This document shows, piece by piece, positions 1 to 64,000 of a stretch of 64,000 bases of DNA (position 1 is the first letter of the stretch; every line of letters begins with the position of its first letter). Source of the stretch: Natronobeatus ordinarius (GTDB taxonomy: Archaea > Halobacteriota > Halobacteria > Halobacteriales > Natrialbaceae); the NCBI RefSeq assembly GCF_024362485.1, contig NZ_CP101456.1, positions 1,798,001-1,862,000 on the forward strand. The letters are read 5' to 3'. The notes beneath the pieces are model-generated. The model was not told the origin of the DNA. It ran no database searches and saw nothing but the letters and a program-made list of their open reading frames with translations. A program made the position numbers and the translations under genes.

Positions 1-276
1 GAACGGCCCTGCGCCACCTGCGAGAGCGACGACCATGAGAACGCCGCCGAGGTACGCCCCGAGCATGGCGAACGCGCCGTGGGCGAAGTTCAGTACGCCC
101 ATCAGCCCGAAGACCAGGGTGAGTCCGACGGCGAGGATGAAGTAGACCGCCGCCTTGCCGAGTCCCTCGACGACGAGGCGGGCGAACGTACTCGGTCGGA
201 AAAAGCGCTGGAGCGCGTCGGCGACCAGCGGAGCGTCTGGAGTCGCGAGCGCGAGCGCGAGGTACTCACCGATCAT
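1..276 (-). CDS. livH: Branched-chain amino acid ABC transporter permease (LivH-like), 3' part cut by window edge
   Basis: Reading down from ATG at 276, the 92 visible codons give a short N-terminal segment, then hydrophobic stretches containing VGLTLVFGLMGVLNFAHGA, the signature of the LivH-type inner permease (LNxAHG loop). The gene runs off the window at base 1, so only the N-terminal third is seen. Its ATG overlaps the TGA of the upstream livF (273-276), so it is co-transcribed with livKGF. Family role: one of the two membrane subunits importing branched-chain amino acids or other amides and short acids. Substrate unknown. Confidence 0.85.
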   Translation of the reverse strand, partial: MIGEYLALALATPDAPLVADALQRFFRPSTFARLVVEGLGKAAVYFILAVGLTLVFGLMGVLNFAHGAFAMLGAYLGGVLMVVALAGGAGPF

Positions 277-971
277 GCGGACAGATACCTCCGGATTCGC
301 TCGTCGTCGGCGGTGACGCCCTCGGTCGAGCCGGACTCGACGACGGTGCCGTGGTCGAGCAGGTAGAAGCGGTCGGCTAAGTCCATCGCCAGCGGGAAGT
401 TCTGTTCGACGAGCACCACCGTCGTCTCGGCGGAGACTGCGCGAAGGGCCTCGACGACCTGGTCGACGATCATCGGGGCGAGTCCCTCGCTCGGTTCGTC
501 CACGAGCAGGAGGTCGTTGTTCCCGACCATGCCACGGGCGATGGCGAGCATCTGCTGTTGACCCCCGCTTAAGTTCCTCGCCTCTTTCTCACGAAACCGT
601 TCGAGGGCGGGAAAGAGGTCGAAGACGTACTCTCGAAGCGCCTCGAAGTCTCCGTCCGGTGGCACCGACACCCGGACGTTCTCCTCGACGGTGAGGTAAC
701 CGAACATCCGACGTTCCTCGGGCACCCAGCCGATCCCCTTGCGGGCGACGTCGTGGGTCCGCTGACCCGTGATATCCTCGCCGGCAAACAGAACGGTTCC
801 TTCCCTCGGCGGCGTTAGCTGCAGGATCGATCGGAGCGTCGTCGTCTTGCCGACGCCGTTGCGACCGATCAGCGCGACGATCTCGCCTTCCTCGACCGAG
901 AGGTCGACGCCCTGTAAGACGTGGCTCTCGCCGTAGTAGGTGTGGACGCCCTCGAGTTCGAGCAGCGTCAT
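273..971 (-). CDS. livF: ABC transporter ATP-binding protein, LivF-type
   Basis: 232 aa, the usual LivF length. Walker A is GRNGVGKTT near residue 37, signature LSGGQQQML near 134, Walker B LLLVDEPSEGLAP near 155, and the H-loop region VVLVEQN near 187. The LivF subgroup is recognised by the VPEERRMFGYLTVEENV stretch. ATGA overlaps join it to livG upstream (968-971) and livH downstream (273-276), so the ATPase pair and the permease are translationally coupled. Role: energises the branched-chain-type importer together with LivG. The true substrate may differ, since the next genes concern acyl-CoA metabolism. Confidence 0.93.
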   Translation of the reverse strand: MTLLELEGVHTYYGESHVLQGVDLSVEEGEIVALIGRNGVGKTTTLRSILQLTPPREGTVLFAGEDITGQRTHDVARKGIGWVPEERRMFGYLTVEENVRVSVPPDGDFEALREYVFDLFPALERFREKEARNLSGGQQQMLAIARGMVGNNDLLLVDEPSEGLAPMIVDQVVEALRAVSAETTVVLVEQNFPLAMDLADRFYLLDHGTVVESGSTEGVTADDERIRRYLSA

Positions 972-1801
972 CCGGCCGTCACCCCCGCGTTTCCGGGCTC
1001 GTCGGCGTCTGAGGCGCCCTCCTCGTAGCCGCCGAGGTAGGCGCGCTGGACGGCCTCGCTCTCGCGAATCTCGGCCGGCTCCCCGTCGGCGATCAGCTCG
1101 CCCTGGTTGAGCACGACGACGCGGTCGCTGATCCCCATCACGACGTCCATGTTGTGCTCGATCAGCATGATCGCGTGATCGGTCGCGACGTCCTCGATGA
1201 TCTCCGTCACCTGACTCACGTCCTCGCTCGAGACGCCGGCGGTCGGCTCGTCAAGCAACAGCAGGTCCGGCTCGCCCGCCAGGGCGATCCCGATCTCGAG
1301 GTTGCGCTTCTCGCCGTGGCTGAGGTTCTGAGCCGGCCGATCCGCGTAGTGGTCGAGGCCGATCCGCTCGAGGATCGCCTCGGCCTCCGCGAAGTGGTCG
1401 TCGAAGGCGTGGACGTTGCGCCAGAAGCGCCAGGAGTCGCTGCCCCGGTGGGCCTGGACGGCGATGCGGACGTTCTCGAGGACGCTCAGCGTCGGGAAGA
1501 CGTTCGTGATCTGGTACGAGCGGTGGAGGCCGAGCAGCGCGGTCTCGTGGGGCGGCGCGTCGGTGATGTCGATCACGCCGTTCTCGTCCGCCCCATCAGC
1601 CGGCTGGTCCGACGGCGCGAACTCGATGGTGCCGTCTGTCGGCTCGAGCACGCCGGTCAGCAGGTTGAAAAACGTCGTCTTCCCGGCTCCGTTGGGGCCG
1701 ATGACCGAACAGAGTTCGCCCTCCTCGAGGGTGAACTCGACGTCGTTGACGGCGGTGATTCCGCCGAACTCCTTGGTCAGTCCGGATGTCGAGAGGAGCA
1801 T
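968..1801 (-). CDS. livG: ABC transporter ATP-binding protein, LivG-type
   Basis: 277 aa from ATG at 1801. The reading frame stays open further upstream, but that part runs antisense over the livK 3' end and has no family similarity, so the ATG two bases after the livK stop is preferred. Walker A GPNGAGKTTFFN, signature LSHGEKRNLEIG, Walker B LLLLDEPTAGVS and IEHNMDVVMGISDRV (LivG H-loop region) are all present. The C-terminus YLGG is characteristic of LivG. Overlaps livF by 4 bp. Probably forms a heterodimer with LivF. Confidence 0.92.
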   Translation of the reverse strand: MLLSTSGLTKEFGGITAVNDVEFTLEEGELCSVIGPNGAGKTTFFNLLTGVLEPTDGTIEFAPSDQPADGADENGVIDITDAPPHETALLGLHRSYQITNVFPTLSVLENVRIAVQAHRGSDSWRFWRNVHAFDDHFAEAEAILERIGLDHYADRPAQNLSHGEKRNLEIGIALAGEPDLLLLDEPTAGVSSEDVSQVTEIIEDVATDHAIMLIEHNMDVVMGISDRVVVLNQGELIADGEPAEIRESEAVQRAYLGGYEEGASDADEPGNAGVTAG

Positions 1802-1803
1802 GA

Positions 1804-3177
1804 TCAGCTGAGGTCGCAGCTGGCTTCCTCCGACGGCACCATCACCGCTTCCGGGGCGAGCGTCTCGACGGGTTCGCTCGGCATGACCGAGGCGTCCCAC
1901 GTGTCGGCGAACTCGTCGCTCGTCGGGACGGGCCAGGCGACGGTCATCGCCGAGGCCGCCTGATTGTTGTGCTCCTGGAACTGGTAGGCGTTCTCGCCTT
2001 TCGGCGTGTCCGTAACGGTCATCCCTCGCATCGCGTCCGCGATGTCCTGGCCGTCGGTGGAACCCGACTCCGCGATCGCCTGTGAGAGGGCTGAGCCGGC
2101 GACGAACGTCCCCGCGCTGAACAGGTCGGGGACCATCTCGTAGGCGTCGACGTGTAAGTCGATGAACGCGTCGTTGATCTCGTTGTCGTACTGGTTCCAG
2201 TGGTATCGCGTCGTGAACGGCCCCATTCGCGCGTCGCGGATGTCCTCGGCGGTGAAATCCTCGCCGAGGGCACTTTCGATCGTCCCGCCCATCGACTGGG
2301 TCGTCAGCAGCTCCGCGAACGCGCCGAGCACCTGAATGTCGTAGCCGACCGCCGTCGAGAGGAACTGCGGCAGGGTCGCCACCGTGAACCCGCCGACGAC
2401 GCCGTCGGCACCCTGGTCGAGTGCCTCGTCGAACAGCCCTTCGAACTCGCTGTAACCCTGCTCGACGAACCGTGGCTCGAGCACCTCGATCCCCTCGGCC
2501 TCGAGCACTTCCTGGTAGTTGGCGGCGACGCCGTGGCCGAAGCTGTAGTCGGCGGCGAAGATGGCGACCGACGAGATGTCGGTGTGCTCGGCCGCGTACG
2601 TCCCGCCCGCACGGGCGTCCATCGCGGTGTGCTCGCTCGTGCGGAACACCAGCGGATTACAGTGCTCGGAAGAGACGGTAATGTCACCGTCCGCGGCGGG
2701 GCCCGCGATGAACGGGACGCCGGCGTCCTCGACGACCGTTCCGATCAATCGACGGGCCGCGTCGGACGACGACGTGCCGACCAACACGTCGACCTCCTCG
2801 TCGACGACGAGGTCGGTCGCGACGCTCTGGGCCGTGTCGGCGCTGAACTCCGTATCCTGGATGTGGATCTCGTAGTTCGGACCGTCGTCCGTCTCGATGG
2901 TCCGGGTTCCGACCGTCAGGTCGGTGATTGGATCGGTGTCGTGTTTGTACGCCAGTCCGGAGAAAAAGCCCATGAGGCTGATCTCTCCGTAGTAGGTGAG
3001 ATCACCGGAGACGGGCTGGAGTGCGCCGATCTTGATCGTCTCCCCGGCGACGGCTTCCGCGCCGTCGCCGTCGTCGTCATCGCCGTTCCCCAGACAACCC
3101 GCGAGACCGAGCGACCCGATGGCAGCGGCCGCACCCGTTCGCTTGACGAATCCCCTCCGAGTGGCATTATCAACCAT
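1804..3177 (-). CDS. Branched-chain-type substrate-binding lipoprotein (LivK-like)
   Basis: 457 aa. The N-terminus RRGFVKRTG followed by a hydrophobic run and LAGC is a Tat signal with a lipobox, as usual for haloarchaeal lipoproteins, followed by an Asp-rich linker. The body is the two-lobed periplasmic-binding fold of the amide/branched-chain class (IKIGALQPVSGDLTYYG at the start of lobe 1, VDVLVGTSSSDAARRL and VAIFAADYSFGHG further on). It is the first gene of the liv operon; the livG start lies 2 bp after its stop. A TATA-like GTTTGTATACC lies on the minus strand at about 3219-3229. Ligand not predictable; neighbouring CoA ligase and crotonase genes suggest an amide or organic acid. Confidence 0.88.
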   Translation of the reverse strand: MVDNATRRGFVKRTGAAAAIGSLGLAGCLGNGDDDDGDGAEAVAGETIKIGALQPVSGDLTYYGEISLMGFFSGLAYKHDTDPITDLTVGTRTIETDDGPNYEIHIQDTEFSADTAQSVATDLVVDEEVDVLVGTSSSDAARRLIGTVVEDAGVPFIAGPAADGDITVSSEHCNPLVFRTSEHTAMDARAGGTYAAEHTDISSVAIFAADYSFGHGVAANYQEVLEAEGIEVLEPRFVEQGYSEFEGLFDEALDQGADGVVGGFTVATLPQFLSTAVGYDIQVLGAFAELLTTQSMGGTIESALGEDFTAEDIRDARMGPFTTRYHWNQYDNEINDAFIDLHVDAYEMVPDLFSAGTFVAGSALSQAIAESGSTDGQDIADAMRGMTVTDTPKGENAYQFQEHNNQAASAMTVAWPVPTSDEFADTWDASVMPSEPVETLAPEAVMVPSEEASCDLS

Positions 3178-3493
3178 GACGATTACTAGCTATCAACAGA
3201 TCGTCAAAGGTCCCGGGGTTGGTATACAAACCTGCAGCGGTCGTTCTGGCAATCGTGGCCTGCTCACCGTCGTTTCAGGGCCTCTGACTACCGTTCGGCC
3301 CGACGAGCGACGGGTCACGACAGGAGACGAGCGACGGATCACGACAGGGTACGATCGTTGCTCGAGCGCGCCGACGCGTTGGCTCGCTCACTCCAACGCC
3401 CGTATCGACGACGTCCGCGGTTGTTCGGCGTCGACGTCCACGGTTCTATTACCAACGCCGCTACTTTTGTACCGTCTCGATGAATCAGCATGG
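3178..3493. other. Divergent intergenic region between liv operon and acyl-CoA ligase, with a tandem repeat
   Basis: No credible ORF. It contains the presumed livK promoter on the minus strand near 3219-3229. A 23-bp unit is repeated in tandem at 3302-3324 and 3326-3348 with one mismatch (core GACGAGCGACG...TCACGACAGG), period 24. The divergent arrangement means both the importer and the CoA ligase could be controlled from here; the tandem units could be repressor or activator sites. Confidence 0.5.
3302..3348. repeat. Two tandem 23-bp units with one mismatch
   Basis: Copies at 3302-3324 and 3326-3348 differ only at one base (G versus A after GCGACGG). They are separated by one base and lie about 145-190 bp upstream of the acyl-CoA ligase start and 125-170 bp upstream of livK. 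Function unknown; possible regulator binding site. Confidence 0.7.
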
Positions 3494-5005
3494 ATGAACG
3501 AGCTGACGTTCGACTGGGTGTCGAGGCGTGCCGACCGGACACCGGAGCAGACGGCCATCGTCGACACCGGGACGGGAACCGAACTGAGTTACGACGCGTT
3601 CGATCGACGGGCCAGTCGGGTGGCCGAGTTTCTCGCGGACGAACTCGCGGTCGAGCCAGGATCACGCGTGGTGATTCTCTCGCACAACGGCGCCCACTAC
3701 TTCGAGACGATCTACGGCTGCGCCAAAGCCGAGACGCCGTACGTAGCGCTGAACTGGCGGCTCGCGCCGCCGGAACTCGAGTACGTGCTCGAGGATTCGA
3801 CGCCGGACGTCCTCGTCTACGGCGCCGAATTCGCCGAAACGGTCGAGACGCTTCGGTCGTCGGTCGACGTCGACCACTTCGTCGCCGTGGGCGAGCCGGC
3901 CAGCCCCGACGACTGGACCTACGAGGAGGCGCTCGCGACCGCCAGCGGCCGGCGCCGGGCCATGGACGCCCGCCCGCGGAGTGATACGTGGGGGCTCCTC
4001 TACACCTCGGGGACGACGGGCCGACCGAAGGGCGTCCGACAGACGTTCGACATGGTGGTGTACAACTACCTGAACATCGGGGTCCACGTCGACCTCACCG
4101 CCGACGACACGACGCTGAACGTCCTGCCCTGTTTCCACACCGGCGGGCTGAACCTGTACGCCAACCCGACGCTGCTCGTCGGGGGGACGGCGATCGTCCA
4201 GCCCACGTTCGACCCCGAGGAAGCCCTCGAGTTGCTCGAGGAGCGGGCGACCGTCTTCTTCGGCGTGCCCGCGATCTACCGCGCGCTGGCGGACCAGCCA
4301 GGGTTCGAGGAAGCGGATCTCTCGGGCGTCAGATCCTGGTCCTCCGGCGGGGCACCCATGCCCGTGAACCTGCTCGAGGAACTCGCCGCCCACGACGTCG
4401 TCGTCCGCCAGGGGATGGGGATGACCGAAACCGGACCGGCGCTGTTTCTCATCGACGAGGCGAACGCCCTCGAGAAGGCGGGTTCGATCGGGAAGCCGTC
4501 GCTGTTCGTCGAGACGCGCGTCGTCGACGCGGACGGCAACGACTGCCCGCCGGGAGAGAGTGGCGAACTGCTCGCCAGGGGACCGGGGATCACCCCGGGC
4601 TACTGGAAGAACCCCGAGGCGAACGAGGCGGCGTTCGAGGACGGCTGGCTACACACCGGCGACGTCGCCCGCGTCGACGACGACGGCTACTACTACCTCG
4701 TCGACCGGATCAAGAACATGTTCATCAGCGGCGGAGAGAATGTCTACCCTGCCGAGGTGGAGAACACCCTCCACGACCATCCCGAGATTGCCGAGGCGGC
4801 CGTCGTCGGCGTCCCGGACGAGCAGTGGGGCGAGGTCGGCAAGGCGGTCGTCGTCCTCGAGGACGGGGCGTCGATCGACGCGGCGGCCGTCCGCGAGTTC
4901 TGTGACGGCCGCCTCGCGAGGTACAAGATTCCGAAACACGTCGCCACCGTCGAGGAGCTGCCGCGAAACGCGGCGGGGAAGATCAGGCGTGAGGCGCTCG
5001 AATGA
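3494..5005 (+). CDS. Acyl-CoA synthetase / AMP-dependent acid-CoA ligase
   Basis: 503 aa from ATG at 3494, chosen because MNELTFDWVSRRA is the normal start of the family and the upstream open frame is antisense to livK. ANL-superfamily motifs in order: LLYTSGTTGRPKGV (A3, AMP binding), GMGMTETGPALF (A5), YWKNPEANEAAFEDGWLHTGD (A7, Asp binding ribose), KNMFISGGENVYPAEVE (A8 hinge) and RNAAGKIRR (A10 with the catalytic Lys). It forms an acyl-adenylate and then an acyl-CoA from a carboxylic acid, ATP and CoA. It overlaps the downstream crotonase by 4 bp (ATGA), implying one transcript and a shared pathway. Substrate acid not predictable (medium-chain or aromatic). Confidence 0.92.
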   Translation: MNELTFDWVSRRADRTPEQTAIVDTGTGTELSYDAFDRRASRVAEFLADELAVEPGSRVVILSHNGAHYFETIYGCAKAETPYVALNWRLAPPELEYVLEDSTPDVLVYGAEFAETVETLRSSVDVDHFVAVGEPASPDDWTYEEALATASGRRRAMDARPRSDTWGLLYTSGTTGRPKGVRQTFDMVVYNYLNIGVHVDLTADDTTLNVLPCFHTGGLNLYANPTLLVGGTAIVQPTFDPEEALELLEERATVFFGVPAIYRALADQPGFEEADLSGVRSWSSGGAPMPVNLLEELAAHDVVVRQGMGMTETGPALFLIDEANALEKAGSIGKPSLFVETRVVDADGNDCPPGESGELLARGPGITPGYWKNPEANEAAFEDGWLHTGDVARVDDDGYYYLVDRIKNMFISGGENVYPAEVENTLHDHPEIAEAAVVGVPDEQWGEVGKAVVVLEDGASIDAAAVREFCDGRLARYKIPKHVATVEELPRNAAGKIRREALE

Positions 5006-5757
5006 GCCGGTGCGTCGAGACGAGCGTTGACGAGGGCGTCGCGACGGTGACCATCGATCGATCGGAGCGACACAACAGCCTGGTTCCGGAGCTGCTCGAG
5101 GAACTGCTCGAGGCCCTCGAGTCGGTGGGGGCCGACGACGCGATCCGTGCCGTCGTGCTCGAGACCGCCGGCCCGTCGTTCTCGACCGGCGGCGACGTCC
5201 GGGCGTTCGACGAGCATCGCGACGAGATCGGTGACTACGCCGACCGGATCGTCGGCCGCCTCAACGAGGTGATCCTGGCGCTGCTCGAGTGTCCCGTTCC
5301 CGTGGTCGCCGCCGTCGACGGCCAGGTGACCGGCGGCTCGCTCGGCCTGCTCCTGGGCGCCGACGTCGTCGTCTGTTCGCCCGACGCGACGATCACGCCC
5401 TACTACGCCGTCGTCGGCTTCAGTCCCGATGGCGGCTGGACGGCCCTCCTCCCCGAGATCATCGGCGAGAAGCGCACGGCCAGGCTCCTCCTCGAGAACG
5501 AGACGATCGAGCCCGAGGCGGCCGTCGCCTGGGGGCTCGCGACCGAGGTCGTCCCCGCCGACGAGATCCACGAACGGGCGCTCGAGTCGGCCCGGCACGT
5601 CGCGTCGATGCAACCGGGCTCGGTCGAGCGGACGAAACGCCTGCTCGGCCCCGATCCGGATGCGATCGCCGACCGGCTCGAGCGCGAACGCCGAGAATTC
5701 GTCGAGCAGATCGAAACTGACGAAGCGCTCACGGGAATGCGAGCGTTCCTCGCGTAG
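5002..5757 (+). CDS. Enoyl-CoA hydratase/isomerase family protein (crotonase fold, PaaG-like active site)
   Basis: 251 aa. Oxyanion-hole regions are visible: SFSTGGDVRAF near residue 55 and DGQVTGGSLGLLLGAD near 110. The two glutamates used by true hydratases are absent: the GGxCE position reads GGSLG, and the PE position reads PYY. Instead GFSPDGGWTALLP near 140 places an Asp as in PaaG-type isomerases (PDxGGTxLLP). The likely reaction is therefore isomerisation or ring chemistry on an acyl-CoA rather than plain hydration. Translationally coupled to the CoA ligase, so it presumably acts on that enzyme's product. Confidence 0.88.
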   Translation: MSRCVETSVDEGVATVTIDRSERHNSLVPELLEELLEALESVGADDAIRAVVLETAGPSFSTGGDVRAFDEHRDEIGDYADRIVGRLNEVILALLECPVPVVAAVDGQVTGGSLGLLLGADVVVCSPDATITPYYAVVGFSPDGGWTALLPEIIGEKRTARLLLENETIEPEAAVAWGLATEVVPADEIHERALESARHVASMQPGSVERTKRLLGPDPDAIADRLERERREFVEQIETDEALTGMRAFLA

Positions 5758-6112
5758 ATGTTCATGGGGGGTGGATCCTCGAGACGAGAGGGGCCATCCA
5801 CGGCGGCGCGCGCTGAGGGACGGTGAGCGACGAGCGAACCGTCCCTCGAAAGCGCGCGAGGGATGAGTGAGCGAACGCAGTGAGCGAGCGAATCGGCTGG
5901 GGAGGGTGTGGTATCCACTGTGTTTCGTGTGAGTCGACTCCCCTGCCCTGCCGCTCGCGTTCGTGGGCAGGGATCGCCCGTGGGACACCCCTCTCTCCTC
6001 CGTTTGCCTCGTTCACTCCGTCGAGAGATGGGCCTCTGGCCCAGAGAGCAGGTCATCCGGGCGACGACTGTGCCGCTGTGTTCGAACTGACGAGCCACGT
6101 ATCACAACCGGC
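5758..6112. other. Non-coding interval with a hairpin after the crotonase gene
   Basis: No convincing gene; the short open frames have no family features. A perfect 10-bp inverted repeat, GAGGGACGGT (5815-5824) and ACCGTCCCTC (5838-5847) with a 13-nt loop, lies 58 bp after the crotonase stop and may mark the transcript end or protect its 3' side. It is followed by GAGCGAACG/GAGCGAGCG-type sequence. The rest shows no pattern I can assign. Confidence 0.45.
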
Positions 6113-6343
6113 TCACCGCGTCGGCTTCGCGTAGAACAACCCTGACCCGACGAACAGCGCGCCGATGATCACGATGGCGACGCCGAACGTGCCCACGACG
6201 CCGCTGAGCACGAGTCCGAGGAGAAAGACCGCCCCGCCGACGAGCAACAGCGTTCGACGCGGGTTGTACCCACACTCGGGACACTCCCTGAGCTCCGTCG
6301 AGATTTCGGCCCGACACAGCCGACACTCCTCCCGATCTGCCAT
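6113..6343 (-). CDS. Small zinc-ribbon membrane protein
   Basis: 76 aa from ATG at 6343 (MADREECRLC); an alternative ATG lies 12 bp upstream. The N-terminus carries two CxxC knuckles (CRLC and CPECGYNPRR) that should bind one zinc. Two hydrophobic helices follow (about residues 27-45 and 48-68), ending in a short cytoplasmic tail. This is a common haloarchaeal layout for tiny membrane proteins of unknown role. It lies downstream of the DUF35-thiolase pair on the same strand, separated by 67 bp. Confidence 0.65.
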   Translation of the reverse strand: MADREECRLCRAEISTELRECPECGYNPRRTLLLVGGAVFLLGLVLSGVVGTFGVAIVIIGALFVGSGLFYAKPTR

Positions 6344-6410
6344 ACGCGTTCCCATCCGGCGGAGAACGTGATAACCGTTGTGTCACGCGACGGCTGTCGA
6401 CGCGGCCGGC

Positions 6411-6770
6411 CTACGAGAACAGCGGCGCGACCTCGCCGTCGACCTCGAGGGCGCCCTCGAGTTCGACCCGGTCGCCGATCGCCACCTCGCCCTCGAGGCG
6501 AGCGAGCACGCGGGCCTCGCCGAGGTCGACGACGCCGACCTGGTATGGCCCCTCGAAGCCCCGGGGGACGACGGACATCGTCGTCTCGGTGTAAACTGTC
6601 CCCGCCGTCGGGAGCGCCACCGTCTCGAGTGCCCGCGACCCACAGCGACCGCAGGCGGCTTTCGGAGCGGCGGTTTCGTGGCCACACTCGGGACAGCGCT
6701 GGCCGAGCAGTTCGCCGTCGCGCAGGGCGTCGGCCCACGTCTGGTGCGTGAGGAGCTCGTCGTCGCTCAT
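6411..6770 (-). CDS. DUF35 (OB-fold plus rubredoxin-like zinc ribbon) protein, thiolase partner
   Basis: 119 aa. An N-terminal helix (WADALRDGELLGQRC) leads into a four-Cys zinc ribbon, CPECG ... CGRCG at about residues 26-43, followed by an OB-fold (GTVYTETTMSVVPRGFEGPYQVGVVDL). DUF35 proteins pair with SCP2-type thiolases and HMG-CoA synthases, binding acyl-CoA and channelling it between active sites. Its ATG overlaps the TGA of the upstream thiolase (6767-6770), the typical partner order in archaea. Probably the acyl-CoA-binding subunit of the thiolase complex. Confidence 0.9.
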   Translation of the reverse strand: MSDDELLTHQTWADALRDGELLGQRCPECGHETAAPKAACGRCGSRALETVALPTAGTVYTETTMSVVPRGFEGPYQVGVVDLGEARVLARLEGEVAIGDRVELEGALEVDGEVAPLFS

Positions 6771-7936
6771 TCTGCCACCTCCAGTACGGAAACGACCGTC
6801 GTCGCGGCGTCGCCACCGAGGTTGTGCGCGAGCGCGTGGGTTGCGTCCTCGACCTGCCGATCGCCCGCCTCGCCGCGCAGCTGTTCGGTGAGTTCGACCA
6901 GCTGGGCGACGCCCGTCGCGCCGATGGGGTGGCCCTTCGCCTTCAGCCCGCCGCTCGGGTTGACGGGGATCTCGCCGCCGAGGGCTGTCCTCCCCTCGGT
7001 GGCGGCGGTGCCGCCCTCGCCGTCCTCGACCAGTCCGAGCGCTTCGGTGGCGAGGATCTCCGCGCCGGTAAAGCAGTCGTGGAGTTCGACGACGTCGACG
7101 TCCTGGGGGCCGATGCCGGCGTCCTCGTACGCCGCCGCGGCCGCGTCACGCGCCGCCTGGGTCGCTTTCACGTCGACCTTGTCGGCGAGGGGGACGATAT
7201 CGGTCGCGTGCCCGACGCCGGCGACGCCGACGGGCGTTCCGGCGAGCGACTCGGCGGCTTCCTCGCTCGCGACGACCGCCGCCGCCGCGCCGTCGGAGAA
7301 CGGACAGCAGTCCATCAGTCGGAACGGATCGGCGACGACCGGTCCCTCGAGCACCTGTTCGACGGTCGTCTCGGTGCCGAACTGCGCCCGCGGGTTGTGG
7401 GTGCCGTGGCGGTGGTTCTTCACCGCGACGGCCGCCAGGTCCTCCTCGGTCGTCCCGTACTCGTGCATGTGCCGCTTCGTCAGCAGCGCGAAGACGCCGG
7501 GGAAGGTGAGCCCGGTCGGCTGTTCGTACTGACGGTGGGAGGCGGTCGCGAAGATCTCGGTCATTTCGGGCGTCTCGAGGCCCGTCGCGGGCGTACACCG
7601 TTCGACGCCGCCGACGAGGACGACGTCGTGCTGGCCGGCTTCGACCGCGCGAACGGCGTGTTTGAAGGCGTTCGAGGAGGTCGCACAGGCGTCCTCGTAG
7701 CGCTGACACGGGATGCCTGCCATCCCGACGTGCGTCGCGAGCGTCGGAGCGAGGTGGGTGTCCCGTTCGGTCTGTCCGCCCATCGCGTTGCCGAGGTAGA
7801 ACGCGTCGATCTCGGGAGCAGAAACGCCCGCGTCGTCGAACGCTTCGAACGTCGCCTCCGCGAAGAGCTCCATCAGTGGTCGCTCGTGGACGCCGAAATC
7901 GGTCATTCCGACGCCAACGATCCGTGCATCTGTCAT
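6767..7936 (-). CDS. SCP2-type thiolase / acetyl-CoA acetyltransferase
   Basis: 389 aa from ATG at 7936; the family start TDARIVGVGMTDFG follows directly, and the longer upstream open frame is rejected. The nucleophilic Cys sits in ACATSSNAF near residue 90. The ELHDCFTGAE loop and GHPIGATG near the C-terminus complete the archaeal/SCPx-like thiolase active site. It cleaves or condenses 3-ketoacyl-CoA and probably works with the DUF35 protein encoded 4 bp overlapping downstream. Neighbouring CoA ligase and crotonase genes, though on the other strand, suggest a shared acyl-CoA degradation route. Confidence 0.9.
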   Translation of the reverse strand: MTDARIVGVGMTDFGVHERPLMELFAEATFEAFDDAGVSAPEIDAFYLGNAMGGQTERDTHLAPTLATHVGMAGIPCQRYEDACATSSNAFKHAVRAVEAGQHDVVLVGGVERCTPATGLETPEMTEIFATASHRQYEQPTGLTFPGVFALLTKRHMHEYGTTEEDLAAVAVKNHRHGTHNPRAQFGTETTVEQVLEGPVVADPFRLMDCCPFSDGAAAAVVASEEAAESLAGTPVGVAGVGHATDIVPLADKVDVKATQAARDAAAAAYEDAGIGPQDVDVVELHDCFTGAEILATEALGLVEDGEGGTAATEGRTALGGEIPVNPSGGLKAKGHPIGATGVAQLVELTEQLRGEAGDRQVEDATHALAHNLGGDAATTVVSVLEVAE

Positions 7937-8413
7937 CGTCTCTCGTTCTCGCTCCGGGGTCAAATGCGTTCGCCCACGCGAGTGAACGCCGTCGCGGTTT
8001 CGACCACTGCTCGAGGCCGACGCTGTCGCCACCGTCTCGCGCTCGAGTGACCGTGATCGATCTCTGTGTGAGATACCCCTCGTCGGTTCGGTCGCACTCG
8101 AATATGTGTGAAGCATGAGTATAAGGGATATATGTTGGGTATGGCACCTTTCCCTCCCACTCAGGTCGTGAAACGGAGACCTGAACCAAAGAGCCACAAA
8201 ACCGGCTGTAACTGACTTTCTCGACGATCGTATTTTTTCGAGGATCTGTGTCGGCGCGAGCGAAGACGAACGGAGATACTGTCGGAAATAGGCCCAAGGG
8301 GCCGGAAACTCTCCTATCATGTCGTCGTCTCGAGAATAAGATGCCTGGATTACATAATCTATGTATACATGATTTGGTTCTGTCTAATACGGGTGAGGTC
8401 GATCGCCTACCGT
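7937..8413. other. 477-bp AT-richer intergenic region upstream of thiolase
   Basis: No credible gene. The thiolase promoter may be near 7966-7975 (minus strand CGCATTTGACC) or further up at 8120-8131 (CCCTTATACTC). An inverted repeat TACATA-ATC-TATGTA occupies 8351-8365 and overlaps the palindrome ATGTATACAT at 8361-8370, about 50 bp after the DUF1028 stop. Together they form an AT-rich element that could terminate the opp-DUF1028 transcript or bind a regulator. Confidence 0.45.
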
Positions 8414-9073
8414 TTACCGGGGGTGCCGTCGCAGGTCGACCGCCGGGTAGCGGTCGTGCCACTCGCGTCCCTGAGTGCGCGCGGCCTCGTACACACGCTC
8501 GAGTTCCGAGACGGCGTCGCGGTGTTCGTCGACGCGCAGGTCGTGCTCGAGTCGGGCGCCGTCGGGGTCGAACACGGCGAGGGCGGCGCTCTGGGCGTGG
8601 TCACCTCGCTTGTCGCCACCGGCGTCCTCACCCGCACGCAACGCGGCGAGCAACCGGTCGGCGAGCGGACGTTCGGCGTTCGCCTCGAACGCCTCGGCTA
8701 CAGCCTCGAGGACGGTTTCGTCGGCGAGCATGTTTCCAGCGACCGTGTAGCCGTCACCCTCCCGGTGACCGGCCCAGGGAACGCACTCGGCGCCGGTTAC
8801 GGCGACGGTCGTTCCGCTCCCGTCGACGCCGTGGACCTGGCGCGTCTCCCGGTCGGGATCGGACTCGAGGAGCGCCTCGACGGCCTCGTCGACGGGTTCA
8901 CCGACGGCGAGTCGTCGCGTCGTCCGTACCCCGAGCGGCGTGTTGGTCGTCGCCTGCGTGCAGATCGCCCCTTCGCGACAGACGAAGGGAGCGGTCGAGC
9001 CCACGGCGATGGCCTTCGTCGCGACGGTCACGCCGTGACAGCCGTCGACCGTCGCACAGATCGAGAACGTCAC
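8414..9073 (-). CDS. DUF1028 domain protein
   Basis: 219 aa. The family pattern is clear: MTFSI at the very N-terminus, GVTVATKAIAVGSTAPFVCREGAICTQATTNTPLG (conserved VAVG...P and TQA...N blocks given in part), and HREGDGYTVAGNMLADETVL near the middle. DUF1028 is, from memory, grouped with Ntn-hydrolase-like folds, which would make a residue close to the N-terminus the nucleophile; this is inference. The ATG overlaps the fused OppDF stop by 4 bp, so it is the last gene of a peptide-importer operon, suggesting hydrolysis of the imported compound. Confidence 0.82.
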   Translation of the reverse strand: MTFSICATVDGCHGVTVATKAIAVGSTAPFVCREGAICTQATTNTPLGVRTTRRLAVGEPVDEAVEALLESDPDRETRQVHGVDGSGTTVAVTGAECVPWAGHREGDGYTVAGNMLADETVLEAVAEAFEANAERPLADRLLAALRAGEDAGGDKRGDHAQSAALAVFDPDGARLEHDLRVDEHRDAVSELERVYEAARTQGREWHDRYPAVDLRRHPR

Positions 9074-11190
9074 CGCCGGCTCGCCTCCGTTCGGGGTTCC
9101 GGCCGGCCCGTCGTCGGCTCGTTCATCTCCTCGACGGAGAGGTGACAGGCGATCTGGTGACGGCCGTCGTCGTCGACGGCCTCCGCAATCGGTTCGTCGC
9201 GTTCACACGCCTCGCCGATCTTCTTCGAGCACCGCGTGTGGAACGCACACCCCGTCGGCGGATCGATCGGACTCGGAACCACGCCCTCGAGGAGGATGCG
9301 ATCGGTTCGACGTCGCGGATCCGGATCCGGAACGGCCGACAGCAGGCTCTCGGTGTAGGGGTGGTGTGGTGGGGAGAAGACGTCCTCGACGGGGCCGAAC
9401 TCGGCGATCTTGCCGAGGTACATGACGGCGACGCGGTCACAGATGTGACGGACGACGCTGATGTTGTGTGAGATGAACAGATACGAGAGGCCGAACTCGT
9501 CCTGGACGTCGTCGAGCAGGTTGAGGATCTGGGCCTGGACGCTCACGTCGAGGGCGCTCACGGGTTCGTCACAGACGATGAGGTCCGGTTCGACCGCGAG
9601 CGCGTTCGCGATGGCGATCCGCTGTTGCTGGCCGCCGGAGAACTGGTGCGGATACTTATCAGCGTCGTTCGCCGACAGTCCGACGCGCTCGAGCAACTCC
9701 TCGATGCGCTCACGTTTCTCGTCTCCGGTGGCGATTCCGTGTTTCTCCATGCCGCGCCCGATGATCTGCCCGACGGTCTTGCGCGGGTTGAGTGAACTCT
9801 TCGGATCCTGGAAGATGATCTGCATCTCCTGGCGGAGACTGCGGATCTCCCGACTCCCGAGTTCGTGCAGGGGCTGGCCGTCGAAGTAGACCTCGCCGCC
9901 TGTCGGCTCGAGCAACTTGAGTACCGTCCGGGCAACGGTCGACTTTCCACAGCCGCTCTCGCCGACCAGCCCGACGGTCTCGCCGCTGTTGATGGTGAAA
10001 CTCACGCCGTCGACCGCCTTGACGTATCGGCGCTCGAGCGTCGGCCGACCGCCGTCGGTCCGCGTGAGGTGCAGGTTTCCGAGCAGGCCGTCGCCCGCCG
10101 AGAAGTACTTCTCGAGGCCCTGTACCTCGAGCAGGGCTTCGGTGTGCTCTTCGCGGCGTCGGCTCCCGACGTCCGTCCCGACGGTGGGCTCTGCGAGGTC
10201 GAGCTCGTCCCGGTGGAGACACGCCGCCTGTAGTCCGTCGGGACCGCCGGCGACTCGCTCGAGGGCGGGGTCGCCGCCGGTACGACACGCCTCGGTCGCG
10301 TGCGGACAGCGAGGGGCGAAGTTGCAGCCGTCCGGGAGCGACTGCAGGTTTGGCATCGAACCCGAGAGTGCGTACAGTCGGTTTCGATCGCCGTCGACGT
10401 CCGGGATGGCGTCGATGAGCGCCCGCGTGTAGGGGTGTCTCGGCCGGTCGAAGACGTCTCCGACTCGGCCCGTTTCGACGAGGTTGCCCGCGTACATGAC
10501 GCCGACGCGATCGCACGTCTGGGCGACGACGCCGAGGTTGTGCGTGATCATCAGGATGGAGACGCCACGCTCCTCGCGCAACTCGTTGAGGAGGTCGAGG
10601 ATCTTCGCCTGCGTCGTCACGTCGAGTGCCGTCGTCGGCTCGTCGGCGATGATGAGATCGGGCTCACACGAGAGGCCGATCGCGATGAGCACGCGCTGGC
10701 GCATCCCGCCGGAGAACTCGTGTGGGTACTCGTCGATCCGCGTCTCGGGGTCGGGAATGCCGACTTCGGCCATCGCATCGATCGCGATCTTACGTGCCGC
10801 TGACTCGTCGACCCCCTGGTGGAGGGTGATCGTCTCGACGATCTGTTGTCCCACCGTGAGCACGGGGTTCAGCGACGTCATCGGGTCCTGCGGGATGAGC
10901 ACGATCCGGTTCCCGCGAACCGATCGCATCTCGCGTTCCGTGAGCCGGAGGAGGTCCTGACCGTCGAATCGTATCGACCCGGAGACGATCTCGCCCGGCT
11001 CTCGGATGAGTCGCATGATCGACTTCGCCGTCACGCTCTTACCGGCACCCGATTCGCCAACGATGCCCATGACCTCGCCGTGACCGAGCGAGAACGACAC
11101 GTTGTCGACGGCGGTGACGGTCCCGCCCTCGGTGCGAAACTGAGTTCGAAGCGATTCGACTGAAAGCAGTGGATCAGTTGGCGAGCTCAT
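9070..11190 (-). CDS. Fused dipeptide/oligopeptide ABC transporter ATPase (OppD-OppF/DppD-DppF)
   Basis: 706 aa containing two complete ATPase units. Unit 1 (about 1-330): [34 protein letters not shown], and a Cys-containing C-terminal extension [12 protein letters not shown]. Unit 2 (about 345-695): [34 protein letters not shown], and [13 protein letters not shown]. In many bacteria these are separate OppD and OppF proteins; here one polypeptide supplies both. Overlaps the permease upstream (11187-11190) and DUF1028 downstream (9070-9073) by 4 bp. Powers the importer built by the two permeases encoded next. Confidence 0.93.
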
Positions 11191-12071
11191 TCGATGATCT
11201 CCCCCTTGGGATCTAGGACGTCACGCAGGCCGTCACCGAGCAGGTTGAAGCCGACCACCGCGAGGCCGATGGCCAGCGCCGGGAAGAAGACGATCCACGG
11301 TGCATCGCCCATGAACGCCCACCCGGAGTTGATCATCAACCCCCACGACGGCGTCGGTGGCTGGACGCCCAGGCCGAGGAACGAGAGACTCGCCTCGAGC
11401 AACATCGTGAACGCGACGTTGATCGACCCCTGCACGAGCAGCGGCCCGACGCAGTTTGGCAGCACCTCTCTGAAGATGATGTACCGATCGCTCTCGCCGC
11501 GAGCGATCGCGGCCTCGACGTACGACTCGTTTCGAACCGAGAGTGCAGCACTGCGTGCCACCCTGGCGATGAACGGGGTGTAGACCAGCGCCAGGGCGAC
11601 GATGACGTTGTTCAGACTCGGCTCCATCACGGCGACGATCGTCAGCGCCAGCAGGATGGGCGGAAACGACATCATCGCGTCCATTCCGCGCATCAGGGAC
11701 TCGTCGACGAGCCCCTGGTAGTAGCCGGCGACGACGCCGATGGTCGTTCCCATGACCATCGCGGCACCGATCGACGTGAATCCGACGTACAGCGAAATCT
11801 GTGCCCCCATCATGACGCGACTGAGGATGTCACGGCCCAGGTCGTCGGTCCCCATCGGGTGCTCGAGCGACGGGGACTGCTCGCGGTTCGGGATATCCGT
11901 CGCCTCGGGATCGTGTGGCACCATGATCGGCGCGACGAGGGCCGTGAGGAGGAGGCCGAGCACGATGAGCAACCCGATCATCGCCTTCTGGTTCCGTCGG
12001 AACTTCCGGACGAATCGGCCGTAGTGGGCCTTGCGTTCCTCGGTCAGTTCGAAGCGTCCCGTCGACATCAC
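11187..12071 (-). CDS. Dipeptide/oligopeptide ABC transporter permease, DppC/OppC-type
   Basis: 294 aa. A cytoplasmic N-terminus with FVRKFRRNQKAMIG precedes the first membrane span, as typical of DppC (OppC_N). The permease loop EAAIARGESDRYIIFREVLP (EAA motif) lies near residue 180, and the end is GLRDVLDPKGE, the classical DppC tail. About six spans. Overlaps DppB upstream and the fused ATPase downstream by 4 bp each. Forms the translocation pore with DppB. Confidence 0.93.
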   Translation of the reverse strand: MMSTGRFELTEERKAHYGRFVRKFRRNQKAMIGLLIVLGLLLTALVAPIMVPHDPEATDIPNREQSPSLEHPMGTDDLGRDILSRVMMGAQISLYVGFTSIGAAMVMGTTIGVVAGYYQGLVDESLMRGMDAMMSFPPILLALTIVAVMEPSLNNVIVALALVYTPFIARVARSAALSVRNESYVEAAIARGESDRYIIFREVLPNCVGPLLVQGSINVAFTMLLEASLSFLGLGVQPPTPSWGLMINSGWAFMGDAPWIVFFPALAIGLAVVGFNLLGDGLRDVLDPKGEIIE

Positions 12072-13027
12072 TCACCACCTCCGTAGCGGATCCGTGGATC
12101 GACGTACGCGTAGAACATGTCCGCGAGGAAGTTCGAAAGCATGTAGATCAGCGCGATGACGATGATACAGCCCTGCAAGAGCGGAATGTCCCGGCTGTTG
12201 ATGGCGGTGAGCGTCAGCCGGCCGATGCCCGGCCAGGAGAACACTTCCTCGAGCACGACGACGCCCCCAAACGCGTAGCTGAACTGGAACGCGATGACCG
12301 TGATCACCGGAATCGCGGCGTTTTTCAGCGCGTGTCTGAGGACGACCGTTCGCTCGTCGAGTCCCTTTGCACGGGCGAACGCGACGTAATCCTCGCTCAA
12401 CTCGTCGATCATACTCGAGCGCGTCATCCGCATGATGTACGCAGTGAGGGCAACCCCCATCGCGCTCGCAGGCAGGATCAGGTGATGGATCGCAGCGACC
12501 GGGTCCTCCCACGGGGAGACGTAGTTTCCGGTCGGAAACCCACCGAGGGTGATGGCGAAGACGTAGATGAACACCAGCCCCCACAGGAAGATGGGCAGCG
12601 AGAGGCCGACGAACGCGACCATCGATGCGGTGAGGTCGGCCGGCTGGTTCTTTCGAACCGCAGCGATGACCCCGAGCGGGATCGAGAGGCTCACCGAGAC
12701 GATCGTCGCGGAGACGGCGAGCATCAGCGATCGGGGAAGCCGGACCGCGATCTGCTCGGCGACCGGTGTGTTGTATCGAAGCGACGTTCCCATGTCGCCC
12801 TGGACCAGTCCAACGATCCAGTCGAAGTACTGGACGTACAGCGGCTGATCGAGCCCGAGTTGTGACTCGAGCTGGGCGATCGACGCCTCGGTCGCGTTGG
12901 GGCCGAGGATCAGTAGCGCCACGTTCCCCGGCAGGATGTTGGTGAGCACGAACGTGATCACCGTCACCAGAAACAGCGTGACCGCCATGAACCCGAGGCG
13001 CTTCAGCAGGTAGTTTACGAACGCCAT
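12068..13027 (-). CDS. Dipeptide/oligopeptide ABC transporter permease, DppB/OppB-type
   Basis: 319 aa. Starts with LLKRLGFMAVTLFLVTVITF, the standard first span of DppB. QLGLDQPLYVQYFDW is the extracytoplasmic segment, VAFARAKGLDERTVVLRHALK is the EAA loop, and it ends AYVDPRIRYGGGE. Six predicted spans. It is the first permease gene, 148 bp after the binding-protein stop on the same strand. Confidence 0.93.
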   Translation of the reverse strand: MAFVNYLLKRLGFMAVTLFLVTVITFVLTNILPGNVALLILGPNATEASIAQLESQLGLDQPLYVQYFDWIVGLVQGDMGTSLRYNTPVAEQIAVRLPRSLMLAVSATIVSVSLSIPLGVIAAVRKNQPADLTASMVAFVGLSLPIFLWGLVFIYVFAITLGGFPTGNYVSPWEDPVAAIHHLILPASAMGVALTAYIMRMTRSSMIDELSEDYVAFARAKGLDERTVVLRHALKNAAIPVITVIAFQFSYAFGGVVVLEEVFSWPGIGRLTLTAINSRDIPLLQGCIIVIALIYMLSNFLADMFYAYVDPRIRYGGGE

Positions 13028-13140
13028 CTATCGGTTTGAGTGAACGTATCGGCTTCTCATGTTCGAGTTTGTCTCGTTTGTGTAGGTACTTCAACCAGTC
13101 GGCTCGATGGTGACGACACCCTTCCCAGTCGTTCGATGGA

Positions 13141-13153
13141 CGACGTTACGTCG
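13141..13153. promoter_or_regulatory. 13-bp perfect palindrome in the gap between binding protein and DppB genes
   Basis: CGACGT-T-ACGTCG lies in the 148-bp gap of the opp operon. An imperfect 22-bp direct repeat (13098-13119 and 13158-13179, 18/22 identical) flanks it. In ABC operons this gap often holds a structure that lets the binding protein be made in excess; that role here is a guess. Confidence 0.35.
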
Positions 13154-13175
13154 ATCTGTCGGCTCATCGGTGACG

Positions 13176-14780
13176 TCACTCCAGCCAGGTGTCCTCGAAT
13201 CTGAACGTCGATCCGTCGGGAGACATGACCTCCCCCTGGTAGTTTTCGTTCCGAGCCATTAGCGTCGGCAGCCAGTACAGCATGATGTGACCCGACCGCT
13301 TCTCTTTGAGCATCTCGGCGGCTTCGTGGTAGAGCGGTGCCCGTTCATCCATGTCGTACAGCTGTCTGGCATCGTCGACGAGCGCGTTGTACTCGTCGTC
13401 GTCCCAGCCGGTGAAGAAGAACGCACCCTCGGGATGCAGCGGCCGGTGGAAGCCCGCGTCGGGGTACCACAGCGCCAGGTACGAACTGGTCGTCGCCTGG
13501 AAGTTCCGTTCCTCCCAGACGTCGCTCAGCCAGTTACTCCAGGTGATGAGCTGGATGTCGAGGTCGATGCCGACCTCCGAGGCCGACGACTGGATGACCT
13601 GCGCGGCGGTCACCTGATCGTTGTACTGCTCGGGGATCTGGAACGTCGCCTCGTAGCCGTCCGGATAGCCCGCCGCCTCGAGGTGCTCCTGGGCCTTCTC
13701 GAAGTCCTGCCGACGCGCCTCGAGGCTCGGATGTTCCCAGTCGCTTCCGGGCGTGGCGGGGCTGTTGGCGACCATACCGTTTCCGTACAGTGCCGCCTCG
13801 ACGACCTCTTCCCTGTCGATGGTGTACTCGAGGGCGATTCTGGCGTCGCGGTTGTCGAATGGTTCCTCGTCACAGTTCAGCCCGAGGTAGACGAGCGACT
13901 GCGGGAAGCGTTCGATGAAGTCGACGCCGGGTTCGTCTTTCAGTCCATCGGCGTGTCGCGGCGGAACGTCGTTGATGAAGTCGACCTCTCCGGCCTGGAA
14001 CCGGTCGAGTCGGACGTCGTTGTCCGGAATCTCCGTCTTCGTCACCCGGTCGAGGTACGGATACTCGTCGTCCCAGTAGTCGTCGAACCGGGCCATGACG
14101 AACTCGGCGTCGATCTCGCGGCTCTCGAACTCGAACGGCCCGGTCCCGATCGGCACGTCGATCGAGGCCTCCTCGGCCTGGTGGGCGGGAACGATGTGCA
14201 TGTGCGACGTCGCCATCCGGAAGAGCAAGGGCGCGAACGGCTCGGACAACTCGAGTTCGAACGTGTACTCCTCGGGCGCCTCCATCGACTCGACCAGCGA
14301 GAGGTAATCAGCGGCGAGTCCCTCTCGCTCCTGGATACGCGTGTACGATGCGAGGACGTCTTCGGACGTGAACGCAGATCCGTCGTGGAACTGCACCCCC
14401 TCCCGTAGCGAGAAGGTGATCTCCATGTTGTCCTCGGAACTCTCCCAGGACTCCGCGAGCAACCCTTCCAGATCGTAGTCCCAGTTTACCCTGACGAGCC
14501 CCTGGGTGATGTTCTCGAGAACTCGTGCGCTGGCGGCGGCGCTCTCGAAGTGCGGATCGAGATTCTGGACGGGGACGCTCCCGCCCCAGCGGAGTTCGCC
14601 GCCGTAGCCGGGTTCTCCCGTCGGACCCGTGCTGGCGCCGTCGTCGGCCTCATCGTCGCCGTTCCCGAGACAGCCAGCCAGCGCGAGCGGAACCCCCGCT
14701 GCGGCTGCGCTGATGACGTGTCGACGGGTCGGACCGCTCGAGGATACTCTCCCCTCTTCGTTTCTGTGATGGCGTACCAT
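13176..14780 (-). CDS. Peptide-type ABC transporter substrate-binding lipoprotein (DppA/OppA family)
   Basis: 534 aa from ATG at 14780. This ATG is preferred over an in-frame one at 14795 because a TATA box (TTTATAAC, 14808-14815 on the minus strand) would place transcription start near 14785, giving an almost leaderless mRNA. TRRHVIS, a hydrophobic stretch and LALAGC form a Tat lipoprotein signal. The SBP family 5 fold shows ELRWGGSVPVQNLDPH and FSLREGVQFHDGSAFTSEDV. It captures the substrate outside the cell for the fused-ATPase importer. Substrate unknown; a zinc amidase and DUF1028 protein nearby suggest an amide- or peptide-like compound. Confidence 0.9.
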   Translation of the reverse strand: MVRHHRNEEGRVSSSGPTRRHVISAAAAGVPLALAGCLGNGDDEADDGASTGPTGEPGYGGELRWGGSVPVQNLDPHFESAAASARVLENITQGLVRVNWDYDLEGLLAESWESSEDNMEITFSLREGVQFHDGSAFTSEDVLASYTRIQEREGLAADYLSLVESMEAPEEYTFELELSEPFAPLLFRMATSHMHIVPAHQAEEASIDVPIGTGPFEFESREIDAEFVMARFDDYWDDEYPYLDRVTKTEIPDNDVRLDRFQAGEVDFINDVPPRHADGLKDEPGVDFIERFPQSLVYLGLNCDEEPFDNRDARIALEYTIDREEVVEAALYGNGMVANSPATPGSDWEHPSLEARRQDFEKAQEHLEAAGYPDGYEATFQIPEQYNDQVTAAQVIQSSASEVGIDLDIQLITWSNWLSDVWEERNFQATTSSYLALWYPDAGFHRPLHPEGAFFFTGWDDDEYNALVDDARQLYDMDERAPLYHEAAEMLKEKRSGHIMLYWLPTLMARNENYQGEVMSPDGSTFRFEDTWLE

Positions 14781-14807
14781 GCCTACGTACGCCAATTAAA
14801 ATGAGTA

Positions 14808-14815
14808 GTTATAAA
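14808..14815 (-). promoter_or_regulatory. TATA box of the opp operon
   Basis: Minus-strand TTTATAAC inside the AT-rich run at 14796-14820, centred about 31 nt upstream of ATG 14780. It fits archaeal TBP spacing for a near-leaderless transcript and decides the start codon of the binding protein. Confidence 0.7.
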
Positions 14816-14974
14816 TTTTTGTATAGGTGTTTGCCGGACGACAAGAACGCCAGGGGTTCAGCCAGATCGATCGGCGTCCGAGTTCGCCACCGAGAACGCA
14901 GTTGGGTGACCAGTTACACGGCCACGAACGCTGTCACGCTCCGCGACGGTCGTCCCTCCCTCGAGGTCGGCCAC

Positions 14975-16225
14975 TCACTCGGCCGCCAGTCGTCCGAGGG
15001 CGTCGGCGAGAACGTTCGTCGCCGCTGTACAGTCTGCCCAGTCGGTCCACTCTCGTGGATTGTGAGAGATGCCGTCGCGTGAGGGGGCGAACAGCAGCCC
15101 CGCGTCGGTCACTCTCGCGACGTTCATCGTGTCGTGGGCTGCCCCAGAGTGCATCGAGATCGTTTCGACGCCGAGCGACTCACCCGCCGACGCGAGTGCC
15201 GACTGGCAGCGCTCGGCCATCGACTCGGGCGAGATGTCGTACGGTCGGGTGATCGTTACGTCCACGGTCCGCTCTCGTTCGACCCGATCGGCACTCGCTT
15301 CCAGCTCGGCGACGAGCGTCTCCATCGACGACACCGCCACGTCTCGAATGTCGACCCCGAGTCGCACAGCGCCCGGGATGACGTTCGTCGCGTTCGGCGA
15401 CACGACCGCCTTGCCGACGGTTCCGACCGCCGATGGCGACTCCTCCGCCGTGACTCGATCCGCCGCCGACTCGAGGTCGAGGACGATCTCGCTCGCCGCC
15501 GCGAGCGCGTCGGTTCGATCGTCCATCGGCGTCGACCCGGCGTGATCGGCGTCGCCGACGACCTCGAGGTAACAGTGGGTGATCCCGGTGATCGTCGAGA
15601 CGATTCCGGCGGGAGCTCCTCGACGCTCGAGGATCGTCCCCTGTTCGGGGTGTAACTCCAGCCACGCCTCCCACTCGGATGCGTCGAGGCGACCCTCGCC
15701 ACGAAACCCGATGTGCTCGAGCGCTTCCTCGAGTGTTGCTCCGTCGTCGTCCTCGAGCGCCAGCGCATCCGAGACTGAGCGTCGGCCGGTGGCGACCGAG
15801 GAACCGAGTAATCCGTTGCCGAACCGCTGGCCTTCCTCCTCGGTGAAACAGACGACTTCGATGGGACGTCGAAGGTCGCGATCCGCTTCCTGAAGCGCTC
15901 GCACTGCCTCGAGACCGCCGTAGACGCCGAGCGGACCGTCGAAAATCCCGCCCGACGGGACGGAGTCGAGGTGGCTTCCCGTCGCCACTGCCGGGGCGGA
16001 CGGATCGGCACCGTCGGGAATCCACCGACCGACCACGTTCCCGACGGCGTCGACGGTCACCTCGAGTCCCACCTCGGTCAGTCGGGTGACGAGTCGGTCG
16101 CGTGCTCGGCCGTTCGGTTCCGTCCCCGCAAGGACGGTTCGACCGTGGCCGTCCACGTCGGATAACGCGCCGAAGCGAGCGTTGGCTTCGATGTCCTCCC
16201 GAAGTCGTCTCTCAGAGACTGTCAT
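14975..16225 (-). CDS. Zinc-dependent amidase, N-carbamoyl-L-amino acid hydrolase / allantoate amidohydrolase family (M20)
   Basis: 416 aa from ATG at 16225 (TVSERRLREDIEANARFG); a TATA-like CTTAACATA on the minus strand near 16253-16261 supports this start. Metal-binding and catalytic landmarks: TGSHLDSVPSGGIFDGPLG (His/Asp), CFTEEEGQRFGNGLLGS (Glu-Glu), LELHPEQG, and HSGAAHDTMNVA near the C-terminus. The dimerisation domain includes DADHAGSTPMDDRTDA. It removes a carbamoyl or ureido group from N-carbamoyl amino acids, beta-ureido acids or allantoate. It lies downstream of the iclR divergent promoter and 194 bp before the opp binding-protein gene on the same strand, so it probably degrades the imported compound. 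Confidence 0.88.
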   Translation of the reverse strand: MTVSERRLREDIEANARFGALSDVDGHGRTVLAGTEPNGRARDRLVTRLTEVGLEVTVDAVGNVVGRWIPDGADPSAPAVATGSHLDSVPSGGIFDGPLGVYGGLEAVRALQEADRDLRRPIEVVCFTEEEGQRFGNGLLGSSVATGRRSVSDALALEDDDGATLEEALEHIGFRGEGRLDASEWEAWLELHPEQGTILERRGAPAGIVSTITGITHCYLEVVGDADHAGSTPMDDRTDALAAASEIVLDLESAADRVTAEESPSAVGTVGKAVVSPNATNVIPGAVRLGVDIRDVAVSSMETLVAELEASADRVERERTVDVTITRPYDISPESMAERCQSALASAGESLGVETISMHSGAAHDTMNVARVTDAGLLFAPSRDGISHNPREWTDWADCTAATNVLADALGRLAAE

Positions 16226-16566
16226 GCTCTTCGCACCGAGTTCTGTGAGGGGTATGTTAAGTGTTTGCGTTCGTGCGGCCGTACGTGTCTGTGAGATGAC
16301 GCGGCGCTTGGCCATCGTCACGCTGTCGATACGGTCGCTCGACGGTCATTGTCCGCGATGCCGAAGACGGGCCAGCCGTTATCGATATGCGAACGCCGGT
16401 TTTGGGACGATCGAGTAGTATTCGTGGCGAAAATTGTGGTCCAGCGATGGTGAGCAGCGAATCGCTGGCGTAATCGACGATGTGTTCGACCAGTTGAGAA
16501 TGGGCTCGCCACCGTCCGTGTTTGTGATATGAGAACACCTATACACTCTCACGACGAGTCGTGGGC
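16226..16566. promoter_or_regulatory. Divergent amidase/iclR control region with a palindrome
   Basis: 341 bp. The iclR TATA (CCTATACAC, 16538-16546) sits 25 nt before its ATG. The amidase TATA lies near 16253-16261. A perfect palindrome, CAGCGA-A-TCGCTG, spans 16455-16467, and a related half site CCAGCGATGG precedes it at 16441-16450. IclR regulators bind such ~13-15 bp palindromes, so this is a plausible operator for the gene pair. Confidence 0.55.
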
Positions 16567-17367
16567 ATGGACGAGTCCGAAACCCGGTCACCGCGAACGC
16601 TCGAAACGGTCGCTCGAGCGTGCGACGTGATCGACGCCCTCGAGGAGCTCGACGGGGCGGGTGTGACCGAACTCGCCGACTACCTTGGGACGTCGAAGAG
16701 TTCGATGTACACCTACCTTTCGACGCTTCGTGAGAAACAGCTCGTGGTGAAATCGGGCGACACGTACCGACTCAGTCTGCAGTTTCTGTACCTGGGAAAG
16801 TCCGTCCGCCACAACCATCCCCTGTACGAACACGGGAAGCAACAGGTCGACCGGCTCGCAGAAGAGAGCGGGGAGTACGCTCACCTGATGTGTGAACAAC
16901 ACGGACTGGAACGCAACATCTACAAAGCCGCCGGCGAGAACGCCGTCGGCGACGAGTACCACACACTGAAACAACAACGGGCGGACTACCTTCACTTTAC
17001 CGCGACGGGAAAGGCAGTCCTCGCGCACCTGCCGGAACGGCGGGTGGAAGCCATCGTCGACCGCTATGGGCTCGGTCGGAACACCGAGCGGACGATCACC
17101 AATTCCGACGCGCTGTTCGCCGAACTCGAGGACATCCGTGAACGAGGGTACGCGATCAACGACGAAGAGGAAGTCAAGGGGATCAGAGCGATCGGTGCGC
17201 CGGTCAGAGACGAGGACGGTGTCGTCCTCGGTGCGATCAGCGTCTCGGGACCAACGGGCCGGATCGACGGCGAGCTGTTTACCGACACGCTCCCGGACCT
17301 AGTCATGCGCAGCGCGAACGTAATCGAGGCGAACATCAACATGTCGTCGGCCAGTCGAACGTTGTGA
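16567..17367 (+). CDS. IclR family transcriptional regulator
   Basis: 266 aa from ATG at 16567, exactly at the expected transcription start of the TATA at 16538-16546; a GTG 6 bp upstream is less likely. The N-terminal winged helix (ETVARACDVIDALEELDGAGVTELADYLG in part, then STLREKQLVVKSGDTYRLS) is followed by the IclR effector domain (YAHLMCEQHGLE, TATGKAVLAHLPE, RERGYAINDEEEVKGIRAIGAPV). The effector domain typically senses a small organic acid. It is divergent from the zinc amidase and close to the opp operon, making it their likely regulator. Confidence 0.92.
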   Translation: MDESETRSPRTLETVARACDVIDALEELDGAGVTELADYLGTSKSSMYTYLSTLREKQLVVKSGDTYRLSLQFLYLGKSVRHNHPLYEHGKQQVDRLAEESGEYAHLMCEQHGLERNIYKAAGENAVGDEYHTLKQQRADYLHFTATGKAVLAHLPERRVEAIVDRYGLGRNTERTITNSDALFAELEDIRERGYAINDEEEVKGIRAIGAPVRDEDGVVLGAISVSGPTGRIDGELFTDTLPDLVMRSANVIEANINMSSASRTL

Positions 17368-18116
17368 CAGACGCCCCGATCGCGTAACGTTACAGAGGTA
17401 CGATTGTAATTTCTGGCTGTCGGTTTCACAAAAGCGGCCGACAGGTAAACGGTGGCGGCTATATCCAACACTCTTCCGCGTTCGCATTTGGAGAACGATC
17501 GTCGACGGGTACCGACTCGAGTTGTTCCCGGTACTGTGTGTCGCCGCACCCGACGTCAACGAACTAGCACACCGCGCATCTAATAGTACATCATCTTATA
17601 TGTGCTCCCAATACTCAGGTCCATGATTACTAATTAATCCATCTTACTACGATTGTATATTTACCGGAAGAGGCACCCTTGCCCGCGTATGGGGGGGCTA
17701 CGAGCTATTTCTCGCCATCACCTCATCGAACGTCGCTCTTCAAGCACTAGGTGTCCTTACTGCGCCCGTACGCACCAGTACACCTCGAAGCGGTCGTGTG
17801 CTGGCATAATCGTCTGGCACCTAACTAGTATGTGGTATACATATATTAAATCAGGTGATTGTGGTTCCGAAGCCCAGTACGCCGTCATACCTTCCCCGTC
17901 GTGTGCACCCCGTTCGAAGTATGGACGCGACGCTGACGTCCATCGGAGCACGCGTCTGACGATGCGGCGGCCTCCCGCGGCTGCAGACGGGGCGACTCGA
18001 GCCGACGTCCTCGGTGGGACCGACATCGATAGCCTCGACTCGAGAGGTGTCCCAGGTTCGTCGAATCGATACCGCCACGCCGATGAGAATCGAAACCGTT
18101 CGAATTCAGGTCCGAA
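17368..18116. other. AT-rich 750-bp interval with no convincing gene
   Basis: Base composition drops sharply at about 17580-17670 and 17800-17860. A palindrome GTAACGTTAC (17384-17393) and a 7-bp stem CTGTCGG/CCGACAG (17417-17423 and 17438-17444) follow the iclR stop and could end its transcript. Open frames here, including one with a CPYC motif, lack any recognised family and probably do not code. The region separates the accessory catabolic genes from the ribosomal cluster; it may be decayed insertion DNA. Confidence 0.5.
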
Positions 18117-18896
18117 TCAGACCAGGCTCTCGAAGTCCTCGAGCGCGTACGCCGGTTCGGCGCCGCGGCGGTCGAGGGTCTCGTTGGCGAGCAGCCAGTA
18201 GACGACCGAGAGGGCCTTGCGACCCTTGTTGTTCGTCGGGACGACGAGGTCGACGTTGCTGGTCTGGTTGTTCGAGTCACACATCGCGATGACCGGGATG
18301 CCCACGGTGATGGCCTCCTTGACGGCCTGGGCGTCGCCGATCGGGTCCGTGACGACGACCACGTCGGGTTCGATGTAGCCGGCGTACTTGGGGTTCGTGA
18401 GGGTACCGGGGATGAATCGACCGGTGCGCGCTCGAGCGCCGACCGCTTCCGCGAACTTCTCGGCGGGGAAGCGACCGTACTGGCGGCTCGAGGTGACGAG
18501 GATCTGCTCGGGCGCGTAGTTCGCGAGGAAGTCCGCGGCCGTCCGGATCCGTCGGTCGGTCTTCGAGACGTCGAGGACGTAGAGGCCGTCGGTCCGAACG
18601 CGGTGGATAAAGCGCTCCATGTCCTTGGTCTTCTGCTGGGTACCGATGTGGACACCGGCCCCGAGGTAGTCCTCGACGGGGATGAGCAGGTCGGCCTCCT
18701 CGTCAGACATTACGTCGTCGTCGAGGCTCGGTCCCTCGTCTTCTTCGGCCTCGGCGGTTGCCTCGGCGTCCTCTACGTCTGCGGGTTCGACGTCCTCGGT
18801 GGGTTCGGCGGCGGGGCCGGCTCCTTCGGCCGGCTCCTCGTCGATCTCCTCCTCGGCAGCGTCGAGCCCTTCCTGTTGTGCGTTGTCGTCTGTCAT
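18117..18896 (-). CDS. rps2: 30S ribosomal protein S2 (uS2)
   Basis: 259 aa. The S2 body starts about residue 75 with [25 protein letters not shown] (in part) and includes [28 protein letters not shown] and [12 protein letters not shown]. About 65 extra residues at the N-terminus are almost only Glu, Asp, Ala and Pro, an acidic extension seen in halophiles. The ATG overlaps the enolase stop by 4 bp (18893-18896). It is the last gene of the S13-to-S2 cluster. Confidence 0.97.
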
Positions 18897-20098
18897 GTCG
18901 CGTCGTCTGCGATTCGAATGAGCTCGTTGAGCTTTGCGGTTCGCTCGCCGCCGACGGCACCCGTCTTGATGAACGGGGCGTCGGTCGCCACGGCGAGGTG
19001 TGCGATCGTCGCGTCCTCGGTCTCGCCCGACCGGTGGGAGACGACCGATTCGTACCCGTTCCGGGTCGCGAGTTCGATCGCGTCGAAGGCGTCCGTGAGC
19101 GTGCCGATCTGGTTGGGCTTGATCAAGATGCTGTTGGCCGCACCCTGTTCGATCCCGTCAGCGAGCCGTTCAGTGTTCGTCACGAACAGGTCGTCGCCAC
19201 AGATCAGCGTCTGGTCACCGACGCGGTCGGTGAGTTCGGCGAACGCCTCGTAGTCGTTCTCGTCGAGGGGGTCCTCGACGTAGACGAGGTCGTACTCGGT
19301 TACGAGCTCGGCGATGTAGTCGATCTGCTCGTCTCCGTCCCGCGTCGTGTCGCTGTACTCGTAGACGCCTTCCTCGGCGTCGTACAGCTCTGCGGCCGCG
19401 ACGTCGAGTCCGAAGCCGATCTCGAAGCCGACGTCGTCTTCGACCGTTTCGACAGCCTCCTCGACGATCTCGAACGCCTCCGCGTCGTCGATCGACGGCG
19501 CCCAGGCGCCTTCGTCGCCCTTGCCCGAGGGAACGCCGCGCTCCTCGAGCAGGGCTGCCACCTCCCCGTGGACGGCCGCGTTGGCGAAGACGGCGTCGGC
19601 GACGTTCGGTGCGCCGACGGGTGCGACGAGGAACTCCTGGATGTCCGTCGCGTCGGCAGCGTGTTCGCCGCCGCCCACGACGTTGCCGAGTGGGATCGGG
19701 AAGTTCTCGCCGCGGAACGTCCCGCCGAGGTGCTGGAACAGCGGCGCGCCGAGCACGTCGGCGCCGGCTTTCGCGGCGGCCATCGAGATGGCGACCGCGC
19801 TGTTGGCGCCGATCTCGGAGAAGTCGTCGGTGCCGTCGGCAGCGCGCAGGAATGCGTCGACCTCGCGCTGGTTGCCCGCGTAGGCCTCACCGACGAGTCG
19901 TGGGACGGCGTGGTCGCGAGCTGCGGCGATCGCCTCGTTCGGTGGCCGTTCGATCGCCTCGTACTCGCCGGTGCTCGCGCCGGAGGGAGCCGCTGCACGG
20001 CCGAATCCGCCGCTCTCGGTGAGCACGTCGGCTTCGACCGTCGGGTTCCCACGCGAGTCGAGCACCTGGCGGAGTCGAACGTCGGTGATGAGCGTCAT
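18893..20098 (-). CDS. eno: Enolase (phosphopyruvate hydratase)
   Basis: 401 aa. [17 protein letters not shown] at the N-terminus, [11 protein letters not shown] (mobile loop), [10 protein letters not shown] (metal-binding Glu-Asp), [24 protein letters not shown] (catalytic Lys) and SHRSGETED near the C-terminus. It converts 2-phosphoglycerate to phosphoenolpyruvate. Overlaps rpoK upstream (20095-20098) and rps2 downstream. A position inside the S9 operon is typical for haloarchaea. Confidence 0.97.
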
Positions 20099-20274
20099 TT
20101 CGACCCTCGTTTGACGGTAAAGGGCAACGCCCCGGCGTCGTACTCTTCGGCGGCGATCAGGATCGGCTCGGACTGGTCCGTGTCGATCAACACTGGCGCG
20201 CCGTAGGACACCTGCAGCGCTCTCGCCCCGAGGATGCGTGCCTTCTCGTATCGGTTGTAACGTTTCTGTTGCAT
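20095..20274 (-). CDS. rpoK: DNA-directed RNA polymerase subunit K (Rpb6/omega)
   Basis: 59 aa from ATG at 20274 ([21 protein letters not shown]), the core Rpb6 sequence with GAPVLI and the C-terminal PFTVKRG. The preceding open frame is antisense or linker and is rejected. The ATG shares one base with the rpoN stop (TAATG). It stabilises the large subunits of RNA polymerase. Confidence 0.96.
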
Positions 20275-20468
20275 TACTGGTACGGTGAGACGACGTCGAC
20301 GAGATCGACGTGTGAGACGAGCATTCGGCGACAGCAGTAGCGCTCGACGCCGAGTTCGTCGAGGACCTGCTGGGGGTCCTCTTCGCCCTCTCGCGTTCGG
20401 TTCTCGAACTCCTCCCAGTGTTCGCTCACGACGTTGCCGCACGTGAAACACCGGACCGGTACCATCAT
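20274..20468 (-). CDS. rpoN: DNA-directed RNA polymerase subunit N (Rpb10)
   Basis: 64 aa. The zinc-binding pattern [10 protein letters not shown] and [13 protein letters not shown] gives the four cysteines of Rpb10. Two ATGs in tandem (20468 and 20465) are possible starts. Lies 12 bp after the S9 stop and abuts rpoK. Scaffold subunit with RpoD/L for polymerase assembly. Confidence 0.96.
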
Positions 20469-20480
20469 GTCCTGCTCACC

Positions 20481-20879
20481 TCACCGGTAGGACTTCTGGT
20501 AGCGGGCCCGGGCACCGGGTCCACCCCACTTTTTGGGTTCGGACTGGCGAACGTCGTTGACCAGCAGCGAGCGGTCGAACTCCATGTACGCATCGCGGAG
20601 CTCGGCGTCGTTCATGTGCTGGACGATGCCGCGGGCGATGGCCGTTCGCACGGCGTCGGCTTGCCCACTGATGCCACCACCTTCGACCCGAACGTCGATG
20701 TCGATCCCGTCGCGGAGCTCGTCGCCGGCGATGCGGAACGGCTCGAGCATCTTCAGCCGCGACATCTCGGGTTCGACTAGCTCGATCGGCTGGGAGTTGA
20801 TTCGCACGCGGCCCTCGCCGTCGCGCACCGTTGCGCGAGCGACGGCCGTCTTCTTCTTGCCACTCGTGTTCGTTACCAT
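20481..20879 (-). CDS. rps9: 30S ribosomal protein S9 (uS9)
   Basis: 132 aa. [20 protein letters not shown] at the N-terminus, [19 protein letters not shown] in the middle, and the C-terminal [17 protein letters not shown] that reaches the P-site tRNA. Overlaps the L13 gene by 7 bp. Confidence 0.97.
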
Positions 20880-21310
20880 GTGACGTTAGCACCGAGTTGT
20901 TCGCTCACTTCGTGGAGGTGCACGAAGCGGATGTTCGAGAGTCGGTCCAGCGACGTGTCCGGGAGGATCTCCGCCTCGCCGTCGTAGGGATTTCCGACGT
21001 AGACGCGGACGTTCTCGAACGCCTCGCGGCCGCGCTGTTTCTTGTACGGCAACATCCCACGGATGGCGCGCTTGAAGATCGTATCCGGCCGCTTGGGGTA
21101 GTACGGTCCCCGGTCCGAACCGAGCTGTGCGCGCGTGCGGTACGTCTCGAGGATGTCGTTCTTATCGCCCGTGATCACGGCGTCTTCGGCGTTCACGACC
21201 GCCACCCGCTCGCCCTCGAGGGCGCGCTGGGCGACCTGGCTCGCGACGCGACCCAGGATGCAGTCGCGGGCGTCGACGACGACGTCGGCGTCGAACTCTG
21301 CGATACTCAT
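20873..21310 (-). CDS. rpl13: 50S ribosomal protein L13 (uL13)
   Basis: 145 aa. [32 protein letters not shown] and [21 protein letters not shown] are diagnostic of archaeal L13. ATG overlaps the L18e stop by 4 bp. Confidence 0.97.
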
Positions 21311-21660
21311 GCGATCACCCGCACGTTCGTTCCGTCTGGATTCTCTTCGAGCAGTTGCTCGAGCGGTACTGTCTCGCCGACCTGATCGATCTTCGTCTCC
21401 GCCGACGCCGAAAAGTCGACGGCGGCGACGGTGACGTTCTTCTGGAGGGCGCCCGACCCCAGCACCTTGCCGGGGACGACCACCGTCTCGTCTTCGCGTG
21501 CGTATCGTTCGATCCGCCCGAGGTTCACTTCGGCGTGACTCGCTCGGGGCTTCTCGAGGCGATCAGCGACGTCGCGCCAGACGGTTGCGTCCATCTCGCG
21601 CGAGGTCGACTTCAGCTCGGCGATGAGATCGTTGAGCCTCGGATTCGTTTTGCTACTCAT
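21307..21660 (-). CDS. rpl18e: 50S ribosomal protein L18e (eL18)
   Basis: 117 aa. [29 protein letters not shown] and [20 protein letters not shown] match archaeal L18e. It is the first protein gene after tRNA-Leu. Its leader contains a perfect hairpin (21689-21707) and the tRNA 3'-end copy (21721-21742). Confidence 0.97.
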
Positions 21661-21688
21661 TGGTGTCTACTACGTATTCGAGAGCGCA

Positions 21689-21707
21689 GACTGCCTGGGT
21701 GGCAGTC
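21689..21707 (-). promoter_or_regulatory. Perfect 7-bp hairpin in the leader between tRNA-Leu and L18e
   Basis: GACTGCC (21689-21695), loop TGGGT, GGCAGTC (21701-21707). It lies 29-47 bases upstream of the L18e ATG in the transcript. It could be a processing or autoregulatory structure; the sequence alone cannot say which. Confidence 0.45.
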
Positions 21708-21720
21708 GGCACAGAAGTGA

Positions 21721-21742
21721 TGCAGGGAGCAGGATTTGAACC
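21721..21742 (-). repeat. Second copy of the tRNA-Leu 3' end (att-like)
   Basis: 22 bases identical to 21847-21868, the T-loop, 3' T-stem, 3' acceptor strand and discriminator of tRNA-Leu. The rest of a tRNA is absent: the partner T-stem strand does not match. It lies 104 bp downstream (in transcription sense) of the intact gene. Duplicated tRNA 3' ends are the normal footprint of integrase-mediated insertion. Confidence 0.75.
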
Positions 21743-21846
21743 GTCGGGAGACGGTCGGCCTCGCAAGTGCTCGGCCGCTGCGACTCCCGTGGCTCAAATC
21801 TGCACGTTCCATTTTCACGGCTCTCCCGTTCGGTCGAGCCGAAAAA

Positions 21847-21931
21847 TGCAGGGAGCAGGATTTGAACCTGCGGACTCCTACGAGACAGCGCCCTGAACGC
21901 TGCGCCGTTGGCCAGACTTGGCTATCCCTGC
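21847..21931 (-). tRNA. tRNA-Leu (CAG anticodon)
   Basis: 85 nt on the minus strand. The acceptor GCAGGGA pairs with TCCCTGC, with discriminator A at 21847. The anticodon arm is CAGCG-TTCAGGG-CGCTG, with CAG as anticodon. A long variable arm (type II tRNA) is present, and the T-arm is GCAGG-TTCAAAT-CCTGC. No intron is seen and CCA is not encoded. It lies between rpoD and rpl18e, as in the halobacterial S9 operon where it is co-transcribed. Confidence 0.95.
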
Positions 21932-22050
21932 TCGCACTTCTGTCTACCCGTCGCCCCCTAAAACCCCTTTCGATTTCCTCGACGCGGCCGGCCTCGTCGC
22001 TCGCGGCACCGGCGGACGTCGCACGGGGTGTGGGGCGTCGGAACATCGGT

Positions 22051-22800
22051 TTACAACTGTACTGCTTCTTCGAGTTCGGCTGCGCGCTGCTCGAGCGAGT
22101 CGACCGCGCGCAGGACCAGTTCCTCGACCGTGAACGAGCCGTCGGTCTCGACGTGGAAGACGAAGGCGTTCGGGACGTCCTCGACGCGGACTTCCTTGCC
22201 GGGGTACCGCGTGGCGAGGTCGTGGCCGAACTCACTCGTCGGAACGAGGTCGCCGTCTTCTTCGATCACGCCGCGGACGATCTGGGGCGGTTGTTCCTCG
22301 AACTCCGGCAGATCGTCGCCGACCGTCACGCGCTGGAGGTGACGGTAGCCGACGGCGACGCCACCTTGGTGTTTGGCGTGTTCCTTGCCGCGCTCTATGA
22401 CCGCGTCGGCCTCGGCCTCGAGGCGCTGGCCGTCTTTGAGCTCGATGATCGGAACGTTCTCCTCGGCCGGCTGGACGAGGTCGTCGCTCGAGACGAGGTC
22501 GCCGGAGTAGGCGGTTCCCGGGCCCTCGACGTCGATCGAGAGGGTAACGACGTCGTCCTCCCGGAACTCACCTTCGGGGGGCGTCGTCAGCGGGACGAGC
22601 CCCAGTCTGAGCGCGAGTTGTTCGTCGAACATGACCGACGAGTTCTCGACGAACCGAACGGTGTCGATGGCCATCGTCGGCACGTCCGCGACCATCGCCC
22701 GGCGAATGCCGTTGGCGAACGCGGGGGTGACCCCGCGAATGAGAAACCGGGCCTTGCGATCCCCGCGTTCGACGAACTCGACGTCGTACTCCTGGCTCAT
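22051..22800 (-). CDS. rpoD: DNA-directed RNA polymerase subunit D (Rpb3/alpha-like)
   Basis: 249 aa. [24 protein letters not shown] and [13 protein letters not shown] are the conserved alpha-family blocks. The middle domain that binds an Fe-S cluster in some archaea is retained in length, but the whole protein contains no cysteine, so no cluster can form. It follows rps11 by 3 bp. Nucleates polymerase assembly with RpoL, N and P. Confidence 0.96.
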
Positions 22801-22803
22801 GGT

Positions 22804-23187
22804 CTAGTAGCCGCCCTTGCCTTTGGGGGGACGCGATCCGTCGTGTGGGATCGGCGTGACGTCCTCGATGCGACCGATCTCGATGCCCGACCGGGCGAGC
22901 GCGCGGATCGTCGCCTGCGCGCCGGGTCCGGGGGACTTCTGGAGATTGCCGCCGGGGCCGCGCACGCGGACGTGCAGACCCGTGATGCCGGCTGCTTTGA
23001 CCTCCTCGGCGACGGACTCGGCCATCTGCATGGCCGCGTACGGCGACGCCTCGTCGCGGTTCTGCTTGACCGCGGTCCCGCCGGAGGACTTCGCGATCGT
23101 CTCCGCGCCCGTGAGGTCGGTCACGGTCATGACGGTGTTGTTGAACGATGCGTGCACGTGGGCGATGCCCCATTTTTCGTCTGCCAT
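22804..23187 (-). CDS. rps11: 30S ribosomal protein S11 (uS11)
   Basis: 127 aa from ATG at 23187 ([18 protein letters not shown]). An in-frame codon 18 bp further upstream lies against the rps4 stop and is rejected. [17 protein letters not shown] and the C-terminal [16 protein letters not shown] are diagnostic. Forms the platform of the small subunit. Confidence 0.97.
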
Positions 23188-23188
23188 G

Positions 23189-23710
23189 TTACTGACCCTC
23201 CGCACGTTCCGGGTGGAGTTCGTCCGCGAGCGGACTGTTCTCGTCGAACGCGACGAGGTCTTCCTCGTCGACGTCGACGACGTACGACGGAATGCGGTGG
23301 CGTCGATCGCCGACGACCACGTGTCCGTGCGTGATGAACTGGCGGGCCTGCTGAGGCGTGTTCGCCAGTCCCTTGCGGTAGGCGACCGTCTGGAGTCGCC
23401 GCTCGAGGACGTCCTCGACTTCGAGGCCGAGGACGTCGCCGAGGCCGCCTTCCTCGTTCAGGACGCCGACGCGCTTGAGTCGGCCGAGGAACTCCTCGCG
23501 CCGACGGGCGACGACCTCGTCGTCCTGTGGCTGGGCGAGCAGGTCGCGGGACTCACGCCGGTACGAACGAAGCTCGGACTGTGCGCGCCAGAGCTCCTCT
23601 TTGTTCTTCAGGCCGTAGCGGTCGAGCAGCGAGTGCTCGGTGGCGATTCGCTCGCCCTGGAACGGGTGATTCGGCGTCTCGTACTGTTTGGTATTGCTTC
23701 CGAGCGCCAT
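23189..23710 (-). CDS. rps4: 30S ribosomal protein S4 (uS4)
   Basis: 173 aa. [28 protein letters not shown] (in part), an S4 RNA-binding domain with [20 protein letters not shown], and an acidic C-terminal tail. ATG shares a base with the rps13 stop at 23710. Confidence 0.97.
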
Positions 23711-24204
23711 TATTCACCACCCTCGGCTTCTTCTTTGATCTCTTCGACGTTGACCCCGATGGTCCCCTCGGTCCGGCCCGTCGACTTGGTTCGCTGTCCG
23801 CGGACCTTCTGGCCACGCTTGTGACGGACTCCCTTGTAGGAGTTGATCATCTTCATCCGGTTGAGGTCGTGCTGACGGGTCAACTGGAGATCGTTACCGA
23901 TCTCGTGGGTCGTTTCACCGCTGTAGAAGTCCCGCTGGCGATTGGCGAGCCACTCGGGGACTTCGTCGGCGTAGTTCTCTACGAGCTCGACGACCTCGTC
24001 GATTACCTCTTCGTCGAGGGCACCGAACGTCGCCGTTCGGTCGACGTCGGCCTCCTCGGCGATGATCCGGGCGGTTCGTCGACCGATCCCGTTCAGCTCC
24101 GAGAGCGACCGCTCGACGGACTTCGTCCCGTCGAGGTCGGTTTGCCCGATCCGGACGAAGTATCGAAGGTCGTCGTCCTCCTGTCGTTGTTCTTCCTCGC
24201 TCAT
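23710..24204 (-). CDS. rps13: 30S ribosomal protein S13 (uS13)
   Basis: 164 aa. YFVRIGQTDLDGTKSVERSL, LNGIGRRTARII (HhH) and the basic C-terminus YKGVRHKRGQKVRGQRTKST contact the head of the 30S subunit and tRNA. First protein gene after tRNA-Ser. Confidence 0.97.
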   Translation of the reverse strand: MSEEEQRQEDDDLRYFVRIGQTDLDGTKSVERSLSELNGIGRRTARIIAEEADVDRTATFGALDEEVIDEVVELVENYADEVPEWLANRQRDFYSGETTHEIGNDLQLTRQHDLNRMKMINSYKGVRHKRGQKVRGQRTKSTGRTEGTIGVNVEEIKEEAEGGE

Positions 24205-24277
24205 GTGTCGTGTCTATGTGCTGGTATACGCGCGGTGTGAAACGCCGGCCCCAACGTGGCCGGCCTGCGTATTCCGA

Positions 24278-24361
24278 CGTCGTGGCGGGGATTCGAACCC
24301 CGGAGGCTTGACGCCACATGGTTAGCAACCATGCGCCTTGGGCCTACTTGGCTACCACGAC
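24278..24361 (-). tRNA. tRNA-Ser (GCT anticodon)
   Basis: 84 nt. The acceptor GTCGTGG pairs with CCACGAC, with discriminator G at 24278. The anticodon arm is CATGG-TTGCTAA-CCATG, reading GCT. A type II variable arm is present and the T-arm contains GGTTCGAATCC. It is the first gene of the S13-S4-S11-RpoD transcript, with a TATA box 75-85 bp upstream. Confidence 0.95.
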
Positions 24362-24436
24362 ACCGTGTCTATCGTCGCCCATCTGGACTCGGGGACGGAT
24401 CCCCTACACGTATCGCAACAGAACCTACCCGGGTGG

Positions 24437-24444
24437 GATACTTA
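24437..24444 (-). promoter_or_regulatory. TATA box for the tRNA-Ser/S13 operon
   Basis: Minus-strand TTAAGTAT (24437-24444) within GCGCTTAAGTATCCC. Expected transcription start is near 24415, about 54 nt before the tRNA-Ser 5' end, the only plausible promoter for the cluster in view. Confidence 0.6.
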
Positions 24445-24550
24445 AGCGCAACGAAATCCTCAGCCGGTGATCGCCGACGAGTGGCCGGATCGCTCCCGGT
24501 GTCAGACCGTCGTAACTTATTATCGTCGACCGATTAGTCGGACCAACACG

Positions 24551-25504
24551 GTGTCACGGACTCGCTCACTCGCTCGGTTCGCCGCTGCGCTGGTGGGGAT
24601 CGTCGCCGTTGCCCTCGCAGCAGCCACCATCACCTCGACGATCGAACCAGGCGGTCCGGGTGATGGCTCGGTCGGCTCCGGCGACGCTCCCGTCTACACA
24701 CCGCCACCGGCGGAGTCGGCGGCCGCGGGCGACGGCGTCCCACCGTTCCTCGAGTACCTGCTTCTCGTCGTCGTAACGTTGCTCGCACTCGCGCTGGCCT
24801 GGTATCTGATCGCCCACCGGCGAGAGCTCGTCAAAACGCTCGTCGCGGTGTGCGCGGTGCTCGCCGCCGTGATCGTCTTACTGACTCTCGTCCAGTGGTT
24901 CGATCCGGGCGAGATGGCGAACGTGACCGCATCGGAACCCGCCGAGAACGCCACCCTGCCTGGTGGGGGCTCGAGCGACGGTGAGACGGGTTCGATTCCG
25001 TTCAGCTCGGTCCTGGTACTCCTCCTCGTCGTGACGACGATCTTTGCCGGTGCGCTCCTCGTGAGCCGATCCGACGCAGAGACGAGCGTCGACGTCGATC
25101 GCGAACTCGAGTCGGGGCCGGAAGACGCGGCCGGGATCGCCACGGCTGCTGGCCGCGCTGCCGACCGAATCGCCGCTTCCGACGACGTCGACAACGAAGT
25201 CTACCGCGCCTGGCGCGAGATGACCCGCCACCTCGAGGTCGATCGGCCGGAGACGAGCACGCCCGGCGAATTTGCCGCGGCAGCCGTCGAGGCGGGGATG
25301 GAACGCGAGCACGTCGACGAACTCACCCGGCTGTTCGAAGCCGTCAGATACGGCCACCGGGAGACGACGCTCGAGGTGGAAGCACGGGCGATCTCGATCC
25401 TCCGGACGATCGAGGCGACGTACGCCGACGGAAACGGGCGCGCGACGGGCGACGACGACGAGCGAGCGGCAGCCGACTGGAGACGAGGTGGCGAGCAACC
25501 GTGA
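24551..25504 (+). CDS. Membrane protein with C-terminal DUF4129 domain
   Basis: 317 aa from GTG at 24551. A TATA box CTTATTAT (24516-24523) places the transcript start a few bases before it, supporting GTG. Spans lie at about residues 8-28, 70-90, 98-118 and 155-175. The C-terminal cytoplasmic domain, with YRAWREMTRHLEV and TPGEFAAAAVEAG, is DUF4129, usually found in transglutaminase/DUF58/MoxR clusters. GTGA overlap with the DUF58 gene (25501-25504). Function unknown; probably part of an envelope-associated complex with the two downstream proteins. Confidence 0.8.
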   Translation: MSRTRSLARFAAALVGIVAVALAAATITSTIEPGGPGDGSVGSGDAPVYTPPPAESAAAGDGVPPFLEYLLLVVVTLLALALAWYLIAHRRELVKTLVAVCAVLAAVIVLLTLVQWFDPGEMANVTASEPAENATLPGGGSSDGETGSIPFSSVLVLLLVVTTIFAGALLVSRSDAETSVDVDRELESGPEDAAGIATAAGRAADRIAASDDVDNEVYRAWREMTRHLEVDRPETSTPGEFAAAAVEAGMEREHVDELTRLFEAVRYGHRETTLEVEARAISILRTIEATYADGNGRATGDDDERAAADWRRGGEQP

Positions 25505-27444
25505 CCCGCAATGGGCTGTTCCTCTTCGGCGGCGTTCTCGCGTTCGTCGCCGCGGTCGCGATCCTCGGCGGACTCCTCGCGGTCTCGGCGACCGACGGGG
25601 CGATCGTCGTCGTCGCCTTCCTGGCGCTGCTCGCCTCGATCGGGGCGCTCTCGAGACGACGCGACGGCTGGAATCGAGCCGAAACGCCCGAGCCCGAACG
25701 GCGAACGCGCGTTCCCGTGCCGGGGACCGACCTGCTGGACGTCGTCGACGAGTTTCGGCCGTACGACCTCGGCTTTGCCGTCACCAGTCGCCGCATCGTC
25801 CTCGGACTTCGCGGCGCAGCCGTTGCCGTCCTGACGCGATTCGAAGGACTCAGCGCCGAGGAAGCCCAGCGACGCGTCGACGACGGGACGTGGACGACAG
25901 ACCCCGTCGCCGCGGCGACCCTCTCCCCGACGCTCGAGGAGCCGGCCCTGCCGCTTCGTCGACGGATCGCGGCGATCTGGACCGGCGAATCCGCCTCCCG
26001 TCGAGGGATTCGTCGATCCGTCGCCGCCATCACGGCCCTCGGGACTCCCGACGCCGAACGGCCCCCCGAACCACGTCGGGACGACGAGCCGACTGACGAG
26101 CCGGTCGCCACGAGAACGACGACGAGGTCCGTCGACGACCGACTCGAACGGACACCCCGTTCGACCGGCTACTGGGCCGGCATCGGCGTGGTCGCCCTCG
26201 TCGCCATCGGCGTCGGTGCCCTCGCAGAGTCAGCCGCCGTCGTCCTCGCCGGCGTCGTCGGCGTCGGCTACGCCGGATTCGCGCGAGCGTTCGACGCGCC
26301 ACGGCCCGACGTCTCCCTCGAGCGAACGGTGAGCGACGAGACGCCCGACCCGGGAGACGACGTCGAGGTCACGCTGACGATCACCAACGATGGCGAGCTG
26401 CCGGTTCCCGACCTGCGAGTCGTCGACGGCGTCCCACCCGGCATCGCCGTGACCGACGGCACGGCTCGACTCGGAACCGCTCTCCGCCCCGGCGACCGCG
26501 TTCGACTCGAGTACACGGTCGAAGCCCGGCGCGGAAACCACCGGTTCGACCCGGCACTCCTCGTGACGAGGGGACTGTCTCGGTCGCGCGAGCGCGAAAC
26601 ACTCGTTACTCAGCCAACGAGGATCGTCTGCGAACCGTCGATGCGACCGACGGCCGTCCCGGTTCGGCTCCGATCCACCGCAGCGACGTTCGCCGGGCGG
26701 CTCCGGGTCACCGAGGGCGGCTCCGGAACCGAGTTTCACTCCGTCCGAGAGTACCGACGAAACGACCCGTTGAATCGAATCGACTGGAACCGCCGCGCCC
26801 GTACCGGCGACCTCGCGACCCTCGAGTTCCACGAGGAGCGGGCGGCCCGCGTGCTCGTGCTCGTCGACGCTCGAGCGACGGCGTACCTCGCCCCGGAGCC
26901 GGCGGCCGAACACGCCGTCGATCGGTCCGTCGATGCGGCCGGGCGAATCGCGGCGTCGCTGCTCGATCGCGGCGATTCGGTCGGCCTCGCGGCGCTCGGG
27001 CCGACGGGCCGCGGCGAGGAGACGGCAGACCCGTGCTGGCTCGCGCCTGGATCGGGCAGCCACCATCGGGCACAGGTTCGGGAGCTCCTGGCGACGCACC
27101 CGCAGTGTTCAACGTCCCCGCCGGAGCGAGAGACGGCGTGGCTTACGCAGCTCCGGACGATTCGACGGCGGTTGTCGTCCGGGACGCAGGTCGTCTTGCT
27201 CACGCCGCTGTGCAACCGGGGGGCGGTTGACGTCGCACGGCGACTCGACGCCCGCGGCCACGCCGTCACCGTCGTCAGCCCCGATCCCACGGCCGATCGG
27301 ACGGCGGGCCAGGGGCTCGCCCGCATCGCCCGTCGAATCCGGCGGTTCGACCTTGAGCGAGCCGGAATCCCGGTCGTCGACTGGTCGGCCGATCGGTCCC
27401 TCGATGAGGCGCTCGCTCGAGCGAACGCGGGTGATGCACCGTGA
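25501..27444 (+). CDS. DUF58 domain membrane protein
   Basis: 647 aa from a GTG that overlaps the upstream TGA. Two N-terminal spans (about 5-45), a long acidic linker, two more spans near 225-262, a CARDB-like beta domain (TPDPGDDVEVTLTITNDGELPVPDL, in part), then the DUF58 core EFHSVREYRRNDPLNRIDWN near residue 415 and a vWA-like fold (VLVLVDARAT). DUF58 proteins are typically made with a MoxR AAA ATPase that remodels them; no MoxR gene is adjacent here. ATGA-type overlap (GTGA) with the next gene. Confidence 0.88.
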   Translation: MTRNGLFLFGGVLAFVAAVAILGGLLAVSATDGAIVVVAFLALLASIGALSRRRDGWNRAETPEPERRTRVPVPGTDLLDVVDEFRPYDLGFAVTSRRIVLGLRGAAVAVLTRFEGLSAEEAQRRVDDGTWTTDPVAAATLSPTLEEPALPLRRRIAAIWTGESASRRGIRRSVAAITALGTPDAERPPEPRRDDEPTDEPVATRTTTRSVDDRLERTPRSTGYWAGIGVVALVAIGVGALAESAAVVLAGVVGVGYAGFARAFDAPRPDVSLERTVSDETPDPGDDVEVTLTITNDGELPVPDLRVVDGVPPGIAVTDGTARLGTALRPGDRVRLEYTVEARRGNHRFDPALLVTRGLSRSRERETLVTQPTRIVCEPSMRPTAVPVRLRSTAATFAGRLRVTEGGSGTEFHSVREYRRNDPLNRIDWNRRARTGDLATLEFHEERAARVLVLVDARATAYLAPEPAAEHAVDRSVDAAGRIAASLLDRGDSVGLAALGPTGRGEETADPCWLAPGSGSHHRAQVRELLATHPQCSTSPPERETAWLTQLRTIRRRLSSGTQVVLLTPLCNRGAVDVARRLDARGHAVTVVSPDPTADRTAGQGLARIARRIRRFDLERAGIPVVDWSADRSLDEALARANAGDAP

Positions 27445-27986
27445 CCGACCACGTCGTCGACCCGACGCGCCGACCGACGGTCGTGAGCGGCGCTCTCGCA
27501 GCGATGGCCGCGCTCGTCGCCGTCGTCGTCGGGACCGCCGTCTCCAGTACTGCGGTCGCGATCGGTCTCGTCGGGACGCTCGTCTTCGCCGTCGGCGCTT
27601 CTCGTGGATCCAGGACCGCCGTCGACCTCGGCTGTCTCGCCCTCTTTCTCGGTGTCGTCGCCGGGGGCATCCAGGGTGGATCGGTCGAACGCACGCTGCT
27701 CGCGACCGTCGCGACGGTGTTCGCCTGGGACCTCGGCGGAAACGCGATCGACCTCGGCGAGCAGCTCGGACGGGAGGCCGACACCCGCCGACTCGAGGCC
27801 GTCCACGCTGGCTCGAGTCTCCTCGTCGGCCTCTCGGCTGCCACGCTCGGCTATGCGATCTACGTCTTCGCGGCCGATGGACAACCGGCGAGCGCGGTTG
27901 CCCTGCTGCTGGTCGCGACGTTGCTCGTCACGCTCGGGCTCGGGGCGAGCCGTCGGGGCTGGATCGGTCCACAGAACCGCCGGTAG
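27441..27986 (+). CDS. Haloarchaeal membrane protein of the DUF58 cluster (probably DUF7519)
   Basis: 181 aa from GTG at 27441 overlapping the DUF58 stop. Five to six short hydrophobic spans, with the conserved centre FAWDLGGNAIDLGEQLGREADTRRLE (in part). It regularly follows DUF58 genes in haloarchaea, though the family number is from memory. Probably a membrane partner of the DUF58 and DUF4129 proteins. Last gene of the operon; a 740-bp non-coding stretch follows. Confidence 0.7.
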   Translation: MTDHVVDPTRRPTVVSGALAAMAALVAVVVGTAVSSTAVAIGLVGTLVFAVGASRGSRTAVDLGCLALFLGVVAGGIQGGSVERTLLATVATVFAWDLGGNAIDLGEQLGREADTRRLEAVHAGSSLLVGLSAATLGYAIYVFAADGQPASAVALLLVATLLVTLGLGASRRGWIGPQNRR

Positions 27987-28723
27987 GGACGGCGGTAAGG
28001 CGGCAGCTGTACGGATTGCTGCGCCCAGTGACCGGCGCAACAGCAGCTGGTTCACGGTTGCGCTGGAATACGTACAGCAGCCTGCGTGACCTCCTCCTCG
28101 CCGTAAACGGTGAGGCTTCCCACGGCACCGCACCGCTGGGTTGGGATAGTTGTTGGTTTACGACCTGTCGGCATGACAGGCCGAAGGCGGGGTCACACCG
28201 GCGTTACTCCTATCCCGGCAAGGGACTCGGAGTTATCTTGGTGACCGAGACACCACAACGGTTCGAGAGGGTGTCTCGAGCGTGCTGGCTCTCGGAGTCC
28301 CGATATTGTGCATTTGAGTGGGCGGTGTGACCGCCTCGGTGTCTGTCATGCCATGTTTCGATTGGACTTAAATATCCGTGTTGCTGCTGAACGGTGATTG
28401 TGTCGGCGTTGTCGGATTCACTCCCGTTGAGCAAACCGAAGGTTTGCGATGCCCATCAGAACGCAAAGCGTTCTGAGGACGTCGTAAACGACGGGATTCT
28501 CTCCTTGTAGAAAGATAGTGTCCGAGGCTATTATCGTCTGGAAATATAACTAGCCGATGTTGGTAATGCACTATGGTAGTTCTACAGGTGGAGCAGGCCG
28601 AGTGCCTCGGGGCTTGACCCCGAGGCGGTTCACGAGTGAGTAGCTGTGCTCTGTTCGAGACTCATCAATCATTATAATGGTAGATCCATAATTTTATGTG
28701 GGTAAAATACAACGGTGGATCAT
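27987..28723. other. Hairpin-rich non-coding region
   Basis: No credible protein gene in 737 bp. It holds many perfect hairpins. GGGATAG (28143-28149) pairs with CTATCCC (28210-28216) around an inner CCTGTC-GGCAT-GACAGG (28164-28180). A 9-bp stem pairs 28246-28254 with 28270-28278. GGCGGT-GTG-ACCGCC occupies 28321-28335. Four more lie at 28431-28626 (see the mobile-element entry). The density exceeds anything else in the window. It may hold a structured RNA plus the ends of an IS200/IS605-type element. Confidence 0.6.
28421..28634. mobile_element. Candidate IS200/IS605-type remnant or miniature element (no transposase)
   Basis: Four perfect hairpins: GCAAACC-GAA-GGTTTGC (28431-28447), TCAGAACGC-AAA-GCGTTCTGA (28456-28476), CGTCG-TAAA-CGACG (28480-28493) and GCCTCGGGG-CTTGA-CCCCGAGGC (28604-28626). 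The last is followed by GGTTCAC (28627-28633). A GC hairpin followed by TTCAC is typical of the right end of TnpB-bearing IS200/IS605 elements, where the guide (omega/re) RNA ends. No TnpA or TnpB reading frame is present, so it would be a MITE or relic. Exact boundaries uncertain. Confidence 0.45.
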
Positions 28724-29779
28724 ATGGCAGGATTTGACAAGCAGACCCGCCGTAGCGTATTGAAAGCGGCAGGGGCAGCAGGGGTTGTGGGTATCGCCGG
28801 CTGTCTCGGTGACGACGATGGCCACACTGTTACGATCGCCGGGACGGCAAGTGGTAGTTCGACGCAGGCAGCCGCCCAGGCACTGGCCAGGGCCGCACAA
28901 GAACACAGCGACGAACTCACGGTAGACGTTCAGGAGACCGAAGGCTGGACGGCGAACATGTACGAGTTCGACTCGGGTGAGTTCAGTACTATCGGTGTGG
29001 ACAACAATTCGTGGGCCGCGGCGATCAACGGGAATTCACCGTTCGACGATGACCCCGTCGACAACTTACCGATGCAGGGGTTCCTCTTCACCAGTCTCGA
29101 AATGCACTGGGTGGCGATGGACGGCTCCGGCATCGAGTCGACGACCGACCTCCGCGACGGTGGGTACACCATCTACCCGATCGAACCTGGCTTCGGTACG
29201 CGGCTACTGACGGAGACGGTCCTCAAAGAAGACGGTATCTGGGACGCGAACGACATCAACAACGACGACACCGACGACATTCCGGGTGCCGTCGAGGAAG
29301 GTCGCGTCGACGCCCTCGCGCTGTACGGTTCGAACGGCGTCGACCTCTCCGGCTGGTGTCAGGAAGTCGACGCCAGGAGCGGCGGGCAGCTGTACGCCAT
29401 CGAAGCCGACGATCAGTTCGTCGAGTCGATCAATGCGATCGACGGTGCGACCCACGTCGTACAGGAGCCGTACGGCTACCAGCAAGACGTCACGAGCGAA
29501 CTCGGCCTCGACGAGGTCGACTTTTGGGCGCTGCAGGGACAGTGGGCGTTCGGTCCCGACGTCCACCCCGACGCCGTTTACGAGATGGCGCGAGTCGCAC
29601 ACGAACACCACGACACGATGCGCGAGTCCGACCCGACGACGCTCGACTACTCCGACCCGTCGGTGATGACCGACGTGCTCATGGATGACGTCGAGATCCA
29701 CCCGGGAATGGTCGAGTTCTACCAGGACCACGACGTCTGGGACGACAGCTGGGTCGAGGGTGAAGCGGACGCCGAGTAA
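28724..29779 (+). CDS. TAXI-family TRAP transporter solute-binding lipoprotein
   Basis: 351 aa from ATG at 28724, 29 nt after the TATA ATTTTATG (28691-28698); a GTG 9 bp upstream is less likely. The N-terminus has QTRRSVLKAAG, a hydrophobic run and IAGC, a Tat lipoprotein signal. The body has VTIAGTASGSSTQAAAQALARAA (in part), the TAXI pattern that normally reads GGxxGxxY near the start, and EEGRVDALALYGSNGVDLSG. TAXI proteins feed TRAP permeases with dicarboxylates or amino acids using an ion gradient. The fused permease gene follows at 90 bp. Confidence 0.87.
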   Translation: MAGFDKQTRRSVLKAAGAAGVVGIAGCLGDDDGHTVTIAGTASGSSTQAAAQALARAAQEHSDELTVDVQETEGWTANMYEFDSGEFSTIGVDNNSWAAAINGNSPFDDDPVDNLPMQGFLFTSLEMHWVAMDGSGIESTTDLRDGGYTIYPIEPGFGTRLLTETVLKEDGIWDANDINNDDTDDIPGAVEEGRVDALALYGSNGVDLSGWCQEVDARSGGQLYAIEADDQFVESINAIDGATHVVQEPYGYQQDVTSELGLDEVDFWALQGQWAFGPDVHPDAVYEMARVAHEHHDTMRESDPTTLDYSDPSVMTDVLMDDVEIHPGMVEFYQDHDVWDDSWVEGEADAE

Positions 29780-29869
29780 CAGACGCTGATACCGTGAGGC
29801 GCAAATTCTTCCTCGTTGATCAACGAGAGGCTGTGGCACGGATATGTACGCATAACGAGAGTAAATAAC

Positions 29870-32056
29870 ATGGATGCAGAACCACCGGAAGACGATGCCG
29901 ACGAATCGGCTGACCTCACAGACCGAGACACGGGCGTCGCCTGGGATGTCGATGAGAACCTGGCCGACCGACCGATCCGCGAGGTCCTCCGCGAACGGCT
30001 CTCGAGAGAGTCCCTCACAGAGAAGACGACGCTCTGGGCGCTCCTGACGTTCCTGTCGATCCCCTTCTGGCTGTACGTGATGTGGATGGCGTACCTCCAG
30101 GCACAGCTCACCGGAACGTCTCCCTACCGTGGGCAGTTCGGCGCCGGGTTCCTGGGCGGTATCATCGTGCTGTACGCGCTCCACGAGATGATCAAACGCG
30201 TCGGCGGTGGTGAACGGTTCATTTTGACGGACGTCAAAGCCCTCTTCTCACGCGAGAACGTCGGCGACACGCTCCTGTTGATCGTGGTGGTCCTGCTGGC
30301 TATCCCGACCGTCGTCTACGTCTACATCAACGCCCTCGACCTTGCCGGCCGCGGCGGCGCCAGCCGGCAGGAACTGTTCATGGCGGCGCTGTTTACGCTC
30401 ACGATGATCTACATCACGTGGCGTGCGTTCGGGATCACGTTTCTCGCGGTGTTACTCGCCGGCATGGCCTACGGGCTGTTCGGCACCCTCATTCCGGGAA
30501 CGCTCGGCCACTCTGGCATCTCACACACGCGGATGCTCCGCATCCTCGTCGTCAGCGTCGACGGGTTCTTCGGATTCCTCACGCAGCTCACCGCGGCGTG
30601 GATCGCCCTCTTCTTGCTCTATGCAGGAATGTTGAAGGCGTTCGGCGCGTTCGACCTAATTCTCCGGGCGGCCGTTCGATCGGCGAAGTACATCGACTCC
30701 GGGGTCGCCCAGACGGCGGTGATCGCGAGCGCCGTCATCGGATCGGTCAACGGCAGCCAGACTGCGAACGCGGGCATGACCGGCTCGTTTACGATCCCGA
30801 TGATGAAACGGAGCGGCGTCAAACCGGCGACCGCTGGCGGCATCGAATCGGTCGCGTCGACCTCCGGTCAGGTCCTGCCACCGGTGATGGGCGCCGGCGC
30901 GTTCGTGATGGCGACGCTCATCATGGGCGTCTCCTACATCGACGTCATCGTCGCGGGATTGATCCCCGCGACGATCCTCATGATCGTGATCGTCGTCGCC
31001 GTTCACTACGCGGCGGCCCCCCAGATCGAAGAGCCCGAGATGGACGAAATTTTCGATCAGCAGCTCACCCAGTTAGAGATCGCACTCGAGGGCATCAAGT
31101 TTGGAATTCCCCTCCTCATCCTGGTCTACCTGCTCGGGATCGTCCAGTACACGGTCATGACGTCGGCGTTCTGGACCGTTGTCGCGATGGCTGTCCTCGG
31201 CATGATAATTCCGACGGCCAAGAAAGCGCACGACACCTGGAGTCTCCGGCTCACCTTCTGGACGCTCATCGACACGCTCAAACAGACGGTGAACGGGTTC
31301 CGCGAGGGGATCATCGTCCTCGCACCGGTCGCGATCATCCTCGCTGCGATCAACGGCGTCGTCGACATCCTCATGGCGACCGGCGTGCCGACGGCGATTT
31401 CGCTCACGCTAATGGACCTCTCCGGCGGGGTGTTGCTGTTCGCTGCCATCATGGCGATGATCATCTGTATCCTGCTCGGCCTCGGGATGCCCACGACGGC
31501 TGCGTACACGATCGTCGCGCTGTTGATCGCACCGACGCTCGTCAACCAGTTCTTCCTGCCCGACTTCGCCGGGCACTTCTTCGTGTTCTACGCTGCGATC
31601 CTCGCCGGGTTGACGCCACCGATCGCCACGTGCGTCGCCGTCGCGACCGGTATCGCCGGCTCGAACTTCTGGCGGACGTGTTTCGAAGCGGTGAAAATCT
31701 CGTTTCCCCTCTTTCTACTCCCGTTCTCGTTCATCTACCACCCCGAGATCGTCAACCACCAGGGCGAACTCTCGACGGGCCTGATCCTGACGAGCGTGGT
31801 CATCCTGTTCGGTGCCCTCACCATCGTCCACGGCCTGAACTACCGGTTCGACCTCGACCGGGCACCACGGTACGCCCTTCGAGGCGTCTTCCTCGTCCTC
31901 GGCATCGTGATCATGGTCCACGAGGCGTTCGTGGTCCAGGTCGGCGCGCTCGGAATCGCCACGTTCCTCTACCTCACCCAGGCGGCCGTCGGCGAGTCGA
32001 CGCCGCTCGAGCGACTCCGTGGACTCACGGCCGGCATCAACGGTCGTCGTAAGTAG
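29870..32056 (+). CDS. TRAP transporter fused permease (DctQ-DctM, 4TM/12TM)
   Basis: 728 aa from ATG at 29870 (MDAEPPEDDADES). An acidic 60-residue N-terminus is followed by four spans (small-subunit part) and then a DctM-like domain. Diagnostic blocks: GSVNGSQTANAGMTGSFTIP, ASTSGQVLPPVMGAGAFVMA and LGLGMPTTAAYTIVALLIAP. Such fusions are the usual partners of TAXI binding proteins. It imports the solute with Na+ or H+. Ends 4 bp before a convergent small gene. Confidence 0.93.
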   Translation: MDAEPPEDDADESADLTDRDTGVAWDVDENLADRPIREVLRERLSRESLTEKTTLWALLTFLSIPFWLYVMWMAYLQAQLTGTSPYRGQFGAGFLGGIIVLYALHEMIKRVGGGERFILTDVKALFSRENVGDTLLLIVVVLLAIPTVVYVYINALDLAGRGGASRQELFMAALFTLTMIYITWRAFGITFLAVLLAGMAYGLFGTLIPGTLGHSGISHTRMLRILVVSVDGFFGFLTQLTAAWIALFLLYAGMLKAFGAFDLILRAAVRSAKYIDSGVAQTAVIASAVIGSVNGSQTANAGMTGSFTIPMMKRSGVKPATAGGIESVASTSGQVLPPVMGAGAFVMATLIMGVSYIDVIVAGLIPATILMIVIVVAVHYAAAPQIEEPEMDEIFDQQLTQLEIALEGIKFGIPLLILVYLLGIVQYTVMTSAFWTVVAMAVLGMIIPTAKKAHDTWSLRLTFWTLIDTLKQTVNGFREGIIVLAPVAIILAAINGVVDILMATGVPTAISLTLMDLSGGVLLFAAIMAMIICILLGLGMPTTAAYTIVALLIAPTLVNQFFLPDFAGHFFVFYAAILAGLTPPIATCVAVATGIAGSNFWRTCFEAVKISFPLFLLPFSFIYHPEIVNHQGELSTGLILTSVVILFGALTIVHGLNYRFDLDRAPRYALRGVFLVLGIVIMVHEAFVVQVGALGIATFLYLTQAAVGESTPLERLRGLTAGINGRRK

Positions 32057-32060
32057 CCGC

Positions 32061-32375
32061 TTACGTCGCGTCTCCGCTCGGTTCCCGACCGAGTTCTCGT
32101 TCGACCGATGCGACCTTTTCTTCTGCACCGGCGGTCGTCGTTCGCTTGTCGTCGATCTTCAGCAGCGTGCTCACCCGATCGCCGTCGACGGCCTCGTGGG
32201 CCGCCTGCGCCGCCGCGAACAGTTCGCCGATGTCCTCGGCTTCGATCGTCGTCCCCATCGGCGTCGTCTCGTAGGCGACGTCGAAGTCCTCGAGTGCGTC
32301 GACCGCCTTCGCGACTTCACTTGCCATGCTGTTTTCGACGACCGGCGCGACGCTCAGAAATCCGATGACCGTCAT
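32061..32375 (-). CDS. MTH1187-family thiamine-binding protein
   Basis: 104 aa. TVIGFLSVAPVVENSMASEVAKAV and YETTPMGTTIEAEDIGELF are the typical blocks of the YqgV/MTH1187 ferredoxin-like fold, which binds thiamine or its precursors in tested members. Convergent with the TRAP permease, with a 4-bp gap. Cytoplasmic. Its precise role in thiamine handling is not known. Confidence 0.82.
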   Translation of the reverse strand: MTVIGFLSVAPVVENSMASEVAKAVDALEDFDVAYETTPMGTTIEAEDIGELFAAAQAAHEAVDGDRVSTLLKIDDKRTTTAGAEEKVASVERELGREPSGDAT

Positions 32376-32496
32376 ACGCGAGCCGACGCGGCCGAGCGAA
32401 AAATAGCTGCTGGCATCTCATACGGTCCGCTGTGATTCGGTCCCGGTGACCGCTGCACCGCTCGAGCGATCGCCTAACACGGTACAACGCTCCGTC

Positions 32497-32850
32497 TCAG
32501 TGACTCGACGTCGGTCGTGGCGCCTCCGCCGGCGGGTAGATGAACACGTCACCGTTCGCGTGCACGTAGATCTCGTGATCGAGGGCGGTGAACGCCACGT
32601 GGCCACCCGTTCGTCGGGTCCCGTCGGTCTTGGGGCTGAAGATGCGCTCGAGGGCGTCGGGATCGACGCTGTCGTAGAGCGAAAACTCGCCCTGGGAGAC
32701 GTCGATGTCCGCGACGGTAGCGAGTGCGTGGACGATCGTCGTCGTTATGGTCGCACTTCCGTCGGCGTCGTACTGGAAGGCGTAGCGGTCGTTCGTCCGA
32801 TCGTACTGGGGACCGTGCGATTCGTCACTGGGAGGTATTTCGGCTTGCAT
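32497..32850 (-). CDS. HalOD1 output-domain protein
   Basis: 117 aa. The HalOD1 pattern is visible: DRYAFQYDADGSATITTTIVHALATVADID (in part), LYDSVDPDALERIF, and the C-terminal GHVAFTALDHEIYVHANGDVFIYP. HalOD1 is a haloarchaeal domain predicted to act as an output module in signalling; stand-alone copies like this are common and uncharacterised. Confidence 0.8.
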   Translation of the reverse strand: MQAEIPPSDESHGPQYDRTNDRYAFQYDADGSATITTTIVHALATVADIDVSQGEFSLYDSVDPDALERIFSPKTDGTRRTGGHVAFTALDHEIYVHANGDVFIYPPAEAPRPTSSH

Positions 32851-33002
32851 TGCGATACACTAGGATTCGATCTTCAATCTGACCGTTGCACACCGTCGTA
32901 CAAAAGTTAACCGGCTGTTACGACCGCTGGCATACCTCATATTCGTGGCCACATTACTGTATGAACGGTCACAGTGACTGGTCGGCTGAGCGATCCCGCC
33001 GG

Positions 33003-33758
33003 TCAGAGGTAAGAGGCGTCCCAGCGGGTCGCCTTCCGCCGATTCCCACAGGCGTTACACTCGATTCGTCCCATCGCGTCCATCGCGTTGTCCAACGAGT
33101 CGCAGTTGCCACAGAACCAGCCGTATCGCTGTGTGCCGTCCTCGTCCCGGTAGGCCGTGTAAAACGGCGCTTTCGACCCCCTGGCGGCCTCGCCGTAACT
33201 GACGAAGATCGTCTCGTCCTCGACCGTCACTGACTCGAGCGCGCGCCACTCCTCGTCGGGCTCGAGCGAGCTTTCGACGTAGACGTTCTCGGTGTGGGTC
33301 TCGTCGCCGACCTCGATCTCACGGGTGCCGATCCGTTCGAAGCCCTGGTTCTCGTAGAACTCGTTGCCGAGTTCGTTCTCCGCGAGGACGACGCCGCGGA
33401 TCTCGTCGGCCCCCGTCTCGAATAGTTTTTCTCGCGTGCGCGTCAGCAGGCGAACACCCGTCCCGCCACCACGGTGGTCCGGATCGACGTGCAGCCAGAG
33501 GATCTGGCCGACGTTGTGGCCGTCGCCGATGAACTCGCTCTGGGAGAAAGCGGCGACGCCGTCGTCCGTCTCGACGAGCAAGAGGAGGGCGTGTTCGCTC
33601 TCGATCATGCTGGCGATCGCGTCGTCGTCGTACCAGCGGTCGACGGCCGTCTCGACCGTCTCCTCGCCGAGAAAGTCGGTGTATGAGGACCGGAGCGAGC
33701 GGTGGGCGATGGACCTGACGACGTCGGCGTCGTCTGCGGTGGCTTCGCGGATCTCCAT
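33003..33758 (-). CDS. GNAT N-acetyltransferase with C-terminal zinc ribbon
   Basis: 251 aa. Residues 1-150 form a GNAT domain: MEIREATADDADVVRSI, then the acetyl-CoA loop HRGGGTGVRLL near 95, and ENELGNEFYENQGFERIG. The C-terminal 80 residues carry CGNCDSL and CNACGNRRKATRWD, a four-Cys zinc ribbon (DUF5816-like). The fusion suggests a protein or nucleic-acid acceptor; the substrate is not predictable. Confidence 0.85.
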   Translation of the reverse strand: MEIREATADDADVVRSIAHRSLRSSYTDFLGEETVETAVDRWYDDDAIASMIESEHALLLLVETDDGVAAFSQSEFIGDGHNVGQILWLHVDPDHRGGGTGVRLLTRTREKLFETGADEIRGVVLAENELGNEFYENQGFERIGTREIEVGDETHTENVYVESSLEPDEEWRALESVTVEDETIFVSYGEAARGSKAPFYTAYRDEDGTQRYGWFCGNCDSLDNAMDAMGRIECNACGNRRKATRWDASYL

Positions 33759-33865
33759 GCGTGCGAATACGACGTCCCCTTACAAAATGTATACGCCGGG
33801 TTTCCCGTGCTGGGGACGCGGGACCGATTCTACACGTTTATGTCGTTCCCCCCGGAGAACGGTGT

Positions 33866-34936
33866 ATGAGCGACGACAGTTCGCGCGACCCACCCGACGA
33901 CGAGTCCGACGTCTTCACCTATAACGGCGGACGAGTCGATCCCGGCGAGTCGGCGAACATCCGATACGGAATCAGCGAGACCTACCTCGGAGACCCCATC
34001 CGAATTCCGGTCACCGTAATCAACGGCGAACACCCCGGCCCGACGGTGTTCCTCTCGGCGGCGGCCCACGGCGACGAACTCAACGGGATCGAAGTCGTTC
34101 GCGAGGTCGCCCACGACTGGGATCACTCGGTCTTACACGGCACGCTCGTCTGTCTCCCGGTGATGAACGTGCCGGGGTTTCAGGCACAGGAGCGCTACTT
34201 GCCGATCTACGACCGCGACCTCAACCGATCGTTTCCGGGCCGTGAGGGATCGACCAGCGCGCGCCGGATGGCCCACCGCATCTTCACGAACTTCATCGAA
34301 CCCTGTGACCTCGGGGTCGACTTTCACACCTCTACGCGCGGACGCACGAACATGCTCCACGTCAGAGCCGACATGGACCGTCCCGAGGTCGCCCGCGTCG
34401 CCAACGCGTTCAGCTCGAACGTCATCATCGCGGGCGAAGGCCCCTCTGGAACCCTCCGGCGCGAGGCGACCGAAGCTGGCGTCCCGACGATCACCGTCGA
34501 GATGGGCGAAGCTCACCGATTTCAACGCGGGTTGATCGACCGCGCACTGACCGGCGTCGCGAGCGTCCTCGCGGAGTTCGGCCTCCACCGCGAGTCGTCG
34601 GTCCACTGGCCCGGCTGGCGAACCGTCATCGACGACGCCGACGAGAAGACCTGGCTGCGCGCCGACGCCGGCGGCATCGTCGACATGAAACTCGGCCGCG
34701 GCGAACTCGTCCGCGAGGGCGAGGCGATCTGTGACATCACCAACCCGTTCAAAGAAGAAGAGGACATCGTCACCGTCGAAGCGCCCTTTACGGGGCTGAT
34801 CGTCGGCGTCCTCGAGAATCCCGTCGTCTATCCCGGCAATCCGCTGTGTCACCTCGTCGGCCTCTCCGAGGACACCCTCCTCGCCCTCGAGCGCGAACTC
34901 GCCAGTGGCGATCCGATCGCGGACGTCCTCGAGTGA
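33866..34936 (+). CDS. Succinylglutamate desuccinylase/aspartoacylase family protein (M14-type)
   Basis: 356 aa from ATG at 33866, about 27 nt after a TATA-like CGTTTATG (33836-33843). The zinc site is AAHGDELNGIE (His and Glu) together with VDFHTST (His in the third position). The C-terminal beta domain (RADAGGIVDMKLGRGELVREGE in part) resembles a biotinyl/lipoyl-like cap. It hydrolyses an N-acyl amino acid or related amide. No arginine-degradation genes are adjacent, so the AstE name should not be used. Confidence 0.87.
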   Translation: MSDDSSRDPPDDESDVFTYNGGRVDPGESANIRYGISETYLGDPIRIPVTVINGEHPGPTVFLSAAAHGDELNGIEVVREVAHDWDHSVLHGTLVCLPVMNVPGFQAQERYLPIYDRDLNRSFPGREGSTSARRMAHRIFTNFIEPCDLGVDFHTSTRGRTNMLHVRADMDRPEVARVANAFSSNVIIAGEGPSGTLRREATEAGVPTITVEMGEAHRFQRGLIDRALTGVASVLAEFGLHRESSVHWPGWRTVIDDADEKTWLRADAGGIVDMKLGRGELVREGEAICDITNPFKEEEDIVTVEAPFTGLIVGVLENPVVYPGNPLCHLVGLSEDTLLALERELASGDPIADVLE

Positions 34937-35072
34937 CGCCGGGGACGCGTCTCGGACGCTCTCGTTCGGTCCCGTCAACGTTTGCCTGAAACCGCCTCTC
35001 GCACGGTCATTCCCGCTCACGAGAGGAAAGTAACTTCTATACGCTCACGGTCTCAACCGTCGGGATGAGAGT

Positions 35073-35501
35073 ATGAGCCAGTCTTACAATCGCGGTCTCA
35101 TCGAGGACTTCGGCCGCTGGAAGGAGTTCTCGGCTGGGATGTGGGCATGGATCTTCCACAAGTTCACCGGGTGGATGTTGATCGGCTACCTGTTCACTCA
35201 CATCGCCGTACTGAGCACCGCCATCGGCGCGGCGAGCGGTGATCCGGCGTTGATCCAGCAGGAAACGGACGTCTACACGACCACGCTCCAGGGACTCGAG
35301 GAGCTCCTCCTGATCCGCATCCTCGAGGTCGGGCTGCTCGCAGTCGCGGTGTTTCACATCTTAAACGGCATCCGACTGCTGATGGTCGATCTCGGGATCG
35401 GACTCGACTCCCAGGATAAGAGCTTCTACGCGTCGCTGATCCTCACCGGGATCATCACGATCGCCAGCGTCCCGACGTTCCTCCACGGGGTGGGTCTCTA
35501 A
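35073..35501 (+). CDS. sdhC: Succinate dehydrogenase cytochrome b556 subunit (SdhC)
   Basis: 142 aa. Three spans; [22 protein letters not shown] in part is the SdhC quinone-site helix and [15 protein letters not shown] provides the haem-ligand His. A TATA TTCTATAC (35035-35042) lies 34 nt before the ATG. The ATG of sdhD overlaps its stop by 1 bp. Membrane anchor of complex II. Confidence 0.93.
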
Positions 35502-35866
35502 TGGCCGAACGCTACTCCTCGTTCGCTCCGGGTGGAACGGCGTGGCTGCTCCAGCGGATCACGGCGGCGTTCCTGGTCGTCACGCTCGCGTTTCACTTCT
35601 TCCTGCTCCACTTCGTCAACCATGCAGCCGACGTCACGTTCCTGCAGACGCAGGCGAGAATGTCCGACGTCGGATACTTCCTGACGATGGTGCTGTTCCT
35701 GATCGCCGCGGCGTTCCACGGCGTCAACGGCGTCTACAACGCGCTGATCAATCAGGGACTGAAAGGCACCCAGAAGACAGTAGTGCTTGTGGTGCTTACC
35801 CTCGCTGGAATTGCACTGGTCGTCCAGGGAATCTGGGTCGCACTCGCCATGGGAGGCTGGATCTAA
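35501..35866 (+). CDS. sdhD: Succinate dehydrogenase membrane anchor subunit (SdhD)
   Basis: 121 aa. Three spans, with WLLQRITAAFLVVTLAFHFF and AAFHGVNGVYNALINQ, the second anchor subunit with a haem-region His. The stop is one base before the sdhB ATG. Confidence 0.92.
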   Translation: MAERYSSFAPGGTAWLLQRITAAFLVVTLAFHFFLLHFVNHAADVTFLQTQARMSDVGYFLTMVLFLIAAAFHGVNGVYNALINQGLKGTQKTVVLVVLTLAGIALVVQGIWVALAMGGWI

Positions 35867-35867
35867 G

Positions 35868-36755
35868 ATGAGTACCCAACAGCAAGAACCCGAACAACCC
35901 GACACGCAGGAAGCACCGGCTGATCCGGAGATGAAGGGGGAGGAGTCCCCCCAGCAGAAGCGGCTCAAGCGCAAGGAAGAAGACGCGGCGGCGCGCGAGA
36001 AAGCCGCCGACGCGAGCGAACTCGAGGGCGAGACCGTCCTCATCAAGGTGTTCCGCTACGATCCCGAGGTCGCGGACAAACAGGAGCCGCGCTTCGACGA
36101 GTTCCACGTCCCCTACGAGAAGGGGATGACGGTGCTCGACGCGGTCATGTACGCCCGGGACACCTACGACTCGTCGCTCACGTTCCGTCACTCCTGTCGA
36201 CAGGCCGTCTGTGGCTCGGACGCCTTCTTCATCAACGGCAAGCAGCGACTGGCGTGTAAGACCCAGCTCAGCGATCTTAGCTGGCCGGTCCGCGTCGAGC
36301 CGCTCCCCCACCAGGAGGTCGTCAAAGACCTCGTGGTCGACATGGAGCACTTCTACGAGCAGATGCACGCCGTCGAGCCGTACTTCCAGAGTGAAGACCT
36401 GCCCGGGGGCGAACTCGAGGAACAGCGCCAGAGCCGGGAGAACCGCGAGAAGATCAAGATGTCCTCGCGGTGTATCTGGTGTGCGGCCTGTATGTCCTCG
36501 TGTAACATCGCCGCGGGCGACAACCAGTATCTGGGTCCGGCGGCGATCAACAAGGCCTACAAGTTCGCGATGGACGACCGCGAGGAAGCCGAGCTCAAAG
36601 AACACCGACTCCGCATCTTAGAGCAGGAACACGGCGTCTGGCGGTGTCAGACCCAGTTCTCCTGTACCGAGGTGTGTCCGAAGGACATCCCGCTCACCGA
36701 GCACATCCAGGAGCTCAAGCGTGAAGCGGTGAAGAAGAACCTGAAATTCTGGTAA
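35868..36755 (+). CDS. sdhB: Succinate dehydrogenase iron-sulfur subunit (SdhB)
   Basis: 295 aa from ATG at 35868. About 55 acidic/charged residues precede the ferredoxin domain. The [2Fe-2S] site reads CRQAVCGSD ... RLAC, with Asp in the third ligand position as in E. coli SdhB, so this is not a defect. CIWCAACMSSC and CQTQFSCTEVCPKDIP provide the [4Fe-4S] and [3Fe-4S] clusters. Passes electrons from SdhA to quinone. Confidence 0.96.
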   Translation: MSTQQQEPEQPDTQEAPADPEMKGEESPQQKRLKRKEEDAAAREKAADASELEGETVLIKVFRYDPEVADKQEPRFDEFHVPYEKGMTVLDAVMYARDTYDSSLTFRHSCRQAVCGSDAFFINGKQRLACKTQLSDLSWPVRVEPLPHQEVVKDLVVDMEHFYEQMHAVEPYFQSEDLPGGELEEQRQSRENREKIKMSSRCIWCAACMSSCNIAAGDNQYLGPAAINKAYKFAMDDREEAELKEHRLRILEQEHGVWRCQTQFSCTEVCPKDIPLTEHIQELKREAVKKNLKFW

Positions 36756-36760
36756 CAATC

Positions 36761-38605
36761 ATGTACGAACACGACGTCATCGTGGTCGGCGGCGGCGGAG
36801 CCGGCCTCCGCGCCGCGATCGCGGCACACGAAGCGGGAGCGGACGTAGCGATCGTCACGAAACTCCACCCGGTGCGCAGCCACACCGGGGCGGCAGAGGG
36901 CGGCATCAACGCCGCGCTGCGCGAGGGCGACGACTGGGAGCTGCACGCCTACGACACCATGAAGGGGTCGGACTACCTCGGCGACGCTCCGGCGATCGAG
37001 ACCCTCGCGAAGGACGCGCCGAAGGACACGATCACCTTAGAGCACTGGGGGATGCCCTTCTCGCGTGAGGAGGACGGAACGGTCTCTCAGCGCCCCTTCG
37101 GTGGGCTCTCGTTCCCCCGCACCACCTACGCGGGCGCCGAGACGGGCCACCACCTGCTGCACACGCTGTACGAACAGGTCGTCAAGCGCGGCGTCCAGGT
37201 CTACGACGAGTGGTTCGTGATGAACCTCGCCGTCACCGACGAGCCCGACCCGAACGACCGCACCTGCCACGGCGTCGTCGCCTACGACGTCCAGACCGGC
37301 AAGATTCAGGGCTTCAAGGCCAACAAGGGCGTCATCCTCGCGACCGGCGGTCCCGGACAGGCCTTCGACCACACCACCAACGCCGTCTCCTGTACCGGCG
37401 ACGGTCCGGCGATGGCGTATCGGGCGGGCGTCCCGCTCGAGGACATGGAGTTCATTCAGTTCCACCCGACGTCGCTGCCATCGACCGGCGTGCTGATCTC
37501 CGAGGGGGTCCGCGGTGAGGGTGGCATCCTCTACAACAACGAGGGCGAACGGTTCATGTTCGAGCACGGCTACGCGAACAACGCCGGCGAACTCGCGAGC
37601 CGCGACGTCGTCTCCCGCGCCGAGCTGACGGAGGTCAACGAGGGTCGCGGCGTCAAAGACGAGTACGTCCACCTCGACATGCGCCACCTCGGCGCCGACC
37701 GGATTCTCGACCGCCTCGAGAACATCCTCCACCTCGCGGAGGACTTCGAGGGCGTCGACGGGCTCGTCGAGCCGATGCCGGTCAAGCCCGGCCAGCACTA
37801 CGCGATGGGTGGCATCGAGACCGACGAGAACGGCGAGACCTGCATCGGCGGTCTCTACGCCGCTGGCGAGTGTGCCTGCGTCTCCGTCCACGGCGGCAAC
37901 CGGCTCGGCGGGAACGCCTTACCCGAGCTGATCGTCTTCGGCAAGCGCGCGGGCTACCACGCCGCCGGAAAGGACCTCGGCGAGGCGCAGATCGAGACCG
38001 GCTACGCCGAGGGCGTCGAGGAAGAGGGCGACATCGACCTCCCGATCGAGCCTGGCGAGGCTGGTATCGAGCCCGCCACCGGCGACGCCGTCGCCGACGG
38101 CTCCGGGCAAGTCGCCGACGCCGACGCCGCCGTCGAGCGCGCCGTCGAGGCCGAGCGCGAGCGCGTCGACCACCTGATGGACAAAGACGACGGCGTCCAG
38201 CACGCCGAGATCCGCGCGAAGCTCCAGAAGGCGATGACCGCCGACGTGAACGTCTTCCGGACCGAGGAGGGTATCAAGCGCGCACTGAAAGTCATCCGCG
38301 AGTGTCGCGAGGAGTATCAGGACGTCTACGTCGACGACCCCTCGCGGACGTTCAACACCGACCTCCAGCAGACCTACGAGACGCGAAACCTGATCGACGT
38401 CGCCGAGACGATCGCGCTGGGTGCGCTCGTGCGCAAGGAGTTCCGCGGCGCCCACTGGCGCTACGAGAAACAGGAGCGCGACGACGAGAACTGGCTCAAA
38501 CACACGATGATCTCCTGGAACGGCGGCAAACCGTCGGTCTGGTACCGGCCCGTCATCCTCGAGGGCGAAGACAAGACGTACGAACCGAAGATCCGGAGCT
38601 ACTAG
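36761..38605 (+). CDS. sdhA: Succinate dehydrogenase/fumarate reductase flavoprotein subunit (SdhA)
   Basis: 614 aa. VIVVGGGGAGLRAAIAAHEAG (in part) is the FAD fold; HPVRSHTGAAEGGINAAL contains the flavin-linking His; HPTSLPSTGVLISEGVRGEGG and HGGNRLGGNALPELIVFG form the active-site region. An acidic Ala/Asp-rich insert at about 425-470 is halophile-specific. Last gene of sdhCDBA; it oxidises succinate in the TCA cycle. Confidence 0.97.
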   Translation: MYEHDVIVVGGGGAGLRAAIAAHEAGADVAIVTKLHPVRSHTGAAEGGINAALREGDDWELHAYDTMKGSDYLGDAPAIETLAKDAPKDTITLEHWGMPFSREEDGTVSQRPFGGLSFPRTTYAGAETGHHLLHTLYEQVVKRGVQVYDEWFVMNLAVTDEPDPNDRTCHGVVAYDVQTGKIQGFKANKGVILATGGPGQAFDHTTNAVSCTGDGPAMAYRAGVPLEDMEFIQFHPTSLPSTGVLISEGVRGEGGILYNNEGERFMFEHGYANNAGELASRDVVSRAELTEVNEGRGVKDEYVHLDMRHLGADRILDRLENILHLAEDFEGVDGLVEPMPVKPGQHYAMGGIETDENGETCIGGLYAAGECACVSVHGGNRLGGNALPELIVFGKRAGYHAAGKDLGEAQIETGYAEGVEEEGDIDLPIEPGEAGIEPATGDAVADGSGQVADADAAVERAVEAERERVDHLMDKDDGVQHAEIRAKLQKAMTADVNVFRTEEGIKRALKVIRECREEYQDVYVDDPSRTFNTDLQQTYETRNLIDVAETIALGALVRKEFRGAHWRYEKQERDDENWLKHTMISWNGGKPSVWYRPVILEGEDKTYEPKIRSY

Positions 38606-38615
38606 ACCGCTCGGT

Positions 38616-38810
38616 TCAGATTCCGAGCACCTCGAGTACGTCGACGCCGACGTCGAAGTGGTCGATCAGTTTGTAGCCGAGAAATATTCCGACGATTCCC
38701 ATGACACCGGGCAGCTCCGGCGGTGCCGGGATCGGAACGTGAAGAAACCTGAACAGCGCACCGGCCAGGAGGCCGGTCAGGAGCGCGAGGACGGTGAGTT
38801 GCATCGACAT
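38616..38810 (-). CDS. XapX domain small membrane protein
   Basis: 64 aa from ATG at 38810 (MSMQLTVLALLTG); a second ATG lies 6 bp in. Two spans separated by VPIPAPPELPGVMGIVGIFLGY, the XapX signature. Role unknown; XapX proteins are named after a xanthosine locus. Convergent with sdhA, with a 10-bp gap. A TATA-like TTTTTGTAC on the minus strand near 38832-38841 fits a leaderless mRNA. Confidence 0.78.
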   Translation of the reverse strand: MSMQLTVLALLTGLLAGALFRFLHVPIPAPPELPGVMGIVGIFLGYKLIDHFDVGVDVLEVLGI

Positions 38811-39054
38811 CGGATAGACTCTCTCCGGTGAAAGTACAAAAACGATGCGCCAACCTCGTGGCACGGCGTCGCCTCACGACGGTCGCGACCGTTCGTACGA
38901 CGATCGTCGCGGCCGACACAGACCTGGATCGGTGAGCAGCGCCCGTTACAGCTCCGTCCCCCACCCTCCTCCACAAAAGCACCTGCTGTCGCCGCTGCTT
39001 TCGACGATTGTCGTACCGATGTTTTATTATCGTCGATCCCCTCGGGCGTCACTG

Positions 39055-39276
39055 ATGACGAAACGGACGACGCGACCGTCGGTATCGGTTCCAGATGATC
39101 TCCAGTCGGCTCGAGCGAAACTCGTCTACCTGTATCTCGCGGTCGCGGGCACGGCCACGGCCGACGACGTCCGCGACGCACTCGCGCTCGAGAAGGGAAC
39201 GGTGCTCTCGATCACAGGGGCGCTCCGTGAGCGAGGGTACGTCCGCCGGGAGGACGGCGGGTACAGGGTCGCCTGA
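39055..39276 (+). CDS. Small winged-helix DNA-binding protein
   Basis: 73 aa from ATG at 39055, 29 nt after the TATA TTTTATTAT (39022-39030). LVYLYLAVAGTATADDVRDALALEKGTVLSITGAL (in part) is a helix-turn-helix, and RERGYVRREDGGYRV is the wing. Single-domain transcription regulator of unknown target. Confidence 0.78.
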   Translation: MTKRTTRPSVSVPDDLQSARAKLVYLYLAVAGTATADDVRDALALEKGTVLSITGALRERGYVRREDGGYRVA

Positions 39277-39344
39277 GCGGTGTTCGAGAAAGACTACCCA
39301 CGACGCGACGACCACCCGCCGACGCAGTGCAGGCGGCTGGCGGC

Positions 39345-40157
39345 TCAGTACAGACTGTCGAGGTCCGACTCCTCGTGGCTGTGTTCCTCGGCGGGGAACT
39401 CACCGGTCTCGACAGCGGCGACGTAGTCGTCGACGGCCTTTTGCATCTCGCCTCTGACGTCGCCGAACTGCTTCGAGAACGAGGGCGTCCACTCGCTCAG
39501 GCCGACGGCGTCGTGGAAGACGAGCACTTGACCGTCGCAGTGGGGGCCCGCACCGATCCCGATCGTCGGGATGTCTAGCGCCGCGGTCACGTCGCGGGCG
39601 AGGTTCGCCGGGACGTGCTCTAAGACGAGCGAGAACGCCCCTGCGTCCTCGTGGGCCAGGGCGAGCTCGAGGATGCGCTCGGCGGCCGCCTGGTCAGTTC
39701 CCTGGCGAGGGTAGCCGCCGTACTGGTTGACGTGCTGGGGCGTCAGCCCGAGGTGAGCCATCACCGGGATGCCGAGCTGGACCATCTTTTCGGTCAGGGA
39801 AACGGTATGGGGACCGCTCTCGAGTTTGACGGCCTCGGCGCCCGCCTCTTTGAGCATCCGGCCGGCGTTCTCGAGACTCGTCTGCTCGTCGGTGCCGTAG
39901 CTGAGAAACGGCATGTCGGCGATCACGAGCGCCTCCTCGGTCGCACGGGTGACGGTCGCGGTGTGTCTGGCAATGTCGTCGACGTCGACGGGAACCGTCG
40001 TCTCGTATCCCAGGGCGACGTTGCCGACGCTGTCGCCGACGAGGATGACGTCGATGCCGGCTTCGTCGACGATCTCGGCCGTCGGCGCGTCGTACGCGGT
40101 CAGCATCGTGATCGGTTCGTTCCCTGCCTTCGCGCGGACGTCCCGTACGGATGGCAT
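39345..40157 (-). CDS. panB: 3-methyl-2-oxobutanoate hydroxymethyltransferase (PanB)
   Basis: 270 aa. MLTAYDAPTAEIVDEAGID, VILVGDSVGNVALGYETTVPV (in part, Mg-binding Asp), VMAHLGLTPQHVNQYGGY and the catalytic-Glu region LVLEHVPANLA are all present. It adds a hydroxymethyl group from methylene-tetrahydro(methano)pterin to 2-oxoisovalerate, the first committed step of pantoate and CoA synthesis. Single gene, convergent with the wHTH gene upstream. Confidence 0.95.
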   Translation of the reverse strand: MPSVRDVRAKAGNEPITMLTAYDAPTAEIVDEAGIDVILVGDSVGNVALGYETTVPVDVDDIARHTATVTRATEEALVIADMPFLSYGTDEQTSLENAGRMLKEAGAEAVKLESGPHTVSLTEKMVQLGIPVMAHLGLTPQHVNQYGGYPRQGTDQAAAERILELALAHEDAGAFSLVLEHVPANLARDVTAALDIPTIGIGAGPHCDGQVLVFHDAVGLSEWTPSFSKQFGDVRGEMQKAVDDYVAAVETGEFPAEEHSHEESDLDSLY

Positions 40158-40273
40158 ACCTACAGGTACTCCTCATCAGGTTAAACCCCACCGTTCTCGG
40201 CTCAGAGCCGGTCACGTCCCGGATCGACGCCGGAAACGGCGGGCTTAATAGCACAGCCCCGCGACCTGCGGTC

Positions 40274-40519
40274 GTGCCAGAACGCGTCGAGACGACCGAT
40301 CCGGAGGGGGTCGACTACGGCTGGGTGATGCAGGTGACGTTCGTCACGACGATCCTCGTCGGCGCGCCCCTGGTCGCTCTCGCGTCGATGACCGTCGACC
40401 TCTCGACGTGGACCGAACGAGCCACGTTCGCGATCCAGGTCGGTGCCCCCGTCTGGTTCCTGACGGCGATCGCCGTCTTCGCCTACGCGAAGTACGCCCA
40501 GGCCCAGGATCATGACTGA
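40274..40519 (+). CDS. Small two-span haloarchaeal membrane protein (possibly DUF5822)
   Basis: 81 aa from GTG at 40274, 27 nt after the TATA CTTAATA (40244-40250). The start DPEGVDYGWVMQVTFVTTIL and the two spans (about 18-38, 52-72) match a conserved haloarchaeal small-protein family; the DUF number is from memory. Function unknown. Confidence 0.65.
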   Translation: MPERVETTDPEGVDYGWVMQVTFVTTILVGAPLVALASMTVDLSTWTERATFAIQVGAPVWFLTAIAVFAYAKYAQAQDHD

Positions 40520-40620
40520 TGGGCCATCGGGCCACAGCCAGCGATACCGGCCAGCCCCGAGGCGCGGCGGTTCGTCTCGGGGAGCCCGCCGTTTCGTCTC
40601 GGCGAACACGACGATTCTTC

Positions 40621-41664
40621 TCAGGGAGGCGTGACCACCGCCCGACCCTCGATCTCCCCGTGCTCGAGTCGCTCGGCCACCGTGTTGATCTCGGCTAACT
40701 CGTAGCGGTCGGTGTGTAGCTCGACGAGGTCGCGGTCGACGAGGGCGACGAGTTCCTGTAACTCGGCGTAGCGGCCCACGAGCGTCCCCTTGAACGAGAA
40801 CTCGCCGTTGACCAGCGCCTGGCAGGGTTCGTGGATGTGGCCGCCGTAGCCGATCACGTGGTGGTCACCGCCGGCGGCAACGATCTCGGGGGCGTAGGCG
40901 GTCGTCTCGTCGCGGCCCACGAAGTCGAGCACCTGCTGGGCCCCTTCGCCGTCGGTGAGGTCTGCGACGACCGAGGGGAGATCCTCATCACTCGAGTTGA
41001 CCGTGTGGTCGGCGTCGAGTTGGTCGGCGAGCTCGAGCGCCTCGTCCTTGACGTCGACGGCAACGACGTCGGCGGCGCTCATCGCTTGGAGGCACTGGAG
41101 CCCGATGTGGCCCAGGCCGCCGATCCCGATGACGACGGCCATGTCGCCGGGGTTCAGCTCGCGGACGGCTCGTTTGGCGGCGTGGTACGCGGTGATCCCG
41201 GCGTCAGCGTGGGGGGCGATCTCGGTGGGGTCGACGCCGTCGGGCAGCGGGATGACGGCGCGCTCGTTCGTCTTCAGGTACTCGGCGAAGCCGCCGTCGG
41301 TCGTGAGGCCGTTGAAGTCGCTGTTCTCACAGTACATGTCCTCGCCGAGCCGGCAGGGGCGGCAGATGCCGCAGGTCTGGACGGGATGGCAGATGACCGG
41401 GTCGCCCTCGGAGACGAGCGTCACTTCCTCGCCCACCTCAGTGACGATCCCGGCGTTTTCGTGGCCGAGCGTCATCGGCAGCTCCTGGGGGGCGTACTCG
41501 GTCCACATTCCCTCGATGATGTGGTTGTCCGTCTGGCACCAGCCGGCACCGGACACTTCGACGATCACGTCGTCCGACCGCTCGGCCGACGGCCGGTCTA
41601 CCTCGTCGATCGAGAGGGCGTCGCTCATGTCGTCGGTGTACTCGTGGAGTCTCGCGGCGTGCAT
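40621..41664 (-). CDS. Zn-dependent NAD(P)-dependent alcohol dehydrogenase (medium-chain)
   Basis: 347 aa. Catalytic zinc ligands lie in GWCQTDNHIIEG and GHENAG. The structural zinc lobe CGICRPCRLGEDMYC has four cysteines. GIGGLGHIGLQCLQAM is the nucleotide fold, with Asp in VAVDVKD favouring NAD. The CHPVQTCGICRPCR and ENSDFNGLTTDGGFAEYL blocks resemble the dehydrogenase encoded in actinobacterial propane monooxygenase operons. It is divergent from the amidohydrolase/MIP18 pair at 41.9-43.8 kb that belongs to the same operon type. Probably oxidises a short secondary or primary alcohol. Confidence 0.88.
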   Translation of the reverse strand: MHAARLHEYTDDMSDALSIDEVDRPSAERSDDVIVEVSGAGWCQTDNHIIEGMWTEYAPQELPMTLGHENAGIVTEVGEEVTLVSEGDPVICHPVQTCGICRPCRLGEDMYCENSDFNGLTTDGGFAEYLKTNERAVIPLPDGVDPTEIAPHADAGITAYHAAKRAVRELNPGDMAVVIGIGGLGHIGLQCLQAMSAADVVAVDVKDEALELADQLDADHTVNSSDEDLPSVVADLTDGEGAQQVLDFVGRDETTAYAPEIVAAGGDHHVIGYGGHIHEPCQALVNGEFSFKGTLVGRYAELQELVALVDRDLVELHTDRYELAEINTVAERLEHGEIEGRAVVTPP

Positions 41665-41905
41665 GGTAGCACGTGACGAGTCAACACACGTCGATAAAAA
41701 GCCTCGCGCCGGTCCTGATCGACAGGTTCCGCATGTCGGCGTTGCGTCTGCAAGCCCTCGGATTAAGCCACTATTTCCGCGGCGAGGTGATCACGGTAAT
41801 AGACGATTGACGAGAGCCGGCCGAACGTCGTCGGAACTGGGAGACTCACACCGATTGAAACGTGGAGAAAGAGTAATCCATGGTGGTGTGGTCCCACATG
41901 CCACA

Positions 41906-42970
41906 ATGTACCACCAGGACGGCGAGGACGTGTTCGTCATCGACGGTCACGTCCACCTCTGGGACGCGAGCGAGGAGAACATCACACACCAGGGTGGCGA
42001 GGAGTTCATCCAGTGTTTCTATGACTACCACACGACGTTCACGCCGGAAGAACGCCAGTGGGACCTCGACGAGGAGTATCGCCAGTACGGCGCCGAGCGG
42101 ATGGTCACCGACCTGTTCGAGAACGCCGCCGTCGACATGGCGATCTTTCAGCCGACGTACCTCACCGACTTCTACGACGAGGGGTTCAACACCACCGAGC
42201 AGAACGCCGAACTCGCACTCGAGTACCCCGAACGGTTCGTGCTCAACGGCAGCTTCGACCCGCGAGATGGTGAGCCAGGCCTCGAGTACCTCGAGGAACT
42301 CCACGAGACGTACGACCTCAAGGGCGTGAAAGTGTACACCGCCGAGTGGCGCGGCGAGTCGAAGGGGTGGCGACTCGACGACGAGGAGGCGTTCGAGTTC
42401 TTAGAGAAGTGCGTCGAACTCGGAATCGAGAATATCCACCCCCACAAAGGGCCGACGATCCGGCCGCTAAACCGTGACGCCTTCGACGTGAAAGACGTCG
42501 ACGACGCCGCCTCGTCGTTTCCCGACCTGAACTTCGTCGTCGAACACGTCGGCCTGCCCCGACTCGACGACTTCTGCTGGATCGCCGGCCAGGAGCCGAA
42601 CGTCTACGGCGGGCTCGCGGTCGCCGCGCCGTTCGCCCAGAACCGCCCGGGCAAGTTCTCGGAGATCATGTCCGAACTGCTGTGGTGGCTCGGCGAGGAC
42701 CGTCTGCTCTTCGGTTCGGACTACGCGCTCTGGAACCCCGACTGGCTCGTCGAGACCGTCATGGAGGCCGAACTCACCCCAGAACACCGCGCGGAGTACG
42801 GCGTCGAGTGGGACATAGAGACGAAACAGAAGGTGATGGGCGAGAACGCCGCCGAGCTGTACGACATCGACCTCGAGGAGAGGAAACGACAGTTCCGCGA
42901 GGACGAGATTACCGAGGCGTTCGGCCTCGAGGACCACTACGCGGGCGAACCCGCGGCGGCCGACGACTGA
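41906..42970 (+). CDS. Amidohydrolase family protein (TIM barrel), propane-monooxygenase-operon type
   Basis: 354 aa from ATG at 41906 (MYHQDGEDVFVIDGHVHLWD). Metal-site HVH near residue 16; HPHKGP and EHVGLP supply later ligands, and FGSDYALW the distal Asp. MAIFQPTYLTDFYDEGFNTT and GVKVYTAEWR are hallmark blocks of the amidohydrolase-2 protein found beside binuclear-iron propane/acetone monooxygenases. Its reaction there is not established. Stop and next start overlap by one base, so it is coupled to the MIP18 protein. Confidence 0.85.
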   Translation: MYHQDGEDVFVIDGHVHLWDASEENITHQGGEEFIQCFYDYHTTFTPEERQWDLDEEYRQYGAERMVTDLFENAAVDMAIFQPTYLTDFYDEGFNTTEQNAELALEYPERFVLNGSFDPRDGEPGLEYLEELHETYDLKGVKVYTAEWRGESKGWRLDDEEAFEFLEKCVELGIENIHPHKGPTIRPLNRDAFDVKDVDDAASSFPDLNFVVEHVGLPRLDDFCWIAGQEPNVYGGLAVAAPFAQNRPGKFSEIMSELLWWLGEDRLLFGSDYALWNPDWLVETVMEAELTPEHRAEYGVEWDIETKQKVMGENAAELYDIDLEERKRQFREDEITEAFGLEDHYAGEPAAADD

Positions 42971-43755
42971 TGGCGGGGGAACGACCCCGGCGACCGACGC
43001 CGGCGGAGCCGCGGCGAGCGGACGTGCTCGAGGCCCTCGAGCCCGTGACGGACCCGGAACTCGACCGTTCGATCGTCGACCTCGAGTACGTCGATTCAGT
43101 CGAGATCGGCGACGACGGGTCACACGTCGCCGTCCGAATCACCCTCCCGACGGCGTGGTGTTCGCCGGCGTTCGCCTGGATGATGGCCGTCGACGCCCGC
43201 GACGCGATCGAGGCGCTGCCGGCGGTCGAGACGGCGACGATCACCCTCGGTGAGCACATGCACGAGGCGGAGATCAACCGCGGCGTGAACGACGGGCTGC
43301 GCTTCGGCGAGGCGTTCCCCGACGCCGACGGCGACGTCGCGGGCGTCCGCGCCGAACTCGACGAGAAAGCGCGCGTCGCCCGACAGTACGACGCCGTCGA
43401 GGCCCTGCTCGAGGCCGGCTTTGCGCCGGACCAGATCGTGGCGCTTCGTAAGCGCGATCTCGAGGAGGGAGGAGACGAAGTCGTCGTCTACCTGCACGAG
43501 CGGGCCGTCGGGGTGTTCGTCCCGGCCGACCCGCTCGAGCGCTACCTCGAGAAGGCCTGCGAGACCGGCGTCGTGTCCGGCCCGGACGACGTGCTGTTCC
43601 GGACGCCGGAAGGCGAGCCGATCGCTCCTGACGAGTTCGACCTCGTCCACCGGCGCGGTCGGCTGGCCCGGGTCAACATGTCGACCCAGGGTGGCGTCTG
43701 TGCCGGCCTTCACGAAGCCCGGCAGCAGCGACTCGAGGAGTCGACCGACGACTGA
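42970..43755 (+). CDS. MIP18/DUF59-family Fe-S assembly-like protein
   Basis: 261 aa from ATG at 42970 (TGATG overlap). The N-terminal 100 residues are a DUF59/MIP18 domain: VLEALEPVTDPELDRSIVDL, VRITLPTAWCSPAFAWMM with its Cys, and ITLGEHMHEAEINRGVN. The C-terminal 150 residues include VEALLEAGFAPDQIVALRKRDLE and VNMSTQGGVCAGLHEARQ, a conserved extension in versions next to monooxygenase amidohydrolases. Likely metal-cluster insertion or maturation factor for an iron enzyme not encoded in this window. Confidence 0.82.
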   Translation: MAGERPRRPTPAEPRRADVLEALEPVTDPELDRSIVDLEYVDSVEIGDDGSHVAVRITLPTAWCSPAFAWMMAVDARDAIEALPAVETATITLGEHMHEAEINRGVNDGLRFGEAFPDADGDVAGVRAELDEKARVARQYDAVEALLEAGFAPDQIVALRKRDLEEGGDEVVVYLHERAVGVFVPADPLERYLEKACETGVVSGPDDVLFRTPEGEPIAPDEFDLVHRRGRLARVNMSTQGGVCAGLHEARQQRLEESTDD

Positions 43756-43827
43756 CCGGGTTCGACGGATTCCCGTTCGCTCGCGCCCGTTCGTGTGAGA
43801 CAGTCGGGAGCGAGGGCACGACCCAAC

Positions 43828-44367
43828 TCAGTGTCCCGACGGGCCGTCCCCGACGTACTCGAACTTCGTGCCGGCCCGGTCGGCCGTCGCCTTATCGCGC
43901 GCCGAATCGCCGACGAACAGCGTCCGTTCGGGTTCGACCCCGAGTCCGTGAACGGCCTCGAGCAGCGGCTCGGGGTGGGGTTTTCGGTTCGTCACCGTGT
44001 CCCGGCCGACGACGACCTCGACGGCCTCGAGCAGGCCGTGTTCCTCGAGGGCGATCCGACACGCCGCCTCGCAGTTGAGCGAACAGACGCCGACGGGGAC
44101 CTCGCGGGTGAGCAACTCGTCGGCGTGGGCGAGCCGCCTCGAGGTCCGGGCGCCCTCACGTTCGTGGGCGGCGATGACCCTCTCGACGTCCGTGTGGAAA
44201 TCGGTGCCCTCGGCGGCCTCGAGGAGCTCCCAGAGGGTTTTGCCGGGTGGCTCGAGGTTCGCCGACTCGTACACGTCGCGGACGTCGTCGGTGGCCGCCG
44301 CCCAGTCGACGGCGAGGTGGACGAGGGTGCCGTCGAGGTCGTAGACGATTGCGTCGTACTCCGTCAC
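43828..44367 (-). CDS. HAD-superfamily phosphatase (phosphoglycolate-phosphatase-like)
   Basis: 179 aa from GTG at 44367 (VTEYDAIVYDLDGTLV). Motif I is DLDGT; motif II is GVCSLN (Ser); motif III Lys is in TNRKPHPEPLLEAV; motif IV is VGDSARD. The helical cap is small. It hydrolyses a small phosphate ester, substrate unknown. Convergent with the MIP18 gene. Downstream of the aldolase gene at 49 bp on the same strand, so possibly in one transcript. Confidence 0.87.
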   Translation of the reverse strand: MTEYDAIVYDLDGTLVHLAVDWAAATDDVRDVYESANLEPPGKTLWELLEAAEGTDFHTDVERVIAAHEREGARTSRRLAHADELLTREVPVGVCSLNCEAACRIALEEHGLLEAVEVVVGRDTVTNRKPHPEPLLEAVHGLGVEPERTLFVGDSARDKATADRAGTKFEYVGDGPSGH

Positions 44368-44416
44368 GAGCGGTGAGACGAACGGCGGGGGATTCAAGAC
44401 TTCGGTCGGTTCTCGC

Positions 44417-45352
44417 TTATTTCTCGAGGGAGAGGTGCTCCCCCACGCCCTCGATCGCGGCCAGTTGCTCGGACAGCGCGTCGGCCTCCTCGTCGTCCAG
44501 CAGCCGGAGCGGGCTCCGCAACGGCCCGGCGTCGAACCCCCGCATGGGGAGGGTGCTCTTGACGCCCGCCATGTAGCCGCCGCCGGACTTGAACGCGCGC
44601 CGGACGGCGAACACCTGCCGCTGGAGATCGTGAGCCTGCGCCTCGTCGCCTTCGTCGTAGGCCTCGTACAGCTCGACGACGAGTTCGGGGAAGACGTTGG
44701 CGACGGCGCTGACCATCCCCGCACAGCCGACTTCGAGGCCCGCAAAGAGCAGCGAGTCCGAGCCGGCGAGGTAGGTGAGGTCGGGACAGGCGTCCATCGC
44801 CTGGACGAGCCAGGGGACGTCCTTGCTCGAGTCTTTCACCCCGGCGACGCCGTCGATCGCGGCGAGTTCCTCGAGGGTCTCGAGCGACAGCCGATTGCCC
44901 GTCCGGCCGGGGATGTGATAGACGTAGATCGGTACGGAGACGGCCTCGGCCACTCGCTGGTAGTGTTCGACCGCGCCCCGTCCATCGAGGGGAAAGTAGT
45001 ACGGCGTGACGACGACGACCCCATCGGCACCGACTGATTCGGCGTGCTCGGCGTGGGCGACCGTCTGGCGCGTGCTGGGTGCGCCGACGCCCGCGATGAC
45101 GGGCACCTCGCCGCCGACCTCGTCGACGACGGCCTCGACGACGCGGTCGCGTTCGGCGTCCGTGAGGAGCGCGAACTCGCCGTTCGTCCCGAGGGGGAAG
45201 ACGCCGTGGACGCCGCGGTCGACGACGAACCTGGCGTGGGCGGCCGTCCGCTCGAGGTCGAGCGACTCCTCGTCGTCGAAGGCCGTGATCGTCGGCGGCA
45301 CGACGCCGGCGAGCGAGAGCGGATCGACCGCTCCCGGTTCGTGCAGTGACAT
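44417..45352 (-). CDS. DapA/NAL-family aldolase (dihydrodipicolinate synthase-like; possible KD(P)G aldolase)
   Basis: 311 aa from ATG at 45352 (MSLHEPGAVDPLSLAG). FPLGTNGEFALLT corresponds to the GTTGE substrate loop, YVYHIPGRTGN has the catalytic Tyr, and GVKDSSKD the Schiff-base Lys. The asparagine in GTNGE rather than GTTGE argues against a strict DapA. Haloarchaeal 2-keto-3-deoxy-(phospho)gluconate aldolases belong to this family, and the sugar-catabolism regulator GfcR lies 1.5 kb away, so a sugar-acid aldolase is likelier. Inference only. Confidence 0.8.
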   Translation of the reverse strand: MSLHEPGAVDPLSLAGVVPPTITAFDDEESLDLERTAAHARFVVDRGVHGVFPLGTNGEFALLTDAERDRVVEAVVDEVGGEVPVIAGVGAPSTRQTVAHAEHAESVGADGVVVVTPYYFPLDGRGAVEHYQRVAEAVSVPIYVYHIPGRTGNRLSLETLEELAAIDGVAGVKDSSKDVPWLVQAMDACPDLTYLAGSDSLLFAGLEVGCAGMVSAVANVFPELVVELYEAYDEGDEAQAHDLQRQVFAVRRAFKSGGGYMAGVKSTLPMRGFDAGPLRSPLRLLDDEEADALSEQLAAIEGVGEHLSLEK

Positions 45353-45436
45353 ACCCCGGTTTCCACCGGGGACGGCAATAAACGTCCGCGTTGAACGCGA
45401 TCGTCGCCCCCTCACCCGGATCGCCGTCCGTCGGGA

Positions 45437-46681
45437 TCAGCCCAGCCGTGCGAACCGGTTGAGCGCGTACACGGTTCGCAAGACGTCGACGCTCTTTCCG
45501 CGGTCGAACACCAGTTCGTCGGTCTCGAGGACGTGCTCGAGCGTCTCCCGCGAGGCGTGGTCGGGGGCCGCGGAGAGCCCACAGTCGTGCTCGGCGACCC
45601 ACCGCATTACGCGCAGGTCGCTCTTCGAGTCGCCCATCACGAGCGCGAACGGGTCGTCGACGCCGAGGACGTCGAGGGCGCGCTCGACGCCGGTAACTTT
45701 GTTCAGCTCGAGGCTGCTGATCTCGGCGGCGTCGGCCTCGTAGTAGGCCACGTCGATCCGTTCTAAGATCGACGCGAGTGCCGTGGGAACGTCGTCGACG
45801 GAGACGTCGGGGTACTCGCCTTCTCGCTCGAGGACGGCCCGGATCTCGGTGTCGCCTGCGGCGTAGAACGCTCGCGTCCACGCCGGGGCTTCCTCGAGGA
45901 CGGTCTCTGCGGCGTCGGAGGCGGCCGTTGCGAGCAAGTCGAGCAGGTAGACGAGTGCTCGGTCGATGATTTCGCGCGCCTGCGAGGATCCCGTCTCGAA
46001 GTTCGGCTTCATCGTGACGTTGAACTCGTTGCCCTGCAGGTGACAGCCGCGCCTGAGCTCCGCCGGGGCGTCGGGCAGCACGCGAGCGCGGACGTCGTCG
46101 AAGACGTCGCGGATCTCCGCCTCGAGCTCTTCGTAGAGCAGCTGCTTCGTGTCCGCGCCGTGGCCTGGCGTGAACACGCCGGTGCCCGCCTCGTAGACGA
46201 TCGAGAGCTCGCCCGAGTGGACGATCTCGCTCCCCAGCCCCTGGATAGCGAAGCCTTTGACGTTCTCTAAGGTCTGGCCGGTGCAGATGACGATCGGCAC
46301 ACCAGCCTCGTGGAACTCGGTGAGGACGTGCAGCGTGTCGCGGGGGATCTCGTTGTCCGTCCGCCCTGCCGAGCGAAGCGTCTCGTCGACGTCGAGCACG
46401 AGGACGTTCACCGGTCGCCCGTACTTCGCCTCGAGGTCGAGCGCGGTGAACGCACCCTCGCGGGAGACGCGGGCGGCCACCTCGGCGAGGGTCTCGCCCG
46501 CCGCGAACTCGTCTCTGATCTCGTCTTTGCGTCGCTCGAGTTCCTCGCTCGCGGCCTGCCAGTGCTCGAGGGCGACTCGCGAGTCGACCGCCGGAAAGAC
46601 GTCGACGAACTCCTGGTACTCCCGTAACGTCCGGGTGTCGAACTCGTCGTAGAGTCGGTAGACGAGGTCGTATCGCTCCAT
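45437..46681 (-). CDS. HAD-superfamily protein with helical N-terminal domain
   Basis: 414 aa from ATG at 46681. Residues 1-85 are helical and charged without a known motif (WQAASEELERRKDEIRDEF). VLVLDVDETLRSAG near 95 is HAD motif I (DxDET). VICTGQTLENV is motif II, LNKVTGVERALDVLG provides the Lys, and LVMGDSKSDLRVM is motif IV, giving a Cof-like or sucrose-phosphatase-like fold. The long insert between motifs II and III (about 125-330) is a large cap. Substrate unknown. Divergent from gfcR. Confidence 0.75.
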   Translation of the reverse strand: MERYDLVYRLYDEFDTRTLREYQEFVDVFPAVDSRVALEHWQAASEELERRKDEIRDEFAAGETLAEVAARVSREGAFTALDLEAKYGRPVNVLVLDVDETLRSAGRTDNEIPRDTLHVLTEFHEAGVPIVICTGQTLENVKGFAIQGLGSEIVHSGELSIVYEAGTGVFTPGHGADTKQLLYEELEAEIRDVFDDVRARVLPDAPAELRRGCHLQGNEFNVTMKPNFETGSSQAREIIDRALVYLLDLLATAASDAAETVLEEAPAWTRAFYAAGDTEIRAVLEREGEYPDVSVDDVPTALASILERIDVAYYEADAAEISSLELNKVTGVERALDVLGVDDPFALVMGDSKSDLRVMRWVAEHDCGLSAAPDHASRETLEHVLETDELVFDRGKSVDVLRTVYALNRFARLG

Positions 46682-46818
46682 GTACGAACACCGCTGGGGA
46701 GCCGGATAACCGTTTTCCGTCGGCTGCAGCACCGCTCGTCGAGGACCGCTTCTCGAGCGGTCACATCGTCGACGTCGATGGACGGCGGATTCTCGCGGGC
46801 GCCCGGACGACGACACGA

Positions 46819-46827
46819 CTATAAAAA
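46819..46827 (+). promoter_or_regulatory. TATA box of gfcR
   Basis: CTATAAAAA at 46819-46827, centred 27 nt before the ATG at 46850, which makes the transcript leaderless and fixes the start. Confidence 0.75.
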
Positions 46828-46849
46828 CGGCGGTCGAATTCGATCACAT

Positions 46850-47488
46850 ATGAAAAACGTCGACGACCTGATCGAGAGCGCGGCCGAGCTCGCCGACCAG
46901 GGTCTCTCGAAGGGTGAGATCGCCGACGAGCTGAACGTCTCCCGGGAGACGGCGAGCTGGCTCGTCGAGCGGAGCGATGCGGCGACGCCGAGGCGGGATC
47001 GTCAGACCGACGCTGGTGGGCCACAGGACATTCACGTCGATTGGTCGGCGATCGGCCGTGACAGCAAGCGCATGGGGGCGATCGCCGAGGCGATGGCCGA
47101 TATGCTGACGAAGCACGGTGAGGACGTCGACCTCACGGTGGGCATCGAGAAGGCCGGCGGCCCGATCGCCACCCTCGTCGCCCGCGAACTCGAGGCCGAC
47201 CTCGCGACGTACATCCCCTCGAAACACCAGTGGGAGGAAGGCGACATCGAGGAGCTCCACGGCACCTTCTCGCGGAACTTCGCCGACATCCGAGACCGCG
47301 AGTGTTACGTCGTCGACGACACCATCACCAGCGGCACGACCATGCGAGAGGCCATCGAGGCGATCCGCGCCGAGGGTGGCGAGCCGTTGGCCTGCATCGT
47401 CCTCGCCGACAAACAGGGCGTCGACGAACTCGAGGGCGTCCCCGTCTACTCGTTGCTCCGGGTCATCAGCGTCGGCCGGGACGAGTAA
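46850..47488 (+). CDS. gfcR: GfcR-type transcriptional regulator (HTH plus phosphoribosyltransferase-like domain)
   Basis: 212 aa. The N-terminal HTH LIESAAELADQGLSKGEIADELNVSRETASWLV (in part) is followed by an orotate-PRTase-like fold with TVGIEKAGGPIATLVARELE and the PRPP loop VVDDTITSGTT. This protein, once labelled PyrE-like, activates glucose and fructose catabolism genes in Haloferax. A DapA-type aldolase nearby fits a sugar-acid role. The PRTase part probably senses a metabolite. Confidence 0.88.
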   Translation: MKNVDDLIESAAELADQGLSKGEIADELNVSRETASWLVERSDAATPRRDRQTDAGGPQDIHVDWSAIGRDSKRMGAIAEAMADMLTKHGEDVDLTVGIEKAGGPIATLVARELEADLATYIPSKHQWEEGDIEELHGTFSRNFADIRDRECYVVDDTITSGTTMREAIEAIRAEGGEPLACIVLADKQGVDELEGVPVYSLLRVISVGRDE

Positions 47489-47573
47489 CGCTTCCGACCG
47501 ACGCCGAGTACCCCGGCACCTGTTGGGACCTCATCAAAAGGTTTTATAAAATAGGGTTGATAACTCGGGCAGC

Positions 47574-48002
47574 ATGGATAAACATCCAGCCCCACAGATG
47601 GGGTCTGAAGGAACCGTCGTCGGAAAGCGATTGCTCGCGTTTATCGTCGATTCGATCATTCTAGGCATCCTCTCGTTTGCGATTCTCCTTCCCTCGTTTT
47701 TCCTCGGAGACATCATCGGGCTGTTGGCCATGATAGTCGTTGGCGTCGGCTCACTCGTATACGTCTTCTTACTCGAGGGGATCTACGGCTACACGCCCGG
47801 CAAGCACGTCATGGGGCTCGTCGTGGTCAAGTCCGACGGCTCGCAGTGTACGATGGGTGCGTCGATCATCCGGAACCTGCTGCTGATCGTCGACAACCTG
47901 CCGTTCGCGTACATTATCGGGCTCGCGCTGATCCTGATCACCGACCGGAAACAGCGCGTCGGTGACCTGGTCGCGGACACGGTCGTCGTCAGCCAGCGCT
48001 AA
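47574..48002 (+). CDS. RDD family membrane protein
   Basis: 142 aa. VVGKRLLAFIVDSIILGI contains the R-D-D pattern residues. Three to four spans, then YTPGKHVMGLVVVKSDGSQCTMG and LLIVDNLPFAYIIGLALILITDRKQRVGDLVADTVVV (in part). A TATA box TTTTATAAA (47542-47550) lies 28 nt before the ATG. RDD proteins are poorly characterised; some are linked to Na+/H+ exchange. Confidence 0.88.
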   Translation: MDKHPAPQMGSEGTVVGKRLLAFIVDSIILGILSFAILLPSFFLGDIIGLLAMIVVGVGSLVYVFLLEGIYGYTPGKHVMGLVVVKSDGSQCTMGASIIRNLLLIVDNLPFAYIIGLALILITDRKQRVGDLVADTVVVSQR

Positions 48003-48060
48003 CGGGATTTTTGCACGACCGGTGAGAAATCCGACCGGTCACGTTCGTCGATCGGCCGAC

Positions 48061-48498
48061 TCAGATCTCGCCGTCTTCCTCGAGTTCGTCGAGGTACTCG
48101 TGGGCGTCCTCGAGAATCTCGCGGGGACCGTCCTGGGTCACGGTGTTCACTGCCTGTTCGTAGTCGCGCCACTGCAGGTCGCGGTGTTCACTCGAGAGTT
48201 CAGCGCTCGCCTCGTAGGATTTCGCGATGAAGAGGTGAACGGTCTTGTGGATCGTCGTGCCGTTCGCCTCGAAGACGTAGCTGTAGTCTTTGCGAAAGCC
48301 GTCGAGTAGTCTGAACTGGTCTATTCCTGCCTCTTCCTTTATTTCGCGGATAGCCGTCTGCTGTAGTTCTTCGTCTCCTTCGACACCGCCCTTCGGAAAC
48401 TCCCAGTCGCCCGGGCGGCTCTTGAGTAGAAGATACTCGCGCCGGCCCCGCGTGTCGCGGAAGAGGATCGCGCCTGCGCTCGTAGCTTCGACTGCCAT
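48061..48498 (-). CDS. Nudix hydrolase (diadenosine tetraphosphatase-like)
   Basis: 145 aa from ATG at 48498. The Nudix box GGVEGDEELQQTAIREIKEEAGI (in part) matches GX5EX7REUXEEXGU. SRPGDWEFPKGGVE and YSYVFEANGTTIHKTVHLFIA are typical of bis(5'-nucleosyl)-tetraphosphatases. It would clear dinucleoside polyphosphates. A palindrome lies between its TATA region and ATG. Confidence 0.88.
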   Translation of the reverse strand: MAVEATSAGAILFRDTRGRREYLLLKSRPGDWEFPKGGVEGDEELQQTAIREIKEEAGIDQFRLLDGFRKDYSYVFEANGTTIHKTVHLFIAKSYEASAELSSEHRDLQWRDYEQAVNTVTQDGPREILEDAHEYLDELEEDGEI

Positions 48499-48502
48499 TA
48501 CT

Positions 48503-48515
48503 ACACGTAACGTGT
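48503..48515. promoter_or_regulatory. 13-bp palindrome in the Nudix gene promoter
   Basis: ACACGT-A-ACGTGT lies 5 bases upstream of the Nudix ATG and just downstream of the TATA-like CTTAACGG (minus strand, about 48520-48527). It covers the expected transcription start, the position where an archaeal repressor would block polymerase. Confidence 0.5.
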
Positions 48516-48603
48516 GAGCCGTTAAGAGAATATCGGACCGTCCGCCCGTCGCGGACGGATCGCAGCAGATTTTTACGCGACGAGCGTGGACGAGTGTACA
48601 GCT

Positions 48604-48927
48604 ATGACCTTCGTCACCCGCCTCACGCTCCAGAGCGGCGATCGAGCCGCCCTCGATGGAATCGTCGACGACATCAAAGCGACCGCCGAGAAGAAAGGCG
48701 CCGCGCTCAAAGGCCCACACTCCCACCCGCCGGACCGACACCGGGTCCCGCAGCATCGCCGCCTCCACGCCGACGACGACCGAACCTTCCCCGCCTGGGA
48801 GTATACGGTGTTCACCCGCGAACTCGAGATCCACGGGTACGACGACTTCGCGCGCGACGTCGCCTCGCGGGCGTTCCCGTCCTCGGTACACGTCGAAGCC
48901 GAGATCGAACAGATCCACATGCAGTGA
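48604..48927 (+). CDS. uS10/mL48-family protein (S10 paralogue)
   Basis: 107 aa from ATG at 48604, about 30 nt after TTTTTACG (48571-48578). TFVTRLTLQSGDRAALDGIVDDIKATAEKKGAALKGPHSHPP (in part) and YTVFTRELEIHGYDDFARDVAS match the S10 fold, but the sequence departs from ribosomal S10 and lacks its usual operon with EF-1A. Haloarchaea carry such a second, non-operon copy; its role is unknown. Confidence 0.75.
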   Translation: MTFVTRLTLQSGDRAALDGIVDDIKATAEKKGAALKGPHSHPPDRHRVPQHRRLHADDDRTFPAWEYTVFTRELEIHGYDDFARDVASRAFPSSVHVEAEIEQIHMQ

Positions 48928-49036
48928 CCCGACTCCGGAGATCCGGCTGCCATCGACGGACCGGCCTCGAGCCCGACCGACGCGGCCTACCCAGGCTGGC
49001 GTCCCGTTTTTCACTGGTGCCTCCCAACCGCCGACC

Positions 49037-49504
49037 ATGTACACCGGCAAGACCGTAAAGCCGTGCTGTCTCTGTGGAGCGCCCGACGTCGAGGTCCGCC
49101 TCGACCTGCCACCCCGGGCGATCCAGCTGCTGAAACACGGCGAGGTGATCGCCTGGCAGGACGTCGTCGGCGAGGTATCTATTCACTTCTGTGCGAACGA
49201 CTGGAAGACCGTCACGGAGCTGGTGCTCGAGGTTGGGATGAGTCCACTCTCGCGGTGTAACGTCGCCCGGGCGTCGTTCGACCTCCGAGAAGATTTCGAG
49301 GCGTTCACGAGTCGGACCGTCGACGAGCCGGATCATCGACCACTCGAGCAACGGCTGTGGTCAGAGAGCGAGGCCGTGCTGGCCGGCGAGACCGACTACC
49401 CGCCATCGGAACGCGACCTCGTCGAAGCCCGGATCGTGCGCTGGGCGCTCGAGGATACCGACGCGCCGGTCGCCCGGTCGCACGCCGACCGACCGTCCGA
49501 CTGA
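49037..49504 (+). CDS. Uncharacterised haloarchaeal protein with N-terminal Cys motif
   Basis: 155 aa. Starts MYTGKTVKPCCLCGAPDVEVRL, with a CCxCG knuckle and later single Cys residues (FCANDWKTV, SRCNVARAS) that could complete a metal site. No membrane spans, and the C-terminus is charged and variable. I recognise no family. It lies between the S10 paralogue and the AbgA-like gene on the same strand with gaps of 109 and 58 bp. Confidence 0.6.
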   Translation: MYTGKTVKPCCLCGAPDVEVRLDLPPRAIQLLKHGEVIAWQDVVGEVSIHFCANDWKTVTELVLEVGMSPLSRCNVARASFDLREDFEAFTSRTVDEPDHRPLEQRLWSESEAVLAGETDYPPSERDLVEARIVRWALEDTDAPVARSHADRPSD

Positions 49505-49562
49505 TCGCGGCGTCGCGTTCCCCTTTCGCCACTCCTTTGGGCTCACCCGCCGATCCTCGGCC

Positions 49563-50834
49563 ATGAACGACGATACACTCGTCTCGCTCCGACGGGACCT
49601 CCACCGCAAGCCCGAACCCGCCTGGCGGGAGTTTTACACCACGGCACGGATCGTCGAGGAACTCGTTGCGCTCGACGTCGACGACCTGTACGTCGGTCGG
49701 GACGCGATCGCCGGCGAGCACCGAATGGGAGTCCCCGAGACGGCCGAACTCGAGGCGTGGTACGAGCGCGCCCGGGCCGCAGGTGCCGACGAGGCGGTCC
49801 TCGAGAACCTCGAGGGCGGCTACACGGGTGCCGTCGCGGTTCTCGAGCAGGGTGATGGGCCGACCGTCGGCCTCCGGGTCGACATCGACGGCCTGCCCCG
49901 CGAGGAGTCAGACGATCCCGAGCACGTCCCCGCCGCCGAGGGCTTTCGCTCCGAACACGAGGGGGCGATGCACGCCTGCGGGCACGACGCGCACGCGACG
50001 ATCGGAATCGGCGTCCTCGACGCAGTGCGTGAAAGCGACTTTACTGGCACGCTGAAGGTCTTCTTTCAGCCCGCCGAGGAGGTCGTCGGCGGCGGGAAGT
50101 CGATGGCAAAGAGCGAGCACCTCGCGGACGTCGACTACCTGCTCGCAGTCCACGTCGGCCTCGACCACCCCACGGGCGAGGTCGTCGCGGGGATCGACGG
50201 CTTCCTCGCGGTGAGTCACCTCGAGGCGACCTTCTCCGGCGAATCCGCTCACGCGGGTGCCAGGCCCGAGGAGGGGCGAAACGCGATCCAGGCGCTCGCC
50301 ACGGCAGTGGGCAACCTCTACGCCATCCCGCGACACGCAGACGGCGTCACCCGGGTCAACGCCGGGATCGTCGAGGGTGGCGCCGCGGCGAACATCGTCG
50401 CCGAGGAGGCCCGCCTCGTCGCCGAGGTCCGCGGCGAGACGACCGAGCTCATGCGGTACATGGACGAGAAGGCCCGCCGCGTCCTCGAGTCGGCCGCCGA
50501 GATGCACGACTGCGACGTCGACATCGAGACGGGTGCAGAGGCCCCGAGCGCCGAGAGCGACGAGGGGCTCGTCTCGATCGTCGCGGACGTGGCCGGCGAG
50601 ACCGACGGGATCGAGTCGGTGCTCGAGCGCGACGTCCTCGGCGGGAGCGAGGACGCGACGTTCCTGATGCGTGAGGTGCAAGAGAACGGTGGGCTGGCCT
50701 GTTACGTCGGCGTCGGCACCGACCACCCCGGCGGCCACCACACCGCGACGTTCGACGTCGACGAGGAGAGCATCCGCCACGGCGTCGACACCCTCGCGGG
50801 TGCGATCGAACGGATCGGCCTCGAGCGTCCCTGA
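49563..50834 (+). CDS. M20-family amidohydrolase, AbgA-like (p-aminobenzoyl-glutamate hydrolase subunit A type)
   Basis: 423 aa. LRRDLHRKPEPAWREFYT, HRMGVPETAELEAWYERARAAG and LENLEGGYTGAVAVL resemble AbgA more than generic M20 peptidases, which lack the WYERAR insert. Metal-site segments: RVDIDGLP, MHACGHDAHATIG, FQPAEEVVGG and DHPGGHHTATFD. E. coli AbgA works with AbgB; no second subunit gene is adjacent, so this may act as a homodimer on another acyl-amino acid. Confidence 0.85.
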   Translation: MNDDTLVSLRRDLHRKPEPAWREFYTTARIVEELVALDVDDLYVGRDAIAGEHRMGVPETAELEAWYERARAAGADEAVLENLEGGYTGAVAVLEQGDGPTVGLRVDIDGLPREESDDPEHVPAAEGFRSEHEGAMHACGHDAHATIGIGVLDAVRESDFTGTLKVFFQPAEEVVGGGKSMAKSEHLADVDYLLAVHVGLDHPTGEVVAGIDGFLAVSHLEATFSGESAHAGARPEEGRNAIQALATAVGNLYAIPRHADGVTRVNAGIVEGGAAANIVAEEARLVAEVRGETTELMRYMDEKARRVLESAAEMHDCDVDIETGAEAPSAESDEGLVSIVADVAGETDGIESVLERDVLGGSEDATFLMREVQENGGLACYVGVGTDHPGGHHTATFDVDEESIRHGVDTLAGAIERIGLERP

Positions 50835-51036
50835 GGGGCAAGCGGCCTACCGGCACCGTCCGTGAGGGGCTCGCGGCGATCGCATGCGTACCGAGTGAGT
50901 ACGATCGTCAGAACCTGTTCGCGTCGGAAACGCCTATTTGACTGTGGAGCGAATTGCTCGAGCGAATGCGAGCCGCCCCGTCGCGTTCCCGTTCGTCGAC
51001 CGACGAGTTCGAACCCCACCTGGAGGTGAGCGACTC

Positions 51037-52737
51037 GTGAGCGTGAACCGCGCCCGCGTCGGCCTCTGGTTCCGGATGGCCGTCGCGACCGTCCTCAGTG
51101 CGGTGCTCTCGATCGCCGTCGTCGGGGTCGCCCCCCTGCTCGTCGCGCTCCCCGTCTTCGGCACGATCCGGTACGGCGTCGAGGCGCTCGAGGGCGTCGT
51201 CCCCGTTCCCGCGGCGACCGTGCTCGTGGCCGCGATCGCGGCGACCTGTCTGGTCACCGTCGAGTGGTCGCTGCGGACCGTTCGGCGGGCTCGAGCGCGC
51301 TCGGCGCCGGCGGGAGCGCTCGCACAGGGAACCGTCGAACTGGCCTCGTACGTGCTCTTGCTCGCGTCGATCGTCGTCCTGCTGGCCGCCGTGCCGTACC
51401 TCCAAGAGGTGCTTCCCGAGTTGGTCTTCGCGATCGGCGTACTCGTCGGCTTCTTCTACCTCCTGACGGCCGCGTACGCCTGGGCCGCCCACGAGTGGGT
51501 TCGCTCGCGGAACGAAGACGACGAACGGACGGCCGGCGGCAACTGGCTCGTCCTCGGCGTCTTCGTCGTCGGCTACCTCAGCGTCGCCTGGTGGCGCGGC
51601 TTCGTCGTCGTCATCGTGGCCGCGGTACTCGCCGTCGCCCTCGGCGCCGTCTTCGCTCCCGACCGCCTCGAGCGCGTTCGCGACGCCGTCGAACGACGCG
51701 CTGCCGAGCAAGAAGAGAGCGAGCCGGTCGACCCCGACGAAGTCTACGGAATCACCGACGAAGTCCGGCGACTCGGGGGCCGACTCGAGCGGGTGCCCGA
51801 CCCCCGACCGGCCGTCCTCGCGGGAACCGGAACGGTCGTCGGCGCCGTCGTCTACTGGGCGGCGACGGTCGGCTCGACCGACGCGGTCGCAGTCGGATTC
51901 GCGGCCCTCGCCGCCCTGGTGCTCGTCGGCGCCCACGTCGGCGGCGTCGTCCGCAACGAGTTCACCGGCGACGCGGCCGTCCTCCGGGAGTTCGAGGGCC
52001 GACTCGAGAGCGTGACACGGGGCGACGGCGCAGCGATCGTCGACGGGGGCAACGAGGTCGACGGGAGCGGCGGCGCCGCCACGACGGCTAGGCCGGCGCT
52101 CGAGTCGATCGTGGCCCGCCTCGCCGGTCAGGCCGACCTCCCTGCCCCAGAGATTCGCCTCCTCGACGAACGAGCGCCGGTCGCGCTGACGGTGGGCTAC
52201 CGTCCCGCGTCCTCGACGCTCGTCTGCTCGCGCGGCCTGCTCGAGACGCTCGACGACCGCGAGCTCGAGGCCGTCCTCGCCCACGAACTCGCCCACGTCG
52301 CGAACCGGGACGCCGCGGTGCTGACCGCGCTGTCGGTTCCCGGGGCCGTCGCGGGGCTCTCGCGGAGCCGGTACGGGTACAATCCGGTCGTCGAACCGTT
52401 CGCCCAGCTCGTTCGGATCGTCAGCCATGCGTCCGTCGCGTTCGTCGCCAGGGGACGGGAGTACGCGGCCGACGACGGTGCGATCGCCATCACCGGCGAC
52501 CCGGCGGGCCTGGCGAGCGCCCTCGAGACGCTCGACGCCGAACTCGAGATCCGACCGGCCGCGGACCTCAGGGAACGGGACCCGGCGACGGCGTTCTCGA
52601 TCGTTCCACCGCCGTGGGAGGAACACCGATTTTTCGACCGGACTCGACGATTCGTCGCCAGAGGAGTGCTCGGGACACACCCGTCGACGACGGACAGAAT
52701 CGACCGCATTCGATCGATCGTCAGCGAGCGATCGTAG
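51037..52737 (+). CDS. M48-family membrane metalloprotease (HtpX-like)
   Basis: 566 aa from GTG at 51037. A clear Shine-Dalgarno GGAGGTGA (51022-51029) sits 7 nt upstream, so the longer in-frame starts at 50938 and 50944 are rejected. About eight spans occupy residues 10-310. The zinc site AVLAHELAHVANRDA (HExxH) is near residue 415, with the third ligand in AREYAADDGAIAI (the local text reads RGREYAADDGA). This is membrane quality-control protease architecture, unusually rich in N-terminal spans. Convergent with hemG at 42 bp. Confidence 0.88.
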   Translation: MSVNRARVGLWFRMAVATVLSAVLSIAVVGVAPLLVALPVFGTIRYGVEALEGVVPVPAATVLVAAIAATCLVTVEWSLRTVRRARARSAPAGALAQGTVELASYVLLLASIVVLLAAVPYLQEVLPELVFAIGVLVGFFYLLTAAYAWAAHEWVRSRNEDDERTAGGNWLVLGVFVVGYLSVAWWRGFVVVIVAAVLAVALGAVFAPDRLERVRDAVERRAAEQEESEPVDPDEVYGITDEVRRLGGRLERVPDPRPAVLAGTGTVVGAVVYWAATVGSTDAVAVGFAALAALVLVGAHVGGVVRNEFTGDAAVLREFEGRLESVTRGDGAAIVDGGNEVDGSGGAATTARPALESIVARLAGQADLPAPEIRLLDERAPVALTVGYRPASSTLVCSRGLLETLDDRELEAVLAHELAHVANRDAAVLTALSVPGAVAGLSRSRYGYNPVVEPFAQLVRIVSHASVAFVARGREYAADDGAIAITGDPAGLASALETLDAELEIRPAADLRERDPATAFSIVPPPWEEHRFFDRTRRFVARGVLGTHPSTTDRIDRIRSIVSERS

Positions 52738-52779
52738 CCGCCGGATCGGTTCTGAGCCCTCGAGAATTGGCCCGCCCGA

Positions 52780-54078
52780 TCAGGCGTCTGCGCTTGTTCC
52801 GGCAAGCTGGCCGGCGAGCCGCTTCGCGTGACTGACCCGGCTCGGGATGCCCATCCGACTCGTGTAGTTCGTCGCGAGGTGGAGTCCGTCGGGCAGCTCG
52901 AGCCCATCGAGGGCGTCCCAGGTGTCGTCGTGGGCGGGAAACCCTCGATGCATCCGTTCGACCTCGAGGAACTCCGCCTCACAGCCAGTGACGGCCTCAT
53001 ACTCCGCACAGGCGAGTCGGGCGAGTCGGCCCTCGGGTTCGGAGACGAGTTCGGGCTCCCACATCCCGCCGAAAAAACAGGTCACGAGGTCGTCGCGACC
53101 GAAAGCAACGCCGTTCCAGGAGACGCCGAGGGTGTGAAACGGTTCGTCTTTCCGAATCTGGTAGCCAAAGCCACGCTTGGGCGCCTCGGCCTCGAGATAG
53201 ACGAGCGTGAGGGGGTTGTACCGCAACTCGCGAAGCCGCGTGGCCGCGTCCGGGGCGACCGCCTCGAGCAACTGGGCGCTCGCATCCGCGGGCGTGGTCA
53301 CCACGACCTCGTCGACGACCGCGCGGTCGCCGTCGGCCTCGAGGACGTACCCGTCGCCGTCGTCGCGCTCGCGGATCGACTCGACCGGCGTCTCGAGGTG
53401 GACGCGGTCGCGCGTCGCCTCGTACAGCGCCTCGGGAAGGCGCTGATTGCCGTCCTCGAAGACGACGGCGGGCGCACGGTCGCCGTTGCGCGCGAGCCGT
53501 TTCACGGCGGGGACGAGCAAGTTCCCTTCACGTTGCTCGAGCCGGATGAGTCCCTCGAGGGCGTGTCTGGCGGGCATTCGGGCGGGATCGGAGCCGAAGA
53601 TGCCGCCGAACAGCGGGCCGATCACGGTGTGGTACGCCTCGGGGCCGAACTTCCGCGTGAAGAGCTCGGCGGCGGTCTCGTCGGGGCTCGCTGGGTCCGT
53701 GAGTGGTTCGGCGAGCAAGCGGAGCTTTCCACGCCAGGAGAGGGCGTCGGTTCGGACGAACGCCGAGGCGGACGTCGGGACCTCGCGCAATTTCCCGTCC
53801 GCATAGACGAAAAGCGGCAGGTCGTCGTCGGCGGCGACGAGTTCGCCGGCGAGCCCGAGGTCGGAGACGAGGTCGGCCAGCGACCCCGACAGGCGCATCC
53901 GCTGGGGGCCGTACTCGACGACGGTCCCGTTCGTCCGGCCGCTCCGGATCACGCCGCCCGGGGCGTCGGTGGCTTCGAAGGCCACGCTCTCGACGCCGTG
54001 AGCGTCGAGGTAGTAACTCAGCGCGAGCCCGGTCAGGCCGCCGCCGACGATCCCGACGCGTGGTCGATCGTGGCTCAT
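52780..54078 (-). CDS. hemG: Protoporphyrinogen/coproporphyrinogen oxidase (HemG/HemY family)
   Basis: 432 aa. VGIVGGGLTGLALSYYLDAHG is the FAD-binding fold (given in part), EYGPQRMRLSG and FGGIFGSDPARMPARHALEGL are PPO-family blocks, and LHLATNYTSRMGIPSRVSHAKRLA (in part) ends the FAD domain. It overlaps hemH by 4 bp. It uses O2 to oxidise copro- or protoporphyrinogen. The hemH-hemG order with no other haem gene adjacent resembles the Gram-positive hemEHY set without hemE. Confidence 0.9.
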   Translation of the reverse strand: MSHDRPRVGIVGGGLTGLALSYYLDAHGVESVAFEATDAPGGVIRSGRTNGTVVEYGPQRMRLSGSLADLVSDLGLAGELVAADDDLPLFVYADGKLREVPTSASAFVRTDALSWRGKLRLLAEPLTDPASPDETAAELFTRKFGPEAYHTVIGPLFGGIFGSDPARMPARHALEGLIRLEQREGNLLVPAVKRLARNGDRAPAVVFEDGNQRLPEALYEATRDRVHLETPVESIRERDDGDGYVLEADGDRAVVDEVVVTTPADASAQLLEAVAPDAATRLRELRYNPLTLVYLEAEAPKRGFGYQIRKDEPFHTLGVSWNGVAFGRDDLVTCFFGGMWEPELVSEPEGRLARLACAEYEAVTGCEAEFLEVERMHRGFPAHDDTWDALDGLELPDGLHLATNYTSRMGIPSRVSHAKRLAGQLAGTSADA

Positions 54079-55145
54079 TCGTCCGTGGCGGGTGCTGGTT
54101 GCTGGGGTGCGTTCAGACACATCGTTCCCTCCACGTCGCGACACTGACACTGCCGGAACTGGTAGTAGCCCGGTTCGAAGCCCGCGACGAACGGTTCGAC
54201 GAGGTCGGCCAGCACCTCGCCGAAGCGTGGGTCGTCGTGGGGAACCGGCACGCGGTGGAACTCGAGGCCGACGGCCTCGGCGTCCTCGCGGAGGTCGACG
54301 TCGAGCTCCGAGAGCGTCTCCGACTGTTCGTGCATGAAGCTCACCGGATCGACGACGACGCGATCGGCGTCCACCGTCTCGATCACGTCCTCGACGTCGG
54401 GCTGGGTCCACTCGATGTTCCGGTTCGAGTGGTTCTGGTAGCCGAGCTCGTACGTTTCGACGCCGACGAGCGCGGCGATCGTCTCACAGAACTCCTCGAC
54501 GTAGATGACGTACCGGCTCCCTTCCTCGAGGTAGTGCGTCGGGGTGCCGTGGGCCGAGAAGACGAGCGTCGTCTCCTCGTCGGCGAGGTCGACCCCGCGC
54601 TCGTCGGCGTGTGCCCTGATGGCGTCGGCGCGCAGCCGGGTGTAGAGGGGATGTTTGTGCCAGCCTGAGATTGGGCTCACTCGCACGTCCCACTCCTCGT
54701 GAGTCGCGACGGCCTCCTCGAGTTCGTCGAGTGCCGCGACGGTCGTCGACGGGCCACACAGCGGGTAGATCGGTAACCCGATCAGGTGCTCGACGCCGTC
54801 GTCGCGGGCTTCCTCGACGGCGTCCGCGACGTACGGCTCGAGGAACTGGTGGCCGACGTAGGTCTCGACGTCGATCCCCCGGTCGGCGAGGGCCGCTTCG
54901 AGCAGCGCCGCCTGGGCGTCGGACTGGGCGTTCAGCGGCGAGCCGCCGATCGCCTCGTACTCCTCGATCAGCCCGGGGGCACGCCGGCGGGCGAGTTCTC
55001 GGGAGCGCGCCATCGCCTCCTCCTCGGTCGTCGCGCCCTCGAGGTCGGCGTTGTTGAAGAAGATGTTAGTGAGGTACTCGACGACGACCTCGCGTTCCGG
55101 TTCGGGCGGTTCGCCGAAGTTGAGCAGGATGATTCCAGTCGTCAT
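54075..55145 (-). CDS. hemH: Ferrochelatase (HemH/CpfC)
   Basis: 356 aa. TGIILLNFGEPPEPE at the N-terminus, GLPIYPLCGPSTTVAALDEL, and LVFSAHGTPTHYLEEG with the catalytic His. MHEQSETLSELDVDL carries the second conserved His-Glu region. The C-terminal tail QFRQCQCRDVEGTMC holds three cysteines that could bind a [2Fe-2S] cluster, as in several ferrochelatases. Inserts Fe2+ into (copro)porphyrin. Confidence 0.93.
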   Translation of the reverse strand: MTTGIILLNFGEPPEPEREVVVEYLTNIFFNNADLEGATTEEEAMARSRELARRRAPGLIEEYEAIGGSPLNAQSDAQAALLEAALADRGIDVETYVGHQFLEPYVADAVEEARDDGVEHLIGLPIYPLCGPSTTVAALDELEEAVATHEEWDVRVSPISGWHKHPLYTRLRADAIRAHADERGVDLADEETTLVFSAHGTPTHYLEEGSRYVIYVEEFCETIAALVGVETYELGYQNHSNRNIEWTQPDVEDVIETVDADRVVVDPVSFMHEQSETLSELDVDLREDAEAVGLEFHRVPVPHDDPRFGEVLADLVEPFVAGFEPGYYQFRQCQCRDVEGTMCLNAPQQPAPATDE

Positions 55146-55343
55146 TGGTGAGTCAGCTATCGGCCCCTAGGGATGGGGGCATAACAACAGTTACTGCTCG
55201 GTGCGTCGGTCGGACAGCCTCTCGACTGTCGTTCGATAACCGAGGGTGCATGATCGAGACTCGGGAAGCGACGAACCTAACGCCCTCTCATCGTTCCCGT
55301 CCGGTGAGAACCGACGGGTCGATTCGGACATCGAGGTGGCCGC

Positions 55344-55655
55344 TTACGTAACTGGCTCGAGCCGAGCGTGACCGGGGCCGCGGAACTCGACGTCGTATCC
55401 CGCGAACGTGAACGCGACGGTCGGCGTCGACCCTCGTTGCCACGCGCCGTCGACGAACCGATCGAGTGCGCTGGTGTCGACGACGTCGTGGAGCGGTCGG
55501 AGGTCGGTCGGTTCACACTCCTCGATCGTCGCGACGGCCGTGACGATGGCCAGCGTCGGCTGCAGCGGCCGATCGTACGACACTTCGTAGACGGTCTCGC
55601 CCGCGTCGTTAGTGACGGCGTCGAGCTCGACCTCGAGTGTGGCGGGGACGTTCAT
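55344..55655 (-). CDS. HalOD1 output-domain protein
   Basis: 103 aa from ATG at 55655; an in-frame GTG at 55727 would add 24 residues. The HalOD1 pattern is YEVSYDRPLQPTLAIVTAVATIEECEPTDLRPLHDVVDTSALDRF (in part) and VAFTFAGYDVEFRG. A TATA-like CCCTTAAGC lies on the minus strand near 55744-55752, which leaves the start codon open. Small signalling-output protein of unknown partner. Confidence 0.72.
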   Translation of the reverse strand: MNVPATLEVELDAVTNDAGETVYEVSYDRPLQPTLAIVTAVATIEECEPTDLRPLHDVVDTSALDRFVDGAWQRGSTPTVAFTFAGYDVEFRGPGHARLEPVT

Positions 55656-55927
55656 GGCGACCGGATCGTCGACGAGGACACTGGCGTCTGAGGCAGACGC
55701 TGATATTGATTGTATTGCACTATACACTAATTCCGCCTGGGCGCGCTTAAGGGCTTCGGGGCCACAGGTCTCCCGGATCGTCCACGAGCTCGTCCGAACC
55801 GGTGGCCGACTGGGAAGTCACCGCGAGGGACCGCTCGAGCGAGGTGGCCGTGCGTATCGCTGCCGTCGTCGACGAATCGGGTCCCTTTTTGTGCCCGCCA
55901 ATCCATCAGTTCAGACGAGATCCTGTT

Positions 55928-56185
55928 ATGAGCACGCGATCGTCGTCCGGTCAGAAGGGTCTGGGATGGTACGGAGGAGTCGCCGCGATCTGGCTCGTCG
56001 TCAGCGCGATCGTCGTCGTCGGTATTCAGGCGCTCGACCCGGCGCCCGACGTCGTCAACGCCGGCTACCTCGCGAGCATGTTGATCTTCGGGTTCGCCGC
56101 CGTCGCGATCGCGATCATCATCGCTCGACTCGGCGACCGCGCGACGCCGAGCGATCAGGGGCCCGACTGGTCGTCGAACCGGTAA
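55928..56185 (+). CDS. Small two-span membrane protein
   Basis: 85 aa from ATG at 55928. WYGGVAAIWLVVSAIVVVGI and GYLASMLIFGFAAVAIAIIIA are two spans joined by a short acidic loop. No family recognised. It stands at the edge of the nos region but has no evident link to it. Confidence 0.55.
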   Translation: MSTRSSSGQKGLGWYGGVAAIWLVVSAIVVVGIQALDPAPDVVNAGYLASMLIFGFAAVAIAIIIARLGDRATPSDQGPDWSSNR

Positions 56186-56212
56186 CGAACTCCAGTCGGC
56201 AGCGTCGTCGCC

Positions 56213-56563
56213 TCAGAGGCGATCACGGTCGTTCTTCTCGGCGCCAACCGATCCGCTCCGATAGATCGCAAAGAGCAGCAACACGGCGATGACGAAGTCG
56301 AGGCCGTGCTCGACGAGGTGGTGGAGTCCCATCGGGACGACCTCGAAGACGGTTCCGAGTCCGACGACCGTTCTGATGACGAGCGCGCCGAGCGCGAGCG
56401 TGATGAGGAGATACGGCGTCGTCCGCCGCCGCCGGTAGGCGACCACCCCGAGCAAGAAGAGTCCCGTCGTCCCAATCCCTGCCAGCACGAGGATAGTGAG
56501 CAACAGCGGCGAGTCGCGCACCTCGGGCCAGGCCATCAGCGAGAGTAGTTCGACGTAGATCAT
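56213..56563 (-). CDS. Multi-span small membrane protein beside the nos region (probably DUF7471)
   Basis: 116 aa. Three spans at about residues 20-40, 50-68 and 85-103, the last two separated by VPMGLHHLVEHGLDFVIA with two His residues that could bind metal or haem. Divergent from the winged-helix regulator at 56789, a pairing I have seen in haloarchaea (family number from memory). Possible membrane sensor or redox partner for that regulator. Confidence 0.6.
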   Translation of the reverse strand: MIYVELLSLMAWPEVRDSPLLLTILVLAGIGTTGLFLLGVVAYRRRRTTPYLLITLALGALVIRTVVGLGTVFEVVPMGLHHLVEHGLDFVIAVLLLFAIYRSGSVGAEKNDRDRL

Positions 56564-56788
56564 GGGTGCAGATCGACTCGAGGATCGTCTCCCGACACCG
56601 GGTCACTGCACGGCGGTCGGTCCCACAGGGGTGCACCGTCGAGCGTCGACCCCGAGAGACGAGCGGTGGGGTCGAGACTGGACAGTCCTTCGCACCTCGA
56701 TCGGTTCCGGGCTCCGGTACCTGGCGCCATCCCGTTACTATATCGTGGTCGTTTTCGTGTAGTAAGTACATCGGTCGAGTACGAGAGC

Positions 56789-57331
56789 ATGAGCGACGTA
56801 CGACACGCCATCGAACGACGGGTCAGGGCCGATCCTGGCATTCACTTCAACGCGCTGGTCCGCGAGCTCGACCTGGCTGTCGGACAGACGCAGTATCACG
56901 TCCGACGGCTGTTACGCTCGGGCGAGATCGTCTCCGAGGAACTCTACGGACGAACTCACTACTACCCGGTCGACTACGACGACTGGGATCGGCGGGCGCT
57001 CGCGCTGCTCCGCCGGGAGACCTGCCGCGACGTCCTCGTCTACCTCATCGAGTTCGGCCCGGCCCGGCCGGACGAGGTGGCCGACGAACTCGGCGTCGTT
57101 CGAAGCACACTCGAGTGGCACCTCGATCACCTCCTCGAGTGCGAGCTCGTCGAAAAGCAGTACGGCGAGCGAAATCGGGTGACGCTTCACCTCGCCACCC
57201 CCGAACGAACCGGCAAGCTGCTGGCGCGCGTCACGCCCTCGGTCGCCGACCGACTCGCCGACCGCTTCACCCGCCTCGTCGACCACCTCCTCGAGGACGC
57301 GGTGTCGACTTCGAACTATAGTACGCGTTGA
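56789..57331 (+). CDS. Winged-helix transcriptional regulator with two HTH domains
   Basis: 180 aa from ATG at 56789. HTH 1 covers about 5-65 (GIHFNALVRELDLAVGQTQYHVRRLL, in part), and HTH 2 about 70-140 (GPARPDEVADELGVVRSTLEWHLDHLLEC, in part). No ligand domain is visible. A TATA-like TTACTATATC lies at about 56734-56743. Divergent from the small membrane protein and upstream of nosD, so a candidate nos regulator. Confidence 0.82.
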   Translation: MSDVRHAIERRVRADPGIHFNALVRELDLAVGQTQYHVRRLLRSGEIVSEELYGRTHYYPVDYDDWDRRALALLRRETCRDVLVYLIEFGPARPDEVADELGVVRSTLEWHLDHLLECELVEKQYGERNRVTLHLATPERTGKLLARVTPSVADRLADRFTRLVDHLLEDAVSTSNYSTR

Positions 57332-57612
57332 CAGTCGTTGCACACCCATGCCGAACGGCTGGCCGCTCGGCTGTGACCGGGTGGACATCGCTTACTATGC
57401 GTCGCGCTCGATCCAGCCCTTCTGTCGAGTTCGACGGCGCCCGTTGTACTCGGTTTCGATTCGTGCGCGTCGAGCGGTCGTGTCGGCTGACCGGTCAGTC
57501 GTGATCGACCGCTCGAGTCGACGGGACGGGGCCGCTGACGGCGTGTTCTTCCGACTCCGTCCTTCGACGGCCGAACCAGACGGTATATTTCGGCTGTGTC
57601 CCTAGTTCCGGT

Positions 57613-59538
57613 GTGCGCGAGATACCTCGATCCGTCTGGTTCGGCCTCGTCGTGGCGCTCGTGGTGGTCGGCGCTGCGGGGTTGTTCGTCGTCGACGTGG
57701 GCGCGACCGATCCGGACCCGGTTCACTTCGACGACACCGTCGCGATGGGTATCTCACACCAGGTCGAGTTCGGACTCGATGACGAGACCGAACTTCCGCG
57801 CGTGCAGGTGTTCTACTCACAGTACCAGTACGTCGTCGGCTACTACGGCGTCGAAACGTTCGTCGACGACCTCCGACAGGAGGGCCACGAACAACGCTTC
57901 GGCTATCCGCTCGCGGTGTACGTCACCGACTACAGCGGGGTCGACTTCGAGCTGAGCGACGAGGGCTACCCGGTGACGGACGAGTTCGTCGGCTGGGTCC
58001 ACGCCGAAGACGCCTGGTACGTCGCCGGGAGCGACGCCCGCTCGCCCGCCGGCGAGACCGTCGTCCCGTTCGCCGACCGCGACGACGCCGAGGCGTTCGC
58101 CGACGAGCACGGCGGCTCGGTCATGTCGTGGGAAGCGGTCCTCGAGGCGGAGTTCGACCTCGCAGGTGCGGAAGTGATTCGTGAGCGAATCGACGACCAG
58201 CACGCCGGGGCGGACCGCTTGGTCGAGGAGTCGCGGTCGTACCTCGAGCGCCCCGTCTCGACCGTCGTCGGCGAGGACGCCGACACCGTCCAGGAAGCGA
58301 TCGACGCGGCGGAGCCGGGTACGACGGTCGTCGTTCCTGAGGGAACGTACGAGGAGGTCCTCGAGATCGACGAGCCGATCACGCTCGCCGGAGAGGGCGA
58401 GGTGACGATCCGGGGCGACGAGAACGGCTCGGTCGTCCACGTGACCGCCGACGAGGCGGCCGTGACGGGGCTCGAGGTCACCGGCGTGGGCGACACGGGC
58501 CGCGACCCCGACGCCGAGGTCGACGAGGACGAGTGGGACGCGGCCCTGGAGGTCGGCTACGGCCACGGCGACGCCGGCGTCGAAGTCGTCGACGCTGACC
58601 ACGTGTTGATCGAGGCGGTGACCATCGAGACGGCAGCCAACGGCATCCTGCTTCGTGATTCCCACGACGCGGTCGTCCGGGACGTGACCGTCTACGGAGA
58701 CGAGGAGTGGGGACAGGGATACATGGGCGTGATGAACATGCGCGCGTCGGGTGTCATCGAGGAGTCGACGCTCACCGACGGGCGCGACAACGTCTACATG
58801 CACCGGGCGAACGGCCTCGTCGTCCGGGACAACGACCTCCTCGGTGGCCGGTACGCCGTTCACTTCATGTACACCTCGGATTCGCTGATCGCGAACAACA
58901 CGGTCCGCGACCAGCACGACGCCGGCATCTACGTCATGACCGATCCCGAGCGCAACGCGATCGTCGACAACGACGTTCGCGGGGTGCCAAGCGGGATCAT
59001 CACCGACGGAAGCGACTCCTACATCGCGGGGAACGTCGTCGTCGACGCGATCGAGGGCATGCGGATCGGGACGGGGAACTCGATCTACGAGGCGAACGTC
59101 TTCCTCGAGAACGACGTCGGCGTGCGTTCGCGCTCCGTCCTCCCCTCCGATCGCGTGGCCGGGAACGACTTCCTGAACAACGAGATCCACGCGACCGCGA
59201 CCTCCGGCCCGCTTCGCATCTGGACGCACGACGGCGCGGGTAACTACTGGGCGGGCGCCATCGGAACGCCCGACGGCGACGTCCTCGACCGGACGTACTC
59301 GGCGACCGATCCCGTCGACGAACGGCTCCACCGCGTCGACGGGACGCCAACGCTCGCCCAGGCACCCGCCCTCGACGCGACGAAGGGATTACAGGGAACC
59401 GTCCCCGGAATGCGGGCACAGAGCATCGTCGACACGGCACCGCGGTGTGAACCGGCGAACGCCGACGCACTCGAGGCGGCCGGCTACGGCGACCGACTCG
59501 ACGACCACGCGTGTGGAGCGACAGACGAGACACCATGA
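57613..59538 (+). CDS. nosD: NosD-type periplasmic beta-helix protein with N-terminal NosL-like domain
   Basis: 641 aa from GTG at 57613, 26 nt after the TATA TATATTT (57584-57590). Residues 1-30 are a signal anchor. Residues 40-190 resemble the NosL fold (AWYVAGSDARSPAGETVVPF and DDAEAFADEHGGSVMSWEAV match the NosL C-terminal half) but lack the Cys-Cys-Met copper site. From about 215 on, a right-handed beta-helix (TVQEAIDAAEPGTTVVVPEG and repeated NDL, NTV and NDV turns) is typical of NosD. It acts outside the membrane in nitrous-oxide reductase copper-site assembly with NosF and NosY. Confidence 0.87.
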   Translation: MREIPRSVWFGLVVALVVVGAAGLFVVDVGATDPDPVHFDDTVAMGISHQVEFGLDDETELPRVQVFYSQYQYVVGYYGVETFVDDLRQEGHEQRFGYPLAVYVTDYSGVDFELSDEGYPVTDEFVGWVHAEDAWYVAGSDARSPAGETVVPFADRDDAEAFADEHGGSVMSWEAVLEAEFDLAGAEVIRERIDDQHAGADRLVEESRSYLERPVSTVVGEDADTVQEAIDAAEPGTTVVVPEGTYEEVLEIDEPITLAGEGEVTIRGDENGSVVHVTADEAAVTGLEVTGVGDTGRDPDAEVDEDEWDAALEVGYGHGDAGVEVVDADHVLIEAVTIETAANGILLRDSHDAVVRDVTVYGDEEWGQGYMGVMNMRASGVIEESTLTDGRDNVYMHRANGLVVRDNDLLGGRYAVHFMYTSDSLIANNTVRDQHDAGIYVMTDPERNAIVDNDVRGVPSGIITDGSDSYIAGNVVVDAIEGMRIGTGNSIYEANVFLENDVGVRSRSVLPSDRVAGNDFLNNEIHATATSGPLRIWTHDGAGNYWAGAIGTPDGDVLDRTYSATDPVDERLHRVDGTPTLAQAPALDATKGLQGTVPGMRAQSIVDTAPRCEPANADALEAAGYGDRLDDHACGATDETP

Positions 59539-60272
59539 CCGAAGACACACCAATACTCGAGGCAGCGAACGTAGACAAGTCGTACGGCGACGTCCCCGTC
59601 CTCGAGGGCGTCTCGCTCGGCGTTCGAGCGGGCGAGGTGACGGGACTGATCGGACCGAACGGTGCAGGCAAGTCGACGCTGATCCGTGTCCTCACGGGGC
59701 TCCACGAGCCGACCGATGGCTCAGTCGAGTACCACGGCCCCGACACTGCCCGACCGATCGGCTACCTCCCGCAGCGACCCGAGTTCCGCCCCGGATTTTC
59801 GACCCTCGAGACGCTCAGCTACTACGCGTCGCTGGTCGGCGACGACGAGGAGACTGCCTACGACCACCTCGAGCGCGTCGGCCTCGAGGCGGCGGCGGAT
59901 CGGCCCGTCGAGGCGCTCTCGGGTGGGATGACCCGTCTGCTCGGCATCGCCCAGGCGACCATCGGCGACCCGCCGGTGATCGTCCTCGACGAGCCCGGGA
60001 GCGGCCTCGATCCAGGGATGTCAGTCCACGTCTTCGACGTCGCCTCCGGTCTGGCGGCGTCCGGGGCGGCCGTCTTATTGAGCTCACACGACCTCACGCT
60101 CGTCGAACGGAACGCCGACCGGGTCGCGTTGATCGACGAAGGGCGAATCGTCGAGGACGGGCAGACGACGGCGGTCGTCGACCGGCTCGGCGTCGACTCG
60201 CTGTTCGACGCGTTCGAGGCGTCGGTCGCCGGTGAGGCTGGCACGGTCCGCGTCAAGGGTGGTTCCGCATGA
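59535..60272 (+). CDS. nosF: NosF-type ABC transporter ATPase
   Basis: 245 aa from ATG at 59535 (overlaps the nosD stop). Walker A GPNGAGKSTLIR, signature ALSGGMTRLLG, Walker B VIVLDEPGSGLD and H-loop SSHDLT. It drives the NosY permease in maturation of the Cu-S cluster of N2O reductase. ATGA overlap with nosY. Confidence 0.9.
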   Translation: MTEDTPILEAANVDKSYGDVPVLEGVSLGVRAGEVTGLIGPNGAGKSTLIRVLTGLHEPTDGSVEYHGPDTARPIGYLPQRPEFRPGFSTLETLSYYASLVGDDEETAYDHLERVGLEAAADRPVEALSGGMTRLLGIAQATIGDPPVIVLDEPGSGLDPGMSVHVFDVASGLAASGAAVLLSSHDLTLVERNADRVALIDEGRIVEDGQTTAVVDRLGVDSLFDAFEASVAGEAGTVRVKGGSA

Positions 60273-61186
60273 ACGGAGAGACCGGAACCGGCGACGACGT
60301 CGCCGGCGAGACCGTCGCCCGGGAGAAAGCTGACACCCGGGTGAACGACCAGATCGGCGACCGAACCGCTCCGGGTCCGGGCCACGTCGTCGCGACGATC
60401 GTCCGCCGCGAGCTGTGGACCGTCGTCCGAACCCGAACGTTCCTGCTGCTCGGATTCGCGCTGACCGCCGTCTTGCTCGGCGTCGCCGTTCTCAGTGGCG
60501 GCCTCCGGGCCGGCTACGTGCCGACGGCGGTCGACCTGCTCACCCCGCTCGAGCTCCTCGTCCCCGTCGTCGCCGTCGCCTTCGGCTACCGCGCGGTGCT
60601 CGGCGACGAGCAACGCGGCGAACTCGACGTCTTGCGGACGTACCCCGTCTCGCCGTGGCAGATCGTCGGCGGAATCTACCTGGGACGGGCGGCCGGCCTG
60701 GTCGCGGCGGTTACCCTCCCGCTCGCGTTCGTCGGCGTCGCGGTCGCACTGACCGAGCGAGAGGCGTCGATCCTCTACGCGACCCACACCGGCGCCGACT
60801 CGCCGCTTCTGTACCTCCGGGTGGTTCTCCTGACGATCTTGTTCGCCCTGGTGTTGCTCGCCGTGGCACTCGCCATCTCGGCGATCGCGAGCACCGCCCG
60901 AAGCGCGCTCGCCCTCGGCGTCGTCGCCCTCGTCGTCTTGCTCGTCGGGGCCGACCTCGCGCTCGTCTACGGCCTCTCCTCGGGGATCGTTCCCGAAGGG
61001 AGCCTGATCCACGCCCTCGCACTGAGTCCGCTTAGCGCCTACCGCGGGCTCGTCCTCGAGACGGCCGTCGTCGTCGCCGCCGGCACCGGCCCCCAGACGG
61101 CCGCCCCGCTCTCGAGCGTGATCGGACTGTTGGTCTGGGGCGTCGGCTCGCTCGCGGTCGCGACCGCCGCGCTTCGACGATCCTGA
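60269..61186 (+). CDS. nosY: NosY-type ABC transporter permease
   Basis: 305 aa. A 50-residue acidic N-terminus, then six spans. HVVATIVRRELWTVVRTRTFLLLG is the standard start of the family (in part), and LGDEQRGELDVLRTYPVSPWQIVGGIYLGR (in part) is the conserved loop to the ATPase. Forms the membrane core of the NosDFY complex. Convergent with nosL. Confidence 0.9.
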   Translation: MNGETGTGDDVAGETVAREKADTRVNDQIGDRTAPGPGHVVATIVRRELWTVVRTRTFLLLGFALTAVLLGVAVLSGGLRAGYVPTAVDLLTPLELLVPVVAVAFGYRAVLGDEQRGELDVLRTYPVSPWQIVGGIYLGRAAGLVAAVTLPLAFVGVAVALTEREASILYATHTGADSPLLYLRVVLLTILFALVLLAVALAISAIASTARSALALGVVALVVLLVGADLALVYGLSSGIVPEGSLIHALALSPLSAYRGLVLETAVVVAAGTGPQTAAPLSSVIGLLVWGVGSLAVATAALRRS

Positions 61187-61284
61187 CGCTGTAACGGCCG
61201 ACAGAACGTACGGTGCGTCGTCAAGTTCTCTTCGCCAGCCGAGACTGCCTGAACAGGGAACTCGACCGATTCGAACAGAAGCAG

Positions 61285-61890
61285 CTACCCGAGGCCGTCG
61301 ATCAGTTCTCGAGAGATCTCGTCGTGCTCGAGGATGTGTCCGCCGTACTCCTCGGCGAAGGCGTTGGCGTCGTCGGCGTCGGAGAAGCCGACGATCGACT
61401 GGCCCATCGCACCGTAGGCGTCGCTGCCGGCCACCAGTGTGAGTTCGGTGGCGTCGGCGAAGTACTCGGCTTCGATGTGTTCGGTAATGAACAGCATCCC
61501 CTGTTCGTCGTACACCTCCCAGTCGTCTCCAACGGCCGTGTAATCGGTGAGATAGAGGACGGTCGGATCGAAGCCGAGATCCTTCTGATCGAAGACGTAA
61601 TCGTACGCACAGAGGCTGCTACAGAAGTACGCCGGCTCGTCGACGTCTCTTCCTGCAGGCAGTGCGTCTTCGTCGGCGTAGAACGCCTGTCCGCTGGGGC
61701 CCGGGTGCATCTCGACGATCATCCCACAGACTTCACAGCTCTGCTCGTCGTCGAGCGAGATTGGATCGGGGACCTCGCCGTCGTCGCCGAAACAGCCGGC
61801 CAGCGCCGCCAGACCCGCGGTCCCGGTCGCGACGAGAACGGCCCGCCGGGACGCGCACGGTCCGTGATTCGATGTCGTGTGTCGCTCCAT
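61285..61890 (-). CDS. nosL: NosL copper-binding lipoprotein
   Basis: 201 aa from ATG at 61890, 26 nt after the TATA on the minus strand (61913-61918). Tat-like CASRRAVLVATG with a LAGC lipobox anchors it outside the membrane. The copper site SCEVCGMIVEMHPGP supplies two Cys and a Met. YFCSSLCAYDYVF adds a second Cys pair, and GFSDADDANAFAEEYGGHI ends the NosL fold. It delivers Cu to N2O reductase. No nosZ gene is in the window. Confidence 0.9.
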   Translation of the reverse strand: MERHTTSNHGPCASRRAVLVATGTAGLAALAGCFGDDGEVPDPISLDDEQSCEVCGMIVEMHPGPSGQAFYADEDALPAGRDVDEPAYFCSSLCAYDYVFDQKDLGFDPTVLYLTDYTAVGDDWEVYDEQGMLFITEHIEAEYFADATELTLVAGSDAYGAMGQSIVGFSDADDANAFAEEYGGHILEHDEISRELIDGLG

Positions 61891-62026
61891 ACCGCCACTA
61901 GCCACCCCGTCGATAAATGACGTCTGGTGTGAACGCCGAACGACCCCTCGTGACTGTGCCGGAACGAGGGCGTCTGGACGGTCGTCTCACGGCATCGGCC
62001 CGAAGACCGACATCGTTCCTGGCCAA

Positions 62027-62051
62027 ACTTTATACTATATCAACATAAAGT
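62027..62051 (+). promoter_or_regulatory. Promoter of the TraB-like gene with inverted repeat
   Basis: The TATA TTTATAC (62029-62035) is 28 nt before the ATG. It is embedded in a perfect 7-bp inverted repeat, ACTTTAT (62027-62033) and ATAAAGT (62045-62051), 11 nt apart, spanning TATA to near the transcript start. The layout suits a repressor operator. Confidence 0.55.
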
Positions 62052-62059
62052 GCGGGTCG

Positions 62060-63679
62060 ATGAGTGCCGACAGCCGATCCGGTGACGACTCCGAGGATGG
62101 CGGGCCGTCGGCTCCCGGCACCGACCTCGAGTTCGTCCTCGAGTCCGGGCCGCCGCTGGATCCAGCCGCCGCGTCGGCCGGGGAGGGCTCCGTGACGATC
62201 GTCGAGACGACCCACGGTTCCGCAGCCGACGTCGCCAGCCTCCTCGAGACGAGCGAGCGTGCGCGCCCCGACGTCGTCGCCGTCGAGTTCGACGAGTTCC
62301 GGTACAGACGACGGGCAGACGACGCCGAGGACGACGAGATCGACGCAGACGAACTCATGTCCGGCAAGACCGGGTACCAGTTTCTCGGCCACTGGCTGCT
62401 TTCGGACGTCGAGGACCGCCACCGCGATCGGTTCGAGGTCGAACCCGGCGCTGACGTGGCAGCCGCGACCGAGGCCGCCGCTCGCCACGACGCGGCGATC
62501 GCGCTCGTCGATCGGAACCTCGAGGACACCACCCAGCGTCTGTGGAATCGACTGGGGCTGCGTGAGAAGTACTCGATCGTCGCCGCGCTCACGGCTGACT
62601 TCGGTGGGCCGTGGCGAGTGGGGCTCTTTCTCGGACTGTTCTGGGGGCTGCTGTTCGGCTCCATCTTGAGCCTGCTGTGGGGACCGCTCGTGCTCCCGGC
62701 GATCCTCCCGCCCGGTGTCGTTCCGACCGGCGGACTCACCGGAGCGCTCTTCTCGACGCTCGACGCCGTCGTCGCCATCGTCGGAATCGGACTCGTCCTC
62801 GGAACGCCGCTGGCGCTGGCCCTGGCTGTCGGGACACGCGCTTTCGACGAGACGGCGGTCGTCGCCGGCCGACTGACGGACGCCGACCCCGTCACGGCGA
62901 CGCTCGAGGCGTTCACACGCGCTTCGTCCGATGCCGACGCGCTGATCGACGGTCGGAACGCGGTGATCGCCCATCGACTGCTCACCCTGCGTGAGGCGGG
63001 GTACGACGTCGTCGCCGTCGTCGGGGTGGGTCGACGAGCGGCCATCGAGGCGTCCCTCGAGACGCCGAGCGAACTCCCGCCGGCGGACTCGGTGCTCGGA
63101 GCTGTGGAGACGGGGCGGCTCCGATCGCGCCTGTACCACGCCGTCGGCTACGTGTTCATGGGCGCGTTCGTCGTCCTGTTCGTCCTGGTGGCACTCGGCG
63201 GGTCCCAGGACGGCGTTCTGGTGCAGCTGTTCGTCGCCTGGTTCCTCGTGAACTTCGTCGCCGCGGCCGGGCTGGCCGTCCTCGCCGGCGCCCACTGGAC
63301 GAGCGCCGGCGTCGGCGGTTCCATCGCCTGGCTGACGAGCGTCAACCCGATGATCACGCCGGGGCTGTTCATCGGCTACGTGGAGCTGCGGTATACGAAC
63401 GTGCGCCTCTCTGACGTCTGGCGGATGAAAACGGTACTGGGCGACCGGACGCAGTCACCGCTGTCGCGGCTCACCCGCGCCCACGCCAGCGTCGGACTCT
63501 TCCGAATTCTCCTGATTATGACGGTGGCGAATCTGGGCAGCTTCTTCGCGAGCGTCCTGTTCGTTGCCGTGTTCCTCCCGTATCTCGCGGCCGACGTCGG
63601 CGGGCTCGGCGGGCTCGGCGATGAACTCGTAGACGCCACGTGGGAGGGCGTTCGGATCCTCTCCGGGCTCCTCGGGTGA
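62060..63679 (+). CDS. TraB/GumN-related membrane protein
   Basis: 539 aa from ATG at 62060. The N-terminal soluble part has VTIVETTHGSAADV, VVAVEFDEFRYRRR and AALVDRNLEDTTQRLW-like text (IALVDRNLEDTTQRL), matching the TraB family H/D motifs. From about residue 190 come six to eight spans, interrupted by a short cytoplasmic VVAVVGVGRRAAIEASLE domain that corresponds to the TraB C-terminal motif. Archaeal TraB proteins are of unknown function; bacterial relatives act as pheromone-shutdown or protease-like membrane proteins. Confidence 0.8.
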   Translation: MSADSRSGDDSEDGGPSAPGTDLEFVLESGPPLDPAAASAGEGSVTIVETTHGSAADVASLLETSERARPDVVAVEFDEFRYRRRADDAEDDEIDADELMSGKTGYQFLGHWLLSDVEDRHRDRFEVEPGADVAAATEAAARHDAAIALVDRNLEDTTQRLWNRLGLREKYSIVAALTADFGGPWRVGLFLGLFWGLLFGSILSLLWGPLVLPAILPPGVVPTGGLTGALFSTLDAVVAIVGIGLVLGTPLALALAVGTRAFDETAVVAGRLTDADPVTATLEAFTRASSDADALIDGRNAVIAHRLLTLREAGYDVVAVVGVGRRAAIEASLETPSELPPADSVLGAVETGRLRSRLYHAVGYVFMGAFVVLFVLVALGGSQDGVLVQLFVAWFLVNFVAAAGLAVLAGAHWTSAGVGGSIAWLTSVNPMITPGLFIGYVELRYTNVRLSDVWRMKTVLGDRTQSPLSRLTRAHASVGLFRILLIMTVANLGSFFASVLFVAVFLPYLAADVGGLGGLGDELVDATWEGVRILSGLLG

Positions 63680-63739
63680 CGGCGCAGACGGGCACATTCG
63701 AGAGACGGACCAGACGCTACTTGCTCGATCGACCGCTAG

Positions 63740-64000
63740 ATGAAGCTAATGAGACGACGTACCTTCCTGCGGACTGGTGCAGCCGGAACGCTGGTCGCCG
63801 CCAGCGGCTGTCTGACCTCACTCGTTGGCGACGACGGCGCCGAACACGCCGTCCTCGAGACTCCCCCCGAGGAGATCCAGCCGACGGCGAGCGCCGATCT
63901 CGCCTACCCCGCCTACGGCGAACCCTTCCCACACTTTTCACTCGAGGACCCGCTGTCCGGTGAGACGGTCGACACCGAGTCCCTCGAGGACCCGTTCATC
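63740..64000 (+). CDS. SCO1/SenC-type redoxin lipoprotein, 3' end cut by window edge
   Basis: 87 codons visible from ATG at 63740 (a second ATG at 63749 fits MRRRTFLRTG). MRRRTFLRTGAAGTLVAA plus SGC is a Tat lipoprotein signal. LAYPAYGEPFPHFSLEDPLSGE is the start of a SCO-type thioredoxin fold; the CxxxC copper motif would lie beyond the edge. Its nearness to nosL, nosD-F-Y supports a role in copper delivery. Incomplete, so the family call is provisional. Confidence 0.65.
   Translation, partial: MKLMRRRTFLRTGAAGTLVAASGCLTSLVGDDGAEHAVLETPPEEIQPTASADLAYPAYGEPFPHFSLEDPLSGETVDTESLEDPFI

Follow-up and report, generated by a model that had tools for sequence, protein, structure and literature searches.

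Small noncoding cassettes with a tRNA 3' end and an inverted T-arm lie behind many tRNA genes of Halobacteria

In this study, we analysed a window of 64,000 nucleotides of Natronobeatus ordinarius DNA (the window being the whole stretch that was read) and found, behind its tRNA-Leu(CAG) gene, one member of a family of gene-less cassettes that occupy a large share of the tRNA genes across an archaeal class. In the salt-loving archaea examined, cassettes stand behind about a third to 60 % of tRNA genes. We consider it probable that they are non-autonomous units whose insertion and loss depend on site-specific recombination in the T-loop of the tRNA gene, carried out by a recombinase acting in trans.

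Mobile DNA lands at tRNA genes more often than anywhere else. With dozens of sites in parallel in each genome, the cassettes are a natural setting for studying how recombinases choose among these genes and how mobile DNA adapts to each tRNA. They also bear on the question whether sites used as folded single strands evolved outside the integrons of bacteria, and they explain tRNA-fragment repeats that would otherwise be read as provirus scars. Should the mechanism prove to be that of an ordinary integrase acting in trans, the cassettes would be a version of something already known.

Results

The tRNA-Leu(CAG) locus

The locus reads on the minus strand in the order rpoD (22800..22051), tRNA-Leu, spacer, copy and rpl18e (ATG at 21660), and its features are collected in Table 1. 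A first-pass annotation of this DNA had reported that 22 bases of the tRNA 3' end recur beyond a 104-bp spacer, and both the identity and the exact extent of the spacer were confirmed. One further base matches beyond the 22 bp on the 21720/21846 side, and the aligned repeat family D2 spans 28 nt at the locus with 93 % identity; chance cannot account for a 22-bp exact match 104 bp away. The copy had also been described as lacking the pairing strand of the T-stem. This is correct in the tRNA register, but in the predicted fold the copy does have a partner, as its first (T-arm) part forms the right arm of stem-loop SL2 and pairs with the inverted T-arm that lies in the spacer as the SL2 left arm. 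The predicted RNA fold of 186 nt of the locus has an energy of −85.1 kcal/mol (z = −6.05), and with DNA parameters the locus hairpin reaches z = −3.8. Open reading frames in the spacer are limited to overlapping mechanical ones, which encode no integrase of the cassette's own, and no terminal inverted repeats bounding the 104 bp were seen. The tRNA-Ser(GCT) gene of the window (24276-24362, minus strand) is without a cassette and is followed by the next gene after about 70 bp.

Table 1. Features of the tRNA-Leu(CAG) locus, in positions of the window
Feature	Position	Strand	Basis
tRNA-Leu(CAG), intact, the target	21847..21931	-	ARAGORN; Rfam tRNA 47.6 bits
Duplicated block of tRNA-Leu(CAG), its 3' end from T-loop to discriminator	21847-21868		
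Noncoding cassette, 104 bp, from tRNA to copy	21743..21846	-	precise-junction absence in relatives
Stem-loop SL1, TTTTTCGGCTC...GAGCCGTGAAAA, beginning directly at the tRNA 3' end	21812..21846	-	fold
SL2 left arm GCAGATTTGAGCC, the inverted tRNA T-loop and T-stem 3' strand	21791..21803	-	
Conserved type-A core of SL2, AGTCGCAGC...GACCGTCT	21749..21785	-	alignment A1, covariance model R1
Distal copy of the tRNA 3' end, GGTTCAAATCCTGCTCCCTGCA	21721..21742	-	exact repeat

It had been proposed that relatives without the stretch would point to an attachment site, and many relatives indeed have an empty site at the orthologous locus, in which the tRNA ends in ...CTCCCTGCA and continues directly with TCACTTCT. 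The same annotation had read the copy as the footprint of an integrase and offered two origins for it, of which the precise empty sites favour a tiny element, whereas the scar of a large element does not agree with the att core found at such elements here (see Discussion). The contrary case, an arrangement common to all relatives, fails because the cassette is patchy, also within genera: of 121 genomes from the same family, 20 have it in full and one more has it in part. A conserved leader of the L18e operon, the other reading that had been allowed for, is likewise set aside, as this module also stands behind dozens of tRNA genes that have nothing to do with L18e.

Anatomy of the cassettes

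BLAST with the locus interval gave matches elsewhere in the same genome and in relatives. The first ten matching places inspected all adjoin tRNA genes (Ser, Leu, Phe, Arg, Asp and Gly) and share the same plan, each with a copy that belongs to the tRNA of that place. An alignment of 22 SL2 sequences (A1) retains the core listed in Table 1 and shows compensatory changes at 8 of 13 predicted pairs. We extracted 216 cassettes from 200 distinct tRNA loci, a sample that is biased since the loci were fetched largely because of their matches. In this sample arrays hold one to five cassettes, and a cassette together with its copy has a median length of 126 bp. The identity of the copy to its tRNA is 0.97-1.00 from the G of GTTC across most of the acceptor strand, drops over the last few bases and reaches baseline past the tRNA end; on the 5' side of GTTC one base still reaches 0.76, and identity is near background from there on. 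Within the copy, conservation is lowest at the last four bases of the acceptor strand, which suggests that the T-loop and T-stem part is kept for a reason of its own. The left arm of SL2 is also specific to its target: across 173 cassettes its match to the T-stem of its own tRNA is 4.47, against 3.60 (sd 0.06) when permuted.

SL1 opens with a T-run immediately 3' of the tRNA, and compensatory pairs are found in it across genera (CGGCTC/GAGCCG, CGACTC/GAGTCG and CAGCTC/GAGCTG). Core types other than A are also present, at times within one array, and some arrays contain perfect tandem duplicates. The tips of SL1 and SL2 show, family-wide, a recurrent CGARC-GNA-GYGAG, with possible tandem G.A mismatches. 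Partial tRNA duplicates were observed in a tRNA-Phe array of genome G016 (L063, cassettes 2 and 4) and in a tRNA-Leu array (L177); here other hairpins, without an inverted T-arm, stand between the T-stem 5' strand and GTTC, possibly as a second type of insertion.

Position behind tRNA genes and occurrence across genomes

After removal of the weakest partial matches and of hairpins matched a second time on the opposite strand, 43 model matches remain in the window's own genome, 37 of which lie at most 700 bp downstream of a tRNA gene on the same strand, where 0.4 % would be expected by chance; 28 of the 46 tRNA genes bear cassettes. Two of the six matches outside this distance have been moved off their tRNA by integrase-bearing islands of 19-20 kb, and the match at 3994685 follows a tRNA-Pro that is called by ARAGORN and missing from the Rfam list. 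The same placement holds elsewhere, with 86 of 92 strict matches in named genomes at most 500 bp downstream of a tRNA gene, and an upstream tRNA on the same strand for 29 of 30 matches fetched class-wide.

One of the islands, 19 kb in length, lies between tRNA-Arg(CCG) and its cassette (G000:C1 1436479-1455233, L358); it encodes a PF00589 integrase at L358:11894-13021(-) and has the 15-bp att core CCCGTCGCGCCCGTC at both ends. The other, of 20 kb, adjoins tRNA-Arg(TCT) (G000:C1 295958-316249, L379 and L356) and has integrases at 297065 and 315399. At its distal end, two cassettes follow what appears to be an incomplete tRNA-Arg copy that a hairpin splits at the boundary of the T-loop.

A covariance model built from the SL2 alignment (R1) has matches in 287 of 292 Halobacteria genomes, which represent 74 of 77 genera. 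In a sample of 197 genomes of the phylum, 34 have a match and 32 of these belong to the window's own order; the other two are not Halobacteria and have single weak matches (E 0.002-0.006). A strict pattern searched over 84,980 species was found on halobacterial contigs only. Strict patterns had no match among 2.9 million viral contigs, and a loose pattern gave chance matches only, with one weak partial and no full model match among 80 viral loci. Phages had no meaningful match, and these searches revealed no free or viral form of the cassette. The only plasmid match is weak, a single cassette-like core on a megaplasmid of Natronorubrum bangense (NZ_CP031306.1 823153-823210, L382) with no annotated feature beneath it. 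Rfam scans gave nothing above threshold but tRNA and rRNA.

Gain, loss and constraint

Two congeneric species were compared over 40 orthologous tRNA loci, at which cassettes were detected in 16 and 15 cases, respectively. Twelve of the 40 loci differ in detected cassette number, which is an upper bound on gains and losses because some are decayed copies (for example L429/L430 and L455/L456); at several of the differing loci the flanks are 85-93 % identical. An extra cassette next to the tRNA is seen at a tRNA-Arg locus (L437/L438) and at L461/L462, and at tRNA-Phe (L435/L436) a different cassette is present beside a flank of 91 % identity. At tRNA-Val (L443/L444) the breakpoints fall in the left arms and not in the copies, and ordinary recombination between tandem repeats would also yield this pattern.

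Within arrays of at least two cassettes, mismatches are more numerous in the distal copy than in the first (0.62 vs 0.15; 16 vs 4 arrays, P = 0.012). Insertion of new cassettes beside the tRNA would produce this gap, to which selection acting on the tRNA may also contribute. When cassettes were compared between genomes, the closest counterpart of a cassette stood behind a tRNA of the same species in 78 of 187 cases, with 8.5 expected, which agrees with a choice of site by the tRNA end. Moves from one tRNA to an unrelated one within a genome seem rare.

At the tRNA-Leu(CAG) locus the cassette is about 90 % identical between genera, and rpl18e third codon positions are 58-70 % identical in the same genera (pairs including the window's genome), so that the cassette may be held in place by selection and not only by mobility. 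Twelve full-length versions of this cassette show compensatory changes at 6 of 39 pairs, and this covariation indicates that the structure is under selection, whether in a mobile pool or in place. Two genomes with no model match, G050 and G287, have no tRNA-end copy of any type at the 42 tRNA loci examined, at 98-99 % completeness, and their same-genus sisters have 13 (G062) and 10 (G199) model matches. This all-or-none presence, with none in one genome and at least ten in its sister, suggests a trans-acting factor.

Discussion

The fixed GTTC boundary of the copies coincides with the beginning of the T-loop, whose 7 nt are framed by the T-stem dyad. A short segment between dyad arms is a form in known use by tyrosine recombinases. 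The T stem-loop is moreover one of three tRNA target regions listed for these enzymes (PMC8371274). From the anatomy of the cassettes we infer the following course of events. A unit would run from the tRNA 3' end (GTTC to the discriminator) through SL1, the inverted T-arm and the core to GTTC again. A crossover inside the T-loop (G^TTCRAAT), within the 7-8 nt between the T-stem dyad, would join the cassette to the tRNA gene, whereby the 3' end carried by the cassette would restore an intact tRNA and the original end would stay behind as the distal copy. New cassettes would enter beside the tRNA, so that arrays would grow from there, and recombination between repeats would remove or exchange them. 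SL2 is the likely recognition structure, either as a folded single strand or as a cruciform; when one strand folds, its base stem would turn the T-loop double-stranded, as happens in integron attC sites. The enzyme acting in trans would probably be a tyrosine recombinase.

No recombinase could be linked to the cassettes, as none contains an integrase and none of the integrases found was assignable to them. PF00589 genes are present in 14 of 14 genomes searched, cassette-free ones included, and their number does not tell cassette-bearing from cassette-free genomes. By blastp with fetched genes, a family of tyrosine recombinases of about 200-240 aa (for example G000:C1 624017-624583) was found in two cassette-bearing sisters and was missing from the cassette-free sisters. 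Its members comprise the catalytic domain and no other, and have GGW following the HDLRR box. As a candidate mobiliser the family was rejected: widespread as it is (241 of 292 Halobacteria genomes), it has no member in cassette-rich genomes such as G011, G094, G123, G015 and G035, and four of the five genomes that give no model match do have one, G050 having a weaker match only. The 19-kb island at tRNA-Arg(CCG) is not the obvious mobiliser either, as its att core is shorter than the cassette block.

Two other accounts deserve a fuller comparison with the site-specific exchange that we favour. The first is transposition that duplicates its target site. A Cas1-like integrase or a transposase would make staggered cuts at the T-loop and at the tRNA end, and the 21-22 bp copy would be the duplicated target of a casposon-like or IS200/IS605-type element and not an att site carried by the cassette. 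A copy that equals the local tRNA whatever its isotype, and a duplicated block with fixed ends, are what such a process would produce, and casposons are known for targeting tRNA-Leu 3' ends. Haloarchaea also contain PATEs with near-terminal palindromes (PMC3119063). However, target-site duplication leaves unexplained that the SL2 left arm, which lies inside the element, is tRNA-specific as well; cassette lineages track tRNA species across genomes, and the 104 bp are without visible terminal inverted repeats, and we therefore regard transposition as unlikely. We are slightly more doubtful still of a host-functional RNA or DNA structure (a 3' trailer processing signal, a terminator or a tRNA-gene insulator) that has spread by homologous recombination or gene conversion. 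It would agree with the covarying stems, with the T-run of SL1 directly after the tRNA, with the position of nearly all copies downstream and on the tRNA strand and with a cassette that is more conserved at the locus than rpl18e third codon positions. An RNA role does not explain, however, why the acceptor 3' strand should be duplicated precisely as far as the discriminator; core types differ inside one array, the locus is without the cassette in about 100 of 121 related genomes, and in the two nearly complete cassette-free genomes it is absent from 42 of 42 tRNA loci.

The remaining accounts were suggested by the locus on its own. Integrase islands do adjoin tRNA genes in this genome, as at tRNA-Arg(CCG), which might make the copy appear as the scar of a departed integrative element or provirus. 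Yet the core of that island measures 15 bp and is not the 21-22 bp GTTC block, the island lies beside and not around a cassette, the genome contains about 40 related copies of the structured repeat to which the spacer belongs, and excision would leave no such hairpin. By the comparison of att cores a large-element scar is rejected as a general account, and we think it very improbable. That the tRNA 3' end was merely duplicated on the spot, next to a chance hairpin, could be entertained as long as a single locus was known; hundreds of instances with the same architecture refute it and leave it with almost no probability.

We found no description of the cassettes in the open-access literature, and a review of archaeal tyrosine recombinases (PMC8371274) was found to make no mention of hairpins or non-autonomous elements; judged by the open-access literature, a gene-less, tRNA-linked cassette family is apparently undescribed so far. 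The claim to newness rests on the anatomy and reach of the cassettes, and several known systems share part of the anatomy. Elements with tyrosine integrases (SSV, SNJ2, pT26-2 and P4-type; PMC8371274) likewise duplicate a tRNA 3' end, restore an intact gene and have empty sites. As in tRNA-targeting elements, the cassettes combine a tRNA-end repeat and an intact tRNA with empty sites, but they have no integrase of their own, and unlike these elements they are about 105-125 bp long, noncoding, arrayed and provided with an internal inverted T-arm. The att core of SNJ2 is 13 bp only and lies at the acceptor end (PMC8371274); the 15-bp core of the 19-kb island resembles it, whereas the cassette block, with 21-22 bp from GTTC, is not of this 13-15 bp acceptor-end type.

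Casposons and PATEs or other MITEs (PMC3119063 for PATEs) are, like the cassettes, small palindromic or tRNA-targeting mobile DNA of archaea. The cassettes do not have their layout of terminal inverted repeats and target-site duplication, and they differ in their strict tRNA tropism and target-specific internal arm; neither a Cas1 casposase nor the terminal inverted repeats of a casposon were found in or around the noncoding cassette. In Escherichia coli, the distal repeats of tyrT, associated with rtT RNA, are tandem repeats downstream of a tRNA gene, and each repeat includes the tRNA 3' end. They are confined to a single tRNA and a single type of unit, without a family of inverted T-arm hairpins.

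Integrons consist of attI and of folded single-stranded attC sites, which are recombined by the integrase IntI. Haloarchaeal cassettes differ from integron arrays in being gene-less, in having the tRNA T-loop as their putative fixed site and in having dozens of such sites per genome. Their arms read GATTYGAAC ... GTTCRAATC and do not follow the R boxes of attC (RYYYAAC ... GTTRRRY); the base after GTT/ATT in the SL2 arms is C in 22 of 22 copies of alignment A1. In both systems, tandem units stand behind one fixed site, each unit closes with an imperfect palindrome whose base arms are conserved, whose middle is mismatched and whose tip varies, distal repeats look older and GTT stands at the putative exchange point. 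It is conceivable, and we propose it tentatively, that Halobacteria have an integron-like system of their own, in which a recombinase exchanges single-stranded SL2 hairpins with tRNA T-loops and the arms co-evolve with each tRNA. If this were true, many tRNA genes would serve as attachment sites that collect arrays of noncoding cassettes.
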